A DNA stretch of 64,000 bases. Source: a bacterium (GTDB taxonomy: Bacteria > Pseudomonadota > Gammaproteobacteria > Burkholderiales > Thiobacillaceae). Under the pieces are notes generated by a model, which saw only the letters and a program-made list of their open reading frames with translations, had not been told where the DNA came from and did not search any database. Each line of letters starts with the position of its first letter. The first letter of the stretch is position 1. Positions 1-64,000 of this stretch are shown here, piece by piece. Both the position numbers and the translations under genes were made by a program. The stretch is from positions 62,001 to 126,000 of the forward strand of contig WOUQ01000009.1 in the NCBI GenBank assembly GCA_009772925.1. Direction: 5' to 3'.

Positions 1-352
1 TGTGCGCGTCGGCGGAGGCGACGATGGGCTGGGATTCGTAGAAATACGGCACGCCCAGGCGCGCCATGTAAGGCTTGAGCGGGCTCGGATCGTATTCCGG
101 CGACTGCGGGTCGACCGTGCAGGCGGCCAGTTCGAATTTCACCGGCGAGCGCCGTTGCAGGTGCAAGAGCACGTGCAGCAGGGACAGACTGTCCTTGCCG
201 CCGGAGAGGCCGAGCAGAATGCGGTCGCCGGCGCGGATCATGGCATGCTCGCCGATGGCCTTGCCGGCGGCGGCGAGCAGGGCGCGGGATGGCCGCGCCA
301 CCCCGGCGGGGAGCGCCGGTTCGGCCGAGGGTAGCGTCTCCACCCCGTTCAC
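1..352 (-). CDS. ttcA: tRNA 2-thiocytidine biosynthesis protein TtcA, N-terminal part
   Basis: This is the N-terminal 117 codons of a PP-loop ATPase that thiolates cytidine 32 of certain tRNAs in the cytoplasm; the rest lies beyond the window's left edge. The P-loop-like motif LSGGKDSLSLLHVLLHL is clear at about residues 51-67 and is followed by the family sequence KPYMARLGVPYFYESQPI. The start is a GTG at 352. It is the only reasonable start, because an in-frame stop lies just upstream, inside the end of dsbD, and a G-rich Shine-Dalgarno-like stretch precedes it. It begins 22 bases after the dsbD stop, so it may be co-transcribed with dsbD. The iron-sulfur-binding cysteines of the family would be in the missing part. 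Confidence 0.88.
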   Translation of the reverse strand, partial: MNGVETLPSAEPALPAGVARPSRALLAAAGKAIGEHAMIRAGDRILLGLSGGKDSLSLLHVLLHLQRRSPVKFELAACTVDPQSPEYDPSPLKPYMARLGVPYFYESQPIVASADAH

Positions 353-374
353 AGAGTGCCCCGACGAAGCGTCG

Positions 375-2624
375 TCAGGGGATGGCCTTGTCGAGGCTGG
401 CGAGGAACTTGTCGGCGGGCTCGAAGCCGATCACCCGGTAGGGCAACTCCTTGCCGGACTTGTCGAAGAAGATGATGCCGGGCGGGCCGAACAGGGTGAA
501 GCGGGCCAGCATGGCCTTGTCCTCGACGCTGTTGGCGGTGACGTCGACCTTCAGCAGCAGGACGTCCTTGAGGCGGGCATGCACGCGCGGATCGCTGAAG
601 GTGAAGCGCTCCAGTTCCTTGCAGGACACGCACCAGTCCGCGTAGAAATCCAGCATCACGTAGCGTCCGCCGGCGCCGCGCACGGCGGCATCAAGCTCCT
701 CCAGGTTGCGCACGCGCTGGAACGGCAGCTTGGTACTTTCCGCCGCGCCGGCGACGCCGCCCTTGTACACCGACAGCGGCTGCAACAGGTCGCGGCTGCC
801 ACCCAGGGCACCCAGCAGCAGGGCGATGCCGGCCACCAGGGAAATGATGCCGACGCCCTTCCAGAAGCGGGTGAAGCCGCGCGCGTTGACCGCCAGCGGC
901 TCCAGGGCGTGCAGGTACATGGCGGAGATGATGAGCAGGGCGGACCACAGGAACATCAGGGTGATTTCCGACAGCAGCGGCGAGACCAGCCAGATCGCCA
1001 CCGCCAGCAGGGCGACGCCGAAGAAGCGCTTGACCGCGTCCATCCAGCCACCCGCCCGCGGCAGCAGGGCACCGGCGGAAAGGCCGATCAAGAGCAGCGG
1101 CACGCCCATGCCGAGGGCCAGGAAGAACAGGGAGACGCCGCCCAGCACCACGTCGCCGGTCTGGCTGATGTAGAGCAGGGCGCCGGCCAGGGGCGCGGCG
1201 ACGCAGGGGCCGACGATGAGCGCGGAGATCGCGCCCATGACGAAGACGCTGGTGAAACGCCCGCCCTTGATGCGGTTGCTGGCCTCGGTGAAACGGCTCT
1301 GCAGGAAGCTGGGCAATTGCAGTTCGTAGAAGCCGAACATGGACATCGCCAGGCCGACGAAGATGGCGGCGCCAAAGCCCAATGCCCAGGGGTTCTGCAG
1401 GGCGTTGGAGATGAGGGTGCCGGACAGGCCGGCGGCGATGCCGGCCAGGGCGTAGGTCATCGCCATGCCCAGCACGTAGGCGAGGGAGAGCACGAAACCC
1501 TTGCGCTTGGTGATGTGCTGGCCCTGGCCAACGATGATGCCGGACAGGATGGGGATCATCGGGAAGACGCAGGGCGTCAGCGACAGCAACAAGCCGAAGC
1601 CGAAGAAACTCGCCACCACCAGCCAGTAGTTGCCGCCCGCGAGGATGGCGGTGACGCGGCCGGTATCGGAGGTATCCGCGGCCACCGGGGCTGGCGCGGG
1701 GGTCGCGGCCGCGACCGGCGCGGCGGTCAGATCGACCGTCAGGGTCTCGTCCTGGGGCGGGTAGCAGATTCCACTCTTGGCGCAGCCCTGGTGCGTGGCG
1801 TCCACCTGCAGGGTGGTGGTTCCCGGGGGCACGCCGGCCAGGCGCACAAGCACCTCGAAATCCTGGTAATAGACATGCATCTTGCCGAAGTTGGGATCGT
1901 CGATGATCTCCGCCGGCGGCAGATCCAGGCCGGTCACCTGGACCCCGGCGGGATCGCTGATCTTGAAGCCGATCTTGTCCCGATACAGGTAGTAGTTCTT
2001 GGCCACGCTGAAGCGGGCCAGCAGGTTGCCGCCAGTGGCCGGCACCAGGGTCAGCCCGAAGGCCTCCTCGGCTGGCAGGAATTCGGGCTCGGCCTGGCCG
2101 CCGAAGTCGCCGGCGAGGGATTTCAGGCGGGCCAGCACGTCGGCGCTTTGCTGCTGTTGCGGCGCGGCGGCGGGTGTCGCGGGGGCGGGTGTCGCCGCAG
2201 CGGCCACCGGCGTGAATTCGCCGAGCTTCGCCACGCCTTCCTGGGGCGGATAACACACACCGATGTCGGCGCAACCCTGGAAGCTCGCCTTCAGATTGAA
2301 AGGCTTGCCGGCGGCGGCGGGCCGGGACACCGGGATACGCACCAGCACCTCGCCGCGGTAGGTCTCCGTCTTGCCGAACAGCGGGTCCTGCAACACCTTG
2401 CCGGCGGGCAGCACCGGCGTGCCCAGAGTGACGCCGCCATCGGCGCTGAACTTGAGCTTGTCCTTATAGAGGTAGTAGCCGCCGGCGATCTGGAAGCGGG
2501 CCTCGACATTGGCCGCGTCGAGCATCCGGGCGGAGTAGCGGAAGGCCTTGTCGGGTTCCAGCAGATCCGTTTCCGCGTGGGCCAGCGAGGCGAGTAACAG
2601 CAACAGGGCGGTGAAAAAACGCAT
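375..2624 (-). CDS. dsbD: Thiol:disulfide interchange protein DsbD with two N-terminal DsbD-alpha domains
   Basis: Inner-membrane reductase (749 aa) that passes electrons from cytoplasmic thioredoxin to periplasmic thiol proteins. A signal peptide (residues 1-17, ending AHA) leads into two tandem DsbD-alpha-like domains. Each has the paired cysteines and a CYPPQ ending (Cys118/Cys124 and Cys281/Cys287), and a proline/alanine-rich linker separates them. The multi-helix membrane domain follows, with LTPCVFPMIPILSG at about 349 and a second membrane cysteine in GPCVAAPLAG. The C-terminal thioredoxin domain has FYADWCVSCKELE (Cys665/Cys668). All cysteines needed for the relay are present. E. coli DsbD has one alpha domain, so the duplication is a variant. 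The start at 2624 is preceded by GGAG at good spacing and gives the signal peptide; it lies 11 bases after the cutA stop. Confidence 0.95.
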   Translation of the reverse strand: MRFFTALLLLLASLAHAETDLLEPDKAFRYSARMLDAANVEARFQIAGGYYLYKDKLKFSADGGVTLGTPVLPAGKVLQDPLFGKTETYRGEVLVRIPVSRPAAAGKPFNLKASFQGCADIGVCYPPQEGVAKLGEFTPVAAAATPAPATPAAAPQQQQSADVLARLKSLAGDFGGQAEPEFLPAEEAFGLTLVPATGGNLLARFSVAKNYYLYRDKIGFKISDPAGVQVTGLDLPPAEIIDDPNFGKMHVYYQDFEVLVRLAGVPPGTTTLQVDATHQGCAKSGICYPPQDETLTVDLTAAPVAAATPAPAPVAADTSDTGRVTAILAGGNYWLVVASFFGFGLLLSLTPCVFPMIPILSGIIVGQGQHITKRKGFVLSLAYVLGMAMTYALAGIAAGLSGTLISNALQNPWALGFGAAIFVGLAMSMFGFYELQLPSFLQSRFTEASNRIKGGRFTSVFVMGAISALIVGPCVAAPLAGALLYISQTGDVVLGGVSLFFLALGMGVPLLLIGLSAGALLPRAGGWMDAVKRFFGVALLAVAIWLVSPLLSEITLMFLWSALLIISAMYLHALEPLAVNARGFTRFWKGVGIISLVAGIALLLGALGGSRDLLQPLSVYKGGVAGAAESTKLPFQRVRNLEELDAAVRGAGGRYVMLDFYADWCVSCKELERFTFSDPRVHARLKDVLLLKVDVTANSVEDKAMLARFTLFGPPGIIFFDKSGKELPYRVIGFEPADKFLASLDKAIP

Positions 2625-2635
2625 GCAAGCTCCGC

Positions 2636-2998
2636 TCAGGCTCGGGTCGTCGGTGTGGCCGACGCGTTGTCGGCGGACCCGGTGGATGTGGACTGCGCCA
2701 GCCACTGGAGATAGTCGGGCAGGCCATCCGCCAACTCCAGGGCCACGATCTCCGGCAATTCGTAGGGGTGCCGGCTACGCAGGTAGGTTTCCAGGGCGGG
2801 ATAAAGTTCCGCCGTGGTCTTGATGAACAGGGGAACCTCCCCATCTTCCTGGACGTCTCCCCGCCAGCGGTACACAGAACGACAGGGAGAGAGGATGTTC
2901 ACGCACGCCGCCAGGCCCGATTCCACCATGCCTCGGGCCAGTTCTCCGGCGATGTCGGCGTTGGGCAGGGTGGTGAGGACGAGGCGGAAGGCAGGCAC
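2636..2998 (-). CDS. cutA: Divalent-cation tolerance protein CutA
   Basis: Small trimeric cytoplasmic protein (120 aa) of the CutA family, linked in E. coli to copper tolerance. Typical features are LVLTTLPNADIAGELARGMV near the N-terminus, GLAACVNILSPCRSVYRWRG and the C-terminal HPYELPEIVAL motif. The start is a GTG at 2998. It is upstream of dsbD with 11 bases between, matching a cutA-dsbD operon seen in many proteobacteria. It is divergent from fxsA with only 11 bases between the two start codons, so the promoters must lie inside the opposite genes. The last 15 residues are a low-complexity Ser/Thr/Ala tail without obvious role. Confidence 0.93.
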   Translation of the reverse strand: MPAFRLVLTTLPNADIAGELARGMVESGLAACVNILSPCRSVYRWRGDVQEDGEVPLFIKTTAELYPALETYLRSRHPYELPEIVALELADGLPDYLQWLAQSTSTGSADNASATPTTRA

Positions 2999-3009
2999 GG
3001 AGCGCGCGC

Positions 3010-3399
3010 ATGAGGTTGGGGTTTTTCGGGATTATAGCCGTGGCCTTTCTGGCCCTGGAAATAGTGGGGATATACCTGATCGGAAAACAGGTGGGCGGGC
3101 TGGCCACGGCCATCTGGTTGCTGCTCGATGGCATCCTCGGTGTGCTGGTGATCCGCCGCGCCGGCGCGGTTTTCCCGGCCCTGCTGCGCGACGCCATGCA
3201 GCGCGGCCATGCCCCACTGGCTCTGCTGTGGGCCACCGGCCGCCGCTTCCTGGGTGGCGCCCTATTGATCCTGCCGGGCCCCATCAGCGATCTCATCGCC
3301 CTGCCCCTGTTGCTGTGGCCGTCGCCGCCAACGCCACCGGCGCGGCACACGGCGGCCAACGACGACGTCATCGAGGGCGAGTTCCGCCGCGAGGAGTAA
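3010..3399 (+). CDS. fxsA: FxsA family membrane protein
   Basis: Small inner-membrane protein (129 aa) of the FxsA/YtzA family, known from E. coli where overproduction blocks exclusion of phage T7 by the F plasmid. The N-terminus has two hydrophobic segments (about residues 3-22 and 27-45) joined by IGKQVGG, and a third lies at about 78-105 around GGALLILPGPISDLIALPLL, a family signature. ATG at 3010 has GGAG nine bases upstream. It is divergent from cutA and is followed by purM after 84 bases, in which a TAGAAT -10 is visible, so purM probably has its own promoter. Confidence 0.88.
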   Translation: MRLGFFGIIAVAFLALEIVGIYLIGKQVGGLATAIWLLLDGILGVLVIRRAGAVFPALLRDAMQRGHAPLALLWATGRRFLGGALLILPGPISDLIALPLLLWPSPPTPPARHTAANDDVIEGEFRREE

Positions 3400-3434
3400 G
3401 CACCGCTCCCCGCGATGCGGCCCGGCATCCGGGC

Positions 3435-3440
3435 TAGAAT
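3435..3440 (+). promoter_or_regulatory. Possible -10 element of the purM promoter
   Basis: The hexamer TAGAAT sits 43 bases before the purM GTG, in a non-coding gap that follows fxsA. No convincing -35 element is visible at 16-18 bases upstream, so this is only a candidate. Confidence 0.35.
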
Positions 3441-3483
3441 ACGGGGCCCTGTCCCACTCGGCCCGCGCCGGGCCCATCGCACC

Positions 3484-4521
3484 GTGACCTCGCACCCTTC
3501 CCTGTCCTATCGTGATGCCGGCGTCGACATCGATGCCGGCGATTCCCTGGTGGAGCGCATCAAGCCCCACGCCAGGCGCACCATGCGCCCCGAAGTGCTG
3601 GCCGGCATCGGCGGCTTCGGCGCCCTCATGGAACTGCCCAAGAATTACCGGGAGCCGGTGCTCATCTCCGGCACCGACGGCGTCGGCACCAAGCTGAAGC
3701 TGGCTTTCCACATGAACAAGCACGACACCATCGGCCAGGACCTGGTGGCGATGAGCGTCAACGACATCCTGGTGCAGGGCGCCGAGCCCCTGTTCTTCCT
3801 CGATTATTTCGCCTGCGGCCACCTCGACGTGGACGTGGCGGAGCAGGTGGTGGCGGGCATCGCCAGGGGCTGCGAGCTGTCCGGCTGCGCGCTGATCGGC
3901 GGCGAGACCGCCGAGATGCCGGGCATGTACCCGGCCGGCGAGTACGACCTGGCCGGCTTCGCGGTGGGCGTCGCGGAAAAATCCAAAGTCATCACCGGCC
4001 ACGACATCAAGCCCGGCGACGCGGTGCTCGGCCTGGCCTCCAGCGGCCCGCATTCCAACGGCTACTCCCTCATCCGCAAGATCATCGAGGTCACCGGCGC
4101 CGACCTCGCCGCGCCCTTCGACGGCCGCAGCCTGGGCGAGACCCTGCTGGAACCCACGCGCATCTACGTCAAGCCGCTGCTGGCGCTGATGAAGGCAATG
4201 CGCGTGAAGGGCCTGGCCCACATCACCGGCGGCGGGATCACCGGCAACGTGCCGCGCGTGCTGCCGGAGAACGTCGCCGCCGTCATCGAGTCCGGCGCCT
4301 GGACCTTGCCCGCAGTCTTCCAGTGGTTGCAGGCCCAGGGCAACGTGGCGCGCGACGAGATGTACCGCACCTTCAACTGCGGCATCGGCATGGTGCTGGT
4401 GGTGGACGCCGGCGATGCCGAGGCCGCCGGCAACTTCCTGCAGGCGCGTGGCGAAACCGTTTACCTGCTCGGCGAAATCCGCGCCCGCGAAGCAGGGCAG
4501 GAACAGGCCATCATCGTCTGA
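3484..4521 (+). CDS. purM: Phosphoribosylformylglycinamidine cyclo-ligase PurM
   Basis: AIR synthetase (345 aa), the fifth step of de novo purine synthesis: it closes the imidazole ring of formylglycinamidine ribonucleotide using ATP. Diagnostic motifs are [12 protein letters not shown] at the N-terminus, [42 protein letters not shown] and the C-terminal [20 protein letters not shown] start at 3484 gives the usual family length and starts just before the conserved YRDAGV. An earlier in-frame ATG would add 23 arginine-rich residues and run through the candidate -10. PurN follows on the same strand after 193 bases. Confidence 0.95.
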
Positions 4522-4649
4522 CGACGGGCTGGAAGAGTCCGAGTCCCTGGTTTATGTGGCACCCAGCCCGTTCCCTCACTTGCAGTGCGCGCCCCGGACT
4601 GCAATCCGGGGCCGTTCGGCGAGCGCGGAGCATGCTCCACGAAACCCCC

Positions 4650-4688
4650 GCCTCACCCCCCAGCCCCTCTCCCAGGGGGCGAGGGGAG
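4650..4688. repeat. Dispersed GC-rich palindromic repeat (copy 1)
   Basis: Between purM and purN lies a C-rich block, CTCACCCCCCAGCCCCTCTC, followed by the near-complement AGGGGGCGAGGGGAG, so that it can fold into a stem. A second member of the same family, in inverse orientation, is inside the SDR gene at 20016-20075. Repeats of this look are widely dispersed in proteobacterial genomes; the family assignment is by eye. Confidence 0.6.
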
Positions 4689-4714
4689 CGTCGCGCGACG
4701 CTAACGCGTCGTCC

Positions 4715-5362
4715 ATGACCATGCGCGCCGTCATCCTCATCTCCGGCCGCGGCAGCAACATGCAGGCGCTGCTGGAAGCCGGCCTGCCGGTGGATTTCGC
4801 CTGCGTCATCAGCAACCGGCCGGAGGCCGCCGGCCTGGCCATTGCCGCGCGGCATGGCGTTCCCACCACCGTCATCGACCATCGCCGGCATGATGGGCGG
4901 GCGGCTTTCGACGCCGCGCTGGCGGCCGAGATCGACCGCCACGCCCCCGATCTGGTCATCCTCGCCGGCTTCATGCGTGTGCTCACCGAGGACTTCGTGC
5001 GCCACTACGCCAACCGGCTGGTGAACATCCATCCCGCCCTGCTGCCCGCCTTCCCCGGCCTCGACACCCATGCCCGTGCCCTCGCGGCGGGCGTCAAGCT
5101 GCACGGCTGCACGGTGCACTTCGTCACCCCCGAGGTGGACGCCGGCCCCATCATCGCGCAAGCGGCGGTGCCGGTGCTGGCGGACGACACGCCCGAGACC
5201 CTGGCGGCACGGGTGCTGCGCCAGGAACACCGCCTCTTCCCGCTGGCCGTGCGCTGGCTGGCCGAGGGCCGCGTGCGCCTGCGCGAGGGCGGCAGCACGG
5301 CGCTGTTGCCGGCACCGCGGGACGGCGCCGCGGACGACGCGCTGATCTCGCCGACCGGGTAG
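4715..5362 (+). CDS. purN: Phosphoribosylglycinamide formyltransferase PurN
   Basis: GAR transformylase (215 aa) using 10-formyl-tetrahydrofolate in the third step of purine synthesis. It has VILISGRGSNMQALLEA at the N-terminus, the formyl-transfer region LAGFMRVLTEDFV, the catalytic segment NIHPALLPAFPGLDTHARAL with the conserved Asn and His, and HFVTPEVDAGPIIAQAAVPV. The start could be the ATG at 4715 or at 4721 (MRAV); neither has a strong Shine-Dalgarno. The short C-terminal tail beyond residue 190 is not conserved-looking. A DUF3108 gene follows after six bases and is probably in the same transcript. Confidence 0.94.
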   Translation: MTMRAVILISGRGSNMQALLEAGLPVDFACVISNRPEAAGLAIAARHGVPTTVIDHRRHDGRAAFDAALAAEIDRHAPDLVILAGFMRVLTEDFVRHYANRLVNIHPALLPAFPGLDTHARALAAGVKLHGCTVHFVTPEVDAGPIIAQAAVPVLADDTPETLAARVLRQEHRLFPLAVRWLAEGRVRLREGGSTALLPAPRDGAADDALISPTG

Positions 5363-5368
5363 ACAGGC

Positions 5369-6406
5369 ATGCGCGGCGGACGGCGTGTCTTCGTCTGGGC
5401 CCTGCTGCTTTCCCTGGGGGTACACCTGCTGCTGGCCGGCCATGCGCGCATGCCGTGGCACGGCCCGGCGGCAGAAATTGCTTTTCCCATCGAAGCCCTG
5501 CTCTCCCCCGCCACCGCCGCGACCGCGCCTCCGCCCCGTGCGCTGTCGACACCCGCACGCGCACCGGTCCCCGTGCAGCCGGATTCAGCGCCGCCGGTGA
5601 ACCCGGCAGCGGGGGGGCCCGATGCCGCCGCGCCAGTCCAGCTATCCGCGCCGGAGAAAGCCGTCGCCATCGCCCAGGAGGCGGTGCGGGAAGGACCCCC
5701 GGCAGCCGCCTCCGAAACCTCCACGCCGAGCGAGCCGCCCGCGCGGGAAGCGGAATCCACGCCGATGCGCACAGTGCGCAAGCTGCCGGAAAAACTGGTG
5801 CTGCGCTACGAGGTGCGCTCCGGCGAGGATGGCTTCAGCCTGGGCCAGGCCACCTATACCTGGCGCGTCACCGGCGACCGCTACGCCCTCGACAGCATGG
5901 CCGAGGCCACCGGGCTGGCCGCGCTCTTCACCCAGGCGCGCATCGTCCAGTCCAGCGAGGGGCGCCTCGGCCCGACGGGCTTGATGCCCGAGCGTTTTTC
6001 CATGGAGCGGAACCGCAAGCGCCACTACTCGGCGCGCTTCGACTGGGAAGGCAGGCGCCTGCTGCTGCCCAAAGACGAAGTGGTTCCCCTTCCCGACCAC
6101 ACCCAGGACCTGCTCAGCTTCCCCTTCCACCTGGCCATGACCATCGCGGAGGAGGACACGGCCTGGATGCAACCGGTCACCAACGGCCGCATGCTGAAAG
6201 GCTACCGTTTCGTCCAGGTCGGACGGGAAACCCTGGAACAGAACGGGAAGGCGCTGCAAACCCTGCATCTGCGCGGTACCCGCGCCTCCGAGGGCAGCCT
6301 GGAAGTGTGGCTGGCGCCCGAGCTGCACTGGCTGCCGGTGCGCATTCGCACCGAGGACACCAAGGGCCGGGTGACCGACCTTAAGCTGACGCGTCTGGAA
6401 AACTGA
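5369..6406 (+). CDS. DUF3108 domain-containing protein
   Basis: Probable envelope protein (345 aa). An N-terminal hydrophobic anchor (about residues 6-23) is followed by a proline/alanine-rich linker to about residue 130. The DUF3108 domain then begins with LPEKLVLRYEVRSGEDG and includes LGQATYTWRVTGDRYALDS and LQTLHLRGTRASEGSLEVWL. The architecture suggests a tethered periplasmic domain with beta-barrel-like strands; the biochemical role of DUF3108 is unknown. It lies six bases after purN. Its TGA meets the purK stop codon tail to tail within the single palindrome TGATCA. Confidence 0.85.
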   Translation: MRGGRRVFVWALLLSLGVHLLLAGHARMPWHGPAAEIAFPIEALLSPATAATAPPPRALSTPARAPVPVQPDSAPPVNPAAGGPDAAAPVQLSAPEKAVAIAQEAVREGPPAAASETSTPSEPPAREAESTPMRTVRKLPEKLVLRYEVRSGEDGFSLGQATYTWRVTGDRYALDSMAEATGLAALFTQARIVQSSEGRLGPTGLMPERFSMERNRKRHYSARFDWEGRRLLLPKDEVVPLPDHTQDLLSFPFHLAMTIAEEDTAWMQPVTNGRMLKGYRFVQVGRETLEQNGKALQTLHLRGTRASEGSLEVWLAPELHWLPVRIRTEDTKGRVTDLKLTRLEN

Positions 6407-7555
6407 TCAGTCGGGGTCGATGCCGAGGGCGGCGCGGGTGGTCTCGGCGAGGGCCAGGGCTGCCTCCGGCGTCTCCGCCAGGCAGTTGTAATGTCCCATC
6501 TTGCGGCCGGGCCGCGCCTCGGCCTTGCCATACAGGTGCAGTTGCACGCCGGCATGGCGCAGCAGTTCCAGCCAGTTCGGCTCGGGCCGCCAGACGTCGC
6601 CCAGCAGGTTGACCATCACCACCGGCGAGAGCAGACGCGGATCGCCCAGGGGCAGGCCGCAGAGGGCGCGCACCTGCTGCTGGAACTGGTCGGTGGCGCA
6701 GGCATCCAGGGTGTAATGGCCGCTGTTGTGCGGGCGCGGCGCCATCTCGTTGAACACCACGCGGCCGTCGGCCAGCACGAAGAACTCCACCGCCATCACG
6801 CCGATGTACTCCAGGCCGCGCGCCAGGCCGGCGGCCATGCGGCGGGCGGCGGCGGTGACGCTGTCGGCGACGCCGGCCGGCACGATGCTGAGGTCGAGGA
6901 TACCGTTGCGGTGCCGGTTCTCGGCCAGGGGGAAGAAGGCGATCTCGTCCGCCGGGTTGCGCGCCAGCACCACCGAAACCTCCCATTGCAAAGGCAGGAA
7001 GCCTTCCAGCAGGCAGGGCACGCGGCCCAGCCGGTCGAACGCGGCGGCCAGATCGTCGAGGCTGTCCACCCGCGCCTGTCCCTTGCCGTCGTAGCCCAGG
7101 CGGCGCGTCTTCAGCAGGGCGGGGGCGCCCACCGCCTGCCAGGCCGTGGCGAGATCGCCCTCCGCCTCGATGTTGGCGAAGGGCGCGGTCTCGCAACCAT
7201 GTTCGCGCGCGCGCGTCTTTTCCGTCAGCCGGTCCTGGGCCACCGCCAGGGCGTCTGCGCCGGGCGCGACGCGGCAATGCTTGGCCAGGGTGCGCAGGCT
7301 TTCCGCCGGCACGTTCTCGAACTCCGTGGTGACCGCCTGGCAGAGGCCGCCCATGCGCAAGAGGGCGACGGCGTCCCGGTAATCGGCCTTCAGGTGGGTG
7401 TCGGCGACCTGACCGGCGGGGCTGAGCGGGTCCGGGTCGAGCACCACCACACGGTAGCCCATGACCTTGGCGGCCAGGGTGAACATGCGGCCCAGTTGGC
7501 CACCGCCCAGCACGCCGAGGGTGGCGCCGGGCAGCAGCGGCGCAGCGATACTCAT
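6407..7555 (-). CDS. purK: 5-(carboxyamino)imidazole ribonucleotide synthase PurK
   Basis: ATP-grasp enzyme (382 aa) that makes N5-CAIR from AIR, bicarbonate and ATP in purine synthesis. It has [17 protein letters not shown] at the N-terminus, [14 protein letters not shown] in the ATP-binding loop, [16 protein letters not shown] and the catalytic-region sequence [23 protein letters not shown] at 7555 overlaps the purE stop as ATGA, so the two are translationally coupled and their products act in sequence. Confidence 0.96.
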
Positions 7556-8064
7556 GGCTGCTCGGGCAGAGTCATGGCCAGCACGGATTCGGTCTGCGCC
7601 TGGCGGAAGGTGATCAGCCGCTCGCGCACCCGCGGCAGCTCGTTGGCCAACAGGGCGGCCGCGAACAAGGCGGCGTTGGCGGCGCCGGCGGGTCCGACGG
7701 CGAAGGTGGCCACGGGGACGCCCTTGGGCATCTGCGCGATGGACAACAGGGAATCCAGGCCGGTCATGAACTTCGACATCACCGGCACGCCCAGCACCGG
7801 CAGCGTGGTCTTCGCAGCCACCATGCCGGGCAGATGGGCGGCGCCGCCGGCGCCGGCGATGATGCAGCGCAGGCCGCGGTCGGTGGCGGAGCCGGCATAC
7901 TCGAACAGCAGATCCGGCGTGCGGTGGGCGGAGACCACGCGCTGCTCGTAGGGGATGGCGAACTGGTCGAGCAGTTCGGCGGCGTGGCGCATGGTCTCCC
8001 AATCGCTCACGCTGCCCATGATGAGGCCGACCAGGGGGGGATTCACGCCCTTCAGGGTAGTCAT
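7552..8064 (-). CDS. purE: N5-carboxyaminoimidazole ribonucleotide mutase PurE
   Basis: Class I PurE (170 aa), which moves the carboxyl group of N5-CAIR to give CAIR. It shows [13 protein letters not shown], the catalytic-His region [26 protein letters not shown] and [11 protein letters not shown] longer reading frame extends upstream, but the ATG at 8064 places the conserved core at the expected distance. Downstream it overlaps purK by ATGA. Confidence 0.95.
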
Positions 8065-8154
8065 GGCTGCGATCCTGTGGCAACAGAGGCTCGCATGATA
8101 AGGGGGCGGCAACGGCAACAAAAGGATGCCGGCATCCGCCGTGTCCCGGATTCC

Positions 8155-9555
8155 TCAGAACGGCAGGCGCAGATCCGGAGCGTGGGCCAGCAGGAGGCGC
8201 CGGAAATCCTCCTGGATGCGGCGCAGGGCGGGCGCGTCGTCGGCCTCGAAACGCAGCACCAGGCTGGGCGTGGTATTCGAGGCGCGCAGCAGGCCGAAGC
8301 CGTCGGCGTATTCCACGCGCAGGCCGTCCAGGCTGACGACCCGCAGCGCCTCCGGGAAACGGGCGAAGCGCACCAGTTCCTCCATGCAGCGGCGCGGCTC
8401 GCCCTCGCGCAGGGGAATGTGCAGTTCCGGCGTGCACAGGGAATCCGGCAGCGCGCGCAGAGTGGCCTGGCAATCGGCCTGGCGGGAGAGGATCTCCAGC
8501 AGGCGCGCGCCGGCATAGACGCCGTCGTCGAAGCCGTACCAGCGGTCGCGAAAGAACACGTGGCCGCTCATCTCGCCGGCCAGCACGGCGCCGGTCTCGC
8601 GCATGCGCGCCTTGATCACGGAATGGCCGGTCTTCCACAACATCGGGTGGCCGCCGCGCGCACGAATCCAGTCATCCAGGTTGCGGCTGGATTTCACGTC
8701 GAAGATCACGACGCCGCCGGGATTGCGCGCCAGCACCTCGTCGGCGAACAGCATGAGCTGGCGGTCCGGGTAGATGACGCGGCCGTCCTTGGCCACCACC
8801 CCCAGGCGATCACCGTCGCCGTCGAAGGCGAGGCCGATCTCCGCGTCCGACGCGCGCACGCGCTCGATCAGCGCGGCGAGGTTGGCGGGCACCGAGGGAT
8901 CCGGATGATGGTGCGGAAAGCGGCCGTCCACCTCGCAGTACAGCTCTTCGACGCGGCAGCCTAGGGCGCGGTAGAGCGCGGGCGCCACGGCCCCGGCGAC
9001 GCCGTTGCCGGCATCGACGACGACCGACATGGGGCGGGCCAGGTGCACATCGCCGGTGATGCGCGCCAGATAGTCGGCGCCGATGTCGCGACGGCTGATG
9101 CGGCCGGCCGCCTCCGCGCGCGTCTCGTCCTTCGGTGTTGCCGGCGGCGCGTTGTCCAGGCGGCGCCGGATGGCCTGGATGTCCTCGCCACACAGGGCCT
9201 CGCCTGCGAGGACGATCTTCAGGCCGTTGTATTCGGGCGGATTGTGCGAGCCGGTGACCATGACCGCGTTGCCGCAGCCCAGATGGTGGGCGGCGAAGTA
9301 GGCCATGGGCGTGGTGACGCGGCCGATGTCGACGACACGCATGCCGGCATGCGCAAGGCCGCCCACCACCGCGTCGGCGAGGCCGGGGGAGGAAAGCCGC
9401 CCGTCGCGACCGACGACGATTTCCTCCTGTCCCCGCGCGCGCGCCTCGGCGCCGATCGCCGCGCCGATCCGGCGAACACTCGCGGAGTCGAGGCCGGCGC
9501 CGACCACGCCGCGGATGTCATAGGCCTTGAAGATCTCTGCGGGGATGTCTGGCAT
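8155..9555 (-). CDS. Phosphomannomutase/phosphoglucomutase (AlgC-like)
   Basis: Alpha-D-phosphohexomutase (466 aa) interconverting 6- and 1-phosphates of mannose or glucose, thus feeding sugar-nucleotide pools for surface polysaccharide. N-terminal IFKAYDIRGVVG; the phosphoserine loop TGSHNPPEYNG with Ser103; the metal-binding loop DGDGDR at 245-250; the sugar-specificity loop GEMSGHVFF at about 327-335; and the phosphate-binding SNTTPSLVLRFE near the end. The length is close to AlgC of Pseudomonas aeruginosa. Substrate preference cannot be settled from sequence. A tandem terminator lies about 70 bases upstream of its start, so it probably has a separate promoter; GATAAT is visible about 40 bases before the ATG. 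Confidence 0.93.
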   Translation of the reverse strand: MPDIPAEIFKAYDIRGVVGAGLDSASVRRIGAAIGAEARARGQEEIVVGRDGRLSSPGLADAVVGGLAHAGMRVVDIGRVTTPMAYFAAHHLGCGNAVMVTGSHNPPEYNGLKIVLAGEALCGEDIQAIRRRLDNAPPATPKDETRAEAAGRISRRDIGADYLARITGDVHLARPMSVVVDAGNGVAGAVAPALYRALGCRVEELYCEVDGRFPHHHPDPSVPANLAALIERVRASDAEIGLAFDGDGDRLGVVAKDGRVIYPDRQLMLFADEVLARNPGGVVIFDVKSSRNLDDWIRARGGHPMLWKTGHSVIKARMRETGAVLAGEMSGHVFFRDRWYGFDDGVYAGARLLEILSRQADCQATLRALPDSLCTPELHIPLREGEPRRCMEELVRFARFPEALRVVSLDGLRVEYADGFGLLRASNTTPSLVLRFEADDAPALRRIQEDFRRLLLAHAPDLRLPF

Positions 9556-9627
9556 GGCGGCTCCGGGGGACGCCGGCGATTATCGGCGATCGCGGCGCGG
9601 GCCGGTGACGCATTGCACAAAAAAAGA

Positions 9628-9674
9628 GCGGCATCGGAAACCGATGCCGCTTCAAAAACCGCCATTGCGGCGGT
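9628..9674 (-). terminator. Two tandem intrinsic terminators
   Basis: Read on the minus strand, a six-pair stem (ACCGCC/GGCGGT, 9674-9658) runs into a T5 tract. It is followed at once by a perfect ten-pair stem (GCGGCATCGG/CCGATGCCGC, 9650-9628, loop TTT) with TCTTTTTTT after it. No annotated gene on that strand ends here: hemN points the other way and the phosphomannomutase begins downstream. Confidence 0.7.
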
Positions 9675-9800
9675 CAGGGAGGTTGGATGGGGAGAGCGTG
9701 CTCCCGATCGACAGGACTCCAGCGGGTTGTCCGCGCCGATCTCTATGACGAAAGATATATCAACATGCCGGATATTGCATCCTGTTTTTTTCATCCGGAC
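9628..9800 (-). ncRNA. Candidate small RNA ending at the tandem terminators
   Basis: The minus strand between the hemN promoter region and the two terminators has no credible gene, yet it ends in two strong terminators. The segment just before them has C-rich patches (CTCCCC and CCTCCC) that could pair with Shine-Dalgarno sequences, a property of some regulatory RNAs. The 5' end is unknown; 9800 is a guess. An alternative is a terminated leader (attenuator) of the downstream phosphomannomutase gene. Confidence 0.3.
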
Positions 9801-9861
9801 CTAGTCTTTTAGGCCCATGCGGCTCCTCCGACACGGACTTGACCGCGATCAGGTTGCGTCC

Positions 9862-9891
9862 TTGCCCGGTTTTTCGCGGCCCGCCTACAAT
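9862..9891 (+). promoter_or_regulatory. hemN promoter
   Basis: TTGCCC (9862-9867), an 18-base spacer and TACAAT (9886-9891) form a sigma70-like promoter 26 bases before the chosen hemN ATG. The upstream in-frame ATG at 9890 lies inside the -10 hexamer, which argues for the start at 9917. Confidence 0.6.
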
Positions 9892-9916
9892 GCGCAACCC
9901 CTCCGAGATCGAGACC

Positions 9917-11287
9917 ATGTCCGCATTCACCGCCCTTCTGGAGAAATACAGCAAGCCGGGGCCGCGCTATACCTCCTACCCCACCGCGCCCTATTTCCAC
10001 ACCGGTTTCAAGGAAGCGGACTGGCGCGAGGAGCTGCGGGCCTCGCAATCGCCGGAACGCGGCCTCTCCCTCTACGTCCACATCCCCTTCTGCGACACCC
10101 TTTGCTACTACTGCGGCTGCAACATGGTGGCCACCGGCGAGTACGGCAAGGCGACCCAGTACCTGGGCTATCTCGAACAGGAGATGTCGCGCACCGCCGA
10201 ACTCACCGACCCGCGCCGCCAGGTGAAGCAACTCCACTGGGGCGGCGGCACGCCCACCTATCTCAAGCCCGACGACATCCGCAAGCTGATGGCCATGATC
10301 CGGGCCCGCTTCAACATCGCGCCGGATGCGGAGATGGGCTGCGAAGCCGACCCGCGAGAACTCACCCGGGAACACCTGGTCGCCCTGCGCGAATCCGGCT
10401 TCAACCGGCTTTCCCTGGGCGTCCAGGACCTGGACGAACAAGTCCAGAAGTCGGTCAACCGGGTGCAGCCCGAGGCGATGATCGCGCAGGTCTACGGCTG
10501 GGCGCGGGAACTGGGTTTCCAGAGCATCAACATGGACCTCATCGTCGGCCTGCCGCACCAGAACACCGCCAGCTTCGCCCATACCCTGGACAAGGTGCTG
10601 GTCTGGGCGCCGGACCGCTTCGCCATCTTCGCCTACGCCCACGTGCCCTGGATGAAGAAGCACCAGAAGCTGATCAACGAGGCCGACCTGCCCGCCTTCG
10701 CCACCCGCCTCGACCTGCAACAGCTCATCCACGAGCGCCTCGGCGCGGCCGGCTATCTGAACATCGGCATGGACCACTATGCCAAGCCGGAAGACGAGAT
10801 GGTGAAGGCCCAGCGCAACAAGACCCTGTGGCGCAACTTCCAGGGCTACACCACGCACAAGGCATGCGACATCTACGCCTTCGGCGCTTCCAGCATCAGC
10901 CAGACGCCGGAGGTGTACATGCAGAACGAGAAGAACCTGAAGAAGTACCAGGAACTCGTCGGCGCCGGCCATCTGCCGGTGGAACGGGGCCTGCGCCTGA
11001 CGCGCGAGGACCACATCCGTCGGGAGGCAATCACCCGCATCATGTGCGATCTGGAAATGGATACGGCCGCCTTCGGCAGGGAATTCGGCATCGACTTCGA
11101 CAGCCATTTCGCCGACGGCCTGGCCGATCTGCCGCCCCTCGCCGCCGACGGCCTGATCCGCCTGGAACCCGGCAGGATCGTGGTCACCGACCTGGGCCGG
11201 CTGTTCCTGCGCAACATCGCCATGTGCTTCGATGCCTATCTGAAGCAGCAATCCACCGATCAGCCGCGCTATTCGCGCACGGCATAA
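9917..11287 (+). CDS. hemN: Oxygen-independent coproporphyrinogen III oxidase HemN
   Basis: Radical-SAM enzyme (456 aa) that decarboxylates coproporphyrinogen III to protoporphyrinogen IX without oxygen. The iron-sulfur motif HIPFCDTLCYYCGC has Cys59, Cys63 and Cys66. Other family segments are KYSKPGPRYTSYPTAPYF at the N-terminus, HWGGGTPTYL, RLSLGVQDLD and NIGMDHYAKPEDEM. The length matches typical HemN. ATG 9917 was chosen over 9890 because the latter is within the -10 box. It stands alone with its own promoter and a terminator just after the stop. No clear FNR/Anr box is seen. Confidence 0.96.
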   Translation: MSAFTALLEKYSKPGPRYTSYPTAPYFHTGFKEADWREELRASQSPERGLSLYVHIPFCDTLCYYCGCNMVATGEYGKATQYLGYLEQEMSRTAELTDPRRQVKQLHWGGGTPTYLKPDDIRKLMAMIRARFNIAPDAEMGCEADPRELTREHLVALRESGFNRLSLGVQDLDEQVQKSVNRVQPEAMIAQVYGWARELGFQSINMDLIVGLPHQNTASFAHTLDKVLVWAPDRFAIFAYAHVPWMKKHQKLINEADLPAFATRLDLQQLIHERLGAAGYLNIGMDHYAKPEDEMVKAQRNKTLWRNFQGYTTHKACDIYAFGASSISQTPEVYMQNEKNLKKYQELVGAGHLPVERGLRLTREDHIRREAITRIMCDLEMDTAAFGREFGIDFDSHFADGLADLPPLAADGLIRLEPGRIVVTDLGRLFLRNIAMCFDAYLKQQSTDQPRYSRTA

Positions 11288-11288
11288 A

Positions 11289-11311
11289 AAACGCCGGCAT
11301 CGCCGGCGTTT
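11289..11311. terminator. Bidirectional terminator after hemN
   Basis: The stem AACGCCGGC/GCCGGCGTT with loop ATC begins two bases after the hemN stop and is flanked by A and T tracts. It can serve hemN on the plus strand and the DUF302 gene on the minus strand, which converge here. Confidence 0.7.
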
Positions 11312-11332
11312 CTGACTGGCGCGGTCAGTGCG

Positions 11333-11857
11333 TCACTCGGTGAAGTCCTTGTAGAGGGCTTCCTCTTCCGCCGCCACCTCGGCCATCACCTTCGCCACCT
11401 CCCCCTGCAGGGTCTTCGCCACGTTGGCGAGGTTCATGCGCATCACATACACCTTCTTGTCCTTGCCGTCGAACACCGTGGCGCGGCAGGGCAAGGCCGG
11501 CACCTTGCCGGCGCCGGCCTTGGCGACCTTCTCGGCGGCCCCGGCCGGACACAGGGAGATCACCTTCATGCGCGCCGCGTCCTTGGCGCCGGCCTCCTTC
11601 ATGGCCGCGCCCATGTCCTGGGTCTCGCCCAGCTTCCAACCACGCTTCTGCGCGCCGGCGCGGATGGCGCTGACGGTCTCGTCGAAACCCAGTTTGGATT
11701 TCTTCAGGTCGAACATCACCGACATCATCTGCATCTGCCGGGCCATCGCCGCCTGCATCTGCAGGGCCTGTTCGGGCGTGGGCACGGCAATCGGCTGCTG
11801 GGCGTGGGCGGTGAACGCAAGGAACGACAACAGCAAGGGCAAGACGGACTTATTCAC
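11333..11857 (-). CDS. DUF302 domain-containing exported protein
   Basis: Exported protein of 174 aa. The signal peptide MNKSVLPLLLSFLAFTAHA ends at a typical A-H-A cleavage site. The mature part begins with a Met/Gln-rich stretch (about 30-50) and then contains the DUF302 pattern: SKLGFDETVSAIRAGAQKRG, the CPAGAAEKV segment, and a final strand VYVMRMNLANVAKTL. The function is unknown; DUF302 proteins are small periplasmic or cytoplasmic ligand-binding-like folds. It is downstream of ilvE and the zinc-finger gene on the same strand, 12 bases after the latter. Confidence 0.8.
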   Translation of the reverse strand: MNKSVLPLLLSFLAFTAHAQQPIAVPTPEQALQMQAAMARQMQMMSVMFDLKKSKLGFDETVSAIRAGAQKRGWKLGETQDMGAAMKEAGAKDAARMKVISLCPAGAAEKVAKAGAGKVPALPCRATVFDGKDKKVYVMRMNLANVAKTLQGEVAKVMAEVAAEEEALYKDFTE

Positions 11858-11869
11858 GGATTCACTCCC

Positions 11870-12067
11870 TCAATGACCACGACGAGGCTGGCCATTCCAG
11901 CCCTTGAGCTTGTACAAGGTACCGCAGTAGGGACACAGCGCCTCTCCCTTTTCCTCCACATCGAGAAACACCCGCGGATGCGAACACCAGGCCTGTTGCC
12001 CCGGCATGGGGCAATGCAGGGGGAGATCGGCCGCGCTGACCTCGACAATGCGCTGGTTGTTGCTCAT
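11870..12067 (-). CDS. Zinc-finger CHCC family protein
   Basis: A 65-residue protein with the zf-CHCC pattern: LHCPMPGQQAWCSHPRVFLD followed by CPYCGTLYKL. The two cysteines of CPYC, the His and the preceding Cys are likely zinc ligands. The family is related to the mitochondrial complex I subunit NDUFS6, but the bacterial proteins have no settled role. ATG 12067 is used; an ATG at 12082 would overlap the end of ilvE. It follows ilvE by seven bases, so it is probably in that operon. Confidence 0.85.
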   Translation of the reverse strand: MSNNQRIVEVSAADLPLHCPMPGQQAWCSHPRVFLDVEEKGEALCPYCGTLYKLKGWNGQPRRGH

Positions 12068-12074
12068 GGCCGCC

Positions 12075-12995
12075 TCAGACATGGGTGAGCCAGCCCGCGT
12101 GGGCGGCGGAACGGCCCTGCACACAGTCGAAGTACAGGGCTTGCAGCTTCTCGGTGATGGGCCCGCGCCTGCCCGTGCCGATGACACGGTTGTCGAGTTC
12201 GCGGATGGGCGTCACTTCGGCGGCGGTGCCGGTGAAGAAGGCCTCGTCGGCGATGTACACCTCGTCGCGGGTGATGCGCTTCTCGATGACCGGGATGCCG
12301 AGTTCCCCCGCGAGCTGGATGATGGTGTCGCGGGTCAGGCCGATCAGCGCCGAGCTGGGGTCGGGCGTGTAGAGCTTGCCGTCGCGCACGATGAACACGT
12401 TCTCGCCGGAACCCTCGGCGACGAAGCCGTCCACGTCCAGCAGCAGGGCCTCGTCGTAACCGTCCATCTCGGCCTCGCGGTGGGCCAGGATGGAGTTCAT
12501 GTAGTTGCCGTTGGCCTTGGCCCGGCACATGGTGACGTTGGAATGATGGCGGGCAAAGGACGAGGTCTTCACACGGATGCCGTTTTCCAGGGCTTCCTTG
12601 CCCAAGTAAGCGCCCCAGGGCCAGGCCGCGACGATGACGTGAACATTCAGGGTCTTCGCCGAGATGCCCATGGCCTCGGCGCCGTAGAAGGCCATCGGCC
12701 GGATGTAGCCGGACTTGAGGCTGTTCTCGCGCACTGCCGCGATTTGGGCGGCAACGAGGGTGGCCTTGTCGAAGGGCATCTTCATGCCCAGGATATGGGC
12801 CGAGTTGAACAGCCGGTCGGTATGCTCGCGCAGGCGGAAAATGGCCGTGCCCTGAGGAGTTTCGTAGGCGCGCACGCCCTCGAACACACCCATGCTGTAG
12901 TGCAGGGTATGGGTGAGGACGTGGGTAGTGGCTTCCCGCCAGGGAACCATTTTGCCGTCGTACCAGATGACACCGTCGCGGTCGGCCATGGACAT
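12075..12995 (-). CDS. ilvE: Branched-chain amino acid aminotransferase IlvE
   Basis: PLP-dependent class IV transaminase (306 aa) for the last step of Leu, Ile and Val synthesis. It begins MADRDGVIWYDGKMVPWRE and contains HYSMGVFEGVRAYET, the lysine-bearing segment CRAKANGNYMNSILA, and the cofactor-binding motifs DVDGFVAEGSGENVF and ADEAFFTGTAAEVTPIRELD. ATG 12995 has GGAG nine bases upstream; a second Met six bases on is possible. A TAAAAT -10-like hexamer lies about 35 bases upstream. Confidence 0.96.
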   Translation of the reverse strand: MSMADRDGVIWYDGKMVPWREATTHVLTHTLHYSMGVFEGVRAYETPQGTAIFRLREHTDRLFNSAHILGMKMPFDKATLVAAQIAAVRENSLKSGYIRPMAFYGAEAMGISAKTLNVHVIVAAWPWGAYLGKEALENGIRVKTSSFARHHSNVTMCRAKANGNYMNSILAHREAEMDGYDEALLLDVDGFVAEGSGENVFIVRDGKLYTPDPSSALIGLTRDTIIQLAGELGIPVIEKRITRDEVYIADEAFFTGTAAEVTPIRELDNRVIGTGRRGPITEKLQALYFDCVQGRSAAHAGWLTHV

Positions 12996-13029
12996 GTTGC
13001 GAACTCCGGAATGCGCTGAAAAGAAGCGT

Positions 13030-13035
13030 ATTTTA
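13030..13035 (-). promoter_or_regulatory. Possible -10 element of the ilvE promoter
   Basis: TAAAAT on the minus strand about 35 bases before the ilvE ATG, in an otherwise GC-rich gap. No good -35 hexamer at the proper distance was found. Confidence 0.35.
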
Positions 13036-13245
13036 TCCCAGCGGCGGCGCGGACTGGCTATATCGGCAACGTGCAAGCGGTATCCGGGAATGTGCCGGTC
13101 CTGGGCGAGTCCGGCGGTTGCACCAGCGTGACGGACTGACGATTTCGGAGATCGAGCGCAGCGAGACCGCACAGGCGGCACACATCGGCGTGGACGCCGA
13201 GTCGGGACTGCCCCCTGCGGGGGTGACTACGGCGGCCCCGCCGCG

Positions 13246-14547
13246 TTACGCCTTGCCCACAACCAGCCCCTCCCACTCGCTCGTATACCCGGGTGTCAGC
13301 CTCTCCCTGCGCATTGCCCAGGATGGCCTGCTCCCCTCGGCCGCGAAGAGCAAGGAGCCCTTCCCCATCCGCGCGTTGATGCTATCCAGCGCGGCGAGTA
13401 GTCGATTCCGCCGGTCGTCGTCCGGCGCCGATTCCAGCCCGAACAACTCTCCCTGCCGTACCGTCTGCGGCACCAGCTCCACCAGCATCACGCCCGCCTT
13501 CTTGTAGCGGAAGCCGACCTTGAAGATCCGGTTCAGCCCGCTTCTGGCCGCCTGGATCAGCCGCGCCGTGTCATGCGTGGGGCTGGAGAAGCTCACCAGC
13601 ACCGCCGGGTGGTATTGCGGCTCGTCGGGAATGAAGTGGTTCGTGGAAAGGAAGACCTGGATCCCCCCGGCCGCCTGCCCCTCGTGCCGCAGCTTCACCG
13701 CCGCCCGCGCCGCATAGGTGGACACCGCCTCCAGCAGGTCCGCCCTGGTCGTGAGCAAGTGGCCGAAGCTGCGCGAGGAGACGATCTGCTTCTTTGGCGG
13801 CGGCGCTTCTTCCAGGGGGATGCAGGCGATGCCGTTCAGCTCCCGGATGGTCCGCTCCAGCACCACGCTGAAGCGCTGTCTCAGCGTCTGGGCATCCGCC
13901 ATCTTCAGGTCCTGGGCGGAACGGATGCCCAGTTCCCGCAGCTGCGCCGCCCAGCGCGGGCCGATGCCCCAGACATCCTGCACGTCCACCTCGCTGAAGT
14001 AACGCACCTGCCGCCACGGGGGGAGGTCCTCCAGGTTGCACACACCGAAGGCCTTGAAGTCGGGATGCTTCTTCGCCAGCCGGTTGGCGAGCTTGGCCAG
14101 GGTCTTGGTGGGGCCGATGCCCACCCCCACCGGAATGCCGGTCCACTGCCTGACCTGGTTGCGCATGCGCATGCCGTGCTCGGTCAGGTCCCAATGCCTG
14201 AAGCCGTTGAAGCGCAGGAAGGACTCGTCGATCGAGTACACCTCCTGCTCCGGGCTGTAGCCGGCGATGACGCTCATCATGCGCCGGCTCATGTCGGCAT
14301 AGAGGGTGTAGTTGGAGGACAGCGCCAGCCCCCCGTGGCGCTTGAGCAGGTCGCGGATCTGGAAGTGGGGCTCTCCCATCTTGATGCCCAGCGCCTTGGC
14401 CTCGTCGCTCCTCGCCACGGCGCAGCCGTCGTTGTTGGACAGCACCACCACCGGCCGGCCCTCGAGCGTGGGATCGAACACCCGCTCGCAGGAGACGTAG
14501 AAGTTGTTGCCGTCCACCAGGGCATACAGGTGGGGCGTGCGGGCCAT
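13246..14547 (-). CDS. umuC: Y-family DNA polymerase UmuC
   Basis: Catalytic subunit (433 aa) of a Pol V-type translesion polymerase. N-terminal [20 protein letters not shown] carries the first metal-binding Asp, and [10 protein letters not shown] carries the Asp-Glu pair of the Y-family active site. [19 protein letters not shown] and [18 protein letters not shown] are the family palm and helix-hairpin-helix segments, and a DUF4113-type tail around GLVVGKA ends it. It starts 10 bases after the umuD stop, so they form the usual umuDC operon, expected to be SOS-induced. Confidence 0.95.
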
Positions 14548-14557
14548 GGCAGAGCCT

Positions 14558-15121
14558 TCAGCGCAGCTTGCGTACCACGCCCTTCACCACCCCCCAGATG
14601 GTGAGTTCCTGGCCGGTCTTGAAGTCGATGGGCGGATAGTCGGGGTGATGGGGCAGCAGACGCACCCAGCCGTTGTCGATGGCCAGTTGCTTGACCGTGA
14701 GTTCGCCGTCGATCACCGCCAGCACGATGTCGCCATGGCGGGCCTCCAGGGCACGGTCGACGGCGATGATGTCGCCGTCGAGGATGCCGGCCCCGGTCAT
14801 GGAGTGGCCCTTCACCCGCACGTAGAAAGTGGCCGCCTCGTGCTCCACCAGATACTGGTTGAGATCCAGGCTGCCCTCGGCATAGTCCTCGGCGGGGCTG
14901 GGGAAACCGGCGGGCACGCTGCCGTCGAACAGGGGCAGGGCCAGCTTCATCCGCCTGTCCGGCACCCCCACCGGCTCGATGTCGCCCCAGGCGCGGATGC
15001 GGGACTGCGTCAGGTAAGCCCTGACCTCGTTCACCCGGCTCACCGGGATGCGGACGACCTTGCTGGGTTCCGGCCCGGGCTTGCGACCGGCACCGGGACG
15101 TTTGCCACCGTGGCTCGACAT
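14558..15121 (-). CDS. umuD: UmuD-like S24 family self-cleaving protein
   Basis: Partner of UmuC (187 aa). The S24 peptidase domain has the catalytic Ser107 in KGHSMTGAG and Lys144 in GELTVKQL. The likely RecA-stimulated cleavage site is Ala71-Gly72 in VPAGFPSP. It is longer than E. coli UmuD because of a basic N-terminal segment with [12 protein letters not shown], which recurs in many relatives. ATG 15121 is preceded by AGGAG at good spacing. A LexA-like site lies about 100 bases upstream. Confidence 0.92.
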
Positions 15122-15221
15122 GGCGCGCTCCTGATATCTGTTACGTAATTCAAGATACCACCCGCCAGCGGTGGGAGGCAAAAGTCTCAACCGGACTTGC
15201 CGCCCTGCAAAATCAGGAGGT

Positions 15222-15237
15222 ACTTATACACAACAGA
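15222..15237 (-). promoter_or_regulatory. LexA-like (SOS) box upstream of umuDC
   Basis: On the minus strand this reads CTGTTGTGTATAAGTA. It has the strong CTGT half-site and an AT-rich core, but the second half (AGTA) departs from ACAG. The TATAAG within it could be a -10. The position about 100 bases before umuD suits SOS control; the imperfect half makes it tentative. Confidence 0.35.
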
Positions 15238-15400
15238 CCCCTTGACAGGCCACAAAACCGGGCGTAGGCCACACATCCGGAGCATGCCTCCTAACCCATT
15301 GTTTTATCGAGTGTAATGATCTGCATAAATTCTAGGCGGGCGCGACAAGCCCGTGTCGCGTAAGCGTTTATGACGGTTTCGTGCCGATTTGTTCACAGAC

Positions 15401-15409
15401 TTATCCACA
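15401..15409 (+). promoter_or_regulatory. Single DnaA box
   Basis: TTATCCACA is a perfect match to the DnaA consensus. Only one is present, so it is not evidence of an origin; it may be a titration or regulatory site, or chance. Confidence 0.4.
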
Positions 15410-15576
15410 GCTCTCGTGGACAACCCGGAAAGTCCGTTTCGGCTAAAGTAGTTCATGCCGACACGTGTGAAAGCACTTTAAGAGATACGCATATTTCGGC
15501 CATTGGCGCCCCGCGTGGGCATCCTGCTGGACGGGCGACCGGCCGGATAACCGGTCACGTTTTTGTCACACCGCAC

Positions 15577-15617
15577 AAAAAAAATGGCCTAGCAGAACGC
15601 TAAGCCATTGAATTTTT
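15577..15617. terminator. Bidirectional terminator at the end of the O-antigen operon
   Basis: An 11-base stem with one mismatch (AATGGCCTAGC against GCTAAGCCATT, 15583-15609). On the minus strand T8 follows directly; on the plus strand GAATTTTT follows. It stands about 70 bases past the stop of the last gene of the polysaccharide operon and is its likely end. Confidence 0.7.
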
Positions 15618-15688
15618 GGTGGTGGATTCTACCACTCTGTCGAACTTTCCTCAATAACGCCTGCGGGTTGGTGCGGAAGCGCACGGAG

Positions 15689-16282
15689 TCATGCGGCCTC
15701 ATCACGCTTCGCAAGCATCTCATGAAGCCAGGCGCCAAAACGCCGCTCGCACTCGTGCAGTAAAACATCAGACAGTCGCTGTAGCGCTTCGGCACCCGCC
15801 TTTGTCAGGGAGTCCGTTCCTGTCGGCGTGAAACTTCCGTGGGCCACCATGACGCGTAAAGCTGTGGCAGGAATGCGGATGTCAATATCACCGTCCATGA
15901 ACAGCTGGAGCTTTTTTCGCAACCCTTCTTGTGCGAACAGTCCTGTGGAATCCGCAGAAGGTCGAAGCAGGACTTTTCGCAACGCTGCCGCCAAGGCGGA
16001 ATCGGGGATCTTCCAAGATGTGACGTTGCTCCCAATGGCTTCGCCAAGCAGTTCGGCGGCACTGTAAGCCGCCAGCAAACGCAGTCCAGCGGTGTAGCCG
16101 CGCAAGGCCTTGTCGCTGTACCCATATGCATGCACGGCTTCAAAGTGCGCAGCCAAGCGATACCTTGCGTAAAAGCGGTTGAGTTGCCTTCTGGTAGCTG
16201 CCGGGCAAAACCTGTCCTCCCCCTCGCGACACTTCGCGCAAAACAACTTCCAACCAACCAAGTGATGAACATTGGTCTTCAT
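15689..16282 (-). CDS. Hypothetical protein, last gene of the O-antigen operon
   Basis: A 197-aa protein I do not recognise. It begins MKTNVHHLVGWKLFCAKCRE, with a CAKC pair and another Cys nearby (RFCPAA), so a small metal site is possible. The remainder looks soluble and helical (GLRLLAAYSAAELLGEAIGS), with no signal peptide or membrane segment. ATG 16282 overlaps the stop of the WbpM-like gene as ATGA, so its synthesis is coupled to that enzyme; coupling suggests but does not prove a role in the polysaccharide pathway. Confidence 0.7.
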   Translation of the reverse strand: MKTNVHHLVGWKLFCAKCREGEDRFCPAATRRQLNRFYARYRLAAHFEAVHAYGYSDKALRGYTAGLRLLAAYSAAELLGEAIGSNVTSWKIPDSALAAALRKVLLRPSADSTGLFAQEGLRKKLQLFMDGDIDIRIPATALRVMVAHGSFTPTGTDSLTKAGAEALQRLSDVLLHECERRFGAWLHEMLAKRDEAA

Positions 16283-18255
16283 GCAATCGCCTTTGCTTCA
16301 GCCTCTTGCTCCAAGTACACCCAGTCGACAATGTCGTCGCTGGGGATGTAGCCGGCCACCAGTTGCTGCATCATCAGGCGGATCACGCCCACGTCGTTCA
16401 CATTCAGGGCCATTTCCAGGGCGGTGAGCTTGGCCTCGAACTCGGCCCAGGGGATGAAATCCTCATGGGCCTTCATAATGCGGGGGTGTACGGTGGGCTT
16501 GGGGTTGTCGCCGATCAGCAGTTCTTCGTAGAGCTTTTCGCCGGGGCGCAGGCCGGTCACGGCGATCTCGATGTCGCCGTCGGGGTGTTGCTCGTCTTTT
16601 ACCGTCAGGCCCGAGAGTTCGACCATGCGCCGCGCCAGGTCCATGATTTTCACGGGCTGGCCCATGTCGAGCACGAACACGTCTCCGCCTTTTGCCATGG
16701 CGCCGGCCTGGATGACGAGCTGAGCCGCTTCCGGGATGGTCATGAAGTAGCGCGTGACTTCCGGGTGCGTCAGGGTGATGGGCCCGCCGTCGCGGATCTG
16801 CTGGCGGAATTTGGGCACCACCGAGCCGGACGACCCCAGTACATTGCCAAAGCGCACCATGCTGAACCTCGTGCTGCCCGTCACGCCCATGCCGCCGGCC
16901 TGGGTGGCAGCAAGGGCCTGCAGCGCCATTTCGGCCAGGCGCTTGCTGGCGCCCATCACGTTGGTAGGGCGCACGGCCTTGTCGGTGCTGATGAGCACAA
17001 AGTCGCTCACGCCGTTTTCTGCGGCCGCCTGGGCGGTGCGCAGCGTACCCAGAACGTTGTTCTTGATGCCGGCGGCCGGGTTGTGCTCTACCAGCGGCAC
17101 GTGCTTGTAGGCGGCGGCGTGGTACACCGTGTCCGGGTGCCAGGTGGACATGATCTCGCGCATACGGTCGTCGTCCTGCACCGAGGCCAGCAGGGGCACC
17201 AGCACCGGTGGCGTGGCACCGTCCAGCCCAGCCAGTTTCTCTTCCAGCTCCTGGTGAATCGCGTACAGGGCGAACTCGCTCTGTTCGATCAGCAACAGCT
17301 TGGCGGGGTTCGCCGCCAGGATCTGGCGGCACAGCTCGCTACCAATGGAGCCGCCCGCTCCGGTCACCAGCACCACTTTGCCGGTGATGTTTTTGGCCAG
17401 CAGGATGTGGTTGGGTGCCACCGGCTCGCGGCCGAGCAGGTCGTCGATATCCAGCTCGTGCAAGTCCGAAATGCTCACCTTGCCCTGGGCCAGGTCGGTC
17501 ACACTGGGCAAGGTGCGCACCGCTACTTGTGCGTTGCGAATCTGGCTCAGGATCTCGTTACGGCGGCGGCGCGAGACACTGGGCATGGCCAGCAACACAG
17601 TGCGCACGCCCTGCGTCTCAACCAGCCCCTGCAAGTCCATCGGGCTGTGTATCGGCAAACCATTCAGTACATGCCCATGCAGGCGATCGTCGTCATCCAA
17701 AAAGGCCACGACCCGCATCTCATGGCCGTGGGCCATCGCCTGTGCCAATTGCCGGCCTGCTTGTCCCGCACCGTAGATCACCGCCTTGGGCAAGTTCATT
17801 CGCTGAAAAATGTTCTGGTACAGGCCGCCCAACCAATAGCGCGCCAGCGCGCGCGAGGCGCCTACTGCCAACAGCAGAAGCAAGGGTTGGATGATGCCCA
17901 CACTACGCGGCACACCAGGCAGCCCTATGGCCGTCACCACCGACGCATACAGCAGACCATACAGGGCAAAGGCCCGCAGCACCATCTGCATCGCCGCCGT
18001 GCCCGAGTAACGGAAGATCACCCGGTAAAACCCATGCGTGATGAACAGCGGCAAGGCGATGAGCCACGACGCTGCTATCGCCCACATGGGCTGGAATAAG
18101 CCTTCGCCTGATAAACGCACCCACTCATCCAGACGCAGGTAAAACGCAATCCACACCGTCAGGACGATCAAGCTGACATCCACGGCCAGCGCTACCGCGC
18201 GCTTGGCGGAGCGTGGCAGGGCCAGCATGGGAAGCGCCAGTTTTGTCAGCGGCAT
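16279..18255 (-). CDS. Nucleoside-diphosphate-sugar dehydratase, WbpM/CapD type
   Basis: Membrane-bound UDP-GlcNAc 4,6-dehydratase-like enzyme (658 aa). The N-terminal region has four predicted membrane helices (roughly 18-140). A first Rossmann-like domain follows (VIYGAGQAGRQLAQAM at about 158), then the catalytic SDR domain with VTGAGGSIGSELCRQIL near 295. The Tyr of the usual YxxxK is replaced in TDKAVRPTNVMGASKRLAE, as in the WbpM/FlaA1 group, which uses Met-Lys. YHAAAYKHVPLVE is also typical. With the adjacent SDR and WbpL-like transferase it resembles the P. aeruginosa route to UDP-D-QuiNAc or D-FucNAc. It begins three bases after the stop of the WbpL-like gene. Confidence 0.92.
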   Translation of the reverse strand: MPLTKLALPMLALPRSAKRAVALAVDVSLIVLTVWIAFYLRLDEWVRLSGEGLFQPMWAIAASWLIALPLFITHGFYRVIFRYSGTAAMQMVLRAFALYGLLYASVVTAIGLPGVPRSVGIIQPLLLLLAVGASRALARYWLGGLYQNIFQRMNLPKAVIYGAGQAGRQLAQAMAHGHEMRVVAFLDDDDRLHGHVLNGLPIHSPMDLQGLVETQGVRTVLLAMPSVSRRRRNEILSQIRNAQVAVRTLPSVTDLAQGKVSISDLHELDIDDLLGREPVAPNHILLAKNITGKVVLVTGAGGSIGSELCRQILAANPAKLLLIEQSEFALYAIHQELEEKLAGLDGATPPVLVPLLASVQDDDRMREIMSTWHPDTVYHAAAYKHVPLVEHNPAAGIKNNVLGTLRTAQAAAENGVSDFVLISTDKAVRPTNVMGASKRLAEMALQALAATQAGGMGVTGSTRFSMVRFGNVLGSSGSVVPKFRQQIRDGGPITLTHPEVTRYFMTIPEAAQLVIQAGAMAKGGDVFVLDMGQPVKIMDLARRMVELSGLTVKDEQHPDGDIEIAVTGLRPGEKLYEELLIGDNPKPTVHPRIMKAHEDFIPWAEFEAKLTALEMALNVNDVGVIRLMMQQLVAGYIPSDDIVDWVYLEQEAEAKAIA

Positions 18256-18258
18256 GTA

Positions 18259-19338
18259 TTAGCTCCTCACACGCCGATCGCCAGACCAAGAGTCGGGCCT
18301 GCCGGCACCCAACCACAACGCCGCCAACACCAACGGCAAATAGGCAGCCACCACAAACGCCACCGACACGGCCGGCCATTGCACACACGCCCAGGCCCAA
18401 GGCGCGAGCCACAGCCCGTTGACTGCAACCACGAGCAAGGTCACCGCGCGATGCCCCGCCTTGCGGCCACCATGCCACCGCCGGGACAAACGTTGGTAGG
18501 CATGGCTGCGATGCGCTTCGTACCAACGTTCCCCGCGCAGCATGCGGGTGAGCAGCGTGACGGTTGCATCGGTCACAAAAACAGCCGCCAGCACCAGCCA
18601 GGCCGCGTAACTCAACCAACCGGCCTGAACACAAAGCAGCGCCAGCGCGAACACCATGAACGCCAGCCAGGTGCTGCCCACATCGCCCATGAAGATTTTG
18701 GCGGGCGGCCAATTAAGCAGCAAAAAACCAGCCGTTGCTGCTGCCACGCACAGCATCCACATCCAAACGGGACTGTGAACCGCCTGCGGCTCGGCCCACA
18801 GCACCAGCACCGCACCGGCCAGCAACATGAAGATCGCCTGCACCCCGGCAATGCCGTCAATACCGTCCATGAAATTGAACAGGTTGATCCACCACACGCC
18901 AGCCAACAGCAACAGCCCAAACAGCACCCAGCCAGTCACCTGAAACGCCAGCCCACCGCTCAAGGCCATTGCTGGCAAATCACCCAGCGCAATCAGCCCC
19001 CCTGCGCAAACCACCACCTGCACGCCGAAGCGCACCCGAGCCGGCAGGTGCGCCATATCGTCGCGCAACCCCACGGCAGCCAGCACGGCAGCGAGCCCGA
19101 GCAACAACCCACCGACCATCCAGCCAGAGAGCAGCACCAAGGCGATACCGGCAAGGCTGCCAGCCACCACAATGCCCAGACCGCCGCCATTCGGGGTTGG
19201 ATGGTCATGCGATGAGCGGTGATTGGGCATTTGCACTAGGAGCAGCGCCTCGGCACGGCGAAGCACCCACGCCGCCACGCCCCAGGCCAGCAGGGCGGTC
19301 GTCGCGAGCAAGACCAACAGGGTCACCAACAGGCTCAT
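18259..19338 (-). CDS. Initiating sugar-1-phosphate transferase, WecA/WbpL family
   Basis: Polytopic enzyme (359 aa) that moves a sugar-1-phosphate onto undecaprenyl phosphate, starting the O-unit on the inner membrane. It has about ten hydrophobic segments, PNHRSSHDHPTPNGGGLGI at the first loop, the metal-binding LRDDMAHLP, FNFMDGIDGIAG, IFMGDVGSTWL, and the C-terminal HRSHAYQRLSRRW. All are hallmarks of the WecA/MraY superfamily, WbpL subgroup. ATG 19338 overlaps the SDR stop as ATGA. The acceptor sugar is probably QuiNAc or FucNAc, inferred from the neighbours. Confidence 0.9.
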   Translation of the reverse strand: MSLLVTLLVLLATTALLAWGVAAWVLRRAEALLLVQMPNHRSSHDHPTPNGGGLGIVVAGSLAGIALVLLSGWMVGGLLLGLAAVLAAVGLRDDMAHLPARVRFGVQVVVCAGGLIALGDLPAMALSGGLAFQVTGWVLFGLLLLAGVWWINLFNFMDGIDGIAGVQAIFMLLAGAVLVLWAEPQAVHSPVWMWMLCVAAATAGFLLLNWPPAKIFMGDVGSTWLAFMVFALALLCVQAGWLSYAAWLVLAAVFVTDATVTLLTRMLRGERWYEAHRSHAYQRLSRRWHGGRKAGHRAVTLLVVAVNGLWLAPWAWACVQWPAVSVAFVVAAYLPLVLAALWLGAGRPDSWSGDRRVRS

Positions 19339-20222
19339 CGCGGCAAATCCTCCGCTACCAGCGCAAAACCCCTGGGCTTGAAGCCAAAATCCCGTGCTGC
19401 CTCTGCGTGGTCGAACACCAGGTCCCGGTTCATGCGCTCGGCCATGGCCGCCGACCAGTGCCGATAACGCGGCAAGCGCCGCAGCACGGCTACCGCCAGG
19501 CGGAAGGCCCACAGCGGCACAGTCACCAAACGCGCCGGGCGGCCCAGCGCCGCAAACACGCGCGCCACCATCTCGCGGTAAGTCAGCGTTTCGCCACCCG
19601 ATAGGTTATAGGCCCGGTTTGCCGCCCCCGGCGCCTGCAAAGCGGCCACGCAAGCCGCCGCCACATCCTCGGCATGGATGGGTTGGCGCAGGCCCTGGGC
19701 GGAACCGAACAATGGAAAAAAAGCAAAGCGGCGGATAAAGCGCGCCATCTCGCTGATGTTTTTGTCCCGCCCCTGGCCATAAATCAGCGTGGGCCGCAAA
19801 ACCACCCACTCGATGCCTCGGCTCTCAGCCCACGCCTGCACTCGCGCCTCCGCATCAATCAGCTTTGCCGCGATGGCATTTTCTGCCGTATCGCCAGAGC
19901 CGACTTTCGTGAAACGGCTGGTGGAAGACAGCGCCACCACCCGCCGCGCGCCACTCGCCTCGATGAGCGGAAAATATTCCGGCAACACCCAGATGGGGGC
20001 CACGCAAATCCAGCACCCCATTCCCCTCACCCCTTGCGGCGAGTTTGGCAAATGAGGGGCTGGGGGAGAGGGGAAAAGCTCCCGCCACTCCACGCCATCC
20101 GTGCTTTCCACCGGCTTGCGAGAAAATGCCACCACCTGCCGCCTGGCGGCGCGCAACTGCGGTAGCACACACCGGCCCACCAAACTGCTTGCGCCCAGCA
20201 GGCCAACGCGCAACTCAGCCAC
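19335..20222 (-). CDS. NAD-dependent epimerase/reductase (WbpV/WbpK-like SDR) with an inserted repeat
   Basis: Extended short-chain dehydrogenase (295 aa), probably reducing the 4-keto sugar made by the WbpM-like enzyme. The nucleotide-binding motif is GLLGASSLVGRCVL at residues 8-21; VVALSSTSRFTK and LRPTLIYGQGRDKNISE are typical, with the catalytic Tyr in the latter region uncertain. Residues 50-69 (FPSPPAPHLPNSPQGVRGMG) are encoded by a dispersed palindromic repeat and look foreign to the fold. Translation starts at a GTG (20222) overlapping the GT2 gene's end by eight bases. Confidence 0.85.
   Translation of the reverse strand: MAELRVGLLGASSLVGRCVLPQLRAARRQVVAFSRKPVESTDGVEWRELFPSPPAPHLPNSPQGVRGMGCWICVAPIWVLPEYFPLIEASGARRVVALSSTSRFTKVGSGDTAENAIAAKLIDAEARVQAWAESRGIEWVVLRPTLIYGQGRDKNISEMARFIRRFAFFPLFGSAQGLRQPIHAEDVAAACVAALQAPGAANRAYNLSGGETLTYREMVARVFAALGRPARLVTVPLWAFRLAVAVLRRLPRYRHWSAAMAERMNRDLVFDHAEAARDFGFKPRGFALVAEDLPR
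20016..20075. repeat. Dispersed palindromic repeat inside the SDR gene (copy 2)
   Basis: Minus strand: CCCCTCTCCCCCAGCCCCTC, a short spacer, then GGGGTGAGGGGAATGGGG. It matches the composition and order of the repeat between purM and purN in inverse orientation. The insert is 60 bases, a multiple of three, and has no stop codon in the gene's frame, so the gene stays open. Confidence 0.65.
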
Positions 20223-21162
20223 GCTTCAACCCCACCCCTGCGAGCAAACGCCGCACGGTCAGATACGCCGCAGCCAAGCCAAAGCGCAGCCACACCCCAA
20301 GTGTTACCAGCCACATCAACGCGCCCGGATACTGATGGCGAAAAAACTTGCCATAGAACCGCACCATGCCCTTGTGCTTGTGCCACTCGACAAACACACG
20401 GCGCGACCGGCTACACGCCCCCAGTGCGTGATAAATGCGCGCATCGGGCACAAACAAAATCGTCCAGCCCTTTTGCCGAAAGCGCATGCACCAGTCCAGG
20501 TCCTCGCAGTGCAGAAAAAACCCTTCATCCCAAGGGCCAACATCCTCCACGGCCTCGCGCTTCACCAATATGCAGGCGCCGGAAATAGCCTCGACTTCAA
20601 TCGGCTCTTCAGGCAAGGGTTGCTTGTGCAGATGAAAATCGTAAAACAGCTTAGGCCAGCGATTGGCGAAACGATGTAAGCCAAAGGCCCGCACAAACGA
20701 ACGCCATGGCGTGGGCACCGCTCGTCGCCCACCACCCTGTTCGGTTCCATCCTCATTCACCAGCAAGCCCCCCACCATGCCCACGCGGTCGTCAGACTGC
20801 AAGCCGGCTAACAAGGTTGCCACGGCACCGGGCTCAAAAAAGCAGTCGGGGTTCAAAAACAACAAGAACGGCGCAGAAGATGCCTGCATCCCGATGTTGC
20901 AAGCCGCTGCAAAGCCTACATTGGTCGTGTTGCGAATAACGCGAATGCGCGGTGAGTCAGGCAGGCCATCCAGGCTGCCGTCATGCGAAGCGTTATCCAC
21001 CACAATCACCTCGACAGCCAAAGGACAGGCCAGCAAGGAATCCACGCAGCCGCGCAACAAAGTGCCCGCGTTGTAATTGACGATGATTGCCGAGAGAGCG
21101 GGCGTTTTTGCGATAGCCTGGGGGGCTACATGCCCAGCACCGAATTTGATATCAGCATTCAT
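20215..21162 (-). CDS. Glycosyltransferase family 2 (rhamnosyltransferase-like)
   Basis: Cytoplasmic GT-A glycosyltransferase (315 aa). It begins the fold with LSAIIVNYNAGTLLRGCVDSL, has VIVVDNASHDGSLDGL, the variant metal-site region FLLFLNPDCFFEPGA, and the acceptor-side motif GWDEGFF-like PWDEGFFLHCEDLDWCMRF, typical of WbbL/RfbN-type rhamnosyltransferases. A C-terminal hydrophobic helix (ALMWLVTLGVWLRFGLA) may tie it to the membrane. ATG 21162 overlaps the acyltransferase stop as ATGA. With rfbBAC in the operon, a 6-deoxyhexose donor is plausible. Confidence 0.88.
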   Translation of the reverse strand: MNADIKFGAGHVAPQAIAKTPALSAIIVNYNAGTLLRGCVDSLLACPLAVEVIVVDNASHDGSLDGLPDSPRIRVIRNTTNVGFAAACNIGMQASSAPFLLFLNPDCFFEPGAVATLLAGLQSDDRVGMVGGLLVNEDGTEQGGGRRAVPTPWRSFVRAFGLHRFANRWPKLFYDFHLHKQPLPEEPIEVEAISGACILVKREAVEDVGPWDEGFFLHCEDLDWCMRFRQKGWTILFVPDARIYHALGACSRSRRVFVEWHKHKGMVRFYGKFFRHQYPGALMWLVTLGVWLRFGLAAAYLTVRRLLAGVGLKRG

Positions 21163-21568
21163 GCAATCGGCACCGGCTTTGGTTTCAATCGCTTCATAAG
21201 TGGCTGCTCGAAGAAGTGCCATGACACGGACGCAAAGACACAAGTAAGCCCAACCCCCAAAGCCAAGGCCACACTTGGGTTAATCCACGCCAACCTTTTC
21301 AAAGACAATAAAACAGGCAAATGCCAGAGATAGATGCCGTACGAAATCGTCCCAAGGTAGAAAAGAGGGGAGAGTATTTTTCTTGGCACTCCTGTCACTT
21401 TAATTGAGATCGCGAATAGCAGAACCAATGCAAAAGACAGCGCCAAGAGGGAACGCCACATCGTCACCATCAGGGGATAATTCCAGAAACTCTCATAGCG
21501 CCAGTAAATCGCCATAGTCACAGACAGCACGATCACTGCCAGCGCCAAGAAAACGACTTGAACAGATA

Positions 21569-21577
21569 CCCCCCCCC
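21569..21577 (-). repeat. G9 homopolymer at the acyltransferase frameshift
   Basis: Nine G on the coding strand, exactly where the reading frame of the acyltransferase changes. One more base, or two fewer, restores the full frame. Confidence 0.9.
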
Positions 21578-22312
21578 GAGCAACTTCTTACCTAATTCCG
21601 ATCTCACCAGCCTGGCCAGCAGCAAGCCCGCGACGAATTCATCCAACATACCAGGTAGTTGAGTGGCGGCGACAAAAACAGGAAATGGACCCAACTGTGA
21701 AGATTGCTGCACAAACAAAGTAACGCCATATCGCCATGCCCATGCCGTGCCAATAAATACCGCTGCTATTGCCCACCACCTGCCGGTTCGTATCCATGGT
21801 GCAACCAGAAGCATAAGCACGTAAAACTGCATTTCTGTGGCAAGAGACCAGTTGCTGCCATTAATTGCGCCGTGCAAATTGACGTTTAGATTATGGACAA
21901 ACAAGAGGTGTGAACCAAAATTTGTCCAAAAATTAGTGAACAAAAGCTCTGGAGAAATAAATACAACAAACACAAACATGGTCAAGTAGTGCAACGGTAC
22001 GATTCGAGCCACTCTTCGAGAAAAAAACGCACCCTGAAAATTCCACGCACCGCGTTTATCAATTTCAGCGAAGGCCGAAAGCCCAATAACGAAACCGGAA
22101 ATCACGAAAAACAAGTCCACACCCATCCATCCAGCCCTGAACCACAACAACGGGCCAGCGGACGGAAAGCTCTTCCAGTCAAAGAGTTCGATAACGTGAT
22201 AAACGACAACCGATAACGCGGCAAAACCGCGCAGGACGTCAACCGTCTCAAAGTAAGACGGCGGCGTGGATTGTTTTCGAACGGGGTCCCGATTTTCAGC
22301 AGGGCTGATATC

Positions 22313-22321
22313 GGGGGGGGG
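22313..22321 (-). repeat. C9 homopolymer near the acyltransferase start
   Basis: Nine C on the coding strand, overlapping the codons for Pro5-Pro7. Any change other than by three would abolish the protein almost from its start. Confidence 0.85.
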
Positions 22322-22340
22322 ATTCAGGCTCATGTCAGGA

Positions 22341-25300
22341 TTAGATGGTGCTATCGTGCATCGGGCTACGGCTCAGCGAACGCTTGACTGTGCGTTTGAA
22401 ATTGTACGGAACCGCTGAACTGACCCAGCGCAGCGTCGGATGTGTATTCAACCACCACAAACCGCGCAGCGCAGCACGGCGCCAGCCAGTCTTGTTCAAT
22501 GGTCCGCTGACAATCTGTGACTCGTCGAATCCGAATGACAGTTTGCCGCATCGAGGCGGCTTGAGCGCACTTTCCAGCAGGGGCAGGTAATCGCGGTCGT
22601 AGAATCCTGGCTGCGATTTATCGTCAGGGAAAACTGGCGCGCAAACGGCGGTACCGGATTCAAGTGCGCCGATGAAATCACCGATGCGACGATAGAGTTC
22701 GGACACCGGTTCCATGTGATCGAACAGCGTGGCGCAGGCGCGACCCGATAGGCGCTCAGGAAAGGCGCCCAGGTTTGGCGCAATGATCGGCAAGCCCGAT
22801 GCCAGTGCATGGCTCAGCGTATAGCTATAGGTTTCCGGGCACTGGGCGGGGAACAAGATGAGGTCAACCTCATGCTGTTCGATTAGTGCCATTAAATTCT
22901 CGACCTTGTAGGGGCCCGTGGTTTCTACTGCGCTCAATTGCCGGTAGGAGTAGCCGATCAACTTGAAGGAAAAGCGCGCGCGCTCGCTGAGTGCCATTGT
23001 TGCCAACTTCTCGAGGACGTCCGCTCCCTTTTCACGACCAAGTGCACCCAGTACACCAACCACATAGTGTTGCTTAACGACCAGTGGGCGCGGCGCTTGC
23101 CGCACGTTCAGGTACGGCTCTACATGCGGTGCCACGACTTCATGCTTGAACCGGTACATTTCGCCGAACAGGGCTCTGGTGGCATTGCTAGGGAAGATCA
23201 CGCAGTCCGCCTGCTCGATCAGCGGCCGCAGTTTTTCACGCCACTGCGCTGCCGTGACGCCTGTCGGCAGCGGATACAGCGGATTTTGCAGATCATCCAC
23301 GTATTGCCCTGGAAAACGGCCGTCAACATCAGTCAGCGTTGGATTCGCGTTGAGCCAAAAGTAATCGTGTGCTGTCAACAGCGTTATCGCGTGCAGCTCG
23401 CGGGACAGGTTTTGCAGCACTGGATCGAGGTTATAGGTATGGTGGTAATGCACCGCACAGATACCCACCTGCTCCAGTAAATTGCGCAGCCTGGCATAAT
23501 CGTCAGGCATCTTGAACAGCAGCTTGTCGGTCGGCTTGCACGCTCGCAGGCTGAGGCTCACCACGTTGGGACCGTCTTGTGGCGCCAGCACTAGATGAGC
23601 CGCGCCTTGGTCGAAATAGCCAGCCAATTCTTCGATGTGCTGGCCAACACCGCCGCCGAGACCGTGCGACACATGCAGCACTTTCGGCAACGTCAGCTTC
23701 GCCAACAATTGCAGGTAGCGTTCGACGCGCGCCAAGCGTAAGGGGTCGCGCTGGATGAAGGCCTGAACATCGGCGTGATAGTTAGGGTGCAGGCTGTCGA
23801 GCACGCCCATGGCACGATCAATCAGGGCTTGCTTGTCAGTGGAGAAGCTTACGCCGCCCTCATGGAACACATACATATTGGGCGACAGGATGTTGAGCCA
23901 GCCCGCCTTGATCGCGCGCTGGCACAGATCGTTCTCCTCACCGTAGCCACGGCCAAATTTCTCGGAGTTCAAGTAGCCAATTTGGTCTAGACAGGCACGA
24001 CGGATATACATGCAGAAGCCGACGCCAGTCGGCGCTGAGACACACGGCAAATGCGACAGGCGGAACACGGCGTCGATTGTGTGGACGTCGAGATTGAACG
24101 CTAGCGGATTCTCTTCTAGGAAGTTAGGGAAACTGCAGACGGTGGCGTTGTTGGAGAATGGCGTTACGGTAGCGATACGCGGGTGGGAGTATGCCTCCAC
24201 CTGCAAGCGCCTCAGCCAGTCGTCAGGCACGATTACATCGCTGTTCAGCAACACCACGTCTTGCGACAGGAGGTGCGCCATGCCGCGGTTGACGGTGCCC
24301 ACGAAGCCCAGGTTCACCGGGTTTTCGAGCACTTCGAAGCGTCCTGGCCAAATTTCCACCAGCGATTCGAGCATGGCTTGCATACCCTGCTCTGGACTAG
24401 CGTCATTAATGGCCAACAGCACCGCGTCTTTCATCCCCAGCACTCCCGGCATGGCGGCCTCGATGCAGCGGCGCGTCATGTCGATGCCGCGATATACCGG
24501 CAGGATCACCGACACAGTATGGGTAGGTGCAATCGGGTCAGGAACGACGATGTCTGCTGACGCCGCAGCTGCGGGCGACTGACCATCCTTTTTCATGCTC
24601 AGCAACTTCTTGAACGGGGCGGCCGCGCCTGCAATGTCCCCGCGCAGCATGCGCCCCACCCAACGGTAGGGTTTAGTCAACCGCCAGGAGCGGGAGTTGA
24701 TGATGCTCATGAACGCGGCTTCGCGCTCGGTCACCGCTTGGCTCAAGCTGGCGATCTGCCCGTCGCGCTCGGTCACCGCTTGGTTGAGGCTGGCGATCTG
24801 CCCATCCCGCTCGGCCACCGCTTGGCTCAAGCTGGCGATCTGCCCGTCGCGCTCGGTCACCGCTTGGCTCAAGCTGGCGATCTGTCCGTCACGCTCGGTC
24901 ACCGCTTGGCTGTAGCTGGCGATCTGTCCGTTACGCTCAGCCACCGCCTGATTGAGGCTTGCGATATTATCGAGCACTTTAGTACCGCCCAACACCTCAT
25001 GGATATACTGCGGCTTGTGAAGCAGCAATAGCGCTAGGTCATCAATCGTTTTAATAGTATGCAACTGCAAAGTCGATAGCGTTTCCTGCCATGTGCCCAA
25101 GTGATTTCGATGAATGAGCAGCAGCCCGCACTCCCTTGCTTCGCCAAACATGTTGGTTGTTGACCGATTGAAGTTTTCGGGATTAAAGGCGCGACTGACA
25201 TGACCAAAAACCACATAATCCATTCCATGCGCCAAATCTATGATCCGGCCGGCAGCCTGTAGAGAATTGGCCTCCAGAAATATTACTGGTGCATGTTGAC

Positions 25301-25823
25301 GAATTGCCCTTATTCCGCCAACGACTACGTCATACTCCATGCCTTCGACATCAATCTTGATGAAGTCAATTCGGGGCAGTTCGAGGTTTTCCAGCGATTC
25401 TTGCTCGATCACCGTAGTGCTTGCATCACGATCGTCCTCTAATACTTGAGAAGCTCCAAGATTCCCAAGTAAATCTCCCTGCAGCAGGAATTGCGTCTGC
25501 TTCCGAGCACCCAGCGCAACTTGGTAGGTTTTTATATTTGAGTAAGGCGCAAGTTGAGCATTCTTGAATAATTCGCGATAAATTCGCTCGTTCGGTTCGA
25601 AGGCATGTACGATCCCTTGTGCGCCGACCATTTGCGAAAAGGCCCTGGCATGCGTGCCGATAAAGGCACCAATATCGAGAACCGTATCGCCGGGACGCAC
25701 AAAGCGGCTCAGCATGTCGAGTTCCTCTTGTGCCCATTCCCCGTACTCACGCAAGGCATTGAAGATGAGATCATTCTGATCAGGGACAGAAAATTCCCCG
25801 TAGCGGCAGTGCAGGGTTGTCAT
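22341..25823 (-). CDS. FkbM methyltransferase / coiled coil / two-glycosyltransferase fusion protein
   Basis: Very large fusion (1160 aa). Residues 1-245 are an FkbM-type SAM methyltransferase (VLDIGAFIGTHARAF at 48-62, FIKIDVEGMEYDV at about 154-166). Residues 287-368 are six copies of a 14-residue repeat (IASLSQAVTERDGQ type) predicted to be a coiled coil. SRSWRLTKPYRWVGR at 378-391 is a motif often next to glycan-associated coiled coils. Residues 437-680 are a GT2 domain (VSVILPVYRG, VLLNSDVIVPDDWL). Residues 714-1080 are a GT4-like domain (LPKVLHVSHGLGGGVGQH, GVLGALGREKGADVL, FPAQCPETYSYTLSHALASG). It lies 12 bases after wzt. The methyltransferase/coiled coil/Wzt context resembles chain-terminating WbdD systems; specificity of each transferase is unknown. 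Confidence 0.9.
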   Translation of the reverse strand: MTTLHCRYGEFSVPDQNDLIFNALREYGEWAQEELDMLSRFVRPGDTVLDIGAFIGTHARAFSQMVGAQGIVHAFEPNERIYRELFKNAQLAPYSNIKTYQVALGARKQTQFLLQGDLLGNLGASQVLEDDRDASTTVIEQESLENLELPRIDFIKIDVEGMEYDVVVGGIRAIRQHAPVIFLEANSLQAAGRIIDLAHGMDYVVFGHVSRAFNPENFNRSTTNMFGEARECGLLLIHRNHLGTWQETLSTLQLHTIKTIDDLALLLLHKPQYIHEVLGGTKVLDNIASLNQAVAERNGQIASYSQAVTERDGQIASLSQAVTERDGQIASLSQAVAERDGQIASLNQAVTERDGQIASLSQAVTEREAAFMSIINSRSWRLTKPYRWVGRMLRGDIAGAAAPFKKLLSMKKDGQSPAAAASADIVVPDPIAPTHTVSVILPVYRGIDMTRRCIEAAMPGVLGMKDAVLLAINDASPEQGMQAMLESLVEIWPGRFEVLENPVNLGFVGTVNRGMAHLLSQDVVLLNSDVIVPDDWLRRLQVEAYSHPRIATVTPFSNNATVCSFPNFLEENPLAFNLDVHTIDAVFRLSHLPCVSAPTGVGFCMYIRRACLDQIGYLNSEKFGRGYGEENDLCQRAIKAGWLNILSPNMYVFHEGGVSFSTDKQALIDRAMGVLDSLHPNYHADVQAFIQRDPLRLARVERYLQLLAKLTLPKVLHVSHGLGGGVGQHIEELAGYFDQGAAHLVLAPQDGPNVVSLSLRACKPTDKLLFKMPDDYARLRNLLEQVGICAVHYHHTYNLDPVLQNLSRELHAITLLTAHDYFWLNANPTLTDVDGRFPGQYVDDLQNPLYPLPTGVTAAQWREKLRPLIEQADCVIFPSNATRALFGEMYRFKHEVVAPHVEPYLNVRQAPRPLVVKQHYVVGVLGALGREKGADVLEKLATMALSERARFSFKLIGYSYRQLSAVETTGPYKVENLMALIEQHEVDLILFPAQCPETYSYTLSHALASGLPIIAPNLGAFPERLSGRACATLFDHMEPVSELYRRIGDFIGALESGTAVCAPVFPDDKSQPGFYDRDYLPLLESALKPPRCGKLSFGFDESQIVSGPLNKTGWRRAALRGLWWLNTHPTLRWVSSAVPYNFKRTVKRSLSRSPMHDSTI
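24714..24965 (-). repeat. Tandem 42-bp coding repeat, six copies
   Basis: Six consecutive 42-base units, the last slightly short, each encoding a 14-residue (two-heptad) unit. Hydrophobic residues (Ile, Leu, Val) fall at heptad positions. The inner copies are nearly identical in DNA, so gain or loss by recombination is likely; the outer copies are more diverged. Confidence 0.9.
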
Positions 25824-25835
25824 GTTCAGTTCTCT

Positions 25836-27215
25836 CTATGAATTCACCCGGATGGACATGGCCATGTCGTTCATTCCGCAATAACCATGCACTAAGCGGC
25901 TACTAATGACGTCGACTTGAATCGCATCGTGCATCCAGCAGTGTTGAATATGTTCATCGCCCAGCCCCTCCGCAAATGCGACGTTGACAAAGTATCTGCC
26001 TCGGATCAGATGCGGCATGGTGAACTCAAAAATCGCGGTAGCGACGTCGCCTTCAGCAAGTTCAAGTTCGTAGTGCCTGAAGTGCATATCCGTACCCTCC
26101 GCATAGACGTATTCGCCAAGGCTATTTTTGATCATGAAGCCGAAGGCAGGCCTCTGGATTCGCTTATGTGAAAGCACCCGGATAAAGAAACGTACGGACT
26201 GGTCGCCCTTGACGGTCGTTTCGACGTTTTCATGCTTACCAAGAAAGCCCGAATCAATGATTGAGGCGCCGCCGTTGCCAAAGCTCTCGGCTTCAGGTCT
26301 GAACGCCGAGACGGCATAAATCGTCTCAACTTTCATCTCGCCATCATAGAAGCGCTGGCTCCGACCAGCATCCCCAGTTGCGCGGATTTCTTCCGAATTT
26401 GCACTGCCCACGGTAGCAGTCGTCGTTCCCAACTCTATTTGCCGTATCGGGTCCGCGTACAGGTGCTCAAGGTAGAGCTTGCAAATAGTCTCGGCGTCGC
26501 CGAGATGCATTGCCGAGGCATTGGGCATCAACAGTACCGCCTTGTCGCAAAGGCTGAGTACGGAGCCCGTGTCGTGCGATACAAACAATACTGTCCCTTG
26601 TTTTTCCTGGAATGCACGCAGAAACCTCATGCACTTTTGTTGAAAGAAGGCGTCGCCGACTGCGAGCGCCTCATCAATGATCAATATGTCCGCATCCACA
26701 TGGGCTATCACGGCAAAAGCCAATCGAACATACATTCCGCTTGAATAGGTCTTCACCGGCTGGTCGATGTGCCGACCAATATCGGCAAAGGCGGCAATGT
26801 CCTCAAATCGGGCGTCAATTTTGTCTTTGGTCAATCCAAGAACCGACCCATTCAGGTACACGTTTTCACGCCCTGTGAAATCCGGGTTGAAGCCTGAGCC
26901 GAGTTCCAACAGCGCTGCAATGCGCCCATGCGTGACGATGCTGCCGGTGGTTGGGCTGAGCGTGCCGCATATCATTTGCAACAAAGTGGATTTGCCGCTG
27001 CCATTGCGACCGATGATGCCGACGGTTTCGCCTTTTTTGACCTCGAACGAAACATCTTTCAGCGCCCAGAATTCGCGGTAATACTGTTTTGGCGACAAGC
27101 CAACGAAACGCCGGAGCCGTGGTAGCAAGAACTGTTTTAGCCTATCCCGTGGTTGGTCATAGATCTGGTAGCACTTGCTGAGGTTCTCGACCTTGATAGC
27201 GATTTCAGAGGACAT
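25836..27215 (-). CDS. wzt: O-antigen ABC exporter ATP-binding protein Wzt with C-terminal substrate-recognition domain
   Basis: ATPase (459 aa) of the Wzm-Wzt exporter that flips lipid-linked O-polysaccharide to the periplasm. Walker A GIIGRNGSGKSTLL at 67-80, signature YSSGMYVRLAFA at about 157-168, Walker B ILIIDEALAVGD at 177-188, switch His in FVSHDTGS. Beyond about residue 250 it has a roughly 200-residue extension with beta-rich segments (FGFMIKNSLGEYVYAEGTD), which fits the carbohydrate-binding domain of Wzt proteins that recognise a capped chain end. ATG 27215 overlaps the wzm stop by 11 bases. Confidence 0.93.
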   Translation of the reverse strand: MSSEIAIKVENLSKCYQIYDQPRDRLKQFLLPRLRRFVGLSPKQYYREFWALKDVSFEVKKGETVGIIGRNGSGKSTLLQMICGTLSPTTGSIVTHGRIAALLELGSGFNPDFTGRENVYLNGSVLGLTKDKIDARFEDIAAFADIGRHIDQPVKTYSSGMYVRLAFAVIAHVDADILIIDEALAVGDAFFQQKCMRFLRAFQEKQGTVLFVSHDTGSVLSLCDKAVLLMPNASAMHLGDAETICKLYLEHLYADPIRQIELGTTTATVGSANSEEIRATGDAGRSQRFYDGEMKVETIYAVSAFRPEAESFGNGGASIIDSGFLGKHENVETTVKGDQSVRFFIRVLSHKRIQRPAFGFMIKNSLGEYVYAEGTDMHFRHYELELAEGDVATAIFEFTMPHLIRGRYFVNVAFAEGLGDEHIQHCWMHDAIQVDVISSRLVHGYCGMNDMAMSIRVNS

Positions 27216-28023
27216 CGGCAAACCCTCTCCTCGTCTTCTGGAACCACGCAAAGCCCAGCCAGGCAATTCCCAAAGTCACCACACAGTAAATTCCTAGCAT
27301 GTACAAATCCGGCGTCTTGCCCCAGAACAGCACGTCGCGCGTTTGTTCGACCACGGTGGTCAGCGGGTTGAGGTAGAGAATGCGGCGGTAGTCCTCAGGC
27401 AACGCGGTGGCGGGGTAGAAAATGGGGCTGAGGAACATCAAGGCGGTTGTCAGCAAGCCGATGAACTGCGACACGTCGCGCAGGAACACCCCAAGCGATG
27501 CCAAGGCCCAACTCAGGCCCATCAGGAAAAGGCAGAACGGCAGCAGCACCAGCGGCAGATAGAACACGGTGAGGTGCGGAATGCCGAAGAAGAGGGTGTA
27601 GGCAATCAGCCAAACGCCAAGGCTGATCAGGGTGTGAAACAGGGCCGACAGCAGCGCGACAAAGGGAAGAATTTCGAGCGGGAAGACGACCTTCTTCACG
27701 TAGTTGGTGTTGGAGAGAATCAAGCCCGGCGCCCGGTTGATGCACTCGGCAAACAGGTTGAAGACAAGCAGGCCGGCGAAGAGCACCAGCGCAAATTCGG
27801 TTTTCGAGCCACTGCCCCCGCCCCAGCGCGCCTGGAAAACGACGCTGAAAACGAAGGTGTAAACCGCAAGCATGAAGAGCGGATTGAAGAACGACCAGAG
27901 CACGCCGAGGAAGGAGCCGCGGTAGCGGCCCAGCACTTCGCGCTTGGCCGAGGCCTTGATGAGGTCGCGATGGCGCCAGAGGTTGGCGAACATCTCAATG
28001 GGGGAAGCGGAAAAATGACGCAT
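27205..28023 (-). CDS. wzm: O-antigen ABC exporter permease Wzm
   Basis: ABC-2 type membrane permease (272 aa). N-terminal amphipathic region with LIKASAKREVLGRYRGSFLG, about six membrane segments, and the conserved FYPATALPEDYRRILYLNPL loop before the last helices. ATG 28023 overlaps the rfbC stop as ATGA; a TTG one codon upstream is less likely. It works with Wzt to export the polysaccharide. Confidence 0.93.
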   Translation of the reverse strand: MRHFSASPIEMFANLWRHRDLIKASAKREVLGRYRGSFLGVLWSFFNPLFMLAVYTFVFSVVFQARWGGGSGSKTEFALVLFAGLLVFNLFAECINRAPGLILSNTNYVKKVVFPLEILPFVALLSALFHTLISLGVWLIAYTLFFGIPHLTVFYLPLVLLPFCLFLMGLSWALASLGVFLRDVSQFIGLLTTALMFLSPIFYPATALPEDYRRILYLNPLTTVVEQTRDVLFWGKTPDLYMLGIYCVVTLGIAWLGFAWFQKTRRGFADVL

Positions 28024-28568
28024 CAAGCAAAAACCTCCGCGTCAACAAATGCTTTCCCTTGGGCGTCTTTTGCCGAGAGGATGGGCTGGATGCCGGCGGG
28101 CCAATGAATCGCGAGTGTCTCGTCATTCCAGAGAATGCAGCGCTCATGGGCGGGTGCGTAGTAGTCCGTGGTTTTGTAGAGGAACTCGGCGGTATCGCTC
28201 AGCACCACAAAACCGTGGGCAAAGCCTTCGGGAATCCAGAGCTGGCGCTTATTCTCTGCGGAGAGGATCTCGCCCACCCACTGACCGAACGTTTTGCTGC
28301 GTTTTCTGAGGTCGACCGCAACATCGAAGACTTCGCCCTGCACTACGCGAACCAGTTTGCCTTGAGGCTGCTGGATTTGGTAGTGCAGGCCGCGCAGCAC
28401 GTGTTTGGCGCTGCGGCTGTGGTTGTCTTGCACGAACTGCACGGATTTGCCGATGGCTTGTTCAAATTGCGCTTGGTTGAAGCTCTCGAAAAAGAAACCG
28501 CGTTCGTCTCCGAACACCTTGGGTTCGATGAGGATGACATCGGGGATGGCAAGGGGTGCTGCCTTCAT
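28023..28568 (-). CDS. rfbC: dTDP-4-dehydrorhamnose 3,5-epimerase RfbC
   Basis: Cupin-fold epimerase (181 aa) of the dTDP-L-rhamnose route. IPDVILIEPKVFGDERGFFF at the N-terminus, FVQDNHSRSAKHVLRGLHYQ with the catalytic His region, VRVVQGEVFDVAVDLR, and LWIPEGFAHGFVVLSD. Its ATG overlaps the rfbA stop by one base. The final reductase RfbD is not in this operon. Confidence 0.95.
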   Translation of the reverse strand: MKAAPLAIPDVILIEPKVFGDERGFFFESFNQAQFEQAIGKSVQFVQDNHSRSAKHVLRGLHYQIQQPQGKLVRVVQGEVFDVAVDLRKRSKTFGQWVGEILSAENKRQLWIPEGFAHGFVVLSDTAEFLYKTTDYYAPAHERCILWNDETLAIHWPAGIQPILSAKDAQGKAFVDAEVFA

Positions 28569-29449
28569 CAGAATACGTTTTCCTTGAGGATTCTCAGCAG
28601 ATACTGGCCATAACCGTTTTTGGTCAGGGGCTGGGCGAGTGCCTGGAGTTGCTCGGCGTTGATCCAGCCCTGGCGGAAGGCGATTTCTTCCGGACAGGCC
28701 ACTTTGAGGCCCTGGCGGTTTTCCAGGGTGGCAATGAACTGGCTGGCATCGAGCAGGGATTCGTGGGTGCCGGTATCCAGCCAGGCGTAGCCCCGGCCCA
28801 TGATCTCTACATTGAGTCGGCCCTGTTCGAGATACAAGAGGTTGAGGTCGGTGATTTCCAGCTCGCCGCGCGTCGATGGCTTGAGCGTTTTGGCCAGTCC
28901 GACCACGCGGTTGTCGTAGAAATAGAGCCCGGTAACGGCATAGCTGGATTTGGGCTGCTCGGGTTTTTCTTCCAGCGACAAGACTTTGCCTTGCGAATCG
29001 AACTCGGCCACGCCGTAGCGTTCGGGATCGTGCACGTGGTAGGCGAACACGCTGGCGCCGTCGGTGCGGGCCATGGCGCTGGCCAGCAGGTGGTGAAAAT
29101 CGTGGCCGTAGAAGATGTTGTCGCCCAGTACCAGCGCCGAGGGTTGGTTGCCGATGAATTCCTCGCCGATCAGGAAGGCTTGCGCCAGGCCGTCCGGGCT
29201 GGGCTGCACGGCGTATTGCAGGTTAAGGCCCCACTGACTACCGTCCCCGAGCAACTGCTGGAAACGCGGCGTGTCTTGCGGCGTGCTGATGATGAGCACG
29301 TCGCGAATGCCCGCCAGCATTAAGGTGCTGAGCGGGTAGTAGATCATGGGCTTATCGAACACCGGCAGCAGTTGTTTGCTGATAGCGAGCGTAGCCGGGT
29401 GCAGGCGGGTGCCGGAACCGCCGGCGAGGATGATGCCTTTGCGGGTCAT
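28568..29449 (-). CDS. rfbA: Glucose-1-phosphate thymidylyltransferase RfbA
   Basis: Makes dTDP-glucose from dTTP and glucose-1-phosphate (293 aa). The nucleotide-binding signature [20 protein letters not shown] is followed by [33 protein letters not shown] and [20 protein letters not shown]. Full length. The start overlaps the rfbB stop as ATGA. Confidence 0.96.
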
Positions 29450-30516
29450 GCGTTTCGCCCTGTGTAGTTCTTTTCAAGCCATTCGCGATAGGTGCCGGAT
29501 TGGACGTTGCTCACCCAGGCCTGATTGTCCAGATACCACTGCACCGTCTTGCTGATGCCGGTCTCGAAGGTTTCGGCCGGCTTCCAGCCCAGTTCGCTTT
29601 CGAGCTTGCGGGCGTCGATGGCGTAGCGGCGATCATGGCCAGGGCGATCGGCGACGTAGGTGATCTGTTCCTTGTACGGCTTGCCGTCGGCGCGGGGGCG
29701 GAGTTCGTCGAGCAGGGCGCAAACGGTGTGGACGATCTCGAGGTTGGGCTTTTCATTCCAGCCGCCGATGTTGTAGACCTCGCCTATGTGGCCTGCATCC
29801 AATACGCGGCGGATGGCGCTGCAATGGTCTTTGACGTAGAGCCAGTCGCGGATTTGCTGGCCGTCGCCATACACGGGCAGGGGCTTGCCTGCCAGGGCGT
29901 TGACGATCATCAGCGGGATGAGCTTTTCGGGGAAGTGGTAGGGGCCGTAGTTGTTGCTGCAGTTTGTCGTGAGTACCGGCAAGCCGTAGGTGTGGTGGTA
30001 GGCACGAACCAGATGGTCGCTGGCGGCCTTGCTGGCGGAATACGGGCTATTCGGTTCGTAACGGTGTGCTTCGGTGAAGGCGGGGTCGTCCTTGCCGAGC
30101 GAGCCGTAAACTTCATCGGTGGAAACGTGCAGGAAGCGGAAGGATTGCCTGGCGTCGCTTTGCAGACCACCCCAGTAGGCACGGACTGCTTCCAGCAAAC
30201 GGAAGGTGCCGACGATGTTGGTCTGGATGAAGTCTTCCGGGCCGTGGATGCTGCGATCGACGTGGCTTTCGGCAGCAAAATTGACGATAGCGCGCGGCTG
30301 GTGTTTCGCAAGCAGGTCTGCTACCAGCGCTGAATCTCCGATATCACCCTGCACGAAGACATGACGGGGATCACCATTGAGGCTTTGCAGGTTTTCGCGA
30401 TTGCCTGCATAGGTGAGCTTGTCGAGATTGATGACCGGCTCATCGGACTGTGCCAGCCAGTCGAGCACGAAGTTGCTGCCAATGAAGCCGGCACCGCCCG
30501 TTACAAGGATGCTCAT
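29446..30516 (-). CDS. rfbB: dTDP-glucose 4,6-dehydratase RfbB
   Basis: SDR enzyme (356 aa) giving dTDP-4-keto-6-deoxyglucose. [19 protein letters not shown] at the N-terminus, [20 protein letters not shown], the active-site [11 protein letters not shown], and [15 protein letters not shown] with the catalytic Tyr-Lys. ATG 30516 overlaps the stop of a 43-codon upstream ORF as ATGA and has no good Shine-Dalgarno of its own, so translation may depend on that ORF. Confidence 0.96.
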
Positions 30517-30644
30517 ACGCGCCCTCCGGCTTGGGCTGCCGACAGCATGGCTACCGCAGTCTGTGTGTTCGTATCGAAACCAGAGTCCTTACCTGCGAAG
30601 CACGCTAAATCTTTGCCAGTTGCTACCTTTTTGAGTTGATTCAT
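30513..30644 (-). CDS. Small unrecognised ORF translationally coupled to rfbB
   Basis: A 43-residue ORF beginning [19 protein letters not shown] and ending [11 protein letters not shown]. Its ATG (30644) has a strong Shine-Dalgarno, GGAGG, at seven bases, and its TGA overlaps the rfbB ATG. It is the first translated frame after the operon promoter. I recognise no family; there is no signal peptide or membrane helix. It could be a leader peptide controlling rfbB or a genuine small protein. Confidence 0.6.
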
Positions 30645-30713
30645 CAACCCGCCTCCACCTGTGAAAACCCCCCGCTCGCAACGCCCAGACAGCCATCTGA
30701 GGCGCCCGAATTC

Positions 30714-30728
30714 GGGGGGGGGGGGGGG
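30714..30728 (-). repeat. C15 homopolymer in the operon leader
   Basis: Fifteen G on the plus strand (C on the transcribed sense) between the promoter and the small ORF upstream of rfbB, within the expected 5' untranslated leader. The length may be imprecise, as such tracts are hard to sequence. Confidence 0.85.
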
Positions 30729-30748
30729 AAAACAAAATTATTATGACA

Positions 30749-30777
30749 ATTATACCTTCCTCATTGCTTACCGACAA
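30749..30777 (-). promoter_or_regulatory. Strong promoter of the O-antigen operon
   Basis: On the minus strand TTGTCG (30777-30772), exactly 17 bases, then a perfect TATAAT (30754-30749). Transcription would start near 30742, giving a leader of about 100 bases that contains the C15 tract before the small ORF and rfbB. Confidence 0.75.
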
Positions 30778-30819
30778 TGTTTACTGGTAGATGCTGGCTG
30801 GTTCGCACAAACGACAAAA

Positions 30820-30869
30820 GACCCCGCCTTCACCAGCCACCCATAAGGGAAGCGGATGAAGACGGGGTC
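30820..30869 (-). terminator. Terminator of the prophage late operon
   Basis: The arms GACCCCGCCTTCA and TGAAGACGGGGTC pair over about 12 positions with a loop of about 24 bases. On the minus strand the second arm runs into TTTTG. It sits just after the holin gene and before the O-antigen promoter. Confidence 0.6.
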
Positions 30870-30917
30870 AATGATTTACGTTTGCAGACGCTGGCGATCA
30901 ATCGCCTGTCAATATGC

Positions 30918-31346
30918 CTACCTGGGCACGCCGCGCCACTTGTCGAAACTGCGCGCGCCGGTGTAGCCGAGGTAGCCAGCACCGAAGAGCCACCACAAGC
31001 TCTCGGGCACCGCGTTGAGCAGCTTGGAGAGGTTTTCAGCGGCCTGGAACACCTCGGCGGGCCACCAGATGCCGATGACGCTGCCGATCACCGACAGCAG
31101 GATCACGCCGTAGATCACATACAGAAAGGTTGGGCGGGCCCGGCTGGTCCACGGATCGGCCGAGTTGGCTTCGGCCAGAATGGCCGAGAGGCTGACCTGC
31201 ATTTCCTGCAGGGCTTGTTGCCCCTCAGCCTGGAACAAGGCGAGCTTGGCTTGCTCACGCTGGGCCGGATCGGGAATCAGGCGATCGATCAGTTTGGCGC
31301 CGGCTTCGAAGAGGCCGGGGGCCAAGGTGGTGAAGATTGGGCTCAT
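30918..31346 (-). CDS. Phage holin, 3TM type
   Basis: A 142-aa membrane protein, last gene of the prophage late operon. A helical N-terminal part (LIDRLIPDPAQREQAKLALF) is followed by membrane segments around FLYVIYGVILLSVIGSVIGI and LWWLFGAGYLGYTGA. The DPWTSRARPTFLY motif is typical of 3TM-type holins. It would time cell lysis by opening the inner membrane. Its start overlaps the DUF6127 gene stop as ATGA. No endolysin is adjacent; the M15 peptidase at 56.2 kb is the only candidate. Confidence 0.8.
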   Translation of the reverse strand: MSPIFTTLAPGLFEAGAKLIDRLIPDPAQREQAKLALFQAEGQQALQEMQVSLSAILAEANSADPWTSRARPTFLYVIYGVILLSVIGSVIGIWWPAEVFQAAENLSKLLNAVPESLWWLFGAGYLGYTGARSFDKWRGVPR

Positions 31347-31633
31347 TGAGGGCCTCCGAACAGTTTGATTTTGACGATGGTGCCGGCGAGCAAGGCCAGC
31401 ACCAGACCTGTGACCAGCATCTTGACCAGCGTGAGACCGGCGGTTTTCTTGGCCTCGTTGAAGGCGTCGAGCAGACTCCTGAGCTCGCGAATGTCGTTTG
31501 CAGCATCCGGGCCATCCAGACCGACATCGGACAAGGCGTGACGCGCCCCACGCTCGGCGGCGCGCTCCAGCAGGGTTTCAAATTCGTCATGGGGCATGAC
31601 CACCATGCCATCCATCAGGTGGGGTTCGTTCAT
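31343..31633 (-). CDS. DUF6127 family phage protein
   Basis: Small protein (96 aa) with MVVMPHDEFETLLERAAERG near the start, a DVGLDGPDAANDIRELRSLL helix and one C-terminal membrane segment (VKMLVTGLVLALLAGTIV). It matches the pattern of DUF6127 proteins beside phage holins. Function unknown; an accessory lysis protein is possible. ATG 31633 is preceded by GAAAGGAAAGAAG-like purines. Confidence 0.7.
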   Translation of the reverse strand: MNEPHLMDGMVVMPHDEFETLLERAAERGARHALSDVGLDGPDAANDIRELRSLLDAFNEAKKTAGLTLVKMLVTGLVLALLAGTIVKIKLFGGPQ

Positions 31634-31644
31634 CTTCTTTCCTT

Positions 31645-33948
31645 TCAGATTGGAGCGGTGCTGCTGTCGACACTGCCATCGGCGCTATGCACTGCCGGGT
31701 GCTCGGCCACACAGGTGATCTCCACCTGCTCGCCACGCGGGCGCACCGCGATCACCCGGGCCAGCAGGCTCCATTGCTCGGCCATCCCAAAGGCGAAATG
31801 GGTGCGCTCGGCCGACAGGCCGGTTTCGATGGGGATGTCGGGCAGGCCTGCAAAGACCACCTGCTGCGCATCGCTGCCCGGCATCACCGCATGCGGGCCG
31901 CTGACACCACCATCGCGTCGGCGCAGCGCCATGACATGTTCTTGCCCATCGACAAATGCGATCGGCTCGGACAGCTTGGCGGTTTTTGTGTCGGCATCCC
32001 AGGCGACGATTTCGCCGCCCGCGCCCCAACTGGGCATGTCATGGGCAATGGCGATCAGATCGCCGTAGGTCGGAATCAGGCCTTCGAGCTCGGTGCGCAA
32101 GGTGATGATGCGGCGGCGATAGCGATTGGCCGCCGCCAGATACAGCCCCTCGCGCACCGCATGGGCCTCGGTGGTGCAACCAAAGAGCCGCAGCTTGGCC
32201 GGATTGGTGCTGCTGGAGCCCGGCAGGCTCACCGTCACTTCATCGGGCTTCCAGGTGCGACTGCTGAAGAACTCCACCGTCACCGCGTCCGCCGTCTCTT
32301 CGCCTGGCATCACATACTGGATCTTGAGGCTGTTCTTGACGATGTTGCGCGGACTGAAGAGCGCCACGGGCAGTAGCCGGGCTTCGTCACGCACCAAGCG
32401 CACAATGCCGCCTTGCAGGAAGGGCACCGCTCGCCCACAGCGGGCCACCCGGGTCAGGGCTTCCCATACTGTGACCTGCTGGTCGAACACGCCATCGAAC
32501 TGGTCGCCCCGGCTGGCCCAAACCTGATCGAGTTGCGCCAGGGCGGCGAGATCGATCCGGGCATTCGGCAGTTTGGCGCCGTAACTGGCGCGCAGGATGT
32601 CGGCAAAGGCCCAGGCGATCGAACGCGTGGGCAATGGAGCAGACCAGCCAGAGTCCACCGACCAGACCGGCAGCTTGCGCGTGACAATGCAGTTGATGAG
32701 CCGGCTGGAGCGCTGCGACAGGTTGTCGGTGGCGCGCATGCGGATGGCGAGCAGCGTGACGTTGTCAGGGAAAGTGACGCCGCCGGCCAGATAGCCCCGG
32801 GCCTCACCCCAGCGCACTTCGTGACCGGCACGGGAACTGGTGCTTTTCGTGTCCAGGCGCGTGGCACGCACTTCGTATCGCCCTGCAGCGACGGGATAAA
32901 GGTAGGTGCGCCGCTGTGGCGTGGTGGTGGCAGCGGTCAGGCTCTCACTGCCCAGCGTGAACCAGTCGTTCAGTGGATCGCCCTCGGCATCGATGGCCCG
33001 GGCTTCGACCTTCCAGCTGGCACTGCGGCTGTCCAGGCCGCCAGCGTCATTGGCGTAATACAGCCCGCGCGGCAGCAGGATGTCGATGCCGATGTACGTC
33101 ACTTCACTGTCAGCCGGGTTGATGGCAAAGCCTCCGGTCCAGGTGCCAGCCAGCAGTTCCTGCCCGGCGACCTCTGGCGCGGTCACCACATCCGGGTTGA
33201 AGAGTGTGACCGGACTGCCGGGTGGCACGATCTGGTAGGTCACTTCCTCGAACGAGGCAATCGGCGTGTCCTCGATGCGAATCTGCTCGATGTCGTATTC
33301 GCCCAGGCCGATACAATGCAGTTGGTGCAGGAACTGTTCATTGCCCTGATATTCGCCATAGGGGGTTGCGGCCAAGTCCGGATAGACCAGATGGCGGCCG
33401 TAGACGACCGGTATGGGTTGGGCCAGCCGCGCATAGTTGCCCTGGCCTTGCAGGCTGTAGGTGGGCGACGGCTGCGCCAGACCCCCGCCCGAGCCGGCAA
33501 AGGACGGCATGTTGGGCGTGGGCAGCGGCACCAGAGCGCTGACCAGAGCAGAGCCTGCCGTCATGATGATGGCCGAACCAACGGCTGTGGCCAGGTTGCC
33601 GCTAAAGCCCAGGCTCGCGCCCAAGGGGCCGCCATAGACGGTGGCGACCACCATCACCGCGATCATCAGGACCGTGCGCAACGGGTTCTTGCCACCGCCT
33701 CCACCTCCCCCGCCCTGCGGCAGGGAGATGAAGAGCACCACACCATCGATCGGTGTGACTGCCCAATCGGCACGCAACACGGGCGCGCCGTTCTTGATGC
33801 AGACGGTGGGTTGGTCGAACTCGGCAATGCCCTGGTTGTCCAGCCACTGGCGGATGGTCTGGCCGGGGTGGGCCACCATCACTTCGCGCTGGGTGGGCTG
33901 GAAGGGGTTGCGCAGCAGAATCACCGCGCTCTGGTTGGCTTCGCTCAC
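31645..33948 (-). CDS. Host specificity protein J-like tail tip protein
   Basis: Tail-tip/central-fibre protein (767 aa). The N-terminal 90 residues resemble a lambda gpI-like fold and are followed by a Gly8 stretch (residues about 80-90) and a hydrophobic region (TVLMIAVMVVATVYGG, VGSAIIMTAGSALVSAL). The TipJ-like core has PIPVVYGRHLVYPDLAA, GEYDIEQIRIEDTPI and the receptor-side segments GLIPTYGDLIAIAHDMPSWG. The gene begins at GTG 33948, overlapping the NlpC gene stop as GTGA. It determines adsorption in related phages. Confidence 0.85.
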   Translation of the reverse strand: MSEANQSAVILLRNPFQPTQREVMVAHPGQTIRQWLDNQGIAEFDQPTVCIKNGAPVLRADWAVTPIDGVVLFISLPQGGGGGGGGKNPLRTVLMIAVMVVATVYGGPLGASLGFSGNLATAVGSAIIMTAGSALVSALVPLPTPNMPSFAGSGGGLAQPSPTYSLQGQGNYARLAQPIPVVYGRHLVYPDLAATPYGEYQGNEQFLHQLHCIGLGEYDIEQIRIEDTPIASFEEVTYQIVPPGSPVTLFNPDVVTAPEVAGQELLAGTWTGGFAINPADSEVTYIGIDILLPRGLYYANDAGGLDSRSASWKVEARAIDAEGDPLNDWFTLGSESLTAATTTPQRRTYLYPVAAGRYEVRATRLDTKSTSSRAGHEVRWGEARGYLAGGVTFPDNVTLLAIRMRATDNLSQRSSRLINCIVTRKLPVWSVDSGWSAPLPTRSIAWAFADILRASYGAKLPNARIDLAALAQLDQVWASRGDQFDGVFDQQVTVWEALTRVARCGRAVPFLQGGIVRLVRDEARLLPVALFSPRNIVKNSLKIQYVMPGEETADAVTVEFFSSRTWKPDEVTVSLPGSSSTNPAKLRLFGCTTEAHAVREGLYLAAANRYRRRIITLRTELEGLIPTYGDLIAIAHDMPSWGAGGEIVAWDADTKTAKLSEPIAFVDGQEHVMALRRRDGGVSGPHAVMPGSDAQQVVFAGLPDIPIETGLSAERTHFAFGMAEQWSLLARVIAVRPRGEQVEITCVAEHPAVHSADGSVDSSTAPI

Positions 33949-34361
33949 GACGACTCCACAAATCGGTAATAGCCCTCGACCCGCCAGCCGTGCAGCAGGA
34001 GTTCCGGCAGCTTCTGGAACACGACGCCTGCGTCCTTGACCGCGTGGAGCACACCACCGCCGTCGACGGACAGCCACACGCCGACATGCACCGGGTGGCG
34101 GGACTGGCGCAGCAGCACAGCATCTCCTTCGGAGGGTTGCGCCACCACTGCCCAGCGTTGCCGCTCGGGGTGGTCGCGGAAGGTGCTGACCACGGTGCGC
34201 AGGTCGTTGGCGTCCACCGGGATTTCGGGCAGGTCTCGGCCAAAGTGCTCGCGCTGAATGGCAAGGAACAGCCCCCAGCAATCGAACGCGTTCGGGCCAC
34301 GTGCACCGGCGTGCCAGGGCCGACCGATGTACTCGGCCGCCCAATGGGGTGTGGGGCTCAT
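33945..34361 (-). CDS. NlpC/P60 tail assembly peptidase (gpK-like)
   Basis: Cysteine peptidase (138 aa). The catalytic Cys is in GPNAFDCWGLF and the His in HPVHVGVWLS, followed by GVLHAVKDAG. In related phages this protein is at the tail tip and cleaves peptidoglycan stem peptides during DNA entry. Coupled by overlaps to the genes on both sides. Confidence 0.85.
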   Translation of the reverse strand: MSPTPHWAAEYIGRPWHAGARGPNAFDCWGLFLAIQREHFGRDLPEIPVDANDLRTVVSTFRDHPERQRWAVVAQPSEGDAVLLRQSRHPVHVGVWLSVDGGGVLHAVKDAGVVFQKLPELLLHGWRVEGYYRFVESS

Positions 34362-34900
34362 CGGGTCAAGCCCGGGAAGGTCTTGGCGGTATAGCTGATG
34401 CCGGGGAAAGCCTTGTTGCCCACATCCAGCATGCGCGCCCGACCCGTCACCCGAAAGATGTCAGCCTCCACTTCCGTGAGCACCAAGTGGATGGGTGGGT
34501 CCATCTGTGGCCCTTCCAGATCGGTCGAGAGGTAAGGCCGATAGGTCACCTCGATCACCGACTGCGACTCGGCCGCCGCGTCCAGGTGGCGCACGATTTC
34601 TCGCGAAACGTTGTCGAGCGTCACGGTGATTTCCGGCACAGGCATGGTGTCCACGGGCGGCAAATCCAGCTCAAAGCCCATGGCCACGAATTGCACGCGC
34701 TCGCCGGCTTGCAGCGGGGCTTGCGATTCCAGTCTGGCCCACAGATCACCCGTGTCGCGCACCACCCGAATGGCCACCAACTGACCTGCGTCGTCGACGA
34801 AGGCCGGATGGCGCAATTCCAGCGTATGCAGGATGATCTGTTCAGAGGGAGCGCTGGCGTAGGCCTCCTTGATGGCTTCTGATAATGCAGCGTTGGGCAT
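34358..34900 (-). CDS. DUF1833 family tail protein (gpL-like position)
   Basis: A 180-aa protein with IILHTLELRHPAFVDD, a DUF1833-type start, VQFVAMGFELDLPPVD and ITVTLDNVSREIVRHLDAA. It occupies the position of gpL in lambda-like tails, before the NlpC peptidase and J, and is probably a tail-tip component. ATGA overlap with the peptidase gene. Confidence 0.75.
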   Translation of the reverse strand: MPNAALSEAIKEAYASAPSEQIILHTLELRHPAFVDDAGQLVAIRVVRDTGDLWARLESQAPLQAGERVQFVAMGFELDLPPVDTMPVPEITVTLDNVSREIVRHLDAAAESQSVIEVTYRPYLSTDLEGPQMDPPIHLVLTEVEADIFRVTGRARMLDVGNKAFPGISYTAKTFPGLTR

Positions 34901-34913
34901 CAGAGATCACCGC

Positions 34914-36560
34914 TCACAGGATGACGGGGTAAGGCACGTAGCTGGTTTCGCTGTCGTCCTCGGGCAACTGCGCTTCACCGGCATAACCACTGGCCAGCAC
35001 CTGGCCATCGTCGAGCAGAAACACCAGGCCCTGCTCGGAACTCGAGCCGTAGGATGAGATGTCGACCACGCGGCGCTGTGCAATGCGCACCAGTTCCACA
35101 CTGCTGCGGTTGGTGGCATCCCCCAGTCCCAGCGCCCCGTTGCCGTTGTAGCCCCAGGCGTAGACCGTTCCATCCTCCATCAAGGCAGCGCCGTAGTTGA
35201 AGGAACCGGTGCCGCCATGCACAGCCTTGACCACGGTATTGCCCACCGGCACTTGCACAAAGTTGCCGCTGTTGCTGCCGTTGGCGTTGCCCCAATAGGC
35301 GCCCGCGCCACAGGCCCACAGGGTCTTGTCGGTTTTTTTTAGGTAGGTGAGCGGTTGATCGTGGCTGCCAGCGTAGACATCCACGACATTGGTCACCACC
35401 TGCACCGGGGTGAACTGGTTGGCCAGATTGCCATTGCCCAATTGCCCGAAGTCGTTGGTGCCCCAGGCATGCAGGGCGCCGGTGCTGTCCAAGGCAAAGG
35501 CGTGCACGTAAGCCCCGAACACCTTGACGATGGTTTTGCCAGCGAGACTGCCGCCCGCGCGCGGCATGGCGACGTTGGCCTGATTGGTGGTGCCGTCGCC
35601 CAACTGGCCGTTGGCGTTGTAACCCCAAGAGTACAGGGTGCCGTCGTTCTTGACGGCGTAGTAAGCCGTATAGCGCTCACGCCCCGCAGCGATCTGGGTG
35701 ATGCCTGAGAGCACCGGCAACTGCACAAAGTTGTTGCGCTGGGTCACATCACCCAAGCCCAGCTGGCCATGGGCGTTGTAGCCGCAGGCGTGCACGGTGC
35801 CATCGCTGCACAGCACCAGGGTACTGTTGAACCCCTCGACGCCACAGTTTTGTGCGACCTGCACCACGGCTTTTCCAGCGATCGAGTTGCTGGCATTGGC
35901 GCTCATGTTGTACGGCACCGGCTGATTGGTTGTGTTGCCGGTACCGAGCTGGCCATAGCCATTGAACCCCCAACCCCAGAGCTGGCCGTTCTTGTCGATG
36001 CAGTAGCCGTTGGTATCGTGGCTGTAATAGAGCTTGTCTGCCCCAGGGAAGCCCGGTGGGAAGGCCGTGCGTGCCGGGTAGGAGCGCGCGAAGGTGGTGC
36101 CGTCCCCCAGCTTGAAGTTGACGTTGCGTCCCCAGGCGCGGATGCTGCCATCGGTCATGATGAGGCCGAACTGGCGGTAACTGTTGGGTTGCGTGTTGCT
36201 GGCGTTTTCTGGCAACTTCTGCGCCTTGGTGCCGGAGCGCACATCAGGCGTTGCCCAGACCGGCACACCCTGCGCGCCGATGGTGAGCACCTGCCCGGAT
36301 TGACCTGCGGGCAAGGCGACCAGCCGGTGGCCATCGAAGTAGATGACCTCGCCCGGCAGGTTCGAGACCCCTTGCGTGCCTTGGGCAAACAGATCCCATG
36401 CCGGCGAGTTGGCGTGCGGCGCCACGCCCGTGGTGGCATCCGCCAGGCACACAAAGCTGTCGCCGTGGTGGCCGACCACGTCCTGGCGGGCGTAGGTGGC
36501 GCTGGCGTCATACGCGCCGCGCCAGGTAAAGGCAATCTTGCCCAAAGAAACGGTTCCCAT
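34914..36560 (-). CDS. RCC1-repeat tail protein, second copy
   Basis: A 548-aa protein. The first 55 residues (FTWRGAYDASATYARQDVVG, AWDLFAQGT) resemble a small carbohydrate-binding or tail-fibre attachment module. From about residue 125 it has repeated blades of the RCC1/BLIP-II type: GSIRAWGRNVNFKLGDG, GQLWGWGFNGYGQLGTG, GTVHACGYNAHGQLGLG, GTLYSWGYNANGQLGDG, GALHAWGTNDFGQLGNG, GTVYAWGYNGNGALGLG. That fits a seven-bladed propeller. Position among tail genes suggests a receptor-binding or tail-decorating protein. It is not closely similar in blade sequence to the neighbouring RCC1 protein. Confidence 0.8.
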   Translation of the reverse strand: MGTVSLGKIAFTWRGAYDASATYARQDVVGHHGDSFVCLADATTGVAPHANSPAWDLFAQGTQGVSNLPGEVIYFDGHRLVALPAGQSGQVLTIGAQGVPVWATPDVRSGTKAQKLPENASNTQPNSYRQFGLIMTDGSIRAWGRNVNFKLGDGTTFARSYPARTAFPPGFPGADKLYYSHDTNGYCIDKNGQLWGWGFNGYGQLGTGNTTNQPVPYNMSANASNSIAGKAVVQVAQNCGVEGFNSTLVLCSDGTVHACGYNAHGQLGLGDVTQRNNFVQLPVLSGITQIAAGRERYTAYYAVKNDGTLYSWGYNANGQLGDGTTNQANVAMPRAGGSLAGKTIVKVFGAYVHAFALDSTGALHAWGTNDFGQLGNGNLANQFTPVQVVTNVVDVYAGSHDQPLTYLKKTDKTLWACGAGAYWGNANGSNSGNFVQVPVGNTVVKAVHGGTGSFNYGAALMEDGTVYAWGYNGNGALGLGDATNRSSVELVRIAQRRVVDISSYGSSSEQGLVFLLDDGQVLASGYAGEAQLPEDDSETSYVPYPVIL

Positions 36561-36599
36561 GAACAGTCCTTGAAGAGTGGAGATTGAAATCGGTGGGAT

Positions 36600-38276
36600 T
36601 CAGAACAGGATGGGCGACGGCGCGTAGCGGTGGTCGTGGTCGTCATCGCCCGTTTGCGCATAGCTGCCGTTGCCAGTGCTCATCACCTGACCATCGACCG
36701 TGAGGAAGTGGTAGGCGCCGTTGTGGTACTCGCCACCCTCGCCGCAGCCCATCGTCCCGGAGCGAGAGAAGTCGACGATGGGCCGGTCGATGAGCACGAA
36801 GCGCGAGGGGGCGTTGGACGTGTCGGCATACCCATGGCCGCACTGCCCCGTTGCCCCCATGCCCCAGCCCACCGCCTTGCCGTCGGATCGGAGTGCCATG
36901 GCCGACGACCCATAGCTGCTGCCGTACACCCGCAGCTTGGTGACCTGTGTGAGGAAGTCGCCACCGATGGTGGCCCAGGTGGTGCGGTCACTGCCGCCGC
37001 CGATGCTGTAGCCGTTGTACCCGGTGTGGCGCACCGTGCCGTCTTGCATGAGCGCGAGCGTCCTGCCATAACCGCCGGAGATGGCGTAGGCGTCGGCCAC
37101 GCCGTCGAGCACCTTGTACGGGAACAGCGCGTGTCCGGTCCAGATATCGCCTGTGAAACCCGTGCCCCAACTGCCCCCGATTTGACCGCTGTCATGCCCC
37201 CAGCGGTAGAGTGATCCGTCTTCGAGCACCACGCCGTAGGCGCGGTAGTACTGGGCGCCAGCCACCCAATGCCCGTCGGACTCGGAGCAGAAGACTTTTT
37301 TGACGCGCTTGTCGCTGCCCCAGGGCATGAGCAGGCGGTGGACAGATTGGTCGCTGCCAAAGCCACAGGCGTTGGCTTCGCCGGCCACCCACAACTTACC
37401 CTGGGTGTCCACCAGGTAGCTCGCAGCATGAAAGCCGCCCGACAGAAAGACCTCGCGGATCGGGGTGTCGAGCGTGAACGGCACGAGCGTGGGCGTGGTG
37501 ACGGTAGTGCTGTGCCCCAGCCCTAGGCTGCCATAGCGGTTGTTGCCCCAGACATAGACGCGGCCGGCGTCATCCAGGCAAGCGAACATGCGATAGCCGT
37601 ACCAGTCGTGGCCGCTGAAGACCCGCCTGACCACGGCAGCAGCAGGCAACTGGCCCACCCCATTGACGCGTCGAGGCACCGGATTGGCGGTGGCCGTGGG
37701 CGAGCCCCCGTCGCTGTTGGCCCCGGCGTGCCACAAGCCGCCACTGGCATCGATGAAGAAGGTCTCGTCCCACATGCAGTTGATGGACGCGATGCGAGGC
37801 GTACCCGGTGGAAATGCCACCCGCGCGGGGAAGGTGCGGCTGATGTCACCGGTGTTGCCGGTGCCCTGCTGGCCGGTGAGCGCCCGGCCCCAGGCACGCA
37901 CCGAGCCGTCGTTCATGAGCGCGGCCATGAAGAAGTTGGCGCTGTGGTAGTCGGCCGCCGCGCGGTCGGTGTTCATCAGCGCCGTGGCCACCGTGCCGTT
38001 GCGATCGGCCATGAAGCGGAATTGCACACTGTCCACCCCATTGGCGCCATTCGCGTGCAGCACCATGCTGCCGATGCCACCCACCGACACCCCTCCGGTG
38101 AGCAAGTGGCCTTTGAGGGTTGCATCCTGCTGGCCCAGCGCAAAGGGCTGCGGCTGGCCGTGGCGCATCACCCAGGCGCCACCTTCCTTGAAGACCACAT
38201 CCCCATCCCGATAGCCCAGGTAGGGCGAGTAGAGGCCGCACCAGCGGTAGCCCAGCGCCGATATATCCAGGTTCAC
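36600..38276 (-). CDS. RCC1-repeat tail protein, first copy
   Basis: A 558-aa protein starting at GTG 38276, overlapping the upstream gene stop as GTGA. The N-terminal 150 residues (VNLDISALGYRWCGLYSPY, FKEGGAWVMRHGQPQPFALG) look like a tail attachment part. Blades follow: GSVRAWGRALTGQQGTG, GGLWHAGANSDGGS, GRVYVWGNNRYGSLGLG, GKLWVAGEANACGFG, GSLYRWGHDSGQIGG, GTVRHTGYNGYSIGGG, GKAVGWGMGATGQCGHG. They are more diverged than in the second copy. Probably a beta-propeller on the tail tip. Confidence 0.8.
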   Translation of the reverse strand: MNLDISALGYRWCGLYSPYLGYRDGDVVFKEGGAWVMRHGQPQPFALGQQDATLKGHLLTGGVSVGGIGSMVLHANGANGVDSVQFRFMADRNGTVATALMNTDRAAADYHSANFFMAALMNDGSVRAWGRALTGQQGTGNTGDISRTFPARVAFPPGTPRIASINCMWDETFFIDASGGLWHAGANSDGGSPTATANPVPRRVNGVGQLPAAAVVRRVFSGHDWYGYRMFACLDDAGRVYVWGNNRYGSLGLGHSTTVTTPTLVPFTLDTPIREVFLSGGFHAASYLVDTQGKLWVAGEANACGFGSDQSVHRLLMPWGSDKRVKKVFCSESDGHWVAGAQYYRAYGVVLEDGSLYRWGHDSGQIGGSWGTGFTGDIWTGHALFPYKVLDGVADAYAISGGYGRTLALMQDGTVRHTGYNGYSIGGGSDRTTWATIGGDFLTQVTKLRVYGSSYGSSAMALRSDGKAVGWGMGATGQCGHGYADTSNAPSRFVLIDRPIVDFSRSGTMGCGEGGEYHNGAYHFLTVDGQVMSTGNGSYAQTGDDDHDHRYAPSPILF

Positions 38277-38911
38277 AGTTGCACCTCCAGGGCGTTTTGA
38301 TGGAGGGCAAAGGTCACCCCTTCGGCCAGAGTCCAAGCCAGGAAGTCTTGCGCATTGAAGTTGGCATCTCGTCCCTCCGTCACCAGCAGTTCAGATCCGT
38401 CGCTGGAAAGCGCGAAACCATAGAAGCGAGGCAAAGCCGCGGTGTGGACCAGCTCGTAGCCGGATTCATCGACCTTGACCTTCAGCAGCATCCCGCGTGC
38501 GCCAATCAAGGAGTCCGGCAGTCCCACTGCGAGCACCCGGGCGATGACCTGCTGCAGCACGGCTTCAGCGTCCACCAGGATCTGGTTGCCGCTGGACTGC
38601 ACCTGATGGAGCACGGCAGTGGTGTCCGCCACGCCTTGGTCGGCCGAGGCTTGGGCACGGTCGGCTTCGCTGGCGGCGAGTTCGGCCGAGGTGAGCGCGT
38701 CTTGCGCGGCGGCCTGGCTCTGAGCCAGTAGGCCGTCGGCGGCGAGGTTGATGCGGGTATCGGCATCCGCCAGCAGCTTGGCCACCGTCGCAACCGCGCC
38801 ACCCTCGGTGGTCACGGTCTGCGCGGCGGTGCCGTGCACGATGGTGTGCAACAAGGCACTGTCGGCCGTGACCTGCGCGACCGCTTGATGCAGATCGGTT
38901 TGCAGACTCAT
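38273..38911 (-). CDS. Phage tail protein, coiled-coil N-terminal part
   Basis: A 212-aa protein whose first two thirds are Ala/Gln-rich helix (AAQDALTSAELAASEADRAQ, VLQQVIARVLAVG) of trimeric coiled-coil type. A beta-rich end follows (LPRFYGFALSSDGSELLVTE). Such proteins link tail fibres or RCC1 proteins to the tail. No known family is claimed. It couples to the first RCC1 gene by GTGA. Confidence 0.6.
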   Translation of the reverse strand: MSLQTDLHQAVAQVTADSALLHTIVHGTAAQTVTTEGGAVATVAKLLADADTRINLAADGLLAQSQAAAQDALTSAELAASEADRAQASADQGVADTTAVLHQVQSSGNQILVDAEAVLQQVIARVLAVGLPDSLIGARGMLLKVKVDESGYELVHTAALPRFYGFALSSDGSELLVTEGRDANFNAQDFLAWTLAEGVTFALHQNALEVQL

Positions 38912-38955
38912 AGAAGTTGTTCCGTGTATGCGATGAATGGATGAATCAGGTATTG

Positions 38956-39435
38956 CTAGGCCGGCCAGCGAACTGGCAGAGTGCCGTGCACCAGTTGGTG
39001 CAGCTCGCTGCCCATGGCAAAGAGGTCGTCGGCGGAGAGCTCCAGCATCAGGTTGAGCGCGCCCTCGTCGAGCGTGGGCCGCTCGCGGATTTCCAGTTCG
39101 CCCTTGACGTCCCAGCGCCGGGCCGAACGCAACTGGGCTTCGAACTGGCGGGTGAAACGGGCTTCATGGGGCAAGAGCCCGAGGCCGCCGAGCAAGGTGA
39201 TCTCGAACCACTGCCCGCCCTCATCGGCGTGGTACTTGTACCAAGCCTCGAACAGCGCAAACTCGAACTCGCTGAACAGCCAGCGCACGGTGATGCGCGT
39301 GGGCGTTTGCCTAAAGCGGCGGCGCTGGCGCGCCGGGCCGGATTCCATGTCAGTGCGCAGTACGGCCTCTTGCGGCGTGAGGCCATAGCCTTCGACCGAG
39401 GGCAGCGGCAGCGTGTTGGGCCAGGTGATGTTCAT
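38956..39435 (-). CDS. Minor tail protein (gpM-like position)
   Basis: A 159-aa protein starting at ATG 39435, 11 bases after the tape-measure gene. Its features include RITVRWLFSEFEFALFEAWY, then GQWFEITLLGGLGLLPHEAR and WDVKGELEIRERP. In related phages a protein of this type follows the tape measure and completes the tail tip. Confidence 0.65.
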   Translation of the reverse strand: MNITWPNTLPLPSVEGYGLTPQEAVLRTDMESGPARQRRRFRQTPTRITVRWLFSEFEFALFEAWYKYHADEGGQWFEITLLGGLGLLPHEARFTRQFEAQLRSARRWDVKGELEIRERPTLDEGALNLMLELSADDLFAMGSELHQLVHGTLPVRWPA

Positions 39436-39445
39436 ACACACCTCC

Positions 39446-42073
39446 TCATCGCATGGCTCCGGCTGCAGGATTGAGCCCGTAGCGACGCTCCAGCGTCGGC
39501 GCCAAGCCGGAACCTTGGGAGATCGACCGGGCCATGCGCGCTTCCATTTGCTCGACGATGACATCGAGCCGCGTGCTGCCATCGGGCTGCTGTTGCTGCT
39601 CGACGCGGGTTTCAACCCCACTGGCGCGGTTGATCACGTTCACTTCCACATTCACCTGGGGTTTGGTGGCAACTGCCCCACCCAGTGCCCGCAATTGCCC
39701 CGGCGTGAACACCGCCTCCCCCTGTCGGGCGATGATGGGCACTTCACCCGACACCAGACCGCCGGTGTGGAAGCAGCGCGCACCGGCGAACAGGGTGGCA
39801 CTGACCTGACGCGATGGCAGGCCATCGGCACCCAAGAGACCACCGCTGTGCGCGATGTTGGCGTTCACGCCCATCAGGTCACCCGAGCCCAGGGGCAACG
39901 CGGCACTGGCCGCCGGCGCAAACAGGCTCATCGCAAAGTTCGCCAGCGGCAAGGTGATCGCGCGCTGGATCTGGATGCGGATCAGGTCGCTGATGATGGA
40001 GTTGGCCAGGCTGTTGAAGTCCAGCTTGCCGGTCATCACAAACTGGGTGAGCGCGTCCTCCATGGATTTGAAGGCGCCCGTCACCGCGCGTTCGGCCTGC
40101 TTGGCGGCGTTGGTGGCGTCCTCGATATAGGTGCGCAAGGCCGCCTTGGCCCCGAACTCGGTGCTGCGCTGGTACTCGGCGTTGGCCCGAATCAGGCTCT
40201 CCACAATGGGCAGCTGACGCGCCAGGGCGTCGTTGATGGCCTCGATGGTCTGGGCACGCAGATCGGCGTCCTGGATCTGGCTGGCTTCCTTGCGCGCGGC
40301 GGTGGCGGATTTTTCGAGTTCGTTGCGGGCTTGCAGGACGGCACGTTCGCTCGCTGACAGATCCAGCATTTCGCGCTGCAGCTGCAAGGCCTCGATGCGC
40401 TGACGGTTGCCGCCGATCAGCCCTTCGGTGATCTTGCGGGCGGCCGCTTCTTCTTTTTCGTAAGCGTCGAAGGCCTGGTTGGCGGCTTTCTGCCGCTCAA
40501 TGGCTTCGAGCACCTGGATGTACTGCTCGGCTTGCGCCGCCACCCCCTGGTAGCCCTTGGCCTCGATCTGCAAGGCACGCGCACGCAGCTCGGCCGATTC
40601 GCCTTCCTGGGTGCGCAAGAGCCGGGTGCGCAGCTGGTTGAGGAAGGCCTCGCCCTCATCAGGTTTGGCGGCAGCAGTCGGCCTGGCAAAGGCGCTGAGG
40701 TCCAGATTGGCGGGTGGCCGGGGCGCACGGGGCAGGGTCGGCAGGAAGCGGTCGTAGATGGCCTGAACTTCCCGGGCCTGTGCTTCGGTGTCGAGCACGA
40801 ACCGCTGGCCCATGACGCGCACCGTGCGGCGCTGCTCGTCAAAGAACTTGGCAACCCGGTCGGTATAGCCCGGGTTCTGGTTGATATTGAAGAGCCGGTC
40901 GTTGGCGGCACGCACATAGTCGTCACGTGCCGTTTGCAGTTTGGCGATTTCGGCATCGATGGCCTGTGCATCGAACCCATAGTTCTTGTAGAAGGTCAGC
41001 AGTTCGGTCTTGAACCAGGTCTCGATGTCCTTGCCCACCACCGACAGGCTGTCAAAGGGTTGGGCGATCACACGCTTCAAGAGCACCGCCGACTCGGCGA
41101 TGAAGGCCAGACCGGAAGCGACAGACTCCAGAAACGCCAGCGTGGCCTCCCGGTTGGACGTGATGCGCTGCAGCTCGTTGCTGAAGCTGCCCGTCTCCGT
41201 CTGCGCCAGGATCACCTGCTCGGTGAAGTCGGCCAGCACCGGAATGACGGCCGCGCCGATCTGGCGCTGCACGCCCTCGAAGATGGCCGACAGGCGCGTG
41301 AGGTTGTCGTTGAAGACTTCCGATGCGCGTGCCACGTCTTCGGACATCACGAGGCCTAAGCGCTGCGCTTCTTCCATCAGCGCGGTGATGCCCTCTCGCC
41401 CCTGGTTGAGGAAGGGGATCAGGTTGAGCCCCTCTCGGCCAAAGAGCTTGATGGCCAAGGCCGCCTTGTCTGCGCCGTCGGGCATATCGGCGAACTTCTC
41501 GGCCAGATCCAGCAAGACCTGCTCGGTTGGCCGGATCTGCCCATGGGCGTCTGTGGCCGCCACACCCAGCGCCTGCAAGGCCTTGCTGCCTTCGGCGCCC
41601 TCGAAGCGACTGTCAAACAACGCGACAGACAGGCGCTGCAGCCCCTTGGTCAGCCCTTCGGTGCTGACGTCCGAGAGCTTGGCGGCGTAGTCGAGCGCCG
41701 TGAGCGCTTCAACCGAGACACCGGTCTTCTGCGAGAGCTTGAAGAACTCATCGCCCACACGGGCCACGGGCATGACCAGGGCAGTGATGCCCACACCCAA
41801 GGCGGCAATGCTGGCACCGGCCATCAAACCGGCGGGGCCGAGTTTGCCCAGGACCGAGCCAAGCACGCCAAGCCGGTCGGTGGCGGCCTGCAGTTGGAAC
41901 TTGGCGTCGTTGGCGGCAGACGACAGCAGTTTCAGGCCCCCAGTCGCAGGTGTGGCCGCCGCCTCGATTTTCTTGAGCGAGCGCTCCCCCTTCTCACCAA
42001 TCTCGGACAGCTCGGCTTTGACCTTGCCGCCGTCGACCACGGACAGGCGGATGGAGAGGTTGCGTTCGGCCAT
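39446..42073 (-). CDS. Tail tape measure protein
   Basis: Tape measure (875 aa) that sets tail length. N-terminal LSIRLSVVDGGKVKAELSEI, typical of lambda-type tape measures, a hydrophobic stretch (GLMAGASIAALGVGITALVM), long helical middle regions (residues about 470-640), and a lambda-type C-terminal domain around FKSMEDALTQFVMTGKLDFN. A Gly-rich end with GGLVSGEVPIIARQGEAVF precedes the C-terminus. It lies downstream of the two tail-assembly chaperone frames. Confidence 0.9.
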   Translation of the reverse strand: MAERNLSIRLSVVDGGKVKAELSEIGEKGERSLKKIEAAATPATGGLKLLSSAANDAKFQLQAATDRLGVLGSVLGKLGPAGLMAGASIAALGVGITALVMPVARVGDEFFKLSQKTGVSVEALTALDYAAKLSDVSTEGLTKGLQRLSVALFDSRFEGAEGSKALQALGVAATDAHGQIRPTEQVLLDLAEKFADMPDGADKAALAIKLFGREGLNLIPFLNQGREGITALMEEAQRLGLVMSEDVARASEVFNDNLTRLSAIFEGVQRQIGAAVIPVLADFTEQVILAQTETGSFSNELQRITSNREATLAFLESVASGLAFIAESAVLLKRVIAQPFDSLSVVGKDIETWFKTELLTFYKNYGFDAQAIDAEIAKLQTARDDYVRAANDRLFNINQNPGYTDRVAKFFDEQRRTVRVMGQRFVLDTEAQAREVQAIYDRFLPTLPRAPRPPANLDLSAFARPTAAAKPDEGEAFLNQLRTRLLRTQEGESAELRARALQIEAKGYQGVAAQAEQYIQVLEAIERQKAANQAFDAYEKEEAAARKITEGLIGGNRQRIEALQLQREMLDLSASERAVLQARNELEKSATAARKEASQIQDADLRAQTIEAINDALARQLPIVESLIRANAEYQRSTEFGAKAALRTYIEDATNAAKQAERAVTGAFKSMEDALTQFVMTGKLDFNSLANSIISDLIRIQIQRAITLPLANFAMSLFAPAASAALPLGSGDLMGVNANIAHSGGLLGADGLPSRQVSATLFAGARCFHTGGLVSGEVPIIARQGEAVFTPGQLRALGGAVATKPQVNVEVNVINRASGVETRVEQQQQPDGSTRLDVIVEQMEARMARSISQGSGLAPTLERRYGLNPAAGAMR

Positions 42074-42109
42074 GGGAAGAAGAAATCCGATATCGGGTGA
42101 ATCGTGGGT

Positions 42110-42325
42110 CTATGTGTCTTGTTGCAATGTGCTCATCAGGCCCGCCTCGACTGCTGGAAAGAGATCGATTGCCGTCGCGCGATCGAGCCCCGTGCACTCG
42201 CAAGCCAGCATCCAGGCATTGAGGTCGAGCCCCACCACGCGGCCCTGCGCCATGCGCAATTGGCTGGCACAGATGTCAATCGCACTGGCGGCTTGCCAGC
42301 CTTCCAGGCTCTCGGGCGCGTTCAT
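42110..42325 (-). CDS. Tail assembly chaperone, frameshift extension (gpT-like)
   Basis: Seventy-one codons, beginning MNAPESLEGWQAASAIDICA, in the -1 frame relative to the upstream chaperone gene. The frame is open without stop from the slippery site at 42415-42421, and includes a Cys-rich segment (SYCSACPESCPECPY) before this ATG. It is most likely translated as the C-terminal part of a fusion rather than from its own ATG, as in gpGT of lambda. Confidence 0.75.
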   Translation of the reverse strand: MNAPESLEGWQAASAIDICASQLRMAQGRVVGLDLNAWMLACECTGLDRATAIDLFPAVEAGLMSTLQQDT

Positions 42326-42408
42326 GGTGTAGGGGCACTCGGGACATGATTCAGGGCAGGCGCTGCAATAGCTCGGCCCGCCACCGAAGTGCCACGCGGT
42401 GCGGGCCT

Positions 42409-42759
42409 TCAGGCGTTTTTTTCGGAGTCCAGCGCATAGAGGCCGGCGAGGTATTCGCGCTCGAAGGCATCGGCCAGGAGCCAGTGCTCCATCAGCGCTG
42501 CCACACCCTCGGGGGTGACGGCAGCGGGTTTGCCCTTGTCGTCGGCCACACCTTCCCAGGCCAAGACAGCCAGCTTGGCGAGTTCCGTGATGAGCGTCGC
42601 GGTGCGCTCTCCGGCCGCAGCGGTATCGGTGCCGGCGACTTTGGAGGCGGCATGGCGTGCGGCCATGACGAGGGCGGTGGTGGCGGGACGCACCTGCAGG
42701 CGCACGCCGGCGGCCAGCGTGATCCAGTGCGGTTCACGCGGGAGATTGAGTTTGATCAT
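42409..42759 (-). CDS. Tail assembly chaperone (gpG-like)
   Basis: A 116-aa soluble protein starting MIKLNLPREPHWITLAAGVR and ending LYALDSEKNA. It stands between the tail tube and tape-measure genes, where siphophages carry the G/GT chaperones that bind the tape measure. The last codons contain the slippery heptamer. Confidence 0.8.
   Translation of the reverse strand: MIKLNLPREPHWITLAAGVRLQVRPATTALVMAARHAASKVAGTDTAAAGERTATLITELAKLAVLAWEGVADDKGKPAAVTPEGVAALMEHWLLADAFEREYLAGLYALDSEKNA
42415..42421 (-). promoter_or_regulatory. -1 programmed ribosomal frameshift site
   Basis: The heptamer A AAA AAC, in the correct phase for simultaneous -1 slippage (preceding codon GAA), four codons before the zero-frame stop of the gpG-like gene. 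After slippage the frame stays open through the gpT-like ORF, giving a fusion of about 216 aa. Confidence 0.75.
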
Positions 42760-42779
42760 GAGAAACCTCGGTCAGGTGA

Positions 42780-43718
42780 TCAGTAGGAAGAGACGTCGTT
42801 CACCAGCTCGACGGTGAACATGCGCGCCACGCTGGTGGCCTTGGCGGCTTGCCATTCGAAGGTGGCCTGGATGCCGCCGGGGCCCGAGATGGAGAGCTTG
42901 GGCTTGGGTAGATAGACCTCATGGGCGATGAAGGTCAGCCGGTGATCGGCATCGATCGCGTAGCCAAAGGTCAATTCGAGCGGGGTGTTGTTCGTGGCGG
43001 CATCGATCAGCGTGGTGTCGGCAAAGCGCACTTCCAGATTGCCGGTGAGACTGGCCACCGTCGGATCCGCACCGTCGATCTTGCCGTCGGAGCGGATGGT
43101 CTCGATGCGTTCCAGGTTGTTGGCATAGGTCAGCTGCGCCGAGACCACATTGCCCAGGGCCTGTCCCTCGCGCAGGATTTGGCCTTGAAACTGGTTGAAG
43201 CGCTGCAATTCGCGAGTGGCCGGGGTGTCATCCAGCGTGGCGGTGCGCCGCACCTCGCCCTGAGCCACCAGACCCACCGTGGCATTCGCAGCTCCCGAGC
43301 GGGCAAAACCCACCTGCAGGCTGTTGACCATGACGCCGGAAGCCACGAACCAGGCCGGGATGTCCGGCAGACCCGTTTCCAGGGTGAGGCTGGGCAGGCT
43401 CGGTTTGCCTGAAGCAAAGGTGTGGGTCACCACGCCCGTGCCCACCGAGGTGGGCTCGCCCAGCAAGGCCTTGAGCCACAGGCCGATGTGGTGCACGTCC
43501 AGCGGCACGACCATGTCGCCCTCGACCTTGATCACGTCGCGGATCGGCGCACTCGGGTCGCGCCCGAGGCCGATCAGGTCATTGGCAATCAGCCCCTGTT
43601 CGGAGCCGAGTGAGGTGGAGACAAAGGGCAGCTGCCAGTAGCCATCTACCGGGGTGCTGGCATAGGTGGATTCGAACGCGGCCAAGAGGCTGGCGTTCGC
43701 GCCGTAGGCACGGGCCAT
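42780..43718 (-). CDS. Phage tail tube protein
   Basis: A 312-aa major tail protein. It begins ARAYGANASLLAAFESTYAS, with GYWQLPFVSTSLGSEQGLI, and has a beta-rich second half with LTLETGLPDIPAWFVASGVM and LELTFGYAIDADHRLTF. Matches phage tail tube proteins of Siphoviridae in position and character. Confidence 0.82.
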   Translation of the reverse strand: MARAYGANASLLAAFESTYASTPVDGYWQLPFVSTSLGSEQGLIANDLIGLGRDPSAPIRDVIKVEGDMVVPLDVHHIGLWLKALLGEPTSVGTGVVTHTFASGKPSLPSLTLETGLPDIPAWFVASGVMVNSLQVGFARSGAANATVGLVAQGEVRRTATLDDTPATRELQRFNQFQGQILREGQALGNVVSAQLTYANNLERIETIRSDGKIDGADPTVASLTGNLEVRFADTTLIDAATNNTPLELTFGYAIDADHRLTFIAHEVYLPKPKLSISGPGGIQATFEWQAAKATSVARMFTVELVNDVSSY

Positions 43719-43743
43719 AGGTTTTTCTCCTTGGGAAGTGGGT

Positions 43744-44175
43744 TCAGTTCAGTGGCCCGGCACTGCTGTAGCGCAGGACCACGGGCAGTAGGCAGGCCTT
43801 GATGCCGCTCGTGCCCTCGGGGGCCAGTTCATCGAACTTCGGTTGACCGATTTCGGCGTACTCGACGACACCGGCGAGTGTCCGGTCGGCTTCGATCAGG
43901 GAAGCCAACTCGGTGAGCAGCCCATCCATGCGTGAATCGCGCGTACTGGCATCCGGATCAGCCACAAACAGTTCGATGGCTACCTGGTGCTGCCAGTGGT
44001 AAGTCAGTGGCGAGAGCGATACCTCGGGCTCGCCCATCTCGCCATCGCGCAGGATCGCCATGGCGTGGTCCGCGATACGCTCGGGCAAGGCGGCGTTGCG
44101 CTTGACCGTTGTTCCCAAGGACAACTGGCCGAGGACCGCGAACAAAGCACCGATGGCGTTCTCTCTTTGGCTCAT
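43744..44175 (-). CDS. Tail terminator-like protein (gpU position)
   Basis: A 143-aa protein (MSQRENAIGALFAVLGQLSL, YHWQHQVAIELFVADPD, GIKACLLPVVLRYSSAG). The central strand pattern and its place before the tube gene fit a tail terminator. Its start overlaps the DUF6441 stop as ATGA. Confidence 0.65.
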   Translation of the reverse strand: MSQRENAIGALFAVLGQLSLGTTVKRNAALPERIADHAMAILRDGEMGEPEVSLSPLTYHWQHQVAIELFVADPDASTRDSRMDGLLTELASLIEADRTLAGVVEYAEIGQPKFDELAPEGTSGIKACLLPVVLRYSSAGPLN

Positions 44176-44834
44176 GACGTTGCCCCTTTGCGGTCGGCTT
44201 CATCGAAACGGTTGGCAATGCGCTGGGCCAGCGTGCTGATCCAGCGACGCGTGCTGCGGTCGATGTCGAATTTCTTCTTCAGGGTCACTTGGGGCACCAG
44301 CAGGAACATCGGGACTGTCACGAGCCCTCGGCCAGTGGCCTGGGCCTTTTGCGAGGCAGCGGAGAAGCCGCCGCGTTGGCCTTGGCGGGCGCGCTGGTTT
44401 TCTGCGACGAGCAGCGACGGTTTGCCTCGACGGTAGATGAAGCGCAGGCGCTGGCCCCGGAGCTTCTCCCAAAGACCGGGGGTCATGCGCTTGCCGCGCG
44501 GGCCCTTGCCGGCAGCCGGCAAGGGAATGGCCAGCCAGAATCCATCCTTGGAACGGATGGTGGCCCCCTGGTCATGCGCACCGACGATGACGGGTGCGCG
44601 GCTGTAGACCAGGCCTGCGGCCTTGATGCTCAGTTTGCCTTTGGGATAGACCTCAGCGCGCCAGGTGTTGGCCAAGCGCTGGCCGAGGCCCACGCCGGTG
44701 ACCTGGCTGCGCAACTCGGTCTTGAGGCCATCGGTGGCTTCACGGATGGAATGCGTGACCGCCTGTTCAGCAATGCGCACTTCATCGGCCAGCATCTGAT
44801 CCAGATTGCCAGCAAGTGCCGCTATGAGCTTCAT
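44172..44834 (-). CDS. DUF6441 family protein (tail completion, gpZ position)
   Basis: A 220-aa protein with ALAGNLDQMLADEVRIAEQA, a helical start, WRAEVYPKGKLSIKAAGLVY, and the basic RGKRMTPGLWEKLRGQRLRF. It has the DUF6441 pattern and sits between the head-tail connector and tail terminator genes, so a role in tail completion is likely. ATGA overlaps on both sides. Confidence 0.7.
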   Translation of the reverse strand: MKLIAALAGNLDQMLADEVRIAEQAVTHSIREATDGLKTELRSQVTGVGLGQRLANTWRAEVYPKGKLSIKAAGLVYSRAPVIVGAHDQGATIRSKDGFWLAIPLPAAGKGPRGKRMTPGLWEKLRGQRLRFIYRRGKPSLLVAENQRARQGQRGGFSAASQKAQATGRGLVTVPMFLLVPQVTLKKKFDIDRSTRRWISTLAQRIANRFDEADRKGATS

Positions 44835-45139
44835 AGCGGTGCTCCAGTCAGCGTCCAGATCAAGCGGTCCCGATCCGCCAGGGGCTCACCCACCACCTGG
44901 TAGGTCTGGCCGGCAACAGTGAAGCGCTCGCCCTCGCGGGGAGATGCAACGTCACGAGCCATCACATCGAAGCGGTGGGTGGCCAGTGCCAACCGGGTGT
45001 CGCCGAAGGACTCGACCACATCGGCCTGTTTGGCGATGAATCGCGTGGCGATCTCGCGACCATCGGCCAGCCGGTAGGTGCCGGGCACCCCCAGCCGGGC
45101 GAACAGGCGCAAGACCGCCCGCTCAAATGCAACTTGCAT
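44831..45139 (-). CDS. Head-tail joining protein
   Basis: A 102-aa small beta-rich protein: ARLGVPGTYRLADGREIATR, then FTVAGQTYQVVGEPLADRDR. Similar in size and context to lambda gpFII. It follows the major capsid gene by four bases. Confidence 0.7.
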   Translation of the reverse strand: MQVAFERAVLRLFARLGVPGTYRLADGREIATRFIAKQADVVESFGDTRLALATHRFDVMARDVASPREGERFTVAGQTYQVVGEPLADRDRLIWTLTGAPL

Positions 45140-45143
45140 CGGA

Positions 45144-46157
45144 TCAGGCGGTCAGCTTGATCAGCACGCCCGGGCGGTGGCACATGGGCAGCGGGTTGCT
45201 CTGGGTGTGCAGGTCGGTGCCACGGTCGAACTGGCGAGGAGCCTGCTTGGCGTACAGCGACTGGCCCAGCGTGTTGACCGTCTCGTTGAAGTCGGCCGGG
45301 GCGAAGTAGGTGCCGAAGGTATCGACCGTGCCGAGCGGAAAGGCATGGGCTTCGCCCGCAGCAATGAAGCGGCGGGTACCCAGATCCCCATTGGCCTGCA
45401 GGTAGGCGGCTTGGCCCCGGTATTCCTCGAAGGTGACCCCGGCGTAGGTGAAGCCCGAACGCACATCGTTGATCAGCACCGCACCTTGCTGCCAGTTGGT
45501 GTAGGCGGTCTTGACCTCCTTGTGGGTGGTCAGTGCCCGGAAGAATTCTGGTGAGCACAGCACATGCACACCGGTCATGAATTCACCCTGCAGGGCGTCT
45601 TCAATCTTGGTCAGCAGGTCGTAGCAGTGGCCCTTGACCTCGCTGTTGGCATTGGCCAGATCGAAGTTGACCGATTGCGGCGTGATCTGGAATTCGGTGA
45701 ACAGGTTGCTGATGACGCTGCCATCGGCATCCAGGATTTCACCCTTCAATGCACCCATACGCAGATGCTCGAGCGTGATGGCGTGCTTGTTGCGCATGGT
45801 CTCCAGGTGACGAGCGAGCACGCCGGAGATGGCCTCCATCTCGGTCTCGGAGCCGAAGGCACGGATGCCCTGGACTTCTTCGGGCAGGACCACATCGTCG
45901 TGCGGGATGTGCGGAATGACGAAGGAGCGCAGTTTGCGTTTGCCACGTTCACCGACCGTGCCGGGCGAGCCAGGCGGCTTGGTGGGCAGCAGGTTGAGCT
46001 TACCGGCGTACTCCTCGACGATGATCTGACGGGTGCGCACCGGCTTGGCCGGGAACAGGTTCAAAGCCTCCAGGCGGCCATAGCGGTTGGGGATGAGGTT
46101 GATGGCGGCGGTGAGGCTGGCCATCGAGAATCCAGGGTTCAGAAACGGGTTGTTCAT
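45144..46157 (-). CDS. Major capsid protein (lambda gpE type)
   Basis: HK97-fold capsid protein (337 aa) of the gpE family. It has FSMASLTAAINLIPNRYGRL, RTRQIIVEEYAGKLNLLPTK, the conserved RKLRSFVIPHIPHDDVVLPE and FMTGVHVLCSPEFFRALTTH. ATG 46157 has GGAG upstream. An inverted repeat lies between it and the decoration gene. Confidence 0.92.
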   Translation of the reverse strand: MNNPFLNPGFSMASLTAAINLIPNRYGRLEALNLFPAKPVRTRQIIVEEYAGKLNLLPTKPPGSPGTVGERGKRKLRSFVIPHIPHDDVVLPEEVQGIRAFGSETEMEAISGVLARHLETMRNKHAITLEHLRMGALKGEILDADGSVISNLFTEFQITPQSVNFDLANANSEVKGHCYDLLTKIEDALQGEFMTGVHVLCSPEFFRALTTHKEVKTAYTNWQQGAVLINDVRSGFTYAGVTFEEYRGQAAYLQANGDLGTRRFIAAGEAHAFPLGTVDTFGTYFAPADFNETVNTLGQSLYAKQAPRQFDRGTDLHTQSNPLPMCHRPGVLIKLTA

Positions 46158-46178
46158 TCGAGGCTCCAGAAATGACGA

Positions 46179-46209
46179 AACCCGCGCAAGCCAGACGGCC
46201 AGGCGGGTT
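46179..46209 (-). terminator. Stem-loop between decoration and capsid genes
   Basis: AACCCGC and GCGGGTT, 17 bases apart, followed on the minus strand by only TTTC. It might be a weak attenuator or a processing/stability hairpin just ahead of the capsid gene. The same arms occur at 58111-58140. Confidence 0.4.
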
Positions 46210-46243
46210 CGGGGATGAAAGACGGGCAGGTTTAGGACGTAGG

Positions 46244-46621
46244 TCAGGCGGATTCACGCACCAGCACACCGCGCTCGGCCAGCTGCTGCTCGTAGGCCAT
46301 GCGCTGGGCGCCGGTGAGGGAAATCGGCCAGATCAGCGCGGTCTTGGCCACGATGGCGTGGCGGGCGATCAGGATGGCGTCGCTGCGGTCGGCATTGGTG
46401 GCATCGATCGCGTTGGCCAGCACCCCGATGGCGTCCTCAGTGCCGTCGGTGGCGGCGGGGTCGATGGCGTAGTGCTTGCCATCGCTGGCATTGCGGCCGA
46501 GTACCGTGCCCAAGGGCAGGTTCTGGCCAGCGGCGATGGTGGCGACGTCCCGCGAATAGCGGTTGGGGGCTTCGTACTTCAACAGGTCGCCGAGGTTGTT
46601 TTGTTCGGTGATGGAGGTCAT
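46244..46621 (-). CDS. Head decoration protein (lambda gpD type)
   Basis: A 125-aa protein with NNLGDLLKYEAPNRYSRDVA and AAGQNLPLGTVLGRNASDGK, typical of gpD. It trims the capsid surface at threefold axes in relatives. ATG 46621. Confidence 0.85.
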   Translation of the reverse strand: MTSITEQNNLGDLLKYEAPNRYSRDVATIAAGQNLPLGTVLGRNASDGKHYAIDPAATDGTEDAIGVLANAIDATNADRSDAILIARHAIVAKTALIWPISLTGAQRMAYEQQLAERGVLVRESA

Positions 46622-46648
46622 GGGTCAGTCCTTTCTGGGTCTGGTGCG

Positions 46649-46993
46649 TCAGGCCTGGGCCGTGAGTTTTTTGACGGCGGCCACTATGGGTGAGGCTTCT
46701 GGGCGGTCGATGTTTTGCGTGCCAGCATCCACGGTGATGGTCGAGCGGATGTCATCGGCCTCAGACCGTGCCGCACGGGCGTCAATCAGGACGCGCCGGA
46801 CGTCAGCTTCGGTCTTGCCGACGGCGATGAACTCGGCCGCGCGGTCGGGGCAGCCGGCCAGCAGACAAACCTCGGCGATGGCCTGGGCAGCCTGAGTCAC
46901 TTCGCGACGGGCTTCAGCCACCAGCACGGCGGCTTCGTCGGTGCTGATGGTGTCGGCGGTCTCGATCACTTTCTCTTCTTCATTCATGGTCAT
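46649..46993 (-). CDS. Nested scaffold protein (Nu3-like) from an internal start
   Basis: In the frame of the S49 gene, ATG 46993 (or 46987) is preceded by AAGAAGGAA-type purines and begins a 114-aa acidic, helical protein. Lambda makes its Nu3 scaffold from an internal start in gene C; the arrangement here is parallel. Expression from this start is inference. Confidence 0.45.
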   Translation of the reverse strand: MTMNEEEKVIETADTISTDEAAVLVAEARREVTQAAQAIAEVCLLAGCPDRAAEFIAVGKTEADVRRVLIDARAARSEADDIRSTITVDAGTQNIDRPEASPIVAAVKKLTAQA

Positions 46994-47887
46994 TTCCTTC
47001 TTCAAGGGTGCCGCCTCAGCACGGATGACGCCCCGCACCTGAGACGGCGGATGGTTACGGGCGTTGAGATACGAGTGGAATTCGCTGAGGGTGACCTCCA
47101 ACGTCTGGAGGCCATCAGCCAGTCCTTGGGCCACAGCATTGCTGCCGAAGAAGAGTCCAGCCTCGGTGGCGCGCACGGCATCAACGTCCAGGTCTCGCAT
47201 CGCAGCCACGTGCTCGGTGAAGATGGAATACAGCCGATCCACTTCGCCTTGCAGCTCGCTCTTGGCGGTATCCGATAAGGGCTCGTGAGGCGAGTAGTCG
47301 TTCTTGTGGGCGCCCGCCGTGATGGCGGTGAACCGATAGCCGTCCTTGGCATCCTTGACCGATTGGTCGACATGCAAGGCGATGACGCCGATCGAGCCGA
47401 CCCCACCGGTTTCGGTTACGAACAGGCGCTGGGCACTGGCGGCAATCGCATAGGCCGCTGAATACGCGGCATCGTTGGCCACCGCCCAGACGGGTTTCAT
47501 GGCTGCCACCTCGCGCACACGGCGGGCCAACTCGAAACTGCCCGAGGCTTCGCCGCCCGGGGAGTCGATGTCGAGCAAGATGCCGATGACATGGGGATCA
47601 GCCAAGGCAGCATCCAACATCGCGGCGATCTCGCCGTAGGACGTCAGGCCTGAGGCGGCTTCCATGCCCAGCGAGCGCTTGACCAGCGAGCCGTGGATCG
47701 GTATCACTGCGATGCCGTCGGGGGTTGCGGCTGCAGGCGGCCGTTGGTAAACGGCCATGTCCATGGAAGGCAGCGTGGGGACAACGGCCATACCGATGCG
47801 CTGCCCGACCACGGAGAGAATCACGTCCAGCTTGGGTCGGTGAATCAGCAGGGGCGTCCCGAACAGGCGGGAGGCAAGGTAAGTCAT
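46649..47887 (-). CDS. S49 family head maturation protease with C-terminal scaffold
   Basis: Protease (412 aa) of the lambda gpC type. The S49 fold starts at about residue 58 (DGIAVIPIHGSLVKRSLG), with LLDIDSPGGEASGSFELARR and the catalytic Ser region TGGVGSIGVIALHVD. After about residue 290 the sequence changes to a charged, helical C-terminal part starting MTMNEEEKVIETADTIST, the likely scaffold. Its start overlaps the portal stop as ATGA. Confidence 0.88.
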   Translation of the reverse strand: MTYLASRLFGTPLLIHRPKLDVILSVVGQRIGMAVVPTLPSMDMAVYQRPPAAATPDGIAVIPIHGSLVKRSLGMEAASGLTSYGEIAAMLDAALADPHVIGILLDIDSPGGEASGSFELARRVREVAAMKPVWAVANDAAYSAAYAIAASAQRLFVTETGGVGSIGVIALHVDQSVKDAKDGYRFTAITAGAHKNDYSPHEPLSDTAKSELQGEVDRLYSIFTEHVAAMRDLDVDAVRATEAGLFFGSNAVAQGLADGLQTLEVTLSEFHSYLNARNHPPSQVRGVIRAEAAPLKKEMTMNEEEKVIETADTISTDEAAVLVAEARREVTQAAQAIAEVCLLAGCPDRAAEFIAVGKTEADVRRVLIDARAARSEADDIRSTITVDAGTQNIDRPEASPIVAAVKKLTAQA

Positions 47888-49425
47888 GGTTGGGTGTCCT
47901 GGTTGTTGGGTGACGCACCGCCAGACTCAGCAGTCTGTGATTCGTCAGTCTGTGGATCGCTTGGCTCTGTCGACACTGCAGCCAGCGCTTGGTCATGCCG
48001 GGCATCGGAGTCAAAGACCAAGCCCAGTGCATCGGCCCGGGCGTTATCGGCTGCGATCTCACGATCCACGTCTTCAGCGTCGTAGCCGTTGCCGGAGATG
48101 GCCTCGGATCGGCTCATGAGGCCCGCACGGATAGCCAACTTCATGGCGTTGAATTCCTTCTGCGGATCGACCCAGCTCCAACCCTGCGGAATCCACTTGG
48201 CGGCCTGGTAGGTGCGGCGGTCTTTGCGGTAGCCGGGAATATCCAGTGCCCCTTCCAACACCGCCTGATCCATCCAGGCCCGCCAGATCGGCCGGCACAG
48301 CTGGTGCACGATCACACCGTGCTGAAAGGCTTCACACCGACGCCTGAACTCCAGCAGACCCGCCCGGATCGAGGAGTAGTTCACCTGCGTCAGGTCCCCA
48401 GTGAGCATCTCGTAGGTGATGCCCATGGCAGCGGCCACCGCGCGGAACTGCTGGCGCATGAACTCGGCATACGACGAGCCCACATCGGCAGGCGCTGAGA
48501 ACTTGATGTCTTCGCCTGGCTCCAGGATCTGCAGCGTGCCGGGCTCCATGCCCGCGAGCGCCACCCCGTTGCCATCGGCCGCCGACTCACCCATCAGGTT
48601 GTCTTCGGGCGCCATGCGGGTGATGAAGCCAGCGAACATGGCGGCGGTTTTCTTGCGGACCAGCTCGGCGTCGTCGTACTGGTCCAGCTCGTTGAGCTTC
48701 ACGAGCGCCCGGGTCAACCACGGCTCGCCCCGGATCTGGCCGGGACGCAAGGGGCGAAACAGGTGGATGACTTCACTCGCATCCACCCGCACCGTGTCCA
48801 TGCCACCGCCGCCGGCACTGCTGGACATCGGTGCCAGCAGTCCATCATTGGGGTGCGAGCGATACAGGTGATAAGCCACCCGGCGACCTAGCCGGTCGAA
48901 CTCGATGCCAGCGCGAATGACGTTGCCGCCGGGCAGATCGCGGTTCATGGTGGTTGGCAGGTGCTCTGCTTCCAGCACCTGGATCTGCAGCGCCACCGGC
49001 AGACCATCTTCGGTGCGGCGATAGCGCAGTCGCACCAGGGCTTCGCCGCCTTCGAGCATGGCGCGGGTGGCCAGTGCCTGCAGACCGTAGAAGTCGGTAA
49101 GGCCTGCGGCATCGGCCTCTTCGCACCAGTCCCACCACAGGCTGTGAATCGCCTCTCGCGTAGCCTGGTCCTGGACCATGCTTTGGGGCTTGATGCCTGT
49201 GCCGATGGCGTTGGCCACAAAGGCTTCGATACCAGCGGCGGCCCAGGCGTTACGCCTAACCAGATCACGGCTTTTGGCACGCAGTTCGTCTTGGGCCAGC
49301 GACAGGGCTGCCACCGCACCGGGATTGCTGGGCATCCAGGCCAGTGCGCGCCGCCCGCCGCCGGTGCCGTCATAGACCGGCGTGCCACCGAACATGCGGC
49401 GACGCAGACTTTTGAACCAGGCCAT
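47884..49425 (-). CDS. Phage portal protein (lambda gpB type)
   Basis: Portal (513 aa), the DNA gate at one capsid vertex. N-terminal RDLVRRNAWAAAGIEAFVAN and AIGTGIKP, then GEALVRLRYR, EVIHLFRPLRPGQIRGEPWL and QVNYSSIRAGLLEFRRRCE, all typical of the lambda portal family. The acidic Gln/Ser-rich C-terminus is poorly conserved. Confidence 0.93.
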   Translation of the reverse strand: MAWFKSLRRRMFGGTPVYDGTGGGRRALAWMPSNPGAVAALSLAQDELRAKSRDLVRRNAWAAAGIEAFVANAIGTGIKPQSMVQDQATREAIHSLWWDWCEEADAAGLTDFYGLQALATRAMLEGGEALVRLRYRRTEDGLPVALQIQVLEAEHLPTTMNRDLPGGNVIRAGIEFDRLGRRVAYHLYRSHPNDGLLAPMSSSAGGGGMDTVRVDASEVIHLFRPLRPGQIRGEPWLTRALVKLNELDQYDDAELVRKKTAAMFAGFITRMAPEDNLMGESAADGNGVALAGMEPGTLQILEPGEDIKFSAPADVGSSYAEFMRQQFRAVAAAMGITYEMLTGDLTQVNYSSIRAGLLEFRRRCEAFQHGVIVHQLCRPIWRAWMDQAVLEGALDIPGYRKDRRTYQAAKWIPQGWSWVDPQKEFNAMKLAIRAGLMSRSEAISGNGYDAEDVDREIAADNARADALGLVFDSDARHDQALAAVSTEPSDPQTDESQTAESGGASPNNQDTQP

Positions 49426-49631
49426 CAGAGTGCCTTGCTCGTGGCGACACGGATCTGGCGCGATTTGGGTGCGCCGGATTCACGGGCCATGGTGGCTTCG
49501 ACCTCTGCAATCGCCGCCTTCAGATCGGCCACGCTGCGGTACTCGATGCTTTTGCCCTCGTAGGTCACGCGGTGTTCGCCGCTGGCCAGAGCTTCGCGCA
49601 GGGCCTGCAGGTGTTCTGGTGTGTAGGTCAT
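49425..49631 (-). CDS. gpW-like head-tail connector
   Basis: A 68-aa protein: YTPEHLQALREALASGEHRV, VTYEGKSIEYRSVADLKAAI. This is the gpW/gpFI-size helix-hairpin pattern and lies between terminase and portal, as in lambda. ATG 49631 is used; an upstream ATG (49658) would overlap the terminase end by 13 bases and add nine residues. Confidence 0.82.
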   Translation of the reverse strand: MTYTPEHLQALREALASGEHRVTYEGKSIEYRSVADLKAAIAEVEATMARESGAPKSRQIRVATSKAL

Positions 49632-49645
49632 GCTTATTTGTTCAC

Positions 49646-51634
49646 TCAAGTCATCCATCGGCTGCGCACCACGCGCCGAGCGGGCGCTGGCGTGCTGCCA
49701 GAAGTGCTGAGGCCACCGTCGAATCGCTGTTCTTGGGTGGCCTCGGGGGTTGTGATTTGTTGGGCAACGACTGGTGGGTCGGTGCCGAGTTGTTTTTCGA
49801 GTTCTTGCCAGTGGCGGTCTTCGAACCGGTCCAGACCAGCGGCCGCTGCCGCCGCCCGGGCATAGACGTAGCAATCCAAGGCCTCGTTGCGTTCGCGCAT
49901 CTTTTGCCATTCGCGGTGGGCAAAGCCGTTGCGGTCACGCCGGGTGATCAACTGCTCGGCGCACAGCTGTTGCAGGTATTCCGCATCGACCTTGGGCAGG
50001 TGCACAAAGCCAGCCGGGTAGATCGGCGTGATGCCGTCTTCGGCCACCTCGGCGCTTTTGCGCAGGTTGTTGTAGAACTCCAGCTTGGCGATGCCGCCAG
50101 CCACCGGGAACACCTTGATGCCTCGACGCAGCTTCTTTCCGCTGGCAGTCGCATCCACCGCCGTGGGCGTGCCGATCAGCGCCGCGCCACCAGCAATGCC
50201 CTTGATCGGCATGAGCCGGGCATCGCGCACCCCACGCACGAAGGCGTAGGCCTCCTGGGTGGCGTAGCCGGTGTCCAGCGCCAGGCGCGCCAGACTCAGT
50301 TGGCAACCACCGCTGTGGGTCCAGGTCTCACCCATGAGCTTGGCGAGAGCCGACCAGACCTCGGTGCGAGCGGTGTCACCCATCAAGATCCGGTGCTCCA
50401 CCAACCAGGCGGCCTTGCCCCGCCCGAACGCCCAGACCGAAACTTCGATGCGGTCCTTCTGGACGTCGGCACCGGCGGTGAGCAACAAACCGCCCGCGGG
50501 CACTGTGCCGATGCGATAGTCCTCCCGGCGCTCCAGCAGGCGCTGCCAATCCGGCGCCTCGCCCTCTTCGACCCAGGTCTCACCCAGTTCGGTGTTCTTG
50601 AAGGTCTTGATGGCCGACGCCGACCGACTGTCTGACATCGCAGCCGATTCCCAGGCCCGCGCGATCTCGATCCAGCTGCGCCAGCCCACCGGGCTGTACA
50701 GGCTAGAGAGGTGAAACCCGGCCGTACGGCCCGCTTGTTCTGGTGCGCAGGCCTGCCACTGGCCGTTGTCCAGCATCCAGGTCTTGTGGTGCTCGGCGAT
50801 CGGCTGGCTGCAAGATTCACAGATGTAGGCCGCCGTTTCCGGCTGGCCCCGCTCCCAGCGCAGTTGCTCAAACCGCAGCCACTGGCGGTGGTCGCAATGC
50901 GGGCACGGCACAAAGTAGCGGCGTTGGTCGGATGCATCGAACTCCCGTTCGACCGCACTGGCCCCGGCAATCGTTGGGGTCGAGACGATCAGGATCTTGC
51001 GCCGGGCAAACGTTCGCGTGCGCGCCTCGGCCAGCGAGATCGCATCGCCTTCACCTTCCACATCCAGCGGGTAGCCATCGACCTCATCGAGGAACAGGTA
51101 GCGCACCGGCATCGAGCGCAGGCCCACCGCGCTGTTGGCACCGGTCATCACCAGCACGCCGCCATGGAACTCCTTGGCGAGAATCGTATTGCCCGAATCG
51201 CGGCTGCGCGCCGGGGCGATGCGCTCCTGGATGGCGGGGCTTTCCTCGATCAGCGCGTCGATGCGCTGCTTGGAGGCCCGTTTGGCCATCTCGACCGTGG
51301 GCCACACCGCCATCATCGGTCCCGGGGCGTGGTGGATCACGTAACCCACCCAGTTCAGGCCCAGTTCGGTGCCGCCCACCTGGGCACCTTTCATGAACAC
51401 CACCCGCTCGATCGGGGACATGGGAGACAAGGCATCCATGATCTCGCGCAGGTAGGGTGTGCGACTGGTGCGCCAGCGGCCAGGTTCGGAGGCGGCCTTG
51501 CTGGAGAGCACCCGGTGCTTGTCGGCCCATTCGGAGACCGTGAGCAGCGGATCGGGTGTGAGGCCTTCACGCCAGGCGCGCTCGATGGCGTCCCAGCCTT
51601 CGTAGTAAAGCTCTTCCATCATCAATCCACTCAT
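49646..51634 (-). CDS. Terminase large subunit, GpA family
   Basis: Packaging ATPase/nuclease (662 aa) of cos phages. The N-terminal ATPase has FMKGAQVGGTELGLNWVGY, an unusual Walker A, MAVWPTVEMAKRASKQRI, and LFLDEVDGYPLDVEGEGDAI, the Walker B. A zinc-like CPHCDHRQWLRFEQ and CESCSQPI pair of cysteine knuckles is at about 245-285, and the nuclease domain begins near GADVQKDRIEVSVWAFGRG. Its ATG overlaps the small-subunit stop. Confidence 0.94.
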   Translation of the reverse strand: MSGLMMEELYYEGWDAIERAWREGLTPDPLLTVSEWADKHRVLSSKAASEPGRWRTSRTPYLREIMDALSPMSPIERVVFMKGAQVGGTELGLNWVGYVIHHAPGPMMAVWPTVEMAKRASKQRIDALIEESPAIQERIAPARSRDSGNTILAKEFHGGVLVMTGANSAVGLRSMPVRYLFLDEVDGYPLDVEGEGDAISLAEARTRTFARRKILIVSTPTIAGASAVEREFDASDQRRYFVPCPHCDHRQWLRFEQLRWERGQPETAAYICESCSQPIAEHHKTWMLDNGQWQACAPEQAGRTAGFHLSSLYSPVGWRSWIEIARAWESAAMSDSRSASAIKTFKNTELGETWVEEGEAPDWQRLLERREDYRIGTVPAGGLLLTAGADVQKDRIEVSVWAFGRGKAAWLVEHRILMGDTARTEVWSALAKLMGETWTHSGGCQLSLARLALDTGYATQEAYAFVRGVRDARLMPIKGIAGGAALIGTPTAVDATASGKKLRRGIKVFPVAGGIAKLEFYNNLRKSAEVAEDGITPIYPAGFVHLPKVDAEYLQQLCAEQLITRRDRNGFAHREWQKMRERNEALDCYVYARAAAAAAGLDRFEDRHWQELEKQLGTDPPVVAQQITTPEATQEQRFDGGLSTSGSTPAPARRVVRSRWMT

Positions 51635-52215
51635 CAGTCCACCTTGGGCTGCAAGTCGCCCAGGTCCTGCAGTTGCTGGCGCACGGCGGCGTCCAGCGCC
51701 ACATGCAAGACATGCGCATCGACGCCCAGCCCAGCGGCCATCTGCGACGAGATGCGTGCCGGCCAGTTGAGCCAGGCATCGCGCTCAGCACGGGCCAGCT
51801 TGAACACATGGGCCACGGCCTGTGACCGATCGACCAGTTCACCCTTCAGTCGGGCCAGGCGCACTTTGTTGGTTTGCGCCTTGACCACCTCGTTGACGGT
51901 GCGGGCCTGGAGCAGCGAAGTGCCGCCGGACGACAGCGCCGGAGATGGTGGCTCTGGCGCGTCACGCAGAACCCTTGCGGAAGCCTGCGGAATCTCGCGG
52001 GCAGATACGGAAACCTGCGGGGCCGGTTTGTCACTGGCGACATCTGCCACCGACCGTCGGGTCGGTGTGGTGTTGGCTGCCCACTGGGCATCGGCCACCA
52101 CCGGATCGATGGTGCCATCCGGCAACTGGCTGATGCGCCCGGTATCGATGGCCTTCTTGACGGCCACGTGCGACACGCCGCGATGGCGCGCGTAGGCGCG
52201 AATGGACAGTCCCAT
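51634..52215 (-). CDS. Terminase small subunit, Nu1-like
   Basis: A 193-aa DNA-recognition subunit. The N-terminal helix-turn-helix reads SIRAYARHRGVSHVAVKKAI, followed by a flexible Ser/Pro linker and a C-terminal helical domain (KVRLARLKGELVDRSQAVAH, DAWLNWPARISSQMAAGLGV), which contacts the large subunit. The cos site is expected close upstream of it but cannot be located by eye. Confidence 0.85.
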   Translation of the reverse strand: MGLSIRAYARHRGVSHVAVKKAIDTGRISQLPDGTIDPVVADAQWAANTTPTRRSVADVASDKPAPQVSVSAREIPQASARVLRDAPEPPSPALSSGGTSLLQARTVNEVVKAQTNKVRLARLKGELVDRSQAVAHVFKLARAERDAWLNWPARISSQMAAGLGVDAHVLHVALDAAVRQQLQDLGDLQPKVD

Positions 52216-52295
52216 GGTGTTGATCTACTCAGTGCAAGTGGGTGGCCTCCTGGAGGTATGGGTCAGGCAAAGGCGAGTGAATCACCCGGGATTAA

Positions 52296-52371
52296 AAAGC
52301 GCTTGGCTTCTGTTGCGCACAGCGCGTGAATGCGGATGTCGATTGACAAGCAACCCACCAAGGAGCCCCAC
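52296..52371 (+). repeat. Repeated leader, copy 1
   Basis: Leader of the first cassette gene: AAAGCGCTTGGCTTC, then CACAGCGCGTGAATG, then AAGGAGCCCCAC directly before the ATG. Copies 2 and 3 have the same order of blocks. This copy has a degenerate hairpin and about six extra bases. Confidence 0.7.
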
Positions 52372-52647
52372 ATGGCCAAACCCAAGCAACCCACCGCACT
52401 CTCCCCTGACGAGATCGAGCTCTTGCTCGAATCGATTGCCCTGGACCACCTGTTCATCGAAACGCTGGTGACCCAGCACAGTGACCGCCTGGACTTCCAC
52501 GACGTGAGCGTCTGGGGTGTCAAAAGCGCCCTGCAAGCCGCGTTTGATGCTGGATTGCGTGCCGCCGGCGGCGCGCCGAAGCAGACCGTGCACCGCGTGC
52601 GCAAAGTCCATCCTGGCAACGGCAGCGCCGCCGCCCTGCAAGCGTGA
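52372..52647 (+). CDS. Hypothetical protein, accessory cassette gene 1
   Basis: A 91-aa protein (MAKPKQPTALSPDEIELLLE, HDVSVWGVKSALQAAFDAGL). Not recognised; mostly helical. ATG 52372 has a strong AAGGAG at six bases. It begins a plus-strand cassette divergent from terminase and preceded by a repeated leader. Confidence 0.6.
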   Translation: MAKPKQPTALSPDEIELLLESIALDHLFIETLVTQHSDRLDFHDVSVWGVKSALQAAFDAGLRAAGGAPKQTVHRVRKVHPGNGSAAALQA

Positions 52648-52654
52648 GGGCACC

Positions 52655-53221
52655 ATGACCAGCGCACTCAACCCCAATCAGCAAGTCATCCTGGAGCACG
52701 CCGTACAACACAGCGGCGGCAAGATCGTCTGGTTTCCCGAGCACATCAAGGGCGGCGCCCGCGCCAAGGTGCTCGAGGCTTTGTTCAAACGCGCCCTGAT
52801 CACGCCCGACGGCGATGACTGGGTGGTGGCCGCCGAGGGCTACGACGCCTTGGGCCTGCCCCGACCGGGCGCATTGCCACCAACCATCACGCTGGATGAT
52901 CCGGAACTGGAGGCCGATGTCGCCAGTGCCGAGGCCAGTTGGCAACAACCTGCCAAAGACAAGCCGGTGCGCACCCGCGCCGACAGCAAACAGGCTCTGG
53001 TCATTGGCCTGCTTCAGCGCCCTGAGGGCGCCACCATCGCGCAGATCATGGAGGCCACGGGGTGGCAACAGCACACCGTGCGCGGGACCCTGGCCGGCAC
53101 GCTCAAGAAGCGTTTGGGGCTGACCATCACATCAGCCAAGGAGGCCGGTGGTCAGCGCGTTTACCGCATCGAGTCCGCGTCCGCGGGCACCGCTACCGCT
53201 ATCAATTCGGAGGCTGCATGA
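52655..53221 (+). CDS. DUF3489 domain-containing protein
   Basis: A 188-aa protein. The C-terminal half is the DUF3489 winged-helix-like region: TRADSKQALVIGLLQRPEGA, TIAQIMEATGWQQHTVRGTL, KKRLGLTITSAKEAGGQRVY. It is probably DNA-binding. Starts seven bases after gene 1; ends by ATGA overlap with gene 3. Confidence 0.8.
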   Translation: MTSALNPNQQVILEHAVQHSGGKIVWFPEHIKGGARAKVLEALFKRALITPDGDDWVVAAEGYDALGLPRPGALPPTITLDDPELEADVASAEASWQQPAKDKPVRTRADSKQALVIGLLQRPEGATIAQIMEATGWQQHTVRGTLAGTLKKRLGLTITSAKEAGGQRVYRIESASAGTATAINSEAA

Positions 53222-53577
53222 ACGCCCGCCCCAACTTGGCGCGCCTCGATGAACTCGGGCAGCGCCTGGCCGACCAGGCGTTTCGCACCCTGATCAGCCT
53301 GTGCCCCGAAATCCGCAGCGCCAGCCCTGCGCGCCAGGAGGCGGTGTGTGCCGCGATGCGCGCCAAGGTGGCACCAAGCATCGATAGCCTACTCGAAGAC
53401 GCGCGGCTCGCGCCCTGTTTGGCCGAGGCGGCGTTTCATAACGCTGTGCTCACCCTGGCGCTGGCTGGCGTCGAAGCCTTGCAGGCCAAGACCCCCGGCC
53501 CCAAGTACCAATCCACTAGCCAAACTACATATCAAACCAGAAAGGCCCGTCATGCCCAGCATGTCCATCACCATTGA
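53218..53577 (+). CDS. Hypothetical protein, accessory cassette gene 3
   Basis: A 119-aa protein (LARLDELGQRLADQAFRTLI, AAFHNAVLTLALAGVEALQA), helical, ending in a His-rich tail HAQHVHHH. Not recognised. GGAGG precedes the ATG, which overlaps the DUF3489 stop. Its end overlaps gene 4 by 26 bases. Confidence 0.6.
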   Translation: MNARPNLARLDELGQRLADQAFRTLISLCPEIRSASPARQEAVCAAMRAKVAPSIDSLLEDARLAPCLAEAAFHNAVLTLALAGVEALQAKTPGPKYQSTSQTTYQTRKARHAQHVHHH

Positions 53578-53911
53578 ACGCACCCCGCTGACCCTCCAGT
53601 GGGAGGGCCAGGAGATTCAAGTCGAGCAGCTTGGCATCCGTCTGCCCTTTGCGCGCAAGCCCGAGAACCTCAAGGACATGAGCGCCAGCGGCGACTACCT
53701 CGTCTACGTCACCGAGACCCGGACCATGACGCCCGAGGAGTTCGATGGCTTTGCCGCCAACCTGCTGGTCTCGCGCGAATGGCTGGCGGGCAAGGGTGGC
53801 TATGTTGGCCAGGGACGTTTGTGCGTGGAAGTCCATGCTCCCGGTCGCCCGTACCTCTATGTCGACCCGTCTGGCGGCGACTACGCCCGCTACGCGGCCC
53901 GGCTGGGCTAG
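53552..53911 (+). CDS. Hypothetical protein, accessory cassette gene 4
   Basis: A 119-aa protein (SITIERTPLTLQWEGQEIQV, GGYVGQGRLCVEVHAPGRPY, LYVDPSGGDYARYAARLG). Beta-rich in appearance; no family recognised. The ATG lies in the last part of gene 3. Confidence 0.6.
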   Translation: MPSMSITIERTPLTLQWEGQEIQVEQLGIRLPFARKPENLKDMSASGDYLVYVTETRTMTPEEFDGFAANLLVSREWLAGKGGYVGQGRLCVEVHAPGRPYLYVDPSGGDYARYAARLG

Positions 53912-53943
53912 TGGCTGCGCCGCCACGCTGTTCATCTTCTTGC

Positions 53944-54015
53944 ATCAAAGCCTTCGCTTTGCATCGCAGCAGCGCGTCAATGGGGTCGTCGCCCAACGAT
54001 TGAAGGAGCCCCACC
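53944..54015 (+). repeat. Repeated leader, copy 2
   Basis: A perfect AAAGC/GCTTT hairpin (AAAGCCTTCGCTTT), CAGCAGCGCGTCAATGG, GTCGTCGCCCAACG and AAGGAGCCCCACC up to the ATG of the next gene. The best-formed of the three copies. Confidence 0.75.
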
Positions 54016-54279
54016 ATGACCCTAGACATTGACACCCTGATGCGCCAGATGACCGAACAAAAGGCCAAAGACGCCTTGCTCACCGCCCGGTCCACCCTGG
54101 AGCGCAGCCTGCGCGAGTTGGATCACTACATCGAGCGGCTCGACACGGCCGAGACGCCGCACGACAAATCACAGGTGATGAACTGGGCGCTCAACGCCCT
54201 GGCCTGCAACATCACGCCCAATCTGCGCCTGGACCTGATCGCCAACGCACAGGCCGAACTGGCCAGCGTCGCGAAATGA
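54016..54279 (+). CDS. Hypothetical protein, accessory cassette gene 5
   Basis: An 87-aa helical protein (LDIDTLMRQMTEQKAKDALL, TARSTLERSLRELDHYIERL). Likely coiled-coil; not recognised. Strong Shine-Dalgarno in the repeated leader. Confidence 0.6.
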   Translation: MTLDIDTLMRQMTEQKAKDALLTARSTLERSLRELDHYIERLDTAETPHDKSQVMNWALNALACNITPNLRLDLIANAQAELASVAK

Positions 54280-54300
54280 TCACGCTCTCGAAAAATGATC

Positions 54301-54371
54301 GAGAAAGCCTTGGCTTCCATGCCCTACAGCGCGTCAATGGAGTCATCGCCCACACAGACACGGAGCCGACG
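54301..54371 (+). repeat. Repeated leader, copy 3
   Basis: GAAAGCCTTGGCTTCC hairpin, CTACAGCGCGTCAATGG, AGTCATCGCCCACAC and ACGGAGCCGACG before the ATG. Same block order as copies 1 and 2. Just upstream, AAATGATC occurs twice within 24 bases. Confidence 0.7.
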
Positions 54372-54746
54372 ATGACCACCACCCAGCAAGCAAAAATCCC
54401 CGCAACGCAAAATGAGTCGTGGGGCCTATTTGGGACCCTCGGCGAGCACGCCGAAGCCGCCTGGCCGATCGCGATGACGGCGATTTCGGACGCCACCTTC
54501 CAGCCCCTCGAATCGGTGCGCGCCTTCCTGGACAGCCGCCACGGTCGACACTTTGCCGACGATGTGTTGAACGGCCTGCACGCCGGATCGGACCTGCCTG
54601 ATGCGATCCACGCCGCCACCCAGCGCTGGATGGGCTGGACCATCGGCCGCCTGACCAGCAAGCAGCACGGGATTCCCAAGGGGCTGCCCTACCTGACGGG
54701 CTTTGTGATTCACTGCGAGATCGTCGAAGAGGCCCTGGCCGACTGA
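54372..54746 (+). CDS. Hypothetical protein, accessory cassette gene 6
   Basis: A 124-aa protein (SWGLFGTLGEHAEAAWPIAM, GRHFADDVLNGLHAGSDLPD, KGLPYLTGFVIHCEIVEEAL). Soluble, no family recognised. Ends inside the convergent DUF7220-type gene (37-base overlap). Confidence 0.65.
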   Translation: MTTTQQAKIPATQNESWGLFGTLGEHAEAAWPIAMTAISDATFQPLESVRAFLDSRHGRHFADDVLNGLHAGSDLPDAIHAATQRWMGWTIGRLTSKQHGIPKGLPYLTGFVIHCEIVEEALAD

Positions 54747-54958
54747 CGCACCCGCAGGGCTTCAAAGCCCCGGCGCAGCGCGTAGCTGCGCACGATCGAG
54801 ACGGCCGTGAAGATCAAGCCGATCAGCAGGTTTTCGGTGACGGTAACGGCCAGGCCGAACAGCGGGAACACCGCCATCTGCGTGGCCACCGCCACGACAT
54901 AACCCACCAGCACATTGGCCAGCGACTCCACCATGGACATCAGGCGCGACTGCTTCAT
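54710..54958 (-). CDS. Small membrane protein (DUF7220-like)
   Basis: An 82-aa protein with two membrane segments (VLVGYVVAVATQMAVFPLFG, NLLIGLIFTAVSIVRSYALR) after an SRLMSMVESLAN start, a pattern of phage DUF7220 proteins. Start overlaps the first methyltransferase stop as ATGA. Confidence 0.6.
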   Translation of the reverse strand: MKQSRLMSMVESLANVLVGYVVAVATQMAVFPLFGLAVTVTENLLIGLIFTAVSIVRSYALRRGFEALRVRQSARASSTISQ

Positions 54959-56247
54959 GCGTCGGCCTCCGCTGCATCAGTCGTGACAGCCACACCTGCC
55001 AAAGCCGCCAAGTCGTTGAACTTCACTGCGTCAGCTTCCCGGTAGGCTTCTTGCCCGCTCCAGTCCTGCCAACGGCGCACGATCACGTCCACGTACTTGG
55101 GGTCGAGCTCGATCAGCCAGCCGATGCGGCCGGATTTTTCAGCGGCGATGAGGGTGGTGCCAGAACCGCCAAACGGGTCCAGCACGATGTCCCCTGGACG
55201 GCTGGAATTGCGAATCGCGCGCTCGACCAATTCCACCGGCTTCATGGTCGGGTGCAAGTCGTTCTTCTGCGGCTTCTTGATGTTCCAGACATCGCCCTGG
55301 TCGCGATCCCCGCACCAGTGGCGATTCTCTCCTTCGGGCCAGCCGTAGAGGATGGGCTCGTACTGGCGCTGGTAGTCGGCGCGGCCAAGTGTGAAGGTGT
55401 TCTTGGCCCAGATGATGAAGGTAGACCACTTGCCCCCGGCAGCACGGAAAGCCTGCTGCAGCGTGTCCAGTTCGCTGGACGACATGGCGATGTAGGTGGC
55501 GCCTGCACAACGCTCCAGCATCGGCGTCAATGCCGCCAGCAAGAAATCGTAGAAACCATCACCCAGGTTGTCGTTCAGGATCGGACGGTCCTTGCCACGC
55601 ATCTTGTCCTTCGCACTGTTGGCGTAGTCCACGTTGTACGGTGGATCGGTGAAGACCATGTCGGCCTGGGCATCGGCCATCAGCAGCTCGTAACTCTTGG
55701 GGTCAGTGGCATCGCCACACACCAGGCGGTGATTGCCCAGCTCCCAAACATCGCCAGGGCGGGAGATCAGGGTGGCCGACACATCGGGAACGGCATCGTC
55801 ATCCGTCTGGCCATCGACCGTGGTCTCCTCGCCAGCCATGATTTCGGCCAGCGTGTCGGCATCGAAGCCGGTGATGTCCAGGTTGAAGCCATCTTCCTGC
55901 AAGGACTGCAGTTCGATGCGCAGCATGGCGTCGTCCCACCCAGCGTTCTCGGCGATGCGGTTGTCCGCAATGATGAGGGCACGTCGCTGGGTGGGCGTCA
56001 GGTGATCGAGCACGACCACTGGCACGGTATCCAGACCGAGCTTTTGTGCAGCGGCCAGCCGTCCGTGACCGGCGACAATCACGCCATCGGATCCCGCCAG
56101 GATGGGATTGGTAAAGCCGAACTCGACGATGGATGCCGCGATCTGTGCCACCTGCTCTTCGGAGTGGGTCCGGGCGTTGCGGGCGTAGGGCACGAGCTTG
56201 GCAGTCGGCCAGCGTTCGATGTGGGTAGAGAGCCAGGGTTCAGACAT
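54955..56247 (-). CDS. ParB-domain DNA methyltransferase, first copy
   Basis: A 430-aa fusion. Residues 10-110 are a ParB/Srx-like domain (LVPYARNARTHSEEQVAQIA, VIVAGHGRLAAAQKLGLD), and after about 160 there is a DNA adenine/cytosine N-methyltransferase with the catalytic TDPPYNVDY and the SAM-binding DPFGGSGTTLIAAEKSGR. The motif order (DPPY before FGGSG) fits the beta class. Probably modifies phage DNA against host restriction. No restriction partner is present. ATG 56247 overlaps the endolysin end. Confidence 0.88.
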   Translation of the reverse strand: MSEPWLSTHIERWPTAKLVPYARNARTHSEEQVAQIAASIVEFGFTNPILAGSDGVIVAGHGRLAAAQKLGLDTVPVVVLDHLTPTQRRALIIADNRIAENAGWDDAMLRIELQSLQEDGFNLDITGFDADTLAEIMAGEETTVDGQTDDDAVPDVSATLISRPGDVWELGNHRLVCGDATDPKSYELLMADAQADMVFTDPPYNVDYANSAKDKMRGKDRPILNDNLGDGFYDFLLAALTPMLERCAGATYIAMSSSELDTLQQAFRAAGGKWSTFIIWAKNTFTLGRADYQRQYEPILYGWPEGENRHWCGDRDQGDVWNIKKPQKNDLHPTMKPVELVERAIRNSSRPGDIVLDPFGGSGTTLIAAEKSGRIGWLIELDPKYVDVIVRRWQDWSGQEAYREADAVKFNDLAALAGVAVTTDAAEADA

Positions 56248-56689
56248 GGACCAGCCCCGCTTCGTAGATGGTCTTGCCCTGCGCCAGCTTGGCCGTGAGC
56301 AACTGGGTGCGCTCATTTGAGATCGCCACTGCCAGATGGGTCCAACGTCCGAACTCGTGAATGATCTGCACGCAGGGCAGCTTCAACTGGTGGGCGGCCT
56401 GGCATACGAGCAACGGCTTCATGCCTGGCACGATGAGGTCCGCCGCACGCCCTTGCATGTGGTGGCTGGTCGGACTGCCGCCGATCGCGCGGTTCAATGC
56501 CGGCGAGCGGTAGCCGGAGGTGATCACCACCGGACGCTTGAGGTGAACGCGCAGCGGCTGCAGTACCGACTGACACAGCCGACGCAAGTTCTCGATGACC
56601 TCGGGTGTGGGCTCGTTGGCAATGCCACGGCGAGCCGCCGTTTCTGAGACCAGAAACTCGGCCAGTTCGAAATGTTCAGACAGTTGCAT
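56240..56689 (-). CDS. Peptidase M15 family endolysin-like protein
   Basis: A 149-aa zinc peptidase of the M15 (D-Ala-D-Ala carboxypeptidase-like) group: VVITSGYRSPALNRAIGG, SHHMQGRAADLIVPGM with the His/Asp ligands, and the late WTHLAVAIS with the third His. Probably the endolysin. It lies between the two methyltransferase genes, overlapping both, and 25 kb from the holin. No signal peptide. Confidence 0.82.
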   Translation of the reverse strand: MQLSEHFELAEFLVSETAARRGIANEPTPEVIENLRRLCQSVLQPLRVHLKRPVVITSGYRSPALNRAIGGSPTSHHMQGRAADLIVPGMKPLLVCQAAHQLKLPCVQIIHEFGRWTHLAVAISNERTQLLTAKLAQGKTIYEAGLVHV

Positions 56690-58100
56690 GTTCGATCTCT
56701 TGTCGATGCTCGGCTTTGCGTTGTTGAGCAACAACCTCAAAGGGTTCTCCGGTGGCGGCCAGGGTGACCGGCACGCCAGGGAAGTTCTGTTGGAAACGGA
56801 GCAGCGCCACGTCGACGTACTCGGGTGCGATCTCCACCGCGCGGCCCATGCGACCGGTGCGTTGGGCGGCCATCAGCGTGGTGCCGCTGCCGCCAAAGGG
56901 CTCAAACACGATCTCGCCTTCATCGGTGTACGCCTCAATGACCTGCACCGGCAACGTCACCGGAAAGACGGCCGGGTGATCGATGTCCTTGCCGATCTTT
57001 CCCTTGTGGCGCATGACCCGGATGACCGAGTCGGGGATGCGGTGGTCCTGGGTCGGTTGACCGGCAGCGGTCCAGCCGTTGACCTGGCCATCCTTGCCGC
57101 GCATCGCAGTCGAGGATCCGTCAGCGCGCAGGTGCGTTTCCTGGCCGGCGAACTTGCAGGGCACCGTCTTGTTGGGTTTGCGCGTTTGCCGGTTGAAGTG
57201 GAAGATGAATTCAAAGCTCGGCGCCAGACGCCCCTGCCAGTCGCCGGGCATCCCTGGCCCCTGGTCCCAGACGTACCAGGCAAACCGCCGCCAGCCTTGG
57301 CTGCGCATCCAGTCGAGCCATGCGTCCCAATACGGGATGAACTCGTTGTCGCGGTGGATCAGCCCGAGGTTGACCAGCACTTGGCCATCGGCGGCCATGG
57401 GCACTTGCGCGAACACGCCGCGCATCAGGCCATCCCAGTCGGCAATGCCGCCAGAGGTGTAGTCGCGCTGGTTGCCGTAAGGGGGCGAGGTGAAACACAG
57501 GCTGGCCTGCTCGCCCTGCATCAAGGTGGCGACCACGGATGGGTCGCTGGCATCGCCGCAGATCAGGCGGTGCTGGCCCAGTTGCCAGACATCCCCTGGT
57601 CGGGAGATCGGCTGCTTGGGTGGTTCGGGAACGTCGCTTTCCTCATCGGCATCCGACTCATCTCCAGACTCGCTGCCTTCACCATCACCCAAGTCGGCCA
57701 GCATCTTGGCCAGCTCATCATCGTCGAATCCGGTGAGCAGCAGGTCGTATCCGGCCTCGGATAACTCGGCCAGTTCAAGCGCCAGCAACTCGTCGTCCCA
57801 CCCGGCGTCCAGCGCCAGGCGGTTGTCGGCGATCACGTAGGCGCGCTTTTGTGCCGGGGTGAGGTGGCCCAGTTCAATGACCGGGACCTCGGGCAACTCC
57901 AGCTTACGCGCAGCGGCCAAGCGACCGTGACCGGCGATGATGCCGTTGTCGCCATCGACCAGGATGGGTTGCGTCCAGCCAAACTCCACGATGCTGGCCG
58001 CGATCTTGGCGATCTGGACTGGCGAATGCGTGCGCGGATTGCGCGCGTAAGGCAGCAGCGCATCGATCGGCCGGTATTCGATCTGCAGGTTTGGCGTCAT
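56676..58100 (-). CDS. ParB-domain DNA methyltransferase, second copy
   Basis: A 474-aa relative of the first copy. ParB-like domain (LLPYARNPRTHSPVQIAKIA, GIIAGHGRLAAARKLELP), a very acidic linker (GDGEGSESGDESDADEESD), then a methyltransferase with TSPPYGNQRDYTSGGIADWD and EPFGGSGTTLMAAQRTGRMG. TSPPY differs from the DPPY of the first copy and is frequent in N4-cytosine or type III-like enzymes, so target specificities probably differ. The ATG follows a hairpin-T5 by only seven bases. Confidence 0.87.
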   Translation of the reverse strand: MTPNLQIEYRPIDALLPYARNPRTHSPVQIAKIAASIVEFGWTQPILVDGDNGIIAGHGRLAAARKLELPEVPVIELGHLTPAQKRAYVIADNRLALDAGWDDELLALELAELSEAGYDLLLTGFDDDELAKMLADLGDGEGSESGDESDADEESDVPEPPKQPISRPGDVWQLGQHRLICGDASDPSVVATLMQGEQASLCFTSPPYGNQRDYTSGGIADWDGLMRGVFAQVPMAADGQVLVNLGLIHRDNEFIPYWDAWLDWMRSQGWRRFAWYVWDQGPGMPGDWQGRLAPSFEFIFHFNRQTRKPNKTVPCKFAGQETHLRADGSSTAMRGKDGQVNGWTAAGQPTQDHRIPDSVIRVMRHKGKIGKDIDHPAVFPVTLPVQVIEAYTDEGEIVFEPFGGSGTTLMAAQRTGRMGRAVEIAPEYVDVALLRFQQNFPGVPVTLAATGEPFEVVAQQRKAEHRQEIEHATV

Positions 58101-58110
58101 GGAATTGAAA

Positions 58111-58140
58111 AACCCGCCGAGCGTTGCCGCCGGGCGGGTT
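58111..58140 (-). terminator. Terminator-like hairpin immediately upstream of the second methyltransferase
   Basis: Minus strand: AACCCGCC, a 14-base loop, GGCGGGTT then TTTC, ending seven bases before the ATG at 58100. It leaves no room for a normal Shine-Dalgarno. Could be an attenuator or a terminator of the DUF6362 transcript. Confidence 0.55.
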
Positions 58141-58141
58141 G

Positions 58142-58530
58142 GAAATATTCAGGGGGTGGTAACTGTCTGGGGTGGTGGTAACCACAGGCCGGTAACCTGG
58201 CCGGGTGGTAACCTGTTTTTCAGGGCAGACGCTATCGAAATCTCGCGCTGTTGCCCCCCGCATACCGTTTTGGCCAGGAAGGACCCGTCGATTGGCCGCA
58301 GGACTCCACATTCATCTTATTGGCATCAGCCATCAGGCGTTTGCATCACTTCGCATCTGTCGGGGTGCAAGGTTGCAGTCGGAAGATCACGCCCGCTGCT
58401 CACACCGCTGTCCTGACCATAGCTGAAACTGTAGGCCGAAACCGGGCAAAACGCGACAGGGGGTGTTTTGGCATCTGTCATCACCATCCCGCACCACCCC
58501 GCCCCCGCCATCGATTTGCCGCGACTTCAC
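58142..58530. other. Intergenic region with GGTNACC heptamers
   Basis: About 390 bases between the DUF6362 gene and the second methyltransferase. The part near the methyltransferase has four GGTAAC(C/T) copies; the rest contains no convincing ORF with Shine-Dalgarno. A promoter for the methyltransferases and/or late genes is likely here but no clear -35/-10 pair is seen. Confidence 0.5.
58158..58213. repeat. Four GGTAAC(C/T) direct repeats
   Basis: GGTAACT at 58158, GGTAACC at 58177, 58191 and 58207; spacings 19, 14 and 16 bases. Palindromic except for the centre, operator-like. The related GGTGACC/GGTCACC occurs in the gap before the RuvC-like gene. Confidence 0.6.
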
Positions 58531-58923
58531 TCAGTGCCCCTTGTTCAGGTGCAAGGTGACCAGATGGATGGCTGCGTCGTACCGCCGCTGCGCAGTGCGA
58601 GCCGCGCAGGCAAAGCGCCGACCGATCTGCTCCCAGCGATACCGGTTCGAACGCATCCACACCAGATGCCGCTGCTCCACCTCCAGCCACTGCACCCAGC
58701 GCATGGTCTCGAGCATCCGCTCCACGGCTTGGGGACTGGGGGGCATGGGCCGGTACAGCCGCTCGGGATCGGGGTAGCGCTCGGGCACCTGCATGGCCAA
58801 GGTCATCCACGGGTTGAAGTAGCCGCCCGGTCTGACCCGGGGCAGCTTGTGTGCAATCTCGGCAGCCTCAGCAAACCGGGCGGCCACATCGTCCACAGTC
58901 CATTCGGTTCTGGCCTCAGTCAT
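58531..58923 (-). CDS. DUF6362 family protein
   Basis: A 130-aa protein (EWTVDDVAARFAEAAEIAHK, LVWMRSNRYRWEQIGRRFAC, RTAQRRYDAAIHLVTLHLNK). The tail looks like a sigma-70 region 4-like helix-turn-helix. DUF6362 is found in prophages near replication genes; a transcription regulator of late genes is possible. ATG 58923 overlaps the upstream ORF's stop by eight bases. Confidence 0.72.
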   Translation of the reverse strand: MTEARTEWTVDDVAARFAEAAEIAHKLPRVRPGGYFNPWMTLAMQVPERYPDPERLYRPMPPSPQAVERMLETMRWVQWLEVEQRHLVWMRSNRYRWEQIGRRFACAARTAQRRYDAAIHLVTLHLNKGH

Positions 58924-59125
58924 GGCGCTTGCCTCCCTCGCCGTACAGACGTCCCCCCAGACGGCGCACGAATTCCTTCTCAACCCAGTCGAGCCGTTCG
59001 TCGTGCTCGCTGACCACCAGGATGTGATCCGTGCGCCAGCCCTCGCGTTTGACCGCGTCCAGATCCGGCGTGGTGGGCTGCAGATTACCCAGGGGGCAGC
59101 GGTAGCGGTATTGCGGCACTTTCAT
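58916..59125 (-). CDS. Hypothetical phage protein
   Basis: A 69-aa protein (MKVPQYRYRCPLGNLQPTTP, ILVVSEHDERLDWVEKEFVR). No family recognised. Starts just after the RuvC-like stop; likely co-translated. Confidence 0.6.
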   Translation of the reverse strand: MKVPQYRYRCPLGNLQPTTPDLDAVKREGWRTDHILVVSEHDERLDWVEKEFVRRLGGRLYGEGGKRHD

Positions 59126-59126
59126 G

Positions 59127-59600
59127 TCACACCCCCTCCGTGGCCATCTCACGGGCCAGGTACAGCAAGGCGATGGCGTCAGCCTCGTTGTCGTCGGTCG
59201 GGGCATGTCCACGCGCACGGACAGATGCCACCATTTCGTCCTTGCTGGCGTTACCTTTACCCGTGGCGTGCTTCTTGATCGTGCCGACCGGAATGCCCTG
59301 GTAGGGAATCTGGTGGTGCTCGCACCAGGCAGTGAGCTGTCCCATGAATCCGCCGTAGGCATGGGCCGCGTCAACACCAACGTGGCGGCGGACCTCTTCG
59401 AAGACGACTTGGTCGATGCCGTCATTGCACTGCTTGATGTCGGTGAGCCAGCGCTTGAACCGCAGAAAGCGCATGCCGCCGCCTTCGAAGCGTTGGGGTT
59501 TGAAGGATTGGCTGCCACTGGTGATGCTGCCGTCACGGCTGGTCAGTGCCCAGCCGGTTTGTGTGCCCAGATCAAGGGCGAAGATGGTCATTGTGTTCAT
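59127..59600 (-). CDS. RuvC-like Holliday junction resolvase
   Basis: A 157-aa RNase H-fold nuclease: FALDLGTQTGWALTSRDG carries the first Asp, VVFEEVRRHVGVDAAHAYGG the Glu, GIPVGTIKKHATGKGNASKD and NEADAIALLYLARE the last Asp. In phages such enzymes resolve replication intermediates before packaging. ATG 59600; MTIFALD at 59591 is an alternative. Confidence 0.85.
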   Translation of the reverse strand: MNTMTIFALDLGTQTGWALTSRDGSITSGSQSFKPQRFEGGGMRFLRFKRWLTDIKQCNDGIDQVVFEEVRRHVGVDAAHAYGGFMGQLTAWCEHHQIPYQGIPVGTIKKHATGKGNASKDEMVASVRARGHAPTDDNEADAIALLYLAREMATEGV

Positions 59601-59627
59601 TGGTCACTCCATGCGTTTTTGGCATCT

Positions 59628-59721
59628 GGTGACCGAAGGTGACCCGTTTCTCGTTATCCGCTCGCGCCTGCGCACGTACACGTGTAGAGAGATAACGATA
59701 TGCCGGTCACTTTCGGTCACC
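59628..59721. repeat. Large nested inverted repeat
   Basis: The 17-base arms (59628-59644 and 59705-59721) match at 16 positions and each contains two GGTNAC-type heptamers. An inner pair CGTTATC/GATAACG and the palindrome ACACGTGT lie inside. It sits in the 142-base gap between the primase and RuvC-like genes. Could be an operator, an RNA structure, or a replication site. Confidence 0.7.
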
Positions 59722-59742
59722 CACTGGGGTCTGTCGATTCGG

Positions 59743-62055
59743 TCAGTCGTCGCGATAGGGCATGTAGCCGCCCGGCTCGCGGGGTTTGAGCGACAGGCCT
59801 GACAGGGCTTTTGCCCCGCCATGCAGGCGTGTGCGCGCGAACCCACGGTTGATGAGTTGCTGGGTCAGCCAGCGGCTGGTGCCCACGTACTCGCCACGCC
59901 GCTCAGCGCGCTCACGCCAGCGCTGGTAGATTGCGGAGATCGCTTCCCGCGCCACGGGCGATTGCTGGCAGTCCTCGTCCAGGAACTCACCGATCGCGTC
60001 CTCTTCTTCGAAATACTCATCGGTGGCATCGAGCACCTGCTGGGGCGGGTCGAGCCGGCCCTGACGCTGCCACTCCAGACAGCCTTGAACCGCCCAAGCC
60101 AAGATCCCATCCCGTTCGGCCAGCAGTTTTTGCTGTAGGTGCTTGTCGCGCCTTTCCGGTGGGACGGTGATCGTGAACGGGATCAGGTGGAGGCGCCGCT
60201 TCATCGCTTCGTCGATGTTGCGGATGGCTGGCTTGTGATTGCCGGCCACGATCAGCTTGAACTGCGGCATGAACTCGAAAAAATCCTGGCGCATGAAGCG
60301 CGCAGAGATCTTGTCGCCACCGGTCAAGCTCTTCACCTTGGACTCGGCCCAGCGTCGCCCTTGCTCGGTTTCGATAGCAGCGACAAACCGGGCCCCACGC
60401 AAGCTGGCCATATCGGTCGGGTGCCGGTCCGTGCGGGTTTCCATGAACGTGTCCATGGGCGCGTTGGTGGCGTAGTCCCCCAGGATGGTGGCCAGGGTGT
60501 TCACGAACACCGATTTGCCGTTTGCACCCGTGCCGTACAGGAAGAACAGCGCGTGCTCGCGTGTCGATCCAGTCAGCGCATACCCTGCCATCCGGGCAAG
60601 ATAGGCTTGCAGTGCCTGATCACCGCCCGTGACCTCATGGATGAACTGCCGCCAGGTGGGGCAATCACCCGCGGGGGTGGCTGTCGTGATCTTGGTCAGT
60701 CGGTCCAGACGGTCGTGGGAGCGCAGCACGCCATTCTTGAGATTCACCACGCCGCCTGGCGTGTTGAGAAGCCAGGGGTCGGCATCCCACTCGTCGGCGG
60801 TGGCGGCATGACGCCGATCGGAGCGTGCGAGCCGCTCCAAGCCAGCCACCGTGCCACTGCTCGCGAGTTTGGCGGCCACCCGATGAGAATCGGCCTTGAG
60901 GGCGGCCTCCCGACAGATCTGGCGCATGAGGTGGTGCGCCGCCAGAGTCTCCTCGGTTTGCCAGCGCTTGCCAGTCCAGAACACCCACTTTCCCCACAAC
61001 GCGACATAGCGCCAGTCCTGGGCGTACCGACCCGAGAAGGTCAGCGCCAGTGCGTCTTCAGTGGCCCACACCGATTGCTCGGTCGGATCTGCTGCCTGCG
61101 TGATGTCTGGCGTTGAAGGCTGGAACTGGATGCGCTCACCGTGGGCAAGGAAAGCCTCCACATCAAAGCCCTCAGCAATGGCGTCGGCTGCGTCCCAGCC
61201 ATCCGCACTCCCTTGGGGGCCTTGCGCCGTAGGATTGGACGGCGGCATCAACACCGCGCAGTGCTGGGCACCTGCTGCCATGACCGCCTCGGCGGCATTC
61301 ATGGCGTACTCCCAGCCGGGTTTGTCGCGGTCAGGCCAAATCAGGACATGCTTGCCATGGAGAGGCGACCAGTCTGTCTTGTCGATGGGCGCGTTGGCAC
61401 CGTGCATCGCGGTGGTCGCGCAATGGCCAGCGTCGATCAAGGCCTGGGCGCATTTTTCGCCCTCGACCAGAATCACCCGGTCGGCATGAGCAATGCCAGG
61501 TTGGTTGAACAACGGCCTCGGATCGGGCGGCGCCATTTTGCGACGCTTGGCGTCCCAAGGGCGGAATTCCTTACGTCCAGGACTGGGCTCATAGCGATAC
61601 ACGCAGGCAATCAGACTGCCGTCAGCGGCCAGGTAGTCCCACTTGGCGGTGGCCGGTCCCAAGTCATCCACTGGCGCACTTGCCTTGCGTTTGGCGGGTG
61701 ACACGACGGGTGCACGGCCAAGCAGCTCCCGGGCGAAACCGAGGACGGCCGCGAAATCACGATGCGTGTCCAAATGGCGGTGCGCAGCGATGAGCGCAAA
61801 GACATCGCCACCATTACCCGTGGCGCGGTCGATCCACAGGCCCGCCCGTTCACCATCCAGCTCGATCTCCAGACTGCGACCTGGACTGCCCAGCACATCA
61901 CCAACGACGAATTTGCCATGTGTCACCTTGCCAGCCGGGAACAAGGCAAACAGCACGCCCTCGAGCCGTGCCATCAAGGCCGATCGCAGTTCATCCCGCT
62001 CGGAATTTCCGCTGTGTGATGGAGCTGCGGGTTCTTGGTCGTTGAAATCAAGCAT
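59743..62055 (-). CDS. P4-type DNA primase/helicase
   Basis: A 770-aa protein. TOPRIM-like primase elements VILVEGEKCAQAL and LIWPDRDKPG (about 194-247) precede a DUF5906/P4-type helicase with Walker A GTGANGKSVFVN at 508-519, FVAAIETEQGRRWAESKVKS, and FKLIVAGNHKPAIRNIDEAM. It starts phage DNA synthesis. ATG 62055 was chosen over 62070 because AAGGAGG stands six bases before it. Confidence 0.9.
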   Translation of the reverse strand: MLDFNDQEPAAPSHSGNSERDELRSALMARLEGVLFALFPAGKVTHGKFVVGDVLGSPGRSLEIELDGERAGLWIDRATGNGGDVFALIAAHRHLDTHRDFAAVLGFARELLGRAPVVSPAKRKASAPVDDLGPATAKWDYLAADGSLIACVYRYEPSPGRKEFRPWDAKRRKMAPPDPRPLFNQPGIAHADRVILVEGEKCAQALIDAGHCATTAMHGANAPIDKTDWSPLHGKHVLIWPDRDKPGWEYAMNAAEAVMAAGAQHCAVLMPPSNPTAQGPQGSADGWDAADAIAEGFDVEAFLAHGERIQFQPSTPDITQAADPTEQSVWATEDALALTFSGRYAQDWRYVALWGKWVFWTGKRWQTEETLAAHHLMRQICREAALKADSHRVAAKLASSGTVAGLERLARSDRRHAATADEWDADPWLLNTPGGVVNLKNGVLRSHDRLDRLTKITTATPAGDCPTWRQFIHEVTGGDQALQAYLARMAGYALTGSTREHALFFLYGTGANGKSVFVNTLATILGDYATNAPMDTFMETRTDRHPTDMASLRGARFVAAIETEQGRRWAESKVKSLTGGDKISARFMRQDFFEFMPQFKLIVAGNHKPAIRNIDEAMKRRLHLIPFTITVPPERRDKHLQQKLLAERDGILAWAVQGCLEWQRQGRLDPPQQVLDATDEYFEEEDAIGEFLDEDCQQSPVAREAISAIYQRWRERAERRGEYVGTSRWLTQQLINRGFARTRLHGGAKALSGLSLKPREPGGYMPYRDD

Positions 62056-62392
62056 GGACACCTCCTTCATCGGTGTCTGCCGGATTCAAGTAGCCAGCCT
62101 TGGTCGCGATCTCTCGCATGAAGTTGGGGGACAGACCGACCTGGTCGCACCACAGCTCCAGGCGTCCGTCTCGAAAGAAACGTCTGGCCTCAGTGCGCAG
62201 ATGTTTCGAGGGCGAGCACAGGTCAATGAACGCCTGTTTGATGACAGCTACGACCAGTCGCGACTCCGGACACACCACAGCCACATGGCGCAGCAGCAGA
62301 CGCTCCAGCAGGGATGCACCGATCAAGGGTTTCTGGCGACGGGCGGTCACCGTCAATGCCTCGATGACGGGTTGAGGAAGACGCGCATTCAT
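62048..62392 (-). CDS. Hypothetical phage protein
   Basis: A 114-aa protein (NARLPQPVIEALTVTARRQK, FRDGRLELWCDQVGLSPNFM). Helical; no known family. Overlaps the nuclease stop by ATGA and the primase start by eight bases. Confidence 0.62.
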   Translation of the reverse strand: MNARLPQPVIEALTVTARRQKPLIGASLLERLLLRHVAVVCPESRLVVAVIKQAFIDLCSPSKHLRTEARRFFRDGRLELWCDQVGLSPNFMREIATKAGYLNPADTDEGGVHA

Positions 62393-63171
62393 GACTGCAC
62401 CCCCGATGCGCTCACACCCTGCTCGCGCCAACACCGACGCGCCCAGGCGCAGTACTTGCACTCGTAGAAACTCGGCTCAGACGCCACGCGCGGCAGCAAT
62501 TCACCAGCCTCGGACGCCTGGATGACTTTGACAGCGCGATCAGACATGCGCTGCGCAAGCGCTGCATCAAACGGCACCAGCTCCAACCAAAGCTCCTGGG
62601 TGTCCTTGTTGATGGCGGTGAACAACGCAGGCTGAGACGCGATGCCAGGAATGCTCGGCTCCATGTACGCCTGATAGATCGCCATTTGCGCGGCGTAGAT
62701 CGGCTTGGTCACGGTCACGCCATTTTTAGCGGTGTCGCGCCAGTGTTTGTCGTTCATGGTCTTGCACTCCCAGAGCATGGGATACGACAAATCCAGGTCG
62801 GCAGGAGCACCAGCGATCACGCCGTCGATATGCCCCTGGATACGGCCACCCGCGACGGAGAAGCCAAATTGCTCGCCATCCTGCTTGCGGGTGTAGAGGT
62901 CGAAGCCAGCCAGGCGCAGCCAGCGAATGGCCAGGTCCTCCATGACATGGCCGACTTCAAAGATCCGCAGCGTGCGACCAGGCAGCTCGGCACCGTCGTC
63001 CACCGGCGCGTCGACGTACTCGTATTGCAGGGCGCGCTCGCAGGGCACACCGAGGCGTGAGGCGCCCAGATAGCGCCGGCGGGCCTGCTGGCTGCGCTCG
63101 GCTTGCAAGGCTGCATCCAGCAACATTGACACCTGCTCGTGAAATTTGGGTTGATGGTTCAGGTCGATCAT
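62389..63171 (-). CDS. PD-(D/E)XK nuclease, Cas4/AddB-like with Cys cluster
   Basis: A 260-aa recombination exonuclease. N-terminal GASRLGVPCERALQYEYVDA carries a first Cys, the nuclease core has GHIDGVIAG, the Asp, and MLWECKTMND, the Glu-x-Lys, and the C-terminal CKYCAWARRCW adds three Cys. The four Cys probably hold an iron-sulfur cluster, as in Cas4 and AddB. ATG 63171 overlaps the upstream stop as ATGA. Confidence 0.85.
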   Translation of the reverse strand: MIDLNHQPKFHEQVSMLLDAALQAERSQQARRRYLGASRLGVPCERALQYEYVDAPVDDGAELPGRTLRIFEVGHVMEDLAIRWLRLAGFDLYTRKQDGEQFGFSVAGGRIQGHIDGVIAGAPADLDLSYPMLWECKTMNDKHWRDTAKNGVTVTKPIYAAQMAIYQAYMEPSIPGIASQPALFTAINKDTQELWLELVPFDAALAQRMSDRAVKVIQASEAGELLPRVASEPSFYECKYCAWARRCWREQGVSASGVQS

Positions 63172-63617
63172 CAAAATGGAATCCTGTGGTGATCGCCACC
63201 CGTGCTGGCAATGGCCTTACGGCTGGCGAGTTGTTCAAAGAAAGTGCGATCGCGCTCGACCATGCGTTCGTGCTCGGCCAACATGTGGGCCTGATAGGCG
63301 TCGACCACGACCTCCACCAGGCGCAGAACTTCGTCCTTGCCGTAGTCGGCTAAAGGGCGATCCATGCCGATGGAGGCGACGTACTCGCCTAAGGGGCCGA
63401 GTGCCGATCGCATAGCGGCGATCTCCATGTCGCTGGGGTCAATCACGGCGTCCTCCTGAAACGAGGTCAGGCGCTCCATCAGTCGGGAGAAGGCGTTCTG
63501 GCACCGCATGGAGCAGAACACCCACCGGTCGTTGCAGCGGCGGGGGTCGGAACGCCGTAAGCGTGGGTTGAAATACCCCAGGCCTTTGGCTTGACGGGAA
63601 CACACAGCACATCTCAC
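63171..63617 (-). CDS. DUF6511-type zinc-finger phage protein
   Basis: A 148-aa protein. MRCAVCSRQAKGLGYFNP and VFCSMRCQNAF give a CxxC...CxxxC zinc-binding pattern; the rest is helical (LRLVEVVVDAYQAHMLAEHE). GTG start at 63617. Matches the phage DUF6511 type; role unknown. Confidence 0.7.
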   Translation of the reverse strand: MRCAVCSRQAKGLGYFNPRLRRSDPRRCNDRWVFCSMRCQNAFSRLMERLTSFQEDAVIDPSDMEIAAMRSALGPLGEYVASIGMDRPLADYGKDEVLRLVEVVVDAYQAHMLAEHERMVERDRTFFEQLASRKAIASTGGDHHRIPF

Positions 63618-64000
63618 GCAGCCTCCCGAAACTCGGCCATCACCGCATCGTTGGCTGCGGCAACCAGGCGCTGAATGGCCGCCTTGTTGAACTGGAAGGT
63701 CAACAGCGCTGAGACCTGATAGCGGGTCAGGCTGAAATCCGCGCGCAGCGATGCAGGCAGGTAACGCAGTTGCCCAGGTGTGGGCGACTCCTGCAACCAG
63801 CGGCGGGTCTTGTGAGCGGCATCGTCAACTTCCTGGTCGTTGAGCCAGTCATTGGCCTGGGCCAAACACACCGTGCGCTCCCCTGCACCCAGCAAGCGGG
63901 TGGGCAATTTTTCGGCACCACCCACCGCGTACCAACGCCCACCCAGGAAGAAGACACCCGCCCAGGCTTTGAAACCGGTGGCCAGCAGCGCGCAGTCGTC
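63614..64000 (-). CDS. Phage protein, C-terminal part (helicase-like context)
   Basis: The frame is open to the right edge of the window; 128 codons are present. It includes GFKAWAGVFFLGGRWYAVGG, ERTVCLAQANDWLNDQEVDD and a tail ATPase-independent helical region, SLTRYQVSALLTFQFNKAAI. No helicase motif is seen here; the suggestion that it is the end of a replication helicase comes only from position. Overlaps the DUF6511 gene as GTGA. Confidence 0.6.
   Translation of the reverse strand, partial: DDCALLATGFKAWAGVFFLGGRWYAVGGAEKLPTRLLGAGERTVCLAQANDWLNDQEVDDAAHKTRRWLQESPTPGQLRYLPASLRADFSLTRYQVSALLTFQFNKAAIQRLVAAANDAVMAEFREAA

What the first reader, a model, noticed from the sequence alone, without database searches (positions are those of the whole stretch)
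24714..24965. Tandem-repeat coiled coil that could act as an adjustable O-antigen chain-length ruler
Seen: six 42-bp coding repeats give a 14-residue (two-heptad) coiled coil between an FkbM methyltransferase and two glycosyltransferase domains, in an operon with Wzm and a Wzt that has a C-terminal domain. Established: in E. coli O9a, WbdD is a chain terminator whose coiled-coil length sets polymer length, and Wzt-CBD recognises the cap. Inference: near-identical repeats in the DNA would let copy number, hence ruler length and O-chain length, change by recombination in a single genetic step.
Basis: partly seen in the sequence, partly recalled or inferred. Interest (0 to 1): 0.75.

Follow-up and report, generated by a model that had tools for sequence, protein, structure and literature searches.

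The report
O-antigen cap enzyme with repeat ruler
A bacterial gene joins a probable sugar-chain capping enzyme to chain-building enzymes through a rod made of near-identical repeats, and related genes suggest that cap enzyme, rod and matching exporter part can be swapped together as one cassette.

Summary
The repeats are real: an 1160-aa minus-strand protein has an FkbM methyltransferase, five full and one partial 14-aa (42-bp) units, then GT2 and GT-B domains, directly after wzm-wzt. AlphaFold gives one 94-residue helix. The layout is that of K. pneumoniae O7 ORF6 and WbbB (terminator, coil, polymerase), so chain terminator plus ruler is the best reading.

Copy-number change is not shown. The one close relative (98% identical protein) also has six units; its units 4-5 differ, by conversion or misassembly. 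Unit number varies only among distant homologs.

The stronger result is different. A second relative keeps 90-94% identical DNA in wzm, the first part of wzt and the GT tail, but has another head (methyltransferase plus probable kinase), another coil and another Wzt cap-binding domain. The switch points lie in wzt and at the coil's end. In 17 loci Wzt (C-domain and NBD) tends to follow head type; the GT tail (12 loci) does not. Eight loci carry sulfotransferase-like heads or neighbouring genes; in the five with a Wzt C-domain these domains group together, which predicts sulfate caps. Verdict: new variant of a known kind.

The parts
22341..25823 (-). FkbM-coil-GT2-GT-B gene, 1160 aa
25236..25676 (-). 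FkbM methyltransferase domain (aa 50-196), proposed cap-adding head
   Evidence: Pfam PF05050 1.3e-16; TIGR01444 88.9 bits, cut-off 37.7; Foldseek best PDB match by E-value 2py6 FkbM, E 2.6e-8, TM-score 0.32-0.33; motifs aligned
24696..24977 (-). continuous helix aa 283-376, proposed coiled-coil ruler (about 14 nm if fully helical)
   Evidence: AlphaFold2; length is inference from 94 residues at 1.5 angstrom
24708..24959 (-). tandem array: five full 42-bp units and one partial
24642..24698 (-). SRSWRLTKPYRW segment and short helix (383-393), possible membrane or complex anchor
   Evidence: a like segment follows the coil in 24 of the 28 coil genes (pattern match); role inferred
23982..24512 (-). 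GT2 domain (aa 438-614)
   Evidence: Pfam
22743..23654 (-). GT-B domain (aa 724-1027)
   Evidence: Pfam
25836..27215 (-). wzt; C-terminal cap-binding domain about 25839-26465
   Evidence: PF00005 and PF14524
27205..28026 (-). wzm, ABC-2 permease
   Evidence: PF01061
24722..26650 (.). segment without a blastn match in L113, flanked by 90-93% identical DNA: later part of wzt, head and coil (cassette); the inner edge lies between about 24718 and 24782
28023..30516 (-). rmlC, rmlA, rmlB (dTDP-rhamnose genes)
   Evidence: PF00908; TIGR01207 and TIGR01181 above cut-off
21533..22333 (-). acyltransferase gene, with no counterpart in L113 between the same neighbours
   Evidence: PF01757
18259..19512 (-). 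WecA-like initiating phosphoglycosyltransferase
   Evidence: PF00953

Best explanation
The protein is a one-chain O-antigen assembly enzyme. Its GT2 and GT-B tail (related to the tail of a WbbB-type protein, so possibly a rhamnose/GlcNAc polymer) extends a lipid-linked chain at the membrane. The 14-aa repeat coil holds an FkbM methyltransferase at a distance, so only a chain long enough to reach it is methylated and stopped. Wzt's C-domain recognises the methyl cap and Wzm-Wzt exports the chain. In evolution, head, coil and Wzt C-domain can move together as a cap cassette while the polymerase tail stays. Shown here: the architecture, the continuous helix, one replaced segment, and the association of Wzt with head type. 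Inferred: the chemistry, the termination, the ruler effect and the identity of the polymer.
For: Domain order and operon. Long helix and FkbM fold. Same format as K. pneumoniae O7 ORF6, where the head was shown to terminate the chain (PMC11231755; passages, first parts of sections 11 and 13). L113: 90-94% identical DNA around a replaced later-wzt + head + coil segment; its Wzt C-domain is 24% identical to the window's but 58% to that of L145, which has the same head type and an unrelated tail. Nearest-neighbour test over 17 loci: Wzt C-domain same head class 10 of 13 eligible, NBD 9 of 13; GT tail, in the 12 loci where I cut one out, 1 of 7 (permutation means 1.5, 1.5, 0.9). Of four loci without a known head, grouped by Wzt and then searched, L099 has a sulfotransferase and L111 a GT99 gene beside wzt, as expected; L110 and L143 gave no such support. 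Six loci found by the L113 head alone all have wzm-wzt upstream, and 5 of 6 Wzt C-domains match the same class best. Of 13 other loci with a Wzt C-domain like the window's, 11 carry a methyltransferase-headed protein at or near wzt, 1 is weak, 1 has an acyltransferase next. The tail is 41% identical to that of an E. coli plasmid protein with a GT99 head.
Against: None of those 13 loci showed an FkbM head. The one other FkbM-coil protein noticed (L221) lies in a 44-kb virus-classed record with no Wzt match (possibly a fragment). The coil also follows plain glycosyltransferases (L108, L109, and L143 with the SWR segment), so it does not mark a terminator by itself. Some coil-bearing loci have a Wzt with almost no C-domain (L100, L105, L106, L138). 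The NBD follows head type almost as well as the C-domain, so cap recognition need not be the cause, and related loci are not independent. L110 found no head, and L143 has only a weak methyltransferase about 1.3 kb beyond wzt although its Wzt C-domain was weakly nearest the MT-kinase class. L113 is a MAG contig, so a chimeric assembly cannot be ruled out. No enzyme activity or polysaccharide structure is known.
Confidence: 0.68

Rival explanations
1. Adjustable ruler: recombination between the 42-bp units changes coil length, and thus O-chain length, in one step, and this is a selected function.
For: Units 1-5 are 76-93% identical in pairs. Homologous coils hold 0 to 8 recognisable units; 12 of the 18 genes with two or more step by exactly 14 residues throughout. 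The offset from last unit to SWR is 6 modulo 7 in 13 of 15 genes. Units within a gene share codons more than units between genes, 576/803 against 3539/6381, over 42 units of 11 genes. In L112, 7 of the 11 differing positions between 23800 and 28800 (6 substitutions and a one-base gap) fall in units 4-5.
Against: L112 has the same six units. No two close relatives with the same head were found to differ in number. Codon bias explains part of the within-gene likeness, and L104 (2/9) and L145 (2/5) go the other way. The stretch 23800-28800 was chosen after seeing the data: a bigger cluster, 29 differences, lies outside the array at 23400-23799. The L112 differences, with a frameshift, may be short-read misassembly. 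I lowered this from 0.25 to 0.22 after rechecking these counts.
Confidence: 0.22
2. The FkbM head is not the terminator: it methylates internal or branch sugars, and the coil only tethers it to the polymerase.
For: FkbM enzymes act on many substrates (general knowledge). L221 has FkbM-coil without a Wzt match in its record.
Against: Head changes together with the cap-binding part of Wzt in L113. Heads in this position elsewhere include GT99, a proven terminator in WbbB (PMC9587256), and a probable MT-kinase like that proven in O7 ORF6 (PMC11231755).
Confidence: 0.2
3. The coil is only an oligomerisation and membrane tether; its repeats come from neutral slippage and its length does not matter.
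For: Coil length and unit number vary freely between homologs, down to one recognisable unit in L113 and none in seven of 28 genes; the coil also occurs behind plain GTs.
Against: In WbdD, insertions and truncations of the coil change chain length (review PMC5082667, passages); heptad phase to the SWR segment is kept in 13 of 15 genes.
Confidence: 0.25

Closest known systems
Klebsiella pneumoniae O7 ORF6 (MT-kinase, coil, two GT2)
   Same: Terminator head, central coil and two GT modules on one chain, with rml genes, wzm and wzt in the cluster (PMC11231755)
   Different: Head is methyltransferase plus AmiN-like kinase, not FkbM; tail is two GT2 modules, here GT2 plus GT-B. No direct sequence comparison with ORF6 was made.
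WbbB of Raoultella terrigena / K. pneumoniae O12
   Same: N-terminal terminator, helical spacer, two polymerising GTs (PMC9587256). An E. coli plasmid protein with a GT99 head (best PDB matches 8cse and 5fa0) has a tail 41% identical to this one
   Different: GT99 beta-Kdo head instead of FkbM; the plasmid protein L114 has no recognisable repeat unit
WbdD of E. coli O9a
   Same: Methyl-type cap and coil as ruler (PMC5082667, PMC11231755); cap reading by Wzt's C-domain (PMC9445017)
   Different: WbdD has MT plus kinase and no GTs; polymerase WbdA is separate; the passages I saw report no tandem DNA repeat
Aquifex aeolicus Wzm-Wzt
   Same: Wzt with a domain that binds a 3-O-methyl cap between CBD and NBD (PMC9445017, passages)
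   Different: Its methyltransferase was not compared here

Membership tests
Coiled-coil chain terminators of ABC-dependent O-antigen systems | candidate terminating enzyme at the distal end of a long helix, separated from the GTs | tested here: met
   FkbM, helix 283-376, GTs; oligomeric coiled coil itself not modelled
Coiled-coil chain terminators of ABC-dependent O-antigen systems | beside wzm and a wzt with a C-terminal cap-binding domain | tested here: met
   PF01061, PF00005, PF14524
Coiled-coil chain terminators of ABC-dependent O-antigen systems | head adds a non-reducing-end cap that stops growth | not testable with these tools
   needs enzyme assay or NMR
Coiled-coil chain terminators of ABC-dependent O-antigen systems | coil length sets chain length | not testable with these tools
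   needs LPS or in vitro data
WbdD | MT plus kinase head without GT domains | tested here: not met
   FkbM only, GT tail present
WbbB | GT99 Kdo-transferase head | tested here: not met
   GT99 is found in L114 and L111 instead
WbbB | polymerising GT tail making Rha-GlcNAc | tested here: inconclusive
   41% identity to the tail of GT99-headed L114; WbbB's own full sequence was not compared
FkbM methyltransferase | FkbM domain with its conserved motifs | tested here: met

The most novel reading that the evidence does not exclude
The repeat coil is the joint of an exchangeable cap cassette. One recombination event, with one end in wzt and the other at the coil, replaces cap enzyme, ruler length and cap-reading transporter domain together and leaves the polymerase in place, so a strain changes O-chain cap and length at once. 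The cassette repertoire includes a cap class not in the papers found: sulfated ends made by sulfotransferase heads and read by their own Wzt C-domain group.
Probability: 0.4. Interest if true: 0.78.

Novelty: new variant of a known kind. Interest (0 to 1): 0.62.

Why it matters
If right, cap chemistry of ABC-exported O-antigens could be predicted from Wzt sequence, sulfate would join the list of proposed caps, and the natural replacement, L113 against window, gives a ready test of cap, ruler and transporter matching. It also gives a set of homologous coils of graded length for testing the ruler model.

Tried and rejected
Copy-number comparison between strains: only L112 was close enough over the whole protein; no reads were available. 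AlphaFold of the L113 head alone (one sequence) gave pLDDT 34.5 and was discarded; a search for viral relatives of that head found none, so the kinase reading rests on domain order, a weak 7pd7 match (E 0.0037) and the conserved FDxIPQNI / IDxEW pattern set beside the O7 paper. Profile searches of that head against the PDB gave methyltransferases for the first half and no kinase for the second. The first multi-domain alignment (A1) misaligned the FkbM pieces and was not used for folding. The L102 head gave no Pfam match at E 1, so its class is open, although its Wzt C-domain is nearest the sulfotransferase group. Papers not held: PMC5321029, PMC4650267 and the JBC review, so WbbB and WbdD details come from other papers. 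A coil confined to one bacterial family was rejected: the coil query matches genomes of several families of the order.

Full report
Observation. The array is real and far beyond chance. It codes for residues 289-372 of an 1160-aa minus-strand protein, with five full 14-residue units and one partial. Pfam finds FkbM, GT2 and GT-B domains. wzt with a C-terminal domain, wzm, rmlC, rmlA and rmlB precede the gene; an acyltransferase, a GT2, an epimerase, a WecA-like initiator and a sugar dehydratase follow. AlphaFold2 on residues 1-394 gives mean pLDDT 87.8 with one helix at 283-376. Its best Foldseek match in the PDB by E-value is 2py6, an FkbM methyltransferase (E 2.6e-8; TM-score only 0.32-0.33, the model including the coil). 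Each 14-residue unit places V and I at one core position and L and R at the other, a two-heptad pattern read by eye.

Closest systems. PMC11231755 (passages and the first parts of sections 11 and 13) describes K. pneumoniae O7 ORF6 as methyltransferase-kinase, coil, two GTs, with the head shown to terminate the chain, and says that the strategy is widespread in ABC-dependent systems. PMC9587256 (passages) says that WbbB's two C-terminal GTs make a Rha-GlcNAc repeat behind a GT99 Kdo terminator and a helical spacer. PMC9445017 (passages) lists caps as methyl, (methyl)phosphate or a sugar such as Kdo, bound between the Wzt C-domain and NBD. The window's GT tail is 41% identical to that of an E. 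coli plasmid protein, L114, whose head is GT99 (best PDB matches 8cse and 5fa0) and which also follows rml genes, wzm and wzt. So a Rha/GlcNAc polymer is a fair guess, not a result.

Relatives of the whole protein. In 117 genomes of the family (E up to 1e-30, at most 6 candidates scored per genome) and 399 of the order (E up to 1e-60, 2 candidates scored), no listed match of another genome covered both FkbM head and GT tail. One scan of GTDB species genomes gave two close relatives. L112 (MAG labelled Lautropia sp. SCN 69-89) is 98% identical over the protein. It has six units too. Units 1-3 and 6 are identical to the window's; units 4 and 5 differ at 7 positions (6 substitutions and a one-base gap that breaks the frame), all of which make them like unit 3 apart from the gap. 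Between 23800 and 28800 there are 11 differing positions in all, but a larger cluster of 29 lies at 23400-23799, outside the array, so clustering as such is not peculiar to the repeats. Conversion within the array or misassembly would both explain units 4-5; I cannot tell which. Beyond about 28800 identity falls (91.6% over the next matched 3.4 kb, 86% over 11 kb), so the block looks recently transferred between species.

The natural replacement. L113 (MAG labelled Nitrospira, a label that may be a binning error) matches the window at 90% from 29000 down to 26650, then has no blastn match until 24782 (full identity from about 24718), then matches at 93% down to 22292 and at 94% from 21163 to 18474; the acyltransferase gene has no counterpart. 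The unmatched segment holds the rest of wzt after its ABC_tran match, the head and the coil. The L113 head is a methyltransferase followed by a domain of about 250 residues, most likely the kinase type of O7 ORF6 (no direct comparison made). Wzt C-domains of window and L113 are 24% identical, their GT tails 93%. L145 has the L113 head type (E about 1e-179) and a 58% identical Wzt C-domain, but an unrelated tail. A chimeric MAG contig cannot be ruled out, but L145 and the loci below show the same head and Wzt C-domain together.

The wider pattern. The coil query matched 8 of 117, 17 of 399 and 11 of 369 genomes at family, order and class (own genome counted in each). I fetched 31 matching stretches with flanks (matches in G130, G806 and contig C25 of G182 were not fetched). 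In 12 of the 31 the coil protein lies directly behind wzt: L092, L093, L094, L100-L104, L138, L139, L144, L145. Heads differ: Methyltransf_11, _24 and _23, MT-kinase type, sulfotransferases, and one unknown. Sulfotransferase-like heads or stand-alone genes are L092, L093, L099, L101, L105, L107, L135 and L138; L093 and L105 are below Pfam's cut-off and L138 is assigned by phmmer only. Five of these (L092, L093, L099, L101, L107) have a Wzt C-domain, and all five group together; L105 and L138 have a Wzt almost without one, and no Wzt was seen for L135. In the 17 loci with a Wzt C-domain and a nearby head, the nearest neighbour by C-domain has the same head class in 10 of 13 eligible, by NBD in 9 of 13; by GT tail (12 loci) in 1 of 7. 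So wzt as a whole, not only its C-domain, tends to follow the head. L099 and L111, whose heads I had looked for because of their Wzt, are among the 17.

Further checks. Four loci without a known head were grouped by Wzt and then searched with head queries: L099 and L111 had the expected sulfotransferase and GT99 genes (confirmed by Pfam); L110 had none, and L143 had only a weak methyltransferase about 1.3 kb beyond wzt, not the class its weak Wzt match named. Six loci found by the L113 head in 250 genomes all had wzm-wzt upstream (in L239 about 0.9 kb away); in 5 of 6 the C-domain matched L113/L145 best, L242, with a shorter head, did not. A search of 280 genomes with the window's own Wzt C-domain gave 13 others: 11 with a methyltransferase-headed protein at or near wzt (in L268 about 0.95 kb away), L267 weak and under cut-off, L265 with an acyltransferase next and a methyltransferase-like ORF further on. 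None showed an FkbM, sulfotransferase, GT99 or MT-kinase head. Three of the 13 (L103, L104, L139) were already in the 17.

The coil as a repeat module. Of 28 coil genes examined with one scoring threshold of mine, 18 have two or more units, 12 of them in steps of exactly 14; three have one (among them L113) and seven none. Examples: 2 in L103, 3 in L100, 4 in L094, 6 in the window, 7 in L092, 8 in L093 with an interruption; L108 and L109 have mostly 21-residue steps. In the 15 genes with at least two units and a SWR segment, 13 keep the same heptad phase between last unit and SWR; three genes without a SWR match were left out, and homology makes the genes non-independent. Codons are shared more within genes than between (72% against 55%, 42 units of 11 chosen genes; codon bias not corrected; L104 and L145 go the other way). 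Period-42 DNA arrays appear in several of these genes, such as L100 at 100% match. So arrays seem to arise and turn over repeatedly, but change of number within one lineage is not shown.

Print search. A search for sulfotransferase with O-antigen, Wzt and coiled-coil found no paper. Looser ones (listings, 15 of 19 and 12 of 17 shown) include A. salmonicida, where a sulfotransferase gene is listed between wzt and wbbB with unknown role and no sulfate seen in the O-chain (PMC4483657, passages); that fits with, but also warns against, the sulfate reading. Of papers with three of FkbM, O antigen, ABC transporter and chain termination, the 15 of 24 listed hold no FkbM, PMC11231755 and PMC9445017 among them. 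A search on recombination, Wzt, coiled-coil and domain swap gave three papers that looked unrelated by title. These searches cover open papers only.

Judgement. Terminator with a coil ruler: likely. Adjustable by copy number: open, and lowered from 0.25 to 0.22 on rechecking. Cassette exchange of head, coil and Wzt C-domain: one clear case plus a consistent wider pattern, and the most useful outcome.

Noticed in passing
L114 (plasmid NZ_CP073948.1, 29546-43759): A plasmid-borne O-antigen-like cluster (rml genes, wzm, wzt, GT99-GT2-GT-B protein). 170 plasmid records, 17 of them Escherichia, have some match to the window protein; the 15 listed all match its tail.
   Followed up: partly
window 21605-28800 against L112: Block with about 52 differing positions in 7.2 kb against another genome, while the DNA beyond 28800 is only 86-92% identical: a recent transfer of the O-antigen region with one end in rmlA.
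   Followed up: partly
L113 / contig VGXE01000011.1: MAG labelled Nitrospira carries a locus 90-94% identical to the window; a further 20 kb of that contig (20000-39999) gave no match to the window. Transfer or binning error, not settled.
   Followed up: no
L221 (IMGVR_UViG_2818991450_000004): FkbM-coil-SWR protein in a virus-classed 44-kb record with no Wzt match.
   Followed up: partly
L100, L105, L106, L138: Coil-bearing proteins with cap-type heads whose nearby Wzt has almost no C-terminal domain (9-20 residues).
   Followed up: no
L102:5352-6341: About 330-aa head with no Pfam match in front of the repeat coil, next to a Wzt nearest the sulfotransferase group.
   Followed up: partly
window 13246-14547, minus strand: Y-family polymerase-like gene (IMS, DUF4113) beside the polysaccharide region.
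   Followed up: no
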